Made by a program: the position numbers and the translations under genes. Below, in pieces: positions 1 through 23,804 of a DNA stretch of 23,804 bases. The stretch is from IMG/VR virus record IMGVR_UViG_3300028008_000105, positions 1 through 23,804 of that record; one strand, written 5' to 3'. The notes under the pieces are model-generated. The model saw nothing but the letters and a program-made list of their open reading frames with translations, ran no database searches and had not been told where the DNA came from. The stretch is from a virus. The first letter of the stretch is position 1. Each line of letters starts with the position of its first letter.

Positions 1-3000
1 ATCATCTGCCACATTAAAATATTCACCAGTAGCTCCAGGTATAAGCTGTTTAGTTATTTTATCTTTTTTAGTAGCAGCTGGATCAAGTATTCTATAATGA
101 AAGCCTAAGCCATCTAACCCTGTTATATTTATTATATCAGAGCCTAGCTTCATAGCTATTTTTTTAGAATCTTTAGCTAGCGCATCCTTAACTTGCTTAC
201 TACTAACTTTTGTAACTGCTTTTTTAGATAATTCTTTAATAGAATCTGGTATTATATTCGAAGACTTTATTCCTTTTAAAAATCCTAAAGTACCGAAATC
301 AACTATTAATCCTTCATTCCAAATTCTAGTCAATAGCTCTATAGATTCTTTTGAAACATTAGATAGATCGTCGTCTATAATATTTTTATCTTCTACTACG
401 TTATCGTATCCCTTGCTCTGTATTGCTCTAGTCAGCACACTTACTTCCTGCATTTGAGGCTGAGATATAGATCTTTTTACATTTCCTCTTTCAGCTTGTT
501 TATTAAATTCTTGAACGAAGTTATTGGACAGTTCTACTCCTAGTCTTTCTTGATTATCTTCAAAAGCTTTTCTTATCTCGCTACTACCATCATATAGCTC
601 TTGGCTGTATATATCAAAAGCATACTCTTCAGCTAGAGCTTTAGCTAACGCTTCTTTTCTACCTCTAATAACTTCATCACCTTTAAACATGTAAGTCAAG
701 AACTGCTCATTAGTGATTTTATTAGCAGCATTCGGTAGTCTTCTAACAAGTTGAGCGCCTGAAGTTCTACCTGCTTTATCAGTACCAACACTTTCACGAT
801 CTATTTTTTTACCTTCCCAGTCAGAAGTAAATTTACCATCAACAGACTTTTGAATAGCAAAAGGCATACCTTGCATAAGCCAAGTTGTGGTCATGTTTTC
901 AAGTATAGGCTTTTTAAGTTTTAAGAAGTTGTTTCTAAGTTCGCCACCACGTTTAGCTCCTAGCATTTTCTTAAACTCAATATCTGCTTGTTTACCTATC
1001 TCTTTCTTAATCTCAGACATTAAAGGTGTAACAGTCTTGTTTATAGACGTTGCAGCGTCGATGCGAGATTTAAGCGTTTTAGTTATAAGTAGTATTTTGT
1101 CTTTTACTTTTGCTACCATATCAGATGGTAACACGCTAGCTTCCACTAGGTTCTTATATTCAACTCTTGGAGCCTCAGTAGTTGTAGTTTCAGCTACAGG
1201 CTCTGCAACTTGTCTAGCTTCTTCTGTGTCTAAGCTTTCAGCTCGTCTTTCAGACTCTATGGCTAATTGTTTTTTAGCATCTAGCTTACTAAATCTAGTA
1301 TTAGCGAATATAAACTCACCAAAAGTAATTGGTTCACCGCTTTTAGTTTTTCTAACAGCTGCAGGATCATAGTTTATTAATCTATCAACTATTCCTTCAA
1401 GCATTAGCCCTGCTTCTTCTCTAGACAAAGCTCTAGAGTTAACATAGTTGTATATAGCTCCGCCTTGTTGTGTCGCTTCGTATATTGGGTTAAATATTTT
1501 AGCTCCTTGAAACTCTGCTTTTGTTTTTACATCTTTAGGTACTAAATTATTTATAGTATTCAGTATACTTGAAGATTTTTTAGTTTCTGGCTTTGCTTCT
1601 ATATCTTTTACGCTAGCTGCTTTATCTTTAGATAATAAGCTTTTAAAAACTTCGCTAGTTTCTACTGCAGCTACATCTTCTTTAGATAGTGTTCCATCTT
1701 TAATCTTTTCGGCCATATTAGTTATAAAGCCAACTATAGCTGGTTGAGTAGATAGATCTTCAGTTATACCAACTTCACTATTAAATAGTTGGCCCAACCT
1801 ATACATAAAACTTTTGCTTGATTTTTTAGTTTTATCTATTCTACCTATACGCTCCACAAAACCCATTATTATCTCCTCAGATAAAAAATTACCTGCTTTA
1901 TCTTTTTCAACTCTTTGGCCTACATTTCCGCTATCACTAAACATCTCAGAATATATCTCAGGCTGAGTTTCTTTAAGATACCCTGTTATTTCTTCAGCTA
2001 CTAAATCTATATTTAAATCTTTTTTTGCAATCCAGTCCCAAAATATTAAATGGCCAACTTCGTGCGTAGCTGTGCCTTCTCTTTCATTTTTTAACTGATT
2101 TTCTTCAGTTGTTACATACATGTACTTATCTCCAACACGTCCAGCTTGACCGTTGAGTCCACCTGTTTCAGCGTTAGCTAAACTATACCAAAAATTATTT
2201 TTATCTTTTGAATTTTTGCTAAGATCTATACCTTCTTCTTTCGCTTTTTTAATTGCAAACGCTTTAGCTTCTTTTTCAGTTTTAAATTCAAAAGCTTCAA
2301 AATCTAAGCCTACGTTTTTTAAAGCTTTTTTAGCATTCTTATTATTCGTTGATATTTCCTGTAACAAATATATATCGTAAGCTCTTTTATTTACTTTAGT
2401 TTTAGTTATCTCGGCACCTTCTTTAGCCAATTGTTCTGACGCTTGCTTATTTATTTCGTTGTATCTTTTTTCGTCAGTTGTTCTTAATAAATTGTACTTA
2501 TTAGCGTAATCTAATGGATTTCTAAATGCCTCTACATCTTGTTGAATTTTTTGATAATCTAAAGCTAGATCGTCTATCATTTTTTTACGCTGTGCTCTAG
2601 TTAGATCAGTATTATTTTTTATATTAAAAGCACTGCTTCTAAGTTCACCTTGCTTATTAATAGCATTTAAATATGCATCATAATTAGCCTTGTTCATCTT
2701 GTTAAGCCATCTGCCTTCAGCTTCTAACAGTTTATCTGATATAGTGTCTTGTAAGCTGTCAGCTTGTTTCTTCAAAGAACTAGCAGTGGCAGTATCTGAT
2801 ATACCTTCTAGTTGTTTTAATATTTCTTGTCTGTTACTAATTAAACCTTGTATCTCTGCTTTTTCTTCAGGATTCATAGACATGTTTAATGCTGCTCCCA
2901 TAGCAACACTACCTCCACCTAATCCAGCACCAAAAAATCCGCCTGAAAATGTAGCATGGCCAACTCCCTCCCATATGTTAGGGTTTCTAGTTATTAAGTT

Positions 3001-4815
3001 TTGTGTAAGTGTAGTTAAGCCTTCTGTTATAGATTCTCCAATACCACCAAGTGCAAATTCTTTAGCAAAAGGTTTACCAGCGTTTAAAGCTTTTTGGTAA
3101 AATGTTGTTGGTATAGGTTTTAAAAGACCTTTTCTTCCTTGTCTTATAAAAGTTTTAGTTGCATTGTTAAAAAATCTACTACCTAATACAAACGTAGGCA
3201 GAGAGCTTAACAAACCTTCTGCTGCACCAAATCCAGCGCCAGTTAAAAACTTATTTAAAGAAGTGTATTCTTTGTCATTGTATTCTAAGTTTTTACCATA
3301 TGCTTGTATATCATTATATTTACTTAGAAACTCTTCGTAAGTCATGTCTCCTATTTGCTGACCAGCGCTCAAAGTCCCTAACGACAAACCTGCTATTGCT
3401 CCAGAGGCCATTGGTGAAAATCCTAAAGCAGTTGCGGTTCCACCCGATGCAGCTATTAAGGCAAATATAGGCGCTTGCCTTCCAGTTTCTTCCACTATAA
3501 ATCTTCCAAAGTTGTCTAGGCTGTCAAAAGCCTTATCAAATGACACACCTTTTCTGTAACCTTCTCTAGCTTTTTCTCTAATTTTTCTTCTTTCCTGACC
3601 AAACGAAGCGACGCCAAACAAATCTTCTGGTCCTTCAACTCCTGACATTAATCCGGCTAATTGTCCAACGCCAGCTTCCGCAAATTCTAAACCTCCTAGC
3701 GCTAATCCTTCTAAAGTGCTTAAAGCGTTAAAACCAAATATATTTAATAAATCATGATCTCTTTTTAATACATCTAGCTCTTGAGAAGTGTCCATTAATC
3801 CTTCTGTTGCTTCAACAAATTTTTCGTACTCTTCGTACATCTGACTTTGCATACTACCCAACTCAGCTTGGTTTTTCTCGTAAATAGCATACTCTTCTTT
3901 ACTTATCAAGCCGGTAGTTTCAAATTGTTTTTCTATTTTTTTATTTTGAATATACCTTGCATCGTTTTGAAAAGAATCTATTTTTGCTTGTAGTTTTTCA
4001 ATGTCAATTTCTTTAGTAGTTTTTTGAAATTTTTCTTGCTGCTGCTCTACTTGCTCTTTTGCTGCTGCTTGTCTTCCTCTAGCTAAGCCAGCAACTGCTT
4101 TGCTGTACTCATCACTACCTACCTCAAAGCTTTCGTTTTGGTATTTTTTATATACAAAATAATCTTGAACTAACTCTTTAGGAGGATTTTCTCCTTCCCA
4201 ATTTCTAAATTGATCTGGAATTTTATTTAAAAGATTTTTCTGCTTAAGCTCTTTCATAGAATTAAAAGTAGCTTCGAGCTCTTCTTCGTAAGGCAATATT
4301 TCTTTTACAGTAGTTCTTCCACCACCACCGTAGCCATACGGATTGTATGTAGTTTTAGTATCAACTACTTTTTTAGGTTCAAATATACTTCTGTTTACAG
4401 ATCCGTCTTCTGAGTAATATTTACTTTTGAGATCTTCTTGTCCTTTTTTTACATTAGGGTTTATGTTTGGATCGTTTATTTCGTCTAATGTTAAATATAT
4501 AGTAGACCCGTCTTCTAATTCTACTTCTTGATCTGCAACATATCTATTACTTTTTACTTCTCTAGATTTAGGTTTGTATCCTCCGCCAAAACCATAGGGA
4601 TTGTAAAACTCTTGTACTTCTGCTGTAGCTTCTTCTACACCTTCTGGCTTTCTAACAGCTCCTTTTTCTCTATATTTATCATACGTGCCTGCTTGTGCTT
4701 GTGCTTGTTTCCACCAATATTTAGTATCATTTTGTTCAACACTATCAGTGTTGTTTTCTCGACTTTCTGTCGGTTCAGCTTCTTGTTTCCACCAGTAAAT
4801 ACTGTTGTTTGACAT
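1..4815 (-). CDS. Giant virion-type polyvalent protein with zincin-like metallopeptidase motif (C-terminus beyond window)
   Basis: The reading frame is open from the ATG at 4815-4813 to the left edge: at least 1605 residues with no stop, so the 3' end lies outside. Visible parts in order: an N-terminus with two YWWKQ copies (residues 7-11, 33-37) and two YNPYG(F/Y)GGG copies (71-79, 157-165); a charged, probably coiled-coil stretch (about 210-350); Gly/Ala-rich hydrophobic segments (about 448-485 and 618-645) that could insert in a membrane; then HEVGH at 918-922, preceded by GTAT and followed by LSEEIIMGFVERIG (978-991), where E980 or E981 may be the third zinc ligand. This fits a zincin metallopeptidase domain of the kind found in phage polyvalent proteins. 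The gene starts 6 bases after the upstream virion gene, so I infer an internal or ejected virion protein. Giant virion proteins of crAss-like phages can carry RNA polymerase domains; none is visible here. Substrate unknown. Confidence 0.72.
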   Translation of the reverse strand, partial: MSNNSIYWWKQEAEPTESRENNTDSVEQNDTKYWWKQAQAQAGTYDKYREKGAVRKPEGVEEATAEVQEFYNPYGFGGGYKPKSREVKSNRYVADQEVELEDGSTIYLTLDEINDPNINPNVKKGQEDLKSKYYSEDGSVNRSIFEPKKVVDTKTTYNPYGYGGGGRTTVKEILPYEEELEATFNSMKELKQKNLLNKIPDQFRNWEGENPPKELVQDYFVYKKYQNESFEVGSDEYSKAVAGLARGRQAAAKEQVEQQQEKFQKTTKEIDIEKLQAKIDSFQNDARYIQNKKIEKQFETTGLISKEEYAIYEKNQAELGSMQSQMYEEYEKFVEATEGLMDTSQELDVLKRDHDLLNIFGFNALSTLEGLALGGLEFAEAGVGQLAGLMSGVEGPEDLFGVASFGQERRKIREKAREGYRKGVSFDKAFDSLDNFGRFIVEETGRQAPIFALIAASGGTATALGFSPMASGAIAGLSLGTLSAGQQIGDMTYEEFLSKYNDIQAYGKNLEYNDKEYTSLNKFLTGAGFGAAEGLLSSLPTFVLGSRFFNNATKTFIRQGRKGLLKPIPTTFYQKALNAGKPFAKEFALGGIGESITEGLTTLTQNLITRNPNIWEGVGHATFSGGFFGAGLGGGSVAMGAALNMSMNPEEKAEIQGLISNRQEILKQLEGISDTATASSLKKQADSLQDTISDKLLEAEGRWLNKMNKANYDAYLNAINKQGELRSSAFNIKNNTDLTRAQRKKMIDDLALDYQKIQQDVEAFRNPLDYANKYNLLRTTDEKRYNEINKQASEQLAKEGAEITKTKVNKRAYDIYLLQEISTNNKNAKKALKNVGLDFEAFEFKTEKEAKAFAIKKAKEEGIDLSKNSKDKNNFWYSLANAETGGLNGQAGRVGDKYMYVTTEENQLKNEREGTATHEVGHLIFWDWIAKKDLNIDLVAEEITGYLKETQPEIYSEMFSDSGNVGQRVEKDKAGNFLSEEIIMGFVERIGRIDKTKKSSKSFMYRLGQLFNSEVGITEDLSTQPAIVGFITNMAEKIKDGTLSKEDVAAVETSEVFKSLLSKDKAASVKDIEAKPETKKSSSILNTINNLVPKDVKTKAEFQGAKIFNPIYEATQQGGAIYNYVNSRALSREEAGLMLEGIVDRLINYDPAAVRKTKSGEPITFGEFIFANTRFSKLDAKKQLAIESERRAESLDTEEARQVAEPVAETTTTEAPRVEYKNLVEASVLPSDMVAKVKDKILLITKTLKSRIDAATSINKTVTPLMSEIKKEIGKQADIEFKKMLGAKRGGELRNNFLKLKKPILENMTTTWLMQGMPFAIQKSVDGKFTSDWEGKKIDRESVGTDKAGRTSGAQLVRRLPNAANKITNEQFLTYMFKGDEVIRGRKEALAKALAEEYAFDIYSQELYDGSSEIRKAFEDNQERLGVELSNNFVQEFNKQAERGNVKRSISQPQMQEVSVLTRAIQSKGYDNVVEDKNIIDDDLSNVSKESIELLTRIWNEGLIVDFGTLGFLKGIKSSNIIPDSIKELSKKAVTKVSSKQVKDALAKDSKKIAMKLGSDIINITGLDGLGFHYRILDPAATKKDKITKQLIPGATGEYFNVADD
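4321..4605 (-). repeat. Two copies of a YNPYG(F/Y)GGG motif
   Basis: Residues 71-79 (plus-strand positions 4579-4605) and 157-165 (4321-4347) of the giant protein encode YNPYGFGGG and YNPYGYGGG. They lie in the low-complexity N-terminal part, downstream of the YWWKQ pair. No function is known to me. The conserved aromatic/glycine pattern suggests flexible adhesive or docking segments. Confidence 0.7.
4705..4797 (-). repeat. Two copies of a YWWKQ-encoding repeat
   Basis: Two 15-base units at 4783-4797 and 4705-4719 differ at one base (ttgtttccaccagta and ttgtttccaccaata on the plus strand). Both encode YWWKQ, 26 residues apart, at the extreme N-terminus of the giant protein. The aromatic-basic motif is separated by an acidic, disordered-looking linker. 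It may be a short binding or packaging signal; that role is inference. Confidence 0.75.
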
Positions 4816-4821
4816 AATATT

Positions 4822-6090
4822 TTATTTGTTTTTATTTAAAAAGTAGTCAGTTACACTAAAATCGCTTCTACCACCTGTTTCAAATGACTTTTCTGGCATT
4901 TTACCATCTAACCAAACGTCGTCAAAGCTTATCCCCATTTTAATTGCCAACTCGTCTAGTAAAACTAGTTTTTGATCGTCATCTATATTTTCATTATTAA
5001 GTATTGCGTTAAATTCAAGAGGATTTCTAGATTCTAAAAATTCTGTGGCTTGCTTAGGAGTTAGCTGCATACCGTCGTAAGATATTGTTTTCGATGCTTT
5101 ATCCGCGTCAGCACTGTCTTTACTGTTTTTACTGTTTTTATTACCACCTTTAGTAGGTACAGTTTTTCTTTTAGAGCCATAGCCTTGTTTAGAATTTTCA
5201 ACTAAAGCTTCCATGTATTTGTTCACTACTACGTCTCTAAGATCTTCAAAACTAATATCACCGCCTTTGTAAGCATCAACGTTTTGTGCAACCATAGGAT
5301 CATCTATCATTCTAACACCACCTATTAACCCATCGTAAACTACTGACATTAAAGAGTTTCTGCCTCCTTGATCTATACCTAATGTTAATTGATTTGCGTA
5401 TTGATTATATTTAACACCACCTGGTTGAAGAATTATACCAGCGTTGTACACTTGATCGCCCATCTTTAGCATTCCTTGAGCTAATTTGTAATCTTTAACT
5501 TCGTAACCAGGTAAATTATTTAAACCCACCATTCCATCATCGCCTGCAAAGCTAACGTTACCGTATTCATCTATACTTAAATCAAACTCCTCGTTATACA
5601 CACTTCTTAGCATATTTACGTTAGCTTGATTTTCTGGAGAAAGAGATGTAGATTGATTCTGTATGTTACCTATTATCTCTTTTTTATTTTCCCCGTACAT
5701 CTTCATTTGAGAATTAAGTGTTTCAAACGAACCTCTTATTTGATTCATTTGATTTGTTATATCCATATACATTTCACTACCTACTTCGTACTCATTAACT
5801 TGGTTAGCTAAGTTTACGTAGTTCTGTTTTTGAGTCATTAGGAAGTTAGATATACTATTTCTATATTTATCTGGTATTCCACCTAGGTCTACGTCTGCTG
5901 GTAGTTTATTTAAATATTTTGCAAGTTGATCTTCATAATTGTTTTTTACAGCCTTAGCAGGATCTGTTATTTGAGTGTTACCAAACTTGCTTGCTTGAAC
6001 CAATCCTTTATTGAAAGCAGTACCTACATCTAGAAACTTACCGTAAAGATATGGATTTTGTGCGTTTTTTATTAATTGATCGTCTGTCAT
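4822..6090 (-). CDS. Putative internal virion (ejection) protein, 422 aa
   Basis: This is a hydrophilic, mostly helical-looking protein with no signal peptide and no transmembrane segment that I can see. The N-terminal half (about 30-160) is rich in Asn/Gln and looks coiled-coil-like. A more ordered central part (about 170-300) follows, then a basic low-complexity linker near 305-335 with tandem KNS units, and a C-terminal helical region. Its ATG overlaps the stop of the upstream gene by one base (TAATG), indicating translational coupling, and the giant protein begins 6 bases after its stop. I recognise the general type from uncultured marine phage structural clusters, but no biochemical function is known. 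The role as an internal or ejected virion protein is inferred from its position between a glycine-zipper protein and the giant protein. Confidence 0.6.
   Translation of the reverse strand: MTDDQLIKNAQNPYLYGKFLDVGTAFNKGLVQASKFGNTQITDPAKAVKNNYEDQLAKYLNKLPADVDLGGIPDKYRNSISNFLMTQKQNYVNLANQVNEYEVGSEMYMDITNQMNQIRGSFETLNSQMKMYGENKKEIIGNIQNQSTSLSPENQANVNMLRSVYNEEFDLSIDEYGNVSFAGDDGMVGLNNLPGYEVKDYKLAQGMLKMGDQVYNAGIILQPGGVKYNQYANQLTLGIDQGGRNSLMSVVYDGLIGGVRMIDDPMVAQNVDAYKGGDISFEDLRDVVVNKYMEALVENSKQGYGSKRKTVPTKGGNKNSKNSKDSADADKASKTISYDGMQLTPKQATEFLESRNPLEFNAILNNENIDDDQKLVLLDELAIKMGISFDDVWLDGKMPEKSFETGGRSDFSVTDYFLNKNK
5113..5139 (-). repeat. Three tandem 9-bp units encoding KNS/KDS
   Basis: The plus strand reads actgtcttt, actgttttt, actgttttt in direct succession. 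On the coding strand the units give K-N-S or K-D-S triplets inside a charged linker of the 422-residue virion protein. Length variation by replication slippage would stay in frame. Confidence 0.65.
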
Positions 6091-6755
6091 TATTTTTCTG
6101 CTTTAGCTGTTAGTTCACCTATTTGTGCAAATTGAGGAGCTAGTGATCCTGCTATTTGTCCTACACCTCCTATTATTGCTTGCTTAGCTTGCTCTCTAGC
6201 CATATTCGCTGCACCTAATCTTCCTTGCGCCATACCCAATAATGTATTGGTTTTTTGCTGCTGCATTTTTCTAGAGATAAGCTGTCCTTCTCTATCCATA
6301 GTTTGTAATTGTCCAGCCATGCCTCTTTCGGCCATTAGGTTAGATCTTTCTTGCTGACCTATATCTACTGCTGCTGCTTGAGCTGATTGAGCTTGCTGCT
6401 GCGCCATAGCTTGTGCTAAGCCAGCTATACCACTTCCACCAGCCGCTCCTGCAAACTGATCCATTATATTAGCTTGTCCTTGCGCTTGTTGTTGCGCTGC
6501 AAAGTCTGCTGCTTGTGTATTTACCGTAAGATCTTCGTACACGTTCTCCATGTTAGCATACGGGTTAGAAGTGTCACGAGCTTCTAATTGAGCTTTGTAC
6601 ATGTTGAACTCTCCTTGTGCTTGCTGTTGCTCTCTTCTTCTTTGCTTGCTCCCAATTATACCGCTAGCAATACCAGCGATACCTCCTATAACGCCAGCTG
6701 AACCTCCTGCTATTACAGCTGGGTCTAATATCTTTAATGGTGATTTTTTACTCAT
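6090..6755 (-). CDS. Small internal virion protein with glycine-zipper membrane segment, 221 aa
   Basis: Residues 13-35 form a glycine/alanine-rich hydrophobic stretch (AVIAGGSAGVIGGIAGIASG and onward), a classic glycine-zipper transmembrane segment. A basic KQRRR patch follows at 37-41. The rest is Gln/Ala-rich helix (QQQAQ runs, about 43-60, 85-130 and 160-195), with a second hydrophobic patch near 190-205. This layout recalls small ejection proteins of podoviruses such as T7 gp14, which insert in the host outer membrane; the resemblance is in architecture, not a proven homology. The gene is 28 bases after the upstream small virion gene and overlaps the next gene by one base. It probably acts with the two following proteins in genome delivery. 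Confidence 0.6.
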   Translation of the reverse strand: MSKKSPLKILDPAVIAGGSAGVIGGIAGIASGIIGSKQRRREQQQAQGEFNMYKAQLEARDTSNPYANMENVYEDLTVNTQAADFAAQQQAQGQANIMDQFAGAAGGSGIAGLAQAMAQQQAQSAQAAAVDIGQQERSNLMAERGMAGQLQTMDREGQLISRKMQQQKTNTLLGMAQGRLGAANMAREQAKQAIIGGVGQIAGSLAPQFAQIGELTAKAEK

Positions 6756-6783
6756 TTTATTCTAATATCTATATAGTTACACA

Positions 6784-7155
6784 TTATTTACTACTTTCAA
6801 ATATCTCTGATCCCATAGCAAATATCTCCGCTTTCTCTGTTGAATTATTCTTAACTTCTACTTCCGCGTAATAGCCAAGTAGACTAGCCATGTTTGCCCT
6901 GTTGTCTTTGCTAAAAAATACAAAATCTTGATTAGTGGGAAGAACAGTACTATTTGCCACATCACATGTTATAGTTTTTTGAGGAAAATTTACTGCGACT
7001 ATAGGACCTAGCTCTACGACTGTATCAGCAAAATCTACTGTATTTGAATTAGCCAGCGGGTAGCTACTTGTATCTGCATAGTAAGCTATGTCGTTAGTAC
7101 CTGGCTGTATTGCTTGATTTAGCGGATGTGTTAATGTAAATGTTATATTTGGCAT
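6784..7155 (-). CDS. Small conserved virion protein, 123 aa
   Basis: This is a short beta-rich protein starting MPNITFTL, with alternating polar and hydrophobic strands, an Asp/Thr-rich middle and no membrane segment. It lies 12 bases after the appendage gene and 28 bases before the glycine-zipper protein, inside the structural operon. I recognise similar small proteins next to tail genes in uncultured marine phage genomes, but know of no named function. A minor tail, neck or capsid-decoration component is the likeliest role, based on context only. The start is the only plausible ATG and follows an A/T-rich leader without a ribosome binding site. Confidence 0.55.
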   Translation of the reverse strand: MPNITFTLTHPLNQAIQPGTNDIAYYADTSSYPLANSNTVDFADTVVELGPIVAVNFPQKTITCDVANSTVLPTNQDFVFFSKDNRANMASLLGYYAEVEVKNNSTEKAEIFAMGSEIFESSK

Positions 7156-7167
7156 GTATTATTTGTT

Positions 7168-9636
7168 TTAATATTCTGCTAGTTCATCTGGCACAGCTAT
7201 GTCTCCTACGTCTCCTTCTATATCTTCTATGCTTTTATATTGCTGACTAAGTTGATGTACTATAGCCATAGATAAAGTATAGTCTTCGCTAGCACTTAGG
7301 CTAGTTAGAGTGTTGTTAAAGTCTACTGTCACTTCGAAATTAGATACTGTTAATTTTCTATATATAGTATTAGCATACAACAAAGAAACAGTAGGCGCGC
7401 TAGTTATAGAGAGTTGAACTGTTGAAAGCTCAGAACTTCCTCCTGCGTACTGCAACAACATTTGGTAATCGTTAATATCGTAAGACATCGGTAGCTTGTC
7501 TTCTGCTATTAAGTAAGCTCCAGATATATTAAACTTCACATGTGTAGTACTTGTTGTTATATTGCTATTTACATACGTAGTTTCGTTATCGTTAGAAACT
7601 AGCATTGTTTGAGAAAAATCTAAATCTTCTACGTAACCAACTTCTGTAGCTATGTCGTTTAAAAAGTTTCTAAGCGTATGCTCTATGTTGGCAGATAAAT
7701 TTAGTGTTACTATACCGGTTTGCGCGGTAGTAAATGCAAAAGTATCAAGATTGTAGATCACGCTCATGTTTGAATCTCCCCACTTTTTAATGTAAATTTC
7801 TGGATTATATATATACAGCTTTGTTCTATCGATAGCTGGTGGTGATATTGTTGTTACGTTTTGCATTTCTTCGTCTCCTGCAACTACTAAGTCTTCTGTT
7901 ATTTTTATTGTTTGACTTTTGTATATTGGTATGTCGTCAGTTGTAAAATACTTTATCTTAAAATAATAGTCTTCATTAACTATTGTAAAAGCATCGCTAA
8001 AGCTAGCTGCGTTAAATGTTGTCTTGCTTGTCAAAGCGGTTCTTTGGGCGATAGTTAGCACTATTTCTGTATCAGTCTCGTGAGCTTCAGCATGAATGTG
8101 GCTGTGATGGCCTATGCTTTGTATTTCTGCGTAAAATGGACCGTTTGCATTTGCTCTTAGCTCCGCGAATGAAACTACATTACTTGTTGATCCACCATGA
8201 AAGTCTTTTGTACAGTTCTGATCTGTAAGACTAAAACTGTTTGCTTCATTTGGCAGGTGAAAATCTACGTCATCTTCTATAACCATAGAGTAAGAATATG
8301 TATCAAAAGGATCATCTCCTTCAGACTCTTTGCTTCCATAAGGCTTGTCGGTTCCCATAGACTCTTTGTCGTAATCTAAATACTCTACGGTTTCGCTGGT
8401 TAGCGACCTAGATGTATTAGTAGTAGCCTCTATGTATACATCGCCATATCTTTTTATATCGAAAGTTATTACGTCAGGATCAGGAGTGACATCTAGATAA
8501 CCCGGAGCACTAGGATCAACAGTTGTTCCAGATTCTGGTATTATAGTAAACCTATACACCTTACCATCAATGTCTTCTGGTATTGATATTTTCTTTAAAA
8601 ATACTCCATTTTCACCAAGTGTGTATGCGTACGTTGCGGCTGCATAGTTTCCGTTTGCGTCTATTTCAGAAGGATACGTAATATTAGATCCACTTGGATA
8701 AAAAGCGTCAGCTATGGTTTCTAACGTGTTATTAAATACATACTCACCATCTGTAGAATCTACTGTAAAAGCTGGAGGGTCGTAATTGTAGTCTAACGTA
8801 CCTCTTTCTATTTTTATCCTAAACTCAGCACCACTGTCTCCATAAACTTCTAGGTTTCTTCTCATAGTATTTAAACCTAGGTTTGATATATCCATTCTGT
8901 AACCTGATATAGTGCTGCTAACGCCAGGTATATCAGCGCCAGAACCTGTAAATGTTATTAAGTCGCCTGATCTGTTGGTAGTATGCAAATTAGTCTTTAT
9001 AGTGTAAGCTACTTGCGTAAGTCTATTATTTGCGTCTAAAGTCTCTACAGATGATATGTTATAGTCTTCATCAAGAACCACGGCAGTTGAGTTAGTCACT
9101 ATTGCGGTTGGCTTGATATTTAGAAAGTCTCCGCTGGTCGCTGCTATAGTCATATTCATAACTAAAACTTCGTCGCCAGGATTGTCGTACACGTAGAAGT
9201 CATCAGTAGCTGCGGACGATGCGTAGTCATTTACATTAGAGGCCACAAATGTGCATTTTACCGGTGAGCTTGGTACAACAAAAGTGCCTTGTAATTTTAC
9301 TGGCGTAAGATAGTCTATAGTAGCTTCACCGCTAGGGTCTATGTCTAGAACAACGCTTTCGTTAAACGTGTAGGTGTCTTCGAAATCTACTGTTACTAAT
9401 ATTTTGTTGTTAGGTGTATAAGAACCGTCATTTTGAGGACCACCTGTAGTCTCCGTATCTGTAAGAGTTATACTTGCTATCTGCGGAAAGCCAGAATAAT
9501 CTCCAGTAACAAAATCTCTTGCAGCTACTACATAACCTGAATCAGGTATTATTTCTAATGTAATGCTAGCTACATCGTCTTCGCCGGACGGTACTACGAC
9601 CGTCTCTTTGTCCATGCTACAGTTAACTAATGCCAT
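7168..9636 (-). CDS. Large beta-rich tail appendage/fibre-like structural protein, 822 aa
   Basis: The protein is Thr/Ser/Asp/Val-rich with alternating strand-like patterns throughout, as in multi-domain Ig-like or beta-sandwich virion proteins. A possible first domain spans about 20-115 (an SGYVVAARDF segment, then a conserved TDT and VDF pattern). An acidic loop region lies near 405-445. Residues 510-519 hold a striking histidine cluster, HHSHIHAEAH, which could bind metal. No coiled coil, signal peptide or transmembrane segment is evident. It begins two bases after the stop of the 1516-residue tail protein and precedes small virion genes, so it is probably part of the tail or its appendages and may contact the host surface. 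No enzymatic motif was recognised. Exact role uncertain. Confidence 0.55.
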   Translation of the reverse strand: MALVNCSMDKETVVVPSGEDDVASITLEIIPDSGYVVAARDFVTGDYSGFPQIASITLTDTETTGGPQNDGSYTPNNKILVTVDFEDTYTFNESVVLDIDPSGEATIDYLTPVKLQGTFVVPSSPVKCTFVASNVNDYASSAATDDFYVYDNPGDEVLVMNMTIAATSGDFLNIKPTAIVTNSTAVVLDEDYNISSVETLDANNRLTQVAYTIKTNLHTTNRSGDLITFTGSGADIPGVSSTISGYRMDISNLGLNTMRRNLEVYGDSGAEFRIKIERGTLDYNYDPPAFTVDSTDGEYVFNNTLETIADAFYPSGSNITYPSEIDANGNYAAATYAYTLGENGVFLKKISIPEDIDGKVYRFTIIPESGTTVDPSAPGYLDVTPDPDVITFDIKRYGDVYIEATTNTSRSLTSETVEYLDYDKESMGTDKPYGSKESEGDDPFDTYSYSMVIEDDVDFHLPNEANSFSLTDQNCTKDFHGGSTSNVVSFAELRANANGPFYAEIQSIGHHSHIHAEAHETDTEIVLTIAQRTALTSKTTFNAASFSDAFTIVNEDYYFKIKYFTTDDIPIYKSQTIKITEDLVVAGDEEMQNVTTISPPAIDRTKLYIYNPEIYIKKWGDSNMSVIYNLDTFAFTTAQTGIVTLNLSANIEHTLRNFLNDIATEVGYVEDLDFSQTMLVSNDNETTYVNSNITTSTTHVKFNISGAYLIAEDKLPMSYDINDYQMLLQYAGGSSELSTVQLSITSAPTVSLLYANTIYRKLTVSNFEVTVDFNNTLTSLSASEDYTLSMAIVHQLSQQYKSIEDIEGDVGDIAVPDELAEY

Positions 9637-9638
9637 AT

Positions 9639-12600
9639 TTATTGTACTATTATTTCTATTTCTCTATCTTCTGGATCTGATATATTGTTTATATACCCTA
9701 AACCTTGAACTGAATACTCTCTTGTATCTAAATTATTGAAAGTATTATCGGTTCCTAATATATTGTAAAACCACTTACCTTCTTTATCTTTGAATGTTTT
9801 AACTTGTCCACTTTGTAAGTCAGACTCTATAGAATCTACCCACCAACCACTCTTAGCTAACCTGTTTTCAAACTTATTGTCGGTGTCAGGATTGTCAACA
9901 AATACTCTAGCTTGCGATCCTTCGTAGTTTAAAGTTTTGAATGATTTAACAGAGCCGGGTGCATCGTTGAATATAAATTTTACAGAAGAGTCATATTGAA
10001 TTCCATAGAAGTTATTTCTAACTTCATTGTCGTGCGACCATATCTCACCTTTATTAAAAGTATAGTATATATTGTTTAAAGAAATACCGCTTTCTTGTAT
10101 AAAACTTTTTCTAGTATTCCAACCGTTTACGTCTTCTTTGAACGAAACAGTATCGTTGTACTTAGACGCGTCAACAAGTTTTCCTTTGTTGTCTTTAGAG
10201 CCTACGCTACTCGATAGAGTAAGATTGTATTCATCTTTATTTTCATCATAACTACCTACGGCCTTTATGTTAGACACAGATAATTGGTCTCTAAAATAGT
10301 CTTCCATACCATACTTAGATATTGGTGTCAAGCCATTGCCAGAAAGCCTTAGTATAACACCTCTATTTTTATCTGAGAAGTATGCTCTGTTTCCATACCT
10401 AGCATATGACTCTGGATTCTTACTTATACCATAGTCTCCAGCATAAGGTTGTATTGCTCCTAACACGTTTGTACTTGATACTATATTTTTACTACCATCA
10501 GCGTTAAACAAAGCGTCTCTGTCTGCTAGAACTTTGACAACGTTGTCTTCTAAGTACACGTCTAAATCGCCTAGTCTAAATTGCATAAGCTGTATAGATC
10601 CGTACGATGGATTTATAGATTTAGTTATTTGTTCAGCTTGTATAAATTGATTTAAATTGTTTATACCCGACGTTGAGTTGTATATGCCAGAGTATATAAT
10701 ATCAGATTTTTTACGTACTTCTTTGTATTGACCTTCTATTGGTGCTGAAGCCCTAACGCCTTTCCCTAATATAGGTGCGTTGAAATCGTCTCTAATTCTA
10801 TCTGACTCAACACCATTTCCAAAAGTAAAGCAATTAGAGTATACTAATCCTTGAGAATTACCAAAAGAATCTTTACTATAAGCACCACTAGCTTCATAAT
10901 ATATATCTAGTTCAGCTACTTCAAGAGGTTCTGTTTCGAAAACTGCAGGATTTTCAGATGTAAATTCATTTGTTTCTTCTTCAAACTCTGCTACAAATTC
11001 AAGATTGGTAAACAGGCTGTCAGCTGGCATTTCGCCTCTGTTTGCGTTTGTGTCAACAAAGCCATTATCTTCCGGTGACCAATCTATAGGTTTGTCCAAT
11101 TTTAACGTAAATTGAATTACTCTTTGCGTAGGTTCTTTTCCTTTGCCCCAAGCTATATGGTAATGCTTGCAATATTTCTCTATAGTGTATATATTTTTAC
11201 TGTTTTTTGGAGCTCCGGAGAATCTAAACTTAGATCCTTTTCTCATGATTTGTCCGACAATTGGATTCATCTCTGGGCGATAGTCAGAGCTTTGGTTTAC
11301 GTCTGCAAACTTGTTGTATGCAGCCTCGGTATAGCCGCTATCGTATTCTCCCCAGCCTTGGTAAGCTATTTCTATAATATCCCACCCACTCTTAACACCA
11401 TGGCCTGGTGATACTTCTCTTGAATATCCAGAGGTGGAACCATTGTCAGACTTTATTACTTTCTTTTTTAGCCAATATTGATCGTCTATTGCGTTTGCAG
11501 ATTTAGAAAACTTTTGTTCAGCGAACTGCGTTCTATTTATAAACCAACCTAAGTTTCTATTACCTCCTTTATCAGGAGCTGCTATCACCCATTCGAATTT
11601 AGGAGGATCAGCTGGATCCGAGGTGTCTTCGTAGTTTTGAACCCTGTATTTACTCCAAAAGTCCTCTCTGTTAAAACCAAGCATGCTAGGGCCGGCTTGT
11701 ATTATTTTTTGAGAGCTTTTAACTAAAAGTTCTGAGTTTGGTATGTTTTTAGGGATTATATAACTTTCTAATACAACGTCTCTCTGCAGCTTCGCAAAGA
11801 ATCTTCCTTGGAACTCTGGCTTGGCTTTAGTTATTTTTTGAAACACCTCTATAGAAACTGTGGGATTGTCTTCGTCATAAATAGCCATCCAAGAAACGTC
11901 TTCTAAATCTAAAACTTTTTCTAAATTTAGTCTATATAGATTAAAGTTTTCGAAGTACTGAACACTAGCTATTTCATAGTTCTTTGTTTTGTTTTTATCA
12001 GAAAATATAACAATATTTAAATCGTTTAATTGATGCACTGGCATGCCTGAAGATACGCTACTACCTACGCCTCCATACGTGCTTTGCCATAAATCAGAAC
12101 GTATATCTATGAATTTATTGCCCGACAAAGGATAACCTTCTGCTGTTTTAAATATATTTTTTGTTCCACCAAGTATGCTTTGCGATAATACACCTTTAGA
12201 TACATTCTCATTTTTTATAAAATCAGGTGCTTCATTCTCTATTGCTAAAACCTTATATTTGGCTTCGTCTTTAACAAAGTTGTTAGAGTCGTGCTCTTTC
12301 TTCAATGTTAAAAATGTTTCTTCGTTAACCTTATTTCTATCAGAACTTGAAAAAGCAATCCATAAATTACCATCTTCAGCAGCGTAATATCTATCCATTG
12401 CGACATTGTAGTACGGCTGAGATGTTTCTTTTATATAGTACTTAAAAGTCTCCATACCATCTGGCATTCCAGCTGGGCTTTCTATGCGAACTCTAAAATT
12501 GTTTCTTGTAGACGAAAACCCTTTGTTCAAAGTTATAGAGCCTGTCTTGTCTGTTATAACCGGAGTTTCTCTTCCGTACTTATCTCTAAATACTACACCT

Positions 12601-14189
12601 AATTGGTATGTTCTTTGAGACTTTATAGATTTGCTAGGTCTGTCTTTTCTAGCATCGCTACCTACTACGCTTACTGCAAATTTTAAAGATATATCTTTAC
12701 CCTCGTATTTTAAGTTGTAATTTTCTAAATAATTACCAAACAACAACCTGTTACCAGATACAGATACTGCTTTGGCTTTTCTAGGCACGTTATCATACGG
12801 TCTAAGTATTTGGTTAGATGGTATTACTTTATATATAGTCTCAGACGTAATTTCAAGCTTACCAAAATATAGATCAGGATAAGTTCCTATATCGTGAAAC
12901 TCGGAGTTTGTATCTGTTGCGTCTATACTTTCAACGACATATATATTGTTAGATACAGAGTCTTTGTAAAGTATATCTACTTCCACAACTCCATACGGTA
13001 CAGATGTGGGAATAGCCCAATCAACTATCTCTAGCTTTCTTAGTTGGTTAACCATGCCTAAGTTATACCCTTTTCTATGGTCATAATTAAACTCATCACC
13101 TAAAAAAGCCACCTCGCTAAAAGGAGATATAGTAGAGTACTCACCATCTTTATATTTGTATCTATAAGCAAATCTTACGAACTTAGTTTCAAACATTGCT
13201 GGTTTTTGTATTAACTCTACTTTCCAGTTTTGTATTCCTTGCTCTATGTTTACATCTACGGCGTCTACGTTTACTTTAAAAACCTTAGGTGCTGTTGCGT
13301 ATGTCTCTAATACGGATAGTATAACTTCGGCATCGTTATCTGCATCTTGTCCTTTGTCGTCAAGCAAAGTTACTTTAAGTTTATCGCCTACTCTAAAGTC
13401 TGGAGCAGTTCCGCTAAATTCTACTTGGCTATCTACGGGGTTTGGTAGGATTTGGCTCGCAGCATCAGCAGTCCCGTCACCATCTTGGTCAGTATACTCT
13501 CCAGTAGGCACTGTCTGCCATCTACCATCTACATCAAGAAACGTAAATGAATAACCACCTGTTGCTGGTATAGTTAACGGAGCGTTAAGTCTGGCAGAAA
13601 TGGGTCCGCTTCTAGTAGTATTAGACATTCTTAAGCCGGGAGCATTTTTTGGGCCTTCTTTTATAACTGTACAGTGTTTTTCTTCAAAATTACCTCCATC
13701 TACTTGTGTATGCGTCCATAAGCCATTAGCGTACTCTCTCCAGTCTGAAACTTTTATCATTTTTGGTTCTGACCTATTGTCAGTCCAAATTAAAAAATCA
13801 TCTAGTATCTCTATGCCAGTTATCAAGTTGTCTCTATCAAACCCTAAAACCCTTCTTGTGTCTACTATAATAGGTTTAGCTTCGCCTTTAAGCTGATTAA
13901 ACTCTACTACAAGATTCTTATTGTTAGAAACGACAAACCAATATATGCACTCAGTTTCATCTCTTCTTATAGATCCTATTACTTTTGGAAAATCGCCTAA
14001 ATTAGAAACTATACTATCTGCGTATGGTAGTTTGTTGCCTAATATATTTTGCAAAGCACCAACGTCAGCACCTTCAGACGTAGACACTTGAACATTCAAT
14101 GCATCTCTATATTTACCGTTAGGCAATAGTCTCTCATCGAGGTCTTTGTTCATAGCGCCTCCGCTAAACGTTCTTTTCAATTCTGCCAT
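9639..14189 (-). CDS. Very large tail-stabilisation/muzzle-type tail protein, 1516 aa
   Basis: The N-terminus carries a conserved block, PNGKYRDALN (23-32) then SEGADVGALQN (38-48). I associate it with the P22 gp10-like tail stabilisation proteins of crAss-like and marine podoviruses, where such proteins form the distal tail tube or muzzle. The rest is beta-rich. A DxDxDGxxD calcium-loop-like motif sits at 234-242, inside an inserted region of about 190-310. A late block from about G1251 (GDYGISKNPESYARYGNRAY) resembles a propeller-like or receptor-proximal repeat. No transmembrane segment is seen. It starts two bases after the stop of the upstream connector-like gene and is the largest complete gene in the window. 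The family call rests on remembered motifs and position, so it is likely rather than proven. Confidence 0.68.
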   Translation of the reverse strand: MAELKRTFSGGAMNKDLDERLLPNGKYRDALNVQVSTSEGADVGALQNILGNKLPYADSIVSNLGDFPKVIGSIRRDETECIYWFVVSNNKNLVVEFNQLKGEAKPIIVDTRRVLGFDRDNLITGIEILDDFLIWTDNRSEPKMIKVSDWREYANGLWTHTQVDGGNFEEKHCTVIKEGPKNAPGLRMSNTTRSGPISARLNAPLTIPATGGYSFTFLDVDGRWQTVPTGEYTDQDGDGTADAASQILPNPVDSQVEFSGTAPDFRVGDKLKVTLLDDKGQDADNDAEVILSVLETYATAPKVFKVNVDAVDVNIEQGIQNWKVELIQKPAMFETKFVRFAYRYKYKDGEYSTISPFSEVAFLGDEFNYDHRKGYNLGMVNQLRKLEIVDWAIPTSVPYGVVEVDILYKDSVSNNIYVVESIDATDTNSEFHDIGTYPDLYFGKLEITSETIYKVIPSNQILRPYDNVPRKAKAVSVSGNRLLFGNYLENYNLKYEGKDISLKFAVSVVGSDARKDRPSKSIKSQRTYQLGVVFRDKYGRETPVITDKTGSITLNKGFSSTRNNFRVRIESPAGMPDGMETFKYYIKETSQPYYNVAMDRYYAAEDGNLWIAFSSSDRNKVNEETFLTLKKEHDSNNFVKDEAKYKVLAIENEAPDFIKNENVSKGVLSQSILGGTKNIFKTAEGYPLSGNKFIDIRSDLWQSTYGGVGSSVSSGMPVHQLNDLNIVIFSDKNKTKNYEIASVQYFENFNLYRLNLEKVLDLEDVSWMAIYDEDNPTVSIEVFQKITKAKPEFQGRFFAKLQRDVVLESYIIPKNIPNSELLVKSSQKIIQAGPSMLGFNREDFWSKYRVQNYEDTSDPADPPKFEWVIAAPDKGGNRNLGWFINRTQFAEQKFSKSANAIDDQYWLKKKVIKSDNGSTSGYSREVSPGHGVKSGWDIIEIAYQGWGEYDSGYTEAAYNKFADVNQSSDYRPEMNPIVGQIMRKGSKFRFSGAPKNSKNIYTIEKYCKHYHIAWGKGKEPTQRVIQFTLKLDKPIDWSPEDNGFVDTNANRGEMPADSLFTNLEFVAEFEEETNEFTSENPAVFETEPLEVAELDIYYEASGAYSKDSFGNSQGLVYSNCFTFGNGVESDRIRDDFNAPILGKGVRASAPIEGQYKEVRKKSDIIYSGIYNSTSGINNLNQFIQAEQITKSINPSYGSIQLMQFRLGDLDVYLEDNVVKVLADRDALFNADGSKNIVSSTNVLGAIQPYAGDYGISKNPESYARYGNRAYFSDKNRGVILRLSGNGLTPISKYGMEDYFRDQLSVSNIKAVGSYDENKDEYNLTLSSSVGSKDNKGKLVDASKYNDTVSFKEDVNGWNTRKSFIQESGISLNNIYYTFNKGEIWSHDNEVRNNFYGIQYDSSVKFIFNDAPGSVKSFKTLNYEGSQARVFVDNPDTDNKFENRLAKSGWWVDSIESDLQSGQVKTFKDKEGKWFYNILGTDNTFNNLDTREYSVQGLGYINNISDPEDREIEIIVQ

Positions 14190-14191
14190 AC

Positions 14192-15274
14192 TTAGTGCTT
14201 AATTATTTTAGATTTGTTTTTCATTATAAGATTTATCTCTTCTATTTTTAGATTAGATAATCTTAGTTTAGCTTGTCTTAGAGCCGCTCTTTTTTCTTTT
14301 TTGAATCTAGCTACTATATACTCGGGCGTACCTACTCTAGTGGCAAGTATTGCATGTGCTATGTACTTATATATTGCCTCTTCAGCGAACTTATGCACTC
14401 GCATCTCATCTTCAGTTCCAAGACCGTCGCTTATATATTTTATCGTTATTGTTTCGCCAACTAGATTAGATGTAAAGAAAACATAACCTCTTGAGTTGTC
14501 TATAAAAAATGATCCGTTAGATTGCGCTAGCTCTGGAGTTAATCCATATCTTCTACCTTGCGCTAAACTAGCATCTACATCAGGTCTAGTTGTGCTAGTT
14601 AAATCTTCATTAGTTGCTTGACTAGTTTTAAAATCTTGCCAAGTATCTGAGTCAAGTGCTTTTAATAAAGAGCCATCATCATCAAATATATATTCTTTAT
14701 TACTGTCTTGGAGCAAAGCGTTAGGATTACTAGTTTTTCTAGCTGGATATAGTATTTTTTCTATACCATCGTTATCTTTTATAGAAAACTGCACGTAGTT
14801 TACGTAGTCGTGTGGTAACTTAATCTTTAAAGAAGGTGGTAGTTCTAGTTCTTGTGACTTTTCAGATTTTAAAGTGTCGTAACTAAATTCTTGTATTGCT
14901 CTTTGAGCATGAAAGTTTATATCTGGTATTTTTGCTTTAGATATTATTTTACTTTCACCAACATAAGCAACTCTAAAGTTATTAGTTATGTCCCGCAAGC
15001 CTATGTATTGATAGTTACCTAGTTTATCGTCAACGTTTATTTCTCTTACTAATATCGAAGCTCCATCAGCTGGAGCAGTCGTAAATGTTAGTGTTCCTGA
15101 TAAGTAAACATAATCACCGCTGTTTACTTCAGTGTCATCTACAAAAACATCAATATCAGACTCTAGCAACGGCGCAGGGCTAAAGCCTAAAACAAAAGCT
15201 GTGGTTAATCCATCACCCGTAAATTTTTTACTATTATCGTAATACTGTTGTTGTGTTCCCTTGAATAATGCCAT
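14192..15274 (-). CDS. Tail tubular/neck protein with fibre-like N-terminal domain, 360 aa
   Basis: Residues about 11-80 show the pattern of phage fibre N-terminal domains: FTGDGLTTAFVL, then DIDVFVDDTEV, then GTLTFTTAPADGASILVRE. The remaining part contains a conserved block (FRVAYVGESKIISKAKIPDI, 100-119, then FHAQRAIQEFSYDT and LPPSLKIKLPHDYVNYV) which I associate with neck or tail-tube proteins of marine podoviruses. The C-terminus (about 295-360) is a basic helical segment rich in Lys/Arg. The gene lies between the putative head-tail connector and the giant tail protein with 2-3 base gaps, which fits a tail tube or adaptor role. The domain combination suggests a tube protein that also presents a small beta domain. 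Function is inferred. Confidence 0.55.
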   Translation of the reverse strand: MALFKGTQQQYYDNSKKFTGDGLTTAFVLGFSPAPLLESDIDVFVDDTEVNSGDYVYLSGTLTFTTAPADGASILVREINVDDKLGNYQYIGLRDITNNFRVAYVGESKIISKAKIPDINFHAQRAIQEFSYDTLKSEKSQELELPPSLKIKLPHDYVNYVQFSIKDNDGIEKILYPARKTSNPNALLQDSNKEYIFDDDGSLLKALDSDTWQDFKTSQATNEDLTSTTRPDVDASLAQGRRYGLTPELAQSNGSFFIDNSRGYVFFTSNLVGETITIKYISDGLGTEDEMRVHKFAEEAIYKYIAHAILATRVGTPEYIVARFKKEKRAALRQAKLRLSNLKIEEINLIMKNKSKIIKH

Positions 15275-15277
15275 TTC

Positions 15278-15976
15278 TTATTGTTTTTCTTGTTGAATGT
15301 TTTTAGCTTCTTCTGTTGCAGCTATTTGATACAATTGTGGATCTCGTATTACTACACCGGCAAGCGATAATATTTTTAAAACTAATTCAGTTTCTTCCGC
15401 AGCGTGCAGCTCGAAGTTTATTGATGCTGTTGGATTATATAGTGCTTCGTCATTAATCATAGTATATCCCCAGTAAACGTCCACTGGTTTTTTTATATAA
15501 TTAATATTAGTACCTATTATACCGTCGCCATACATAACTATACTGTTACTTTGTATAGTATATAGAGGCCTAGTTTTAGTAGGAGCAGTTAGCGGCGAAT
15601 TTAGATATTGCCGTAACTCACTATGGCTCATGTGTTGAGCTTCTATTGTTTGAGTAGTGTTATCTATAGATACTCTAGCAAACACAGCTCCCAGCCTATA
15701 CACTTGTAACACATCTAGATCTGCGTTAGTGGCTGGTGCATTTACTATAGAGAATTTTTCTATTTTTTCTTCGAGCATATCGACAGGATCGGCGTGTATT
15801 GTGTCATTGCCTGGTAATCTTAAAAACTGATTAAGATCATAAAAATACTGCTCGAATATATCTAACTGAGCTTGATTTGCAAGAGTGTTAAATTCCTGCG
15901 GAGTTATATAGCCTCTCTGTTCTTTATTAGCTATAGCTAAAACTCTTAGATAAACTGTATTTATATTTACTGCCAT
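15278..15976 (-). CDS. Putative head-tail connector (ring/adaptor) protein, 232 aa
   Basis: The protein begins with a helical block including KEQRGYITPQEFNTLANQAQ (about 18-37) and IFEQYFYDLNQFLR, typical of small neck proteins in crAss-like and marine podoviruses. The middle is beta-rich, with a conserved VLQVYRLGAVF stretch followed by the YLNSPLTAPT region. The C-terminal helix (about 189-232) contains EEKQQ-like charged residues. Size and position after the capsid module and before the tail tube fit a P22 gp4-like or T7 gp11-like connector; homology was not tested. A small hairpin lies in the 61-base leader between this gene and the one before it. Confidence 0.5.
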   Translation of the reverse strand: MAVNINTVYLRVLAIANKEQRGYITPQEFNTLANQAQLDIFEQYFYDLNQFLRLPGNDTIHADPVDMLEEKIEKFSIVNAPATNADLDVLQVYRLGAVFARVSIDNTTQTIEAQHMSHSELRQYLNSPLTAPTKTRPLYTIQSNSIVMYGDGIIGTNINYIKKPVDVYWGYTMINDEALYNPTASINFELHAAEETELVLKILSLAGVVIRDPQLYQIAATEEAKNIQQEKQ

Positions 15977-15996
15977 AATTTCTTTTTATATAGTTT

Positions 15997-16020
15997 GTGG
16001 CCACCTACAAAGATGACCAC
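15997..16020 (-). promoter_or_regulatory. Hairpin in the leader of the connector gene
   Basis: The coding-strand RNA has arms GUGGUCA and UGGCCAC (7 bp with one G-U pair) around a 10-base loop, 20 bases upstream of the connector ATG. No U-tract follows it, so it is not a typical terminator. It could be an RNA stability, processing or translation-control element, or chance. Confidence 0.35.
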
Positions 16021-16037
16021 ATCCTATAAGTGACTAA

Positions 16038-16883
16038 TTATTTTAATCGTTTTTCTATGTTTTTGAAAACTTCCATACCTTCATCGGTTTTAAACCAAGC
16101 TGCTAATGCAGAGTAAGGATGTTCGTCAAATGGTACTGACATAAGCTTTCTATCTGTTTCACCGTAAGTAAATACTCTTTGGTCTGAAGATAGTCTTATA
16201 ATACCTTGGTTAGTAGCTTTTACGCCTATGTTTCTCAGCTCTACATTTTCGTCTTGAGCTAATTCAATAAATAACATAGGGTTTCTTTTGGCAAATACTA
16301 AAACATCTCTTTTTAGCTCCGTACTACTTAATGCATCTACTTTTGAACCATATTCAACTCTTAATATAGCTTCAATTTGCTCTATGTCTAATTGTTTAGC
16401 CAAAATTAGAGCTTCTATTTCCATTTCAATATAATCAAGTTCATTTTCTGACTCTTGAACTGGGTTGTACTCGTAGTACAATTGATCTTTTAAAGGATGA
16501 TATAGAGATAACAGTTTTTGAAGAGCTACTTGTTGTTTTGGTACGAATAGTTGACCATCTCTGAAAGCTATCCTACCTAAAGTGGCTTCACCTTTTTGTT
16601 CATCTACAAAAGGAGAGTTCATGTTTGTAGCATATCTTAACTCTCTTTGGATTTCTTGCTCTTCATCAAACCATAATAATGGTCTTTTAGCGCTATGTTT
16701 AGATAGTATAGTGAATACCAAAGGTCTTTTGTCTCCTGTTAAAAAGTAAGCTCTGTCCCTTATTTCCCATTTAGGTTTTTTAGGTTTTTCTATTACTTGC
16801 TTTGGAGCTGTAATAACTTCTTGTTCTATAAAAGCCTCAGCTTTCGGTGCAGCCTTAGCCGCTTTTGTTTTTTTAGTTGTCAT
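16038..16883 (-). CDS. Conserved structural-module protein of unknown function, 281 aa
   Basis: The N-terminal 40 residues are a Lys/Ala/Pro-rich flexible arm (TKKTKAAKAAPKAE). The body opens with a beta-like block (WEIRDRAYFLTGDKRPLVF) and a conserved segment at about 86-103 (RYATNMNSPFVDEQKGEA). An acidic helical middle follows (about 140-185) and then a conserved C-terminal half with FAKRNP, ELRNIG and a final AAWFKTDEG motif. I recognise this protein type as recurrent next to the major capsid gene of uncultured marine phages, but not its function. It follows the capsid gene after an 84-base gap containing a terminator hairpin. A head-associated or head-completion role is plausible. Start chosen at the ATG after an AT-rich leader without a ribosome binding site. 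Confidence 0.6.
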   Translation of the reverse strand: MTTKKTKAAKAAPKAEAFIEQEVITAPKQVIEKPKKPKWEIRDRAYFLTGDKRPLVFTILSKHSAKRPLLWFDEEQEIQRELRYATNMNSPFVDEQKGEATLGRIAFRDGQLFVPKQQVALQKLLSLYHPLKDQLYYEYNPVQESENELDYIEMEIEALILAKQLDIEQIEAILRVEYGSKVDALSSTELKRDVLVFAKRNPMLFIELAQDENVELRNIGVKATNQGIIRLSSDQRVFTYGETDRKLMSVPFDEHPYSALAAWFKTDEGMEVFKNIEKRLK

Positions 16884-16897
16884 GATATAATATAATT

Positions 16898-16954
16898 TAA
16901 AAAGTTTAAAAAGTAAATATTACCCCCGTTATTAATACGAGGGTAATTATTTAC
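16898..16954 (-). terminator. Rho-independent terminator or attenuator after the capsid gene
   Basis: The inverted repeat at 16913-16954 pairs GTAAATATTACCCCCG with CGAGGGTAATTATTTAC (plus strand) around a 9-base loop, giving about 15 base pairs with one bulge and one mismatch. In the minus-strand transcript the hairpin is followed by TTTTTAAACTTTTT. It starts 13 bases after the capsid stop codon, so it would cut most transcripts there and make capsid mRNA more abundant than tail mRNA. Partial read-through must occur unless a separate promoter serves the next genes. Confidence 0.75.
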
Positions 16955-16967
16955 ATTAGTTTTACTA

Positions 16968-18416
16968 CTATAGTTGAGTAGATTTCAATAATACGAAGTT
17001 GTTAGCAGCTTGTACGCACAGTGCTCTTTCAGATAAGAAATGAACATTCATTTCATCTGCAGCGCTAGTGTAGTTTCCACCAACTGAACCAGTAATCCAA
17101 GACTTCATCTTACGATCATCAGCTTCAGAAGCTCGGTAACGTACGTGCAAGAATGGTCTTGCAATGTTTTTACCTAAATTCTGATCGTAAACAGTTGAAG
17201 TACCTGCTGGTACAATAATACCATCTATATCATCGATTAATCCTCGAGTAGTAGAATCGTTTAAGTATTTCCAGTCAGTTTTGTAGAAGTCATAAGAACC
17301 TCTTCTAAAACCAGAGAAACCTAGATTTAAAGCCATATCTTCAGAGTTGTTGAATACTCCGTAAGAAGTACCACCAGTTCCGTAAGAATTTTGGAATGCT
17401 AACATGTTGTCGATAGATAAGGAAGTAGCTCTATCTAAGAAAAGCATGTTTTCTTCAATAGCTCCTTGCTTATCTAACTCAGCTAAGATGTCATCAAATT
17501 CAGCAAGACCAGCTCCTCCAGCAGCACCAAAGTTAGCATCGTTGTAGATTAGACCTCTTGTTTCAACAGCTTCGAATAAACCTTCGCTACCTCCGAAACC
17601 TGCACCACCAGCAGAACCAGCAGCGTTTCCTGTGTCTTTAACAGCTTCAACCATCGCCATTTCTAATTGATCTTCGAAACGTAGACGAGCTTCGTGCTCA
17701 GACTTTAAGTACCATAAGTATCCAGAAGCACCGTTTTCGCTAGTTACTTCAACCCAACCGATTTGAGCAGTATCAGAACCATTTACTGTATACTTGTCTC
17801 TAAGTATAATAGGCTTGTTACTGAAAGAAGTAAATTGAGCATCTACGGATTTTCCTCCGTCTGCGCTACCTTTTTTAAACTCAGAACCATATACGAATAA
17901 TTTAGCACCTGATACACTAGTATTAACTCCTGTTAGTAATCCAGCTAAGGTTGCTGATCCGTAAGGGTTTACTTGAACTTCGGTTGCAGAAAGAGCATTA
18001 CCGCCTCCGTCTACATCAAGACTAGCAACTCGAGCTTTGACTACACTAAAACCGTTAGCGATAATAACTGTCATTCCTACTCCAAGTAAGCCTTTGTTAT
18101 CAGCGCTTTGAAGATCGACTTTATTTGTTGCCGCAGTAGCGTCAGCTATAGCTACGTCATCAAAAGCTACGTGTAACCTTCCTTGTTCACTCCAAACAAC
18201 TTGATCAGATGACATAGGCATCTCAGCGCCTACCATACGTAAAAATCCGCTTACAGTTCTGTTTCCAAAACGTTCAACTTCTTTTTCGTATACATCTGGT
18301 AAAAATTGTTTTGTAAAATCCATATCCGCTAAGGATAGGTAATTGTCTCCAAATAGTCCTTGAGTTGGACGTGGAGTTAGGGCGTTTAATTTGGCACCCG
18401 TGTTTGAAATTGCCAT
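16968..18416 (-). CDS. Major capsid protein, 482 aa (HK97-fold type)
   Basis: Length and placement (terminase, portal, scaffold, then this gene) are those of the major capsid protein. Visible features: an N-terminal arm (1-45) with DFTKQFLPDVYEKEVERFGN; the E-rich segment SEHEARLRFEDQLEMAM (about 235-252); Gly/Ala-rich loops at 263-279 (GNAAGSAGGAGFGGSEG) and about 294-303; a conserved middle with NSYGTGGTSYGVF and LNLGFSGFRRGSYDFYKTDW; and a C-terminal block with HVRYRASE and FLSERALC. I recognise these motifs from capsid proteins of uncultured marine podoviruses and, more loosely, crAss-like phages. The leader is A-rich (AAAAAATAAAAAAAC) with no Shine-Dalgarno site, and a terminator hairpin lies just downstream. 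Subunits should self-assemble into the icosahedral head on the scaffold. Confidence 0.85.
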   Translation of the reverse strand: MAISNTGAKLNALTPRPTQGLFGDNYLSLADMDFTKQFLPDVYEKEVERFGNRTVSGFLRMVGAEMPMSSDQVVWSEQGRLHVAFDDVAIADATAATNKVDLQSADNKGLLGVGMTVIIANGFSVVKARVASLDVDGGGNALSATEVQVNPYGSATLAGLLTGVNTSVSGAKLFVYGSEFKKGSADGGKSVDAQFTSFSNKPIILRDKYTVNGSDTAQIGWVEVTSENGASGYLWYLKSEHEARLRFEDQLEMAMVEAVKDTGNAAGSAGGAGFGGSEGLFEAVETRGLIYNDANFGAAGGAGLAEFDDILAELDKQGAIEENMLFLDRATSLSIDNMLAFQNSYGTGGTSYGVFNNSEDMALNLGFSGFRRGSYDFYKTDWKYLNDSTTRGLIDDIDGIIVPAGTSTVYDQNLGKNIARPFLHVRYRASEADDRKMKSWITGSVGGNYTSAADEMNVHFLSERALCVQAANNFVLLKSTQL

Positions 18417-18442
18417 AATTTTGTTTTTTTATTTTTTAATGT

Positions 18443-19672
18443 TTAAGTAATTCTGTTTGATCTATTTTGACCAATTTTAATTTTAAAATCAGAAGATGAA
18501 TCACCCGATATAGATTTATACTTCGTGCCACTTGGTGTGCTTTCGCTAGATAAAGTACCTCTTGGCGACATGTCGACATTCTTTGCCTTTGACATACTTT
18601 CTTTTAGCGCATCAGCTTTACCTTGCTGGTAGAAGTGATTAGCTACTACATCTGGATTCATTGCAGTAAACAAAGACTTGTGATAACCTTTGGCATTTTC
18701 CATTTTGTTAGTTTCTTTGTTAACAAACTTATTTACAAAATTTCCAATATCCATCTGGTTCTCTTTAATCGCATCAGCATCTTTAACATTAAGTCTAAAT
18801 CTCTTTTCTCCTACTTTGTATTCAAAACCTTTGAATTCATTAGAGAAAACCTCATTAGTCTTTTTCTTAAAAAACTTAGCGTTGTCCTCGGCCACTGTCT
18901 GATTTTTATTGTATCGACTGAAAAAATCCATAGCTTTCTGTTGTTCAGGGTTTAATCTAGAACCTGCTTTGATTTCATCATAATATTTAGACTTTAACCC
19001 GTCTAGGTGGTTTTTAGCATCTGCAACTTGCTCTTTTAATGCCAATTTCTTTCTTCTTATATCTCGATCTTCATCGATGTCCTCGTCCCAAGAATACAAA
19101 TCTTCCATTAAGAAAGATCTTTCTTCGTCGTTCAAGTGAGGTTTAGTTTGCTTTAAGTACTCGCTCAATAAATCATTATCACTCATTTTTGAGTAATCTT
19201 TATTTAATTGAACATAATCTTCTAAACTTCCTCCAGTTTCGTGCATGAAGTCAACTACTTTTTGAATGTTTTCTGGAAGTTGAGTTCCTTGTTCTTCTGC
19301 TTTTTCAATAGCTTCTTCGATGTTTTCTTCTAGCTTATCTGCTATTTCTGTAACTTCTTCTAAAGCAATTTCCTGCACAGGACTTTCTTCTACTGTCTCT
19401 TCTACTACTTCTTCAACAGCTTGCTCCTCAACCTCAGCTTTTACTTCAGGTTCAACTTGCGTTTCTACAACTGTTTCTTCAGCAGTTTCTTCAGTAGTTT
19501 TCTCAGTAGGTTTTTCTTGAAAATCCCTTAAATCCAACCTAGCTATTCCATCATCAATTTTTTCTTCTTGCTGAGGTTTAACTGGTTCTTCTACAGCAGC
19601 GACTTCTACCGCCTGTTCTTCGTTTTTGTCTACGATCTCTTCGACCTTTTCGACTTTCTTTTTTTTAGCCAT
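18443..19672 (-). CDS. Putative scaffolding protein, acidic, 409 aa
   Basis: The protein starts with a short Lys-rich tip (MAKKKKVEK) and then a long Glu/Val-rich low-complexity stretch (about 10-145) with repeated VEE, EET and EEV units, probably extended or coiled. The second half (about 150-350) is charged helix, and the end is basic and Ser-rich, finishing with FKIKIGQNRSNRIT, as expected for a scaffold tail that contacts capsid. It sits between portal and major capsid genes, the standard place for a scaffold, and has no membrane segment or enzymatic motif. The plus-strand Ser/Thr-rich reading frame here is only its repeat in reverse. A minor head protein is an alternative. Confidence 0.7.
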   Translation of the reverse strand: MAKKKKVEKVEEIVDKNEEQAVEVAAVEEPVKPQQEEKIDDGIARLDLRDFQEKPTEKTTEETAEETVVETQVEPEVKAEVEEQAVEEVVEETVEESPVQEIALEEVTEIADKLEENIEEAIEKAEEQGTQLPENIQKVVDFMHETGGSLEDYVQLNKDYSKMSDNDLLSEYLKQTKPHLNDEERSFLMEDLYSWDEDIDEDRDIRRKKLALKEQVADAKNHLDGLKSKYYDEIKAGSRLNPEQQKAMDFFSRYNKNQTVAEDNAKFFKKKTNEVFSNEFKGFEYKVGEKRFRLNVKDADAIKENQMDIGNFVNKFVNKETNKMENAKGYHKSLFTAMNPDVVANHFYQQGKADALKESMSKAKNVDMSPRGTLSSESTPSGTKYKSISGDSSSDFKIKIGQNRSNRIT

Positions 19673-19706
19673 AATAAAATATTATAAAATTGTATAGTTG
19701 TTTTGT

Positions 19707-22133
19707 TTATCTTGGATCAAAAGCATTTAATCCAAAACCGCCACCCATTATATCATTACCCGATGACTCGAAGTTTTTAGGTGGACTTTCTTTTTTTCTT
19801 TGATCTATTAATTCAGATTGCTGTGTAGCTTGAATTTTAGTTCTTTCATCTTTACGATCTTCTTTTTGTGATTCACGTTCTTTTAGTATTTCAGTTTCCA
19901 TTTGCTTTAACTGCATGTTTAACTTAAACTCGTGATTCATTAATTCCTTTTTAAGCATGGCCTCTTGTTGCATTTTCTGCATCTCCATTTGGATCTTGCC
20001 TTGCTCTACTTGTATCTTGCTTTGCGATAATGCTTGATTTTTCTGCACTTCTGCTTGAGCAGCTACTTGCTGTGCTTGTGCGTTTGCTTGAGCTTGAGCT
20101 TGGATGTTTTGTTGTTGCATTAACTGGTCTTGCTGTGCTTTCTTTTTCCTTCTTATCTTAAGAACTTGATTAGCAAGCTTTATGTTTTTAATTTCTCTAA
20201 CATCTATAGCATCTTCTAACTCTATACCATTTTTGGCTAATGCTACTTGAATATTGTTTTCAAGCATTTGCTTTTGCTCTTCGTCTGGTGCTAGGTCAAT
20301 AAATATACCAAAGTCGTATAAATGCAGATCGCTCATTTCTCTAAGAGTGGCTACATTGTGTCCACCTATCTTCTGTATAAAGGCATCTTTAGTTGGTGAG
20401 TACTCTATAATATCAGATATTCTTAATGATATAGACTCGGCCAACTCAGCTGTTAAAAATAATCCACTTTGCAATATGTGCCTTGTAGCAGTATTTGAAT
20501 TAGCGGCTGCCATTTTTTGTATACCTACTAAAGCGTTCTTATCTGGAGTACTACCATCACGCGCCTCGTTCAATCCGGTGACATCTCTTATCATTTGTAG
20601 GTAGTAGTTATATGTTTGTATCAGTGAAGCTAATTTAGCTCCTCCTGAGCCGCTCTGTATCTCCTGAATAGGTACTTTACCTGGATTCATATCTCCGTCA
20701 GCAGTCATCGATCTACCAATTATACTACCTGTTTGGAAGAACATGTTTAATGCTTCTTGCGGATTGTAGTTTGTGCCGTTACCTAAATCTATTTCAGCTA
20801 AGCCATCAGCGTCTAAATATATACCATCAGGTATCATACGTGACATTACTTGTTGCAGCTTTAAGTGCGTCAACTGTATCATGTCAGCAAAAGTAGTTAT
20901 CCTGCTTACTAGCGACTCTATACGGCCTTTATACATTCTTGGCGCCACTATTGAATAATTCATTTTAACCTTAGTGTAGTCACTTTTAGGTCTCATCATA
21001 TTTTTAGCTAGCTCCCATTTCAAAAGTTGCTTAGTGCCTAAAATCATAGCTCCTTCATAAAGAACTTCTATCTGCTTAGACATTTTGCCAAATCTCTCTT
21101 CTAGTAGCTCATTAGGTGGGTTGAATTGATCGTCTTTAACTATAACCTTACTAGCACCAGTAGAAGTTTCTTTTACTTTGTATACTTCGTTAGCATAAGT
21201 TTTGAAATTAAAGTATAATACTTGAACTTGATTCCTGTCTATATTAGTAGACTCGACTATGCTTCTATTGTAAAAGCCAGTGTTTTGATAACCCTGCTTA
21301 CTCATTGTTTCTAAATCCTTATCAGTAAGATCTGGAAATTCTTTCTTAAGCTCATTAATAGGTATTGTCTTAATTTCACCTACGTAATATAAATCATCAA
21401 AATATGGCGATTCAGTATATGAATAAACTATATTTGCCGGGTCAACGTAATCTACTTTAACTCCCTCAGACTTTGTAAAAGTATTTTTTACAGCGCCGAT
21501 GCCCAGAACAGTTAAATCGTAGTTGATTCTTTTTCTTATAAGCTCATACCTATTACCTTCAAGTATAGTGTTTATAGCTTGCTCTTCAGCTAGCTCTACT
21601 GCTTGCTTGTAATTTAGCTGCATGTGAAGCTGTAGTTCTTCTTCACTATCTGGCAACTTTTCTGGAGGTGTGCTTGCTATCGATATTCCGAAAGCTTCTT
21701 GTGAAAACTCGTTTAAGTCTCTAGTTTTCATGTCAGCTATAATATCTTCCATATATTTAGTTCTTTTAGAAACTCCATATGGATCTTGAGAATATGCTTT
21801 TATATCAAATGTTCTTTCTGATATTCCGTTAACCACTATGTCAACGAATTTAGGTATGATAGGAATAGGCTTCCAGTCTAAGTTTAAATAACTTAAGTCA
21901 CCATTAATTGATAACTCATCTTTATATTTTTGTATTGATTGTTCTCCTCTGGCATATAGTCTTAACTTGTGAAAAGTGTTTTGATTACTAGCGAAACGAT
22001 TAGTTCCAGAATCTCTATTGAACCATTCGTATTCAATAGCTTTACCGATCTTAAGACCGTATTCTTCTGAAGCTTTCTCTATGTCGCTAACGACTTGACT
22101 AGGAAAATAATGTGATGTAACTGACTCAGCCAT
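19707..22133 (-). CDS. Portal protein, 808 aa
   Basis: The gene starts one base after the terminase stop codon and precedes the scaffold and capsid genes. Its length fits the large portals of crAss-like and P22-type phages. Recognisable blocks are LYARGEQSIQKYKDEL (about 54-69), PIIPKFVDIVVNGISER (about 90-106), the LTVLGIGAVKN segment (about 206-216) and the long helical stem and clip region. The C-terminus (about 665-790) is a very Gln-rich coiled coil (QQQNIQAQAQANAQAQ) with alternating basic/acidic heptads, followed by a short glycine-containing tail. The portal forms the dodecameric DNA entry pore at one vertex and docks the terminase motor. No frameshift or internal stop is seen. Confidence 0.82.
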   Translation of the reverse strand: MAESVTSHYFPSQVVSDIEKASEEYGLKIGKAIEYEWFNRDSGTNRFASNQNTFHKLRLYARGEQSIQKYKDELSINGDLSYLNLDWKPIPIIPKFVDIVVNGISERTFDIKAYSQDPYGVSKRTKYMEDIIADMKTRDLNEFSQEAFGISIASTPPEKLPDSEEELQLHMQLNYKQAVELAEEQAINTILEGNRYELIRKRINYDLTVLGIGAVKNTFTKSEGVKVDYVDPANIVYSYTESPYFDDLYYVGEIKTIPINELKKEFPDLTDKDLETMSKQGYQNTGFYNRSIVESTNIDRNQVQVLYFNFKTYANEVYKVKETSTGASKVIVKDDQFNPPNELLEERFGKMSKQIEVLYEGAMILGTKQLLKWELAKNMMRPKSDYTKVKMNYSIVAPRMYKGRIESLVSRITTFADMIQLTHLKLQQVMSRMIPDGIYLDADGLAEIDLGNGTNYNPQEALNMFFQTGSIIGRSMTADGDMNPGKVPIQEIQSGSGGAKLASLIQTYNYYLQMIRDVTGLNEARDGSTPDKNALVGIQKMAAANSNTATRHILQSGLFLTAELAESISLRISDIIEYSPTKDAFIQKIGGHNVATLREMSDLHLYDFGIFIDLAPDEEQKQMLENNIQVALAKNGIELEDAIDVREIKNIKLANQVLKIRRKKKAQQDQLMQQQNIQAQAQANAQAQQVAAQAEVQKNQALSQSKIQVEQGKIQMEMQKMQQEAMLKKELMNHEFKLNMQLKQMETEILKERESQKEDRKDERTKIQATQQSELIDQRKKESPPKNFESSGNDIMGGGFGLNAFDPR

Positions 22134-22134
22134 A

Positions 22135-23804
22135 CTAATTTTCTATTATTTTTGAATTGTAGCCCGCATTTGCATACTTGACTATATTTAAATTTACTTT
22201 CTTTTTCTCTATACTTTGTTTGGGCGAATACAAATGCCTGTTGCAAGCCATTATGGCTAATCCAGAACTTATCGTGGCATCAAACTTGGTTCTTCTATTT
22301 ATGTCAAACTTAGCCCAATCGTTCAAAGTTTCGTTGAAAGGCATAGAACCAAAACCTTCGTTCTTTTCGCCTACATGGTCATTTATATACATTTCTATAG
22401 CAGCTGCGTGAGCTTGCTTTATGTCTTCACTTGAGTTTGGCATACCACCGATCTCTCTTTCTGTCACAGATAACTTATTCCATACTTTATCTGGTCTATT
22501 CATAGAGAAGCCTCTGTAACCTCTTCTTTTAAAGTAATACAATAATCTTGGCTTATTATTCTCAGCCAATATTGGCATGCCGTAGAATATGCAAGCCATT
22601 AGTACATCTTCAAAAAATATTTCAGCAGTTTGTGGTCTTGCTATATATTCTAAAAAGAACTCATTAGCTGGTGCATCTTCCATACTAAACTTTGTAAGAC
22701 CATGAAGTGATCCCTTAGAACCTTTACCATCAACAGTGCCTGATATATCGTAAGAGTCACAACCAAACGCCCCTACGTGCTCGTTGCCAGGGTGTTTTAC
22801 ATTATTTTTTATTACAACTCTATTTTGTAAGTTACTAGGTGGCACCCAACTAACTTTAAACCTACCTTTCTGATTTGGCATAAATACTACTTTAGTGTCT
22901 TTAACTCCGTTTAGCCACTGAAAGTTTCCAACAGTCAAATCAACTGTTTCCTCGTTATAATCTATTTGCTCGTATATTTTAGTTAAGTTAAATATACTAT
23001 TTTTAGTTTCGTCTCTAAAAGCGTGCTCTTCAGTTCTAGGAAACTGTCTATAAAACTCATTTAATGCGTCTTGATCTGACTTCAAGCCCTCAGCTTCATT
23101 CTGCCAATGGCTAAGTACACCTACGTCGATTATATCTCCATGTGGATCAATAACTTCTCGTTCAGGTGTTTCGAACACAGGTAGTCCATAAGAATCAATG
23201 AATCCCTCGTAGTTCCATTCCATAGGTATGAACAAAGAATAGAGGCCCGAATTTGTCTGTCCATTTCTGTTTCGTTTTGTAACATCTGAATTATTGTAAA
23301 GTTTTTTGAATTCGTTACCACCTTTATCTAATGCGTTGCTGGTTGAACCCATCATGCATTTACCAATAACTCTACTACCTAATCTAAGACAGGTCTTAGT
23401 GACTCGCCAATTATTTAAAATATTGTTAGGTCTTTCCCACTTACCGCTCTCGTCGTGTACTAACAGTCTTAATTTTTCACCGTCATAACTGTTATCACCT
23501 GTATTTTTCCAATCTATGGTTGTATCCAGTCCATCGAGTTCCTCAGGTTTGTCGGTGCTAGTAATGTTCCGTCTTGTAAGTTTAGAAGCGGGGACTCTGT
23601 ACGCAAGCTCGGTCTTTGGTCTGTCCATCCCGTCCTGTATTGGTTTAAAAAAGAATGGATAATTGACTGATATTGGTACAACTTTATCTGTGAACATTTT
23701 CTTGGCGTCTGGTCCAGATTTGGACAATATTCCGAATCGTGCATCTGAACTAATAGTTGCTTGATTAACAGTTTCTCCTGACGCCATAAATGAGAATCCT
23801 GATC
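22135..23804 (-). CDS. terL: Terminase large subunit (N-terminus beyond window)
   Basis: The frame stays open to the right edge. The first in-window ATG (23787) is preceded in frame by SGFSF, so the true start and the Walker A region are missing. Numbering from that Met: Walker B is LRLLVHDE at 106-113, the coupling motif GSTSN at 147-151, and the FYRQFPRTEEHAFRD block follows near 245. The C-terminal RNase H-like nuclease shows GCDSYD (D344 or D347), LAENN (E409) and TKFDATISSG (D503) as candidate metal ligands. The protein pumps DNA into proheads and cuts the concatemer. No small terminase gene is visible, and the portal gene follows after one base. The stop is TAG. Confidence 0.88.
   Translation of the reverse strand, partial: SGFSFMASGETVNQATISSDARFGILSKSGPDAKKMFTDKVVPISVNYPFFFKPIQDGMDRPKTELAYRVPASKLTRRNITSTDKPEELDGLDTTIDWKNTGDNSYDGEKLRLLVHDESGKWERPNNILNNWRVTKTCLRLGSRVIGKCMMGSTSNALDKGGNEFKKLYNNSDVTKRNRNGQTNSGLYSLFIPMEWNYEGFIDSYGLPVFETPEREVIDPHGDIIDVGVLSHWQNEAEGLKSDQDALNEFYRQFPRTEEHAFRDETKNSIFNLTKIYEQIDYNEETVDLTVGNFQWLNGVKDTKVVFMPNQKGRFKVSWVPPSNLQNRVVIKNNVKHPGNEHVGAFGCDSYDISGTVDGKGSKGSLHGLTKFSMEDAPANEFFLEYIARPQTAEIFFEDVLMACIFYGMPILAENNKPRLLYYFKRRGYRGFSMNRPDKVWNKLSVTEREIGGMPNSSEDIKQAHAAAIEMYINDHVGEKNEGFGSMPFNETLNDWAKFDINRRTKFDATISSGLAIMACNRHLYSPKQSIEKKKVNLNIVKYANAGYNSKIIEN

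Follow-up and report, generated by a model that had tools for sequence, protein, structure and literature searches.

A giant gene of a marine phage distantly related to crAss-like phages encodes a predicted zincin and recurrent Lys-x-Ser motifs at candidate processing sites

Introduction

The closest described counterparts of the protein studied here are the phage polyvalent proteins (Iyer et al. 2017, PMC5512222), which it resembles in being giant, multidomain and encoded in a late block of virion genes. The zincin is the commonest domain of these proteins and, according to a proposal of 2017, cleaves the polypeptide in which it lies; the part of that paper used here describes no cleavage site and makes no mention of a recurrent, co-varying joint motif. 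The polyvalent zincin core consists of strands, a helix with HEXXH and a later helix with a Glu, with variable inserts between them (PMC5512222). Another counterpart is the virion RNA polymerase (vRNAP) of phage N4, a giant ejected protein whose C1 domain combines a hairpin with an HExxH zincin-type domain (PMC12633501). This polymerase enters the virion without being cleaved, and its encapsidation requires the region surrounding the MPTase domain (PMC5512222). Large cargo (gp45-gp50) is also present in the muzzle-bearing virion of PhicrAss001, to which we liken the present protein by description; the text of that paper mentions no protease, peptidase or zincin (PMC10172136).

Herein, we analysed the IMG/VR virus record IMGVR_UViG_3300028008_000105, a stretch of 23,804 bases (hereafter, the window). 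A first-pass annotation had singled out its open-ended gene as encoding a zinc protease of undescribed function. Such a function has been described in part: zincins in phage polyvalent proteins, and the possibility that they process their own polypeptide, are already on record (PMC5512222). This family of giants, its very conserved domain, here named 'GKQADI', and the co-varying joint motif are new, in that they were not found in the open-access literature searched.

Results

Virus identity and gene order

The window comes from a marine bacterial virus with a distant relation to crAss-like phages. Its terminase, portal and head genes matched PHROGs families, and its terminase large subunit was 38% identical to that of Cellulophaga phage phi38:1. 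The predicted muzzle protein, of 1516 residues, scored above the family cutoff of PF25729, the muzzle feature of Crassvirales; given the families of the nearest isolates, we do not claim membership in the order. By muzzle, these isolates were Maribacter phage Panino, Cellulophaga phages phi38:1, phi40:1 and phi19:3, and Flavobacterium elemo phages, which are classed as Pervagoviridae, Pachyviridae and unclassified flavophages. The muzzle gene was used to reach them because tblastn with the whole giant gave nothing among isolate phages at E 0.01, and a relative used as the query likewise gave nothing.

The order terminase, portal, ..., muzzle, smaller genes, giant is common to the window and these isolates. 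In the window, the muzzle gene is followed by two smaller genes and then by the giant (Table 1), which has a late-gene setting of portal, muzzle and structural neighbours. The function of the 422-aa neighbour is suggested by gene order, and the 221-aa neighbour is putatively ejection-type. The syntenic giants of phi38:1 (1691 aa), phi19:3 (1871 aa) and an elemo phage (3694 aa) are annotated as structural, the label in phi38:1 being by similarity according to its record. The initial reading that the giant adjoins ejection-type genes is in agreement with this, cultured relatives having a structural-annotated gene at the same position. The syntenic giant of Panino (L014:26712-32201) carries the annotation 'tRNA methyltransferase', which looks doubtful given the genomic position of the gene.

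Table 1. Features of the window, with positions, strand and evidence
Feature	Position	Strand	Evidence
Giant multidomain (polyvalent-type) protein, probable virion cargo	1..4815	-	ORF, complete relatives, synteny
KRSIS, residues 1447-1451, predicted processing site after the GKQADI domain	463..477	-	Joint motif
'GKQADI' domain, very conserved, residues 1225-1446	478..1143	-	Alignment A4; 119 IMG/VR contigs
KKSSS, residues 1079-1083, tentative processing site between zincin and GKQADI domain	1567..1581	-	Counterparts in relatives
Zincin-type metallopeptidase domain (predicted), residues ~885-1062	1630..2163	-	Conservation; AlphaFold model m61880007d85b
E981, predicted third zinc ligand	1873..1875	-	Sole further invariant residue
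HEVGH active-site motif, residues 918-922	2050..2064	-	H, E, H invariant in 67 distinct segments
N-terminal core, residues 310-720	2656..3888	-	Homologous to phi38:1 gp101 and syntenic flavophage giants
422-aa neighbour, position of medium-size gene phi38:1 gp100 (annotated structural)	4822..6090	-	Synteny; direct similarity marginal
221-aa Gly/Ala-rich neighbour, position of virion protein phi38:1 gp099	6090..6755	-	Synteny; pairwise blastp E 2e-5
Muzzle protein (crassvirus muzzle C-terminal domain)	9639..14189	-	PF25729 E 5.2e-11; phrog_14478 E 1e-146
Portal protein	19707..22133	-	phrog_6547 E 4e-155
Terminase large subunit, 5' end probably cut	22135..23787	-	phrog_6681 E 4e-128, profile positions 195-755

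The giant gene and its relatives

As had been noted at first, the giant is an open frame of at least 1605 residues, which runs on the minus strand from an ATG at 4815 to base 1 without a stop, its 3' end missing. Full-length giants in relatives have ~2500-3400 residues, and we estimate the same for the window protein. A direct search for relatives of the giant found 11 loci. With the GKQADI domain as the query, 119 IMG/VR contigs were reached, 80 of which were analysed (L042-L121), near-identical copies included. The window giant matched no curated family, and we claim no membrane helix for it because no 19-residue segment scored above 1.5 in a hydropathy scan.

The N-terminal core was aligned with the isolates' core by hhalign (A3 vs A9, probability 96.4, E 1.2e-9) and with phi38:1 gp101 by blastp with SEG (4.8e-8, five-sequence set). 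Thus, phi38:1 gp101 and phi19:3 gp129 resemble the window giant in position, homologous N-terminal core and structural annotation. However, they have neither HExxH nor the joint motif described below. The Flavobacterium elemo giant (L015) occupies the same locus and has a homologous zincin (hhalign against the window family, 96.9%, E 1.8e-10), but the GKQADI domain was not detected in it by tblastn and the joint motif is absent.

In L072 (12009-12061) and L007 (12814-13532), the giant is split into overlapping frames in comparison with close relatives, probably by a frameshift or an assembly error. The complete ORFs of these two loci are shorter than the range given above. A contig from Manatee Spring (L016:29334-40913) encodes a giant of 3859 aa that contains two HEFGH motifs and is annotated as 'reticulocyte binding/rhoptry protein'.

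Conservation and predicted fold of the zincin domain

The HEVGH motif and the acidic block after it, both reported in the first-pass annotation, were located in the window giant; the block, LSEEIIMGFVERIG, spans residues 978-991 and contains the conserved E981. In the wide search, HExxH was present in the giant at 79 of 80 loci. The remaining locus, L084, has none because its 5' end is cut: it starts 228 bases before the GKQADI match, and the zincin region is missing. Every relative in which the zincin region is covered carries HExxH. Among 67 distinct zincin segments, the only columns conserved at 100% were H, E, H and a downstream E, and the same four columns were the only invariant ones in alignment A8 (62 sequences), most members of which are 11-20% identical to the window zincin. 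Homologues had been suggested as a check of the motif, and both His and the Glu are conserved in all 67 segments. The composition of the window giant, with 5 His, predicts 0.0015 HExxH, and the motif arose in 28 of 20,000 shuffles. Homology carries far more weight than these statistics, and, judged from the aligned sequences, HEVGH is an active-site signature and not a chance occurrence.

An AlphaFold model of the zincin from 62 sequences (pLDDT 75.7, pTM 0.71) contains, in model numbering, a beta-hairpin at 46-57, HExxH in a helix at 71-88 and the Glu (E137) in a helix at 135-144. The predicted fold thus has the arrangement of a zincin; a fold without a zinc site, the outcome that had been named as contrary to the protease reading, was not seen. 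The model also matches the core of the polyvalent zincins, in which an HExxH helix is joined by a Glu in a later helix (PMC5512222). The window zincin was placed in none of the 12 published clades, the N4 type alone having been compared (PMC5512222).

Foldseek with the zincin-only and two-domain models against PDB and BFVD gave no significant match. Every match of the zincin model had an E of at least 0.9, and anthrax lethal factor, a zincin at rank 2, was set aside as evidence (E 1.9). A solved-structure profile search with the zincin found nothing, and no library family was matched above threshold. Peptidase_M78 was a weak match in 6 of the 62 members (best E 0.026), and NCBIfam and PHROGs gave scattered weak matches, with phrog_4415 'peptidase' at 1.7e-4 in one member. 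The claim of a zinc protease is upheld for an active site of HExxH and a distant Glu, to which conservation and the model point, and we infer catalysis and presence in the virion.

In comparison with N4, hhalign aligned the vRNAP domain weakly with the window zincin family (20%, P 0.0011), with hairpin and HExxH in register; the P for an unrelated profile was 0.18. In 17 relatives searched with Pfam and PHROGs, no RNA polymerase family was found, the T7-like module of the N4 type included. The window family differs in this from N4 vRNAP, which is moreover packaged uncleaved.

The GKQADI domain and C-terminal modules

The GKQADI domain (~220 residues) lies C-terminal to the zincin. In relatives, it is 49-92% identical to that of the window, vs 10-40% in other regions. 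It matched no known family, and no relatives of it were found in isolate phages or GTDB genomes. The window giant stops before the C-terminal modules, which are known from relatives. There, several unrelated domains occur per giant, namely the zincin, the GKQADI domain, a HAD-type motif and a P-loop kinase or zeta-toxin-like module. The HAD-type DFDDT motif was found in the C-terminal third of the giant in 24 of 67 relatives, and in others a P-loop kinase (zeta-toxin or polynucleotide-kinase-like) module sits in the place of the HAD-type module. A weak LPD14 match was obtained in one relative. These extra modules (kinase, HAD-like and the one weak LPD14 match) are a further likeness to the polyvalent proteins (PMC5512222). 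Residues 2116-2209 of the giant of L010 have a Pfam match, at cutoff, to the T6SS immunity protein Tgi2PP (E 6e-6).

A Lys-x-Ser motif at the joints between modules

A Lys-x-Ser motif is found repeatedly C-terminal to the zincin, at places where one module gives way to an unrelated one. It was spotted by eye and defined after sequence inspection, and the counts that follow are not independent because family members are related. The site after the GKQADI domain reads ERGNVKFSKSL, and sites lie immediately ahead of the HAD-type module (AASIKFSKNPKGISVFDFDDTLA), the P-loop kinase (PSVKFSISKPTAVFMVGGPGSGKSS) and the C-terminal module (QQAKIKFSKGLNKSLNKMIERNKNV). In the 67 distinct giants, [VIA]K[FY]S occurred 98 times vs 16.8 in shuffles (maximum 29), and 32 giants had at least two occurrences (1.8 expected). 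The form K[FYW]S[KRSLM][STGA] was counted 74 times in 176,317 residues of the giants, vs 6.8 expected (maximum 12 in 40 shuffles), an enrichment of ~10-fold over shuffles. The other ORFs of the same loci showed no enrichment of this form (1 in 172,829 residues vs 5.2 expected).

To limit the weight of close relatives, one representative was taken for each of 20 clusters, giving a motif count of 27.1 vs 5.8 expected. With the post-GKQADI site removed, the count was 14.6 vs 5.8, the lowest draw (10) overlapping the shuffle maximum (11). The representatives had 15 sites besides the post-GKQADI one, and none in the 17,603 residues ahead of the zincin. These counts omit 14 of the 80 loci, which the GKQADI regular expression used for clustering did not match, and one of the clusters is probably spurious because the expression matched the wrong place in L045 and probably also in L044.

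In several lineages (K[FYW]S, KRS, KAS or KSS), the joints within a protein change their residue x together, and the codons used are often unrelated. The lineage of the window has KRS at three joints (NIKRSVS, AAKRSYS and QRKRSMS in L042), L065 has KAS at two joints and L097 has KSSIAP at two joints. When the post-GKQADI joint was paired with other joints, x was of the same class in 46 of 65 pairs, whereas the mean of a permutation test, which ignores phylogeny, was 28 and the maximum of 5000 permutations was 38. Sites were picked as a nearby [KR]x[SN], which was at times the wrong neighbour (e.g. in L058, L113 and L114); such wrong picks should lower the agreement rather than raise it. Of 41 proteins with more than one serine site, 24 used both TCN and AGY serine codons. 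A DNA-level recombination linker as the origin of the motif was disfavoured, since the joints use different codons.

In the window giant, KRSIS is the predicted site. KKSSS, with counterparts KKSVS in L049 and KKSIS in L048, is a weaker candidate and is proposed tentatively. The pattern suggests that the joint motif marks self-processing sites. It is absent from the zincin-bearing elemo and Manatee Spring giants, in which no equivalent repeated motif rose above shuffles, and these HExxH giants count against a general link between zincin and motif.

Discussion

On balance, we lean towards the view that the giant is virion cargo of the polyvalent type, with a competent zincin that cuts its own polypeptide at Lys-x-Ser joints downstream. 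From gene order and homology, the giant would be packaged and then ejected with the DNA. From invariance and the predicted fold, His918, His922 and Glu981 would bind zinc, with Glu919 as the general base. Cleavage at the Lys-x-Ser sites may free the GKQADI domain, a HAD-type phosphatase or P-loop kinase module and the conserved C-terminal module, releasing separate activities during assembly or after ejection; we infer that the cleaving protease is the zincin. Three roles had been offered in the first-pass annotation, and virion self-processing fits best because of the joint motif; cutting of the wall and attack on the host are without specific support. A narrower proposal, in which we have somewhat less than even confidence, is that this self-cleaving virion polyprotein has Lys-x-Ser sites that co-evolved with the protease specificity of each lineage, so that the joints switch together (F/Y/W, R, A or S). 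The packaging of N4 vRNAP in unprocessed form counts against self-processing (PMC5512222), and the lack of a significant Foldseek match to a solved zincin and the weak matches in family libraries count against the preferred explanation as a whole.

If the joint motif is a cleavage site, synthetic peptides and point mutants offer a direct test of the 2017 proposal. In the zincin, one would then have a phage protease that cuts at a defined site and occurs naturally with several specificities, and the giant would show how one cargo protein splits into several early-infection activities.

The zincin could instead be an effector, injected to cleave a host protein such as a defence or transcription factor, with the joint motif unrelated to it. 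Such a role is among those considered possible for these domains in polyvalent proteins (PMC5512222), and the fast divergence outside the active site is as in host conflict. However, no specific sign of a host target was seen, and shared joints that vary in concert solely downstream of the protease would be left unexplained, which makes an effector unlikely in our view.

It is rather unlikely that Lys-x-Ser is a binding or packaging signal, or a linker for module exchange, and that the zincin serves mainly in encapsidation. The example of N4 vRNAP, in which the region around the MPTase domain is required for encapsidation of an uncleaved protein (PMC5512222), speaks for it, as do the zincin-bearing giants that have no motif. 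The strict retention of four catalytic residues is contrary to a purely structural role, and the use of different serine and arginine codons from joint to joint is contrary to recently copied DNA linkers.

Cutting of the host cell wall for DNA passage is very improbable. T7 gp16 carries a wall-cutting domain, and the gene order of the locus resembles that of gp16. But the known HExxH gluzincins are, to our knowledge, peptidases of proteins, most of the phage peptidases that act on peptidoglycan belong to other types (e.g. M15 and M23), and neither a peptidoglycan-binding nor a transglycosylase domain was found in relatives. That HExxH is a chance or vestigial motif, as a giant without a curated family might suggest, is hardly credible when its four residues are kept in all homologous segments and composition alone so rarely yields it.

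The other ORFs of L042-L121 seem poorer in K[FYW]S[KRSLM][STGA] than expected (1 vs 5.2), possibly reflecting avoidance of the site.
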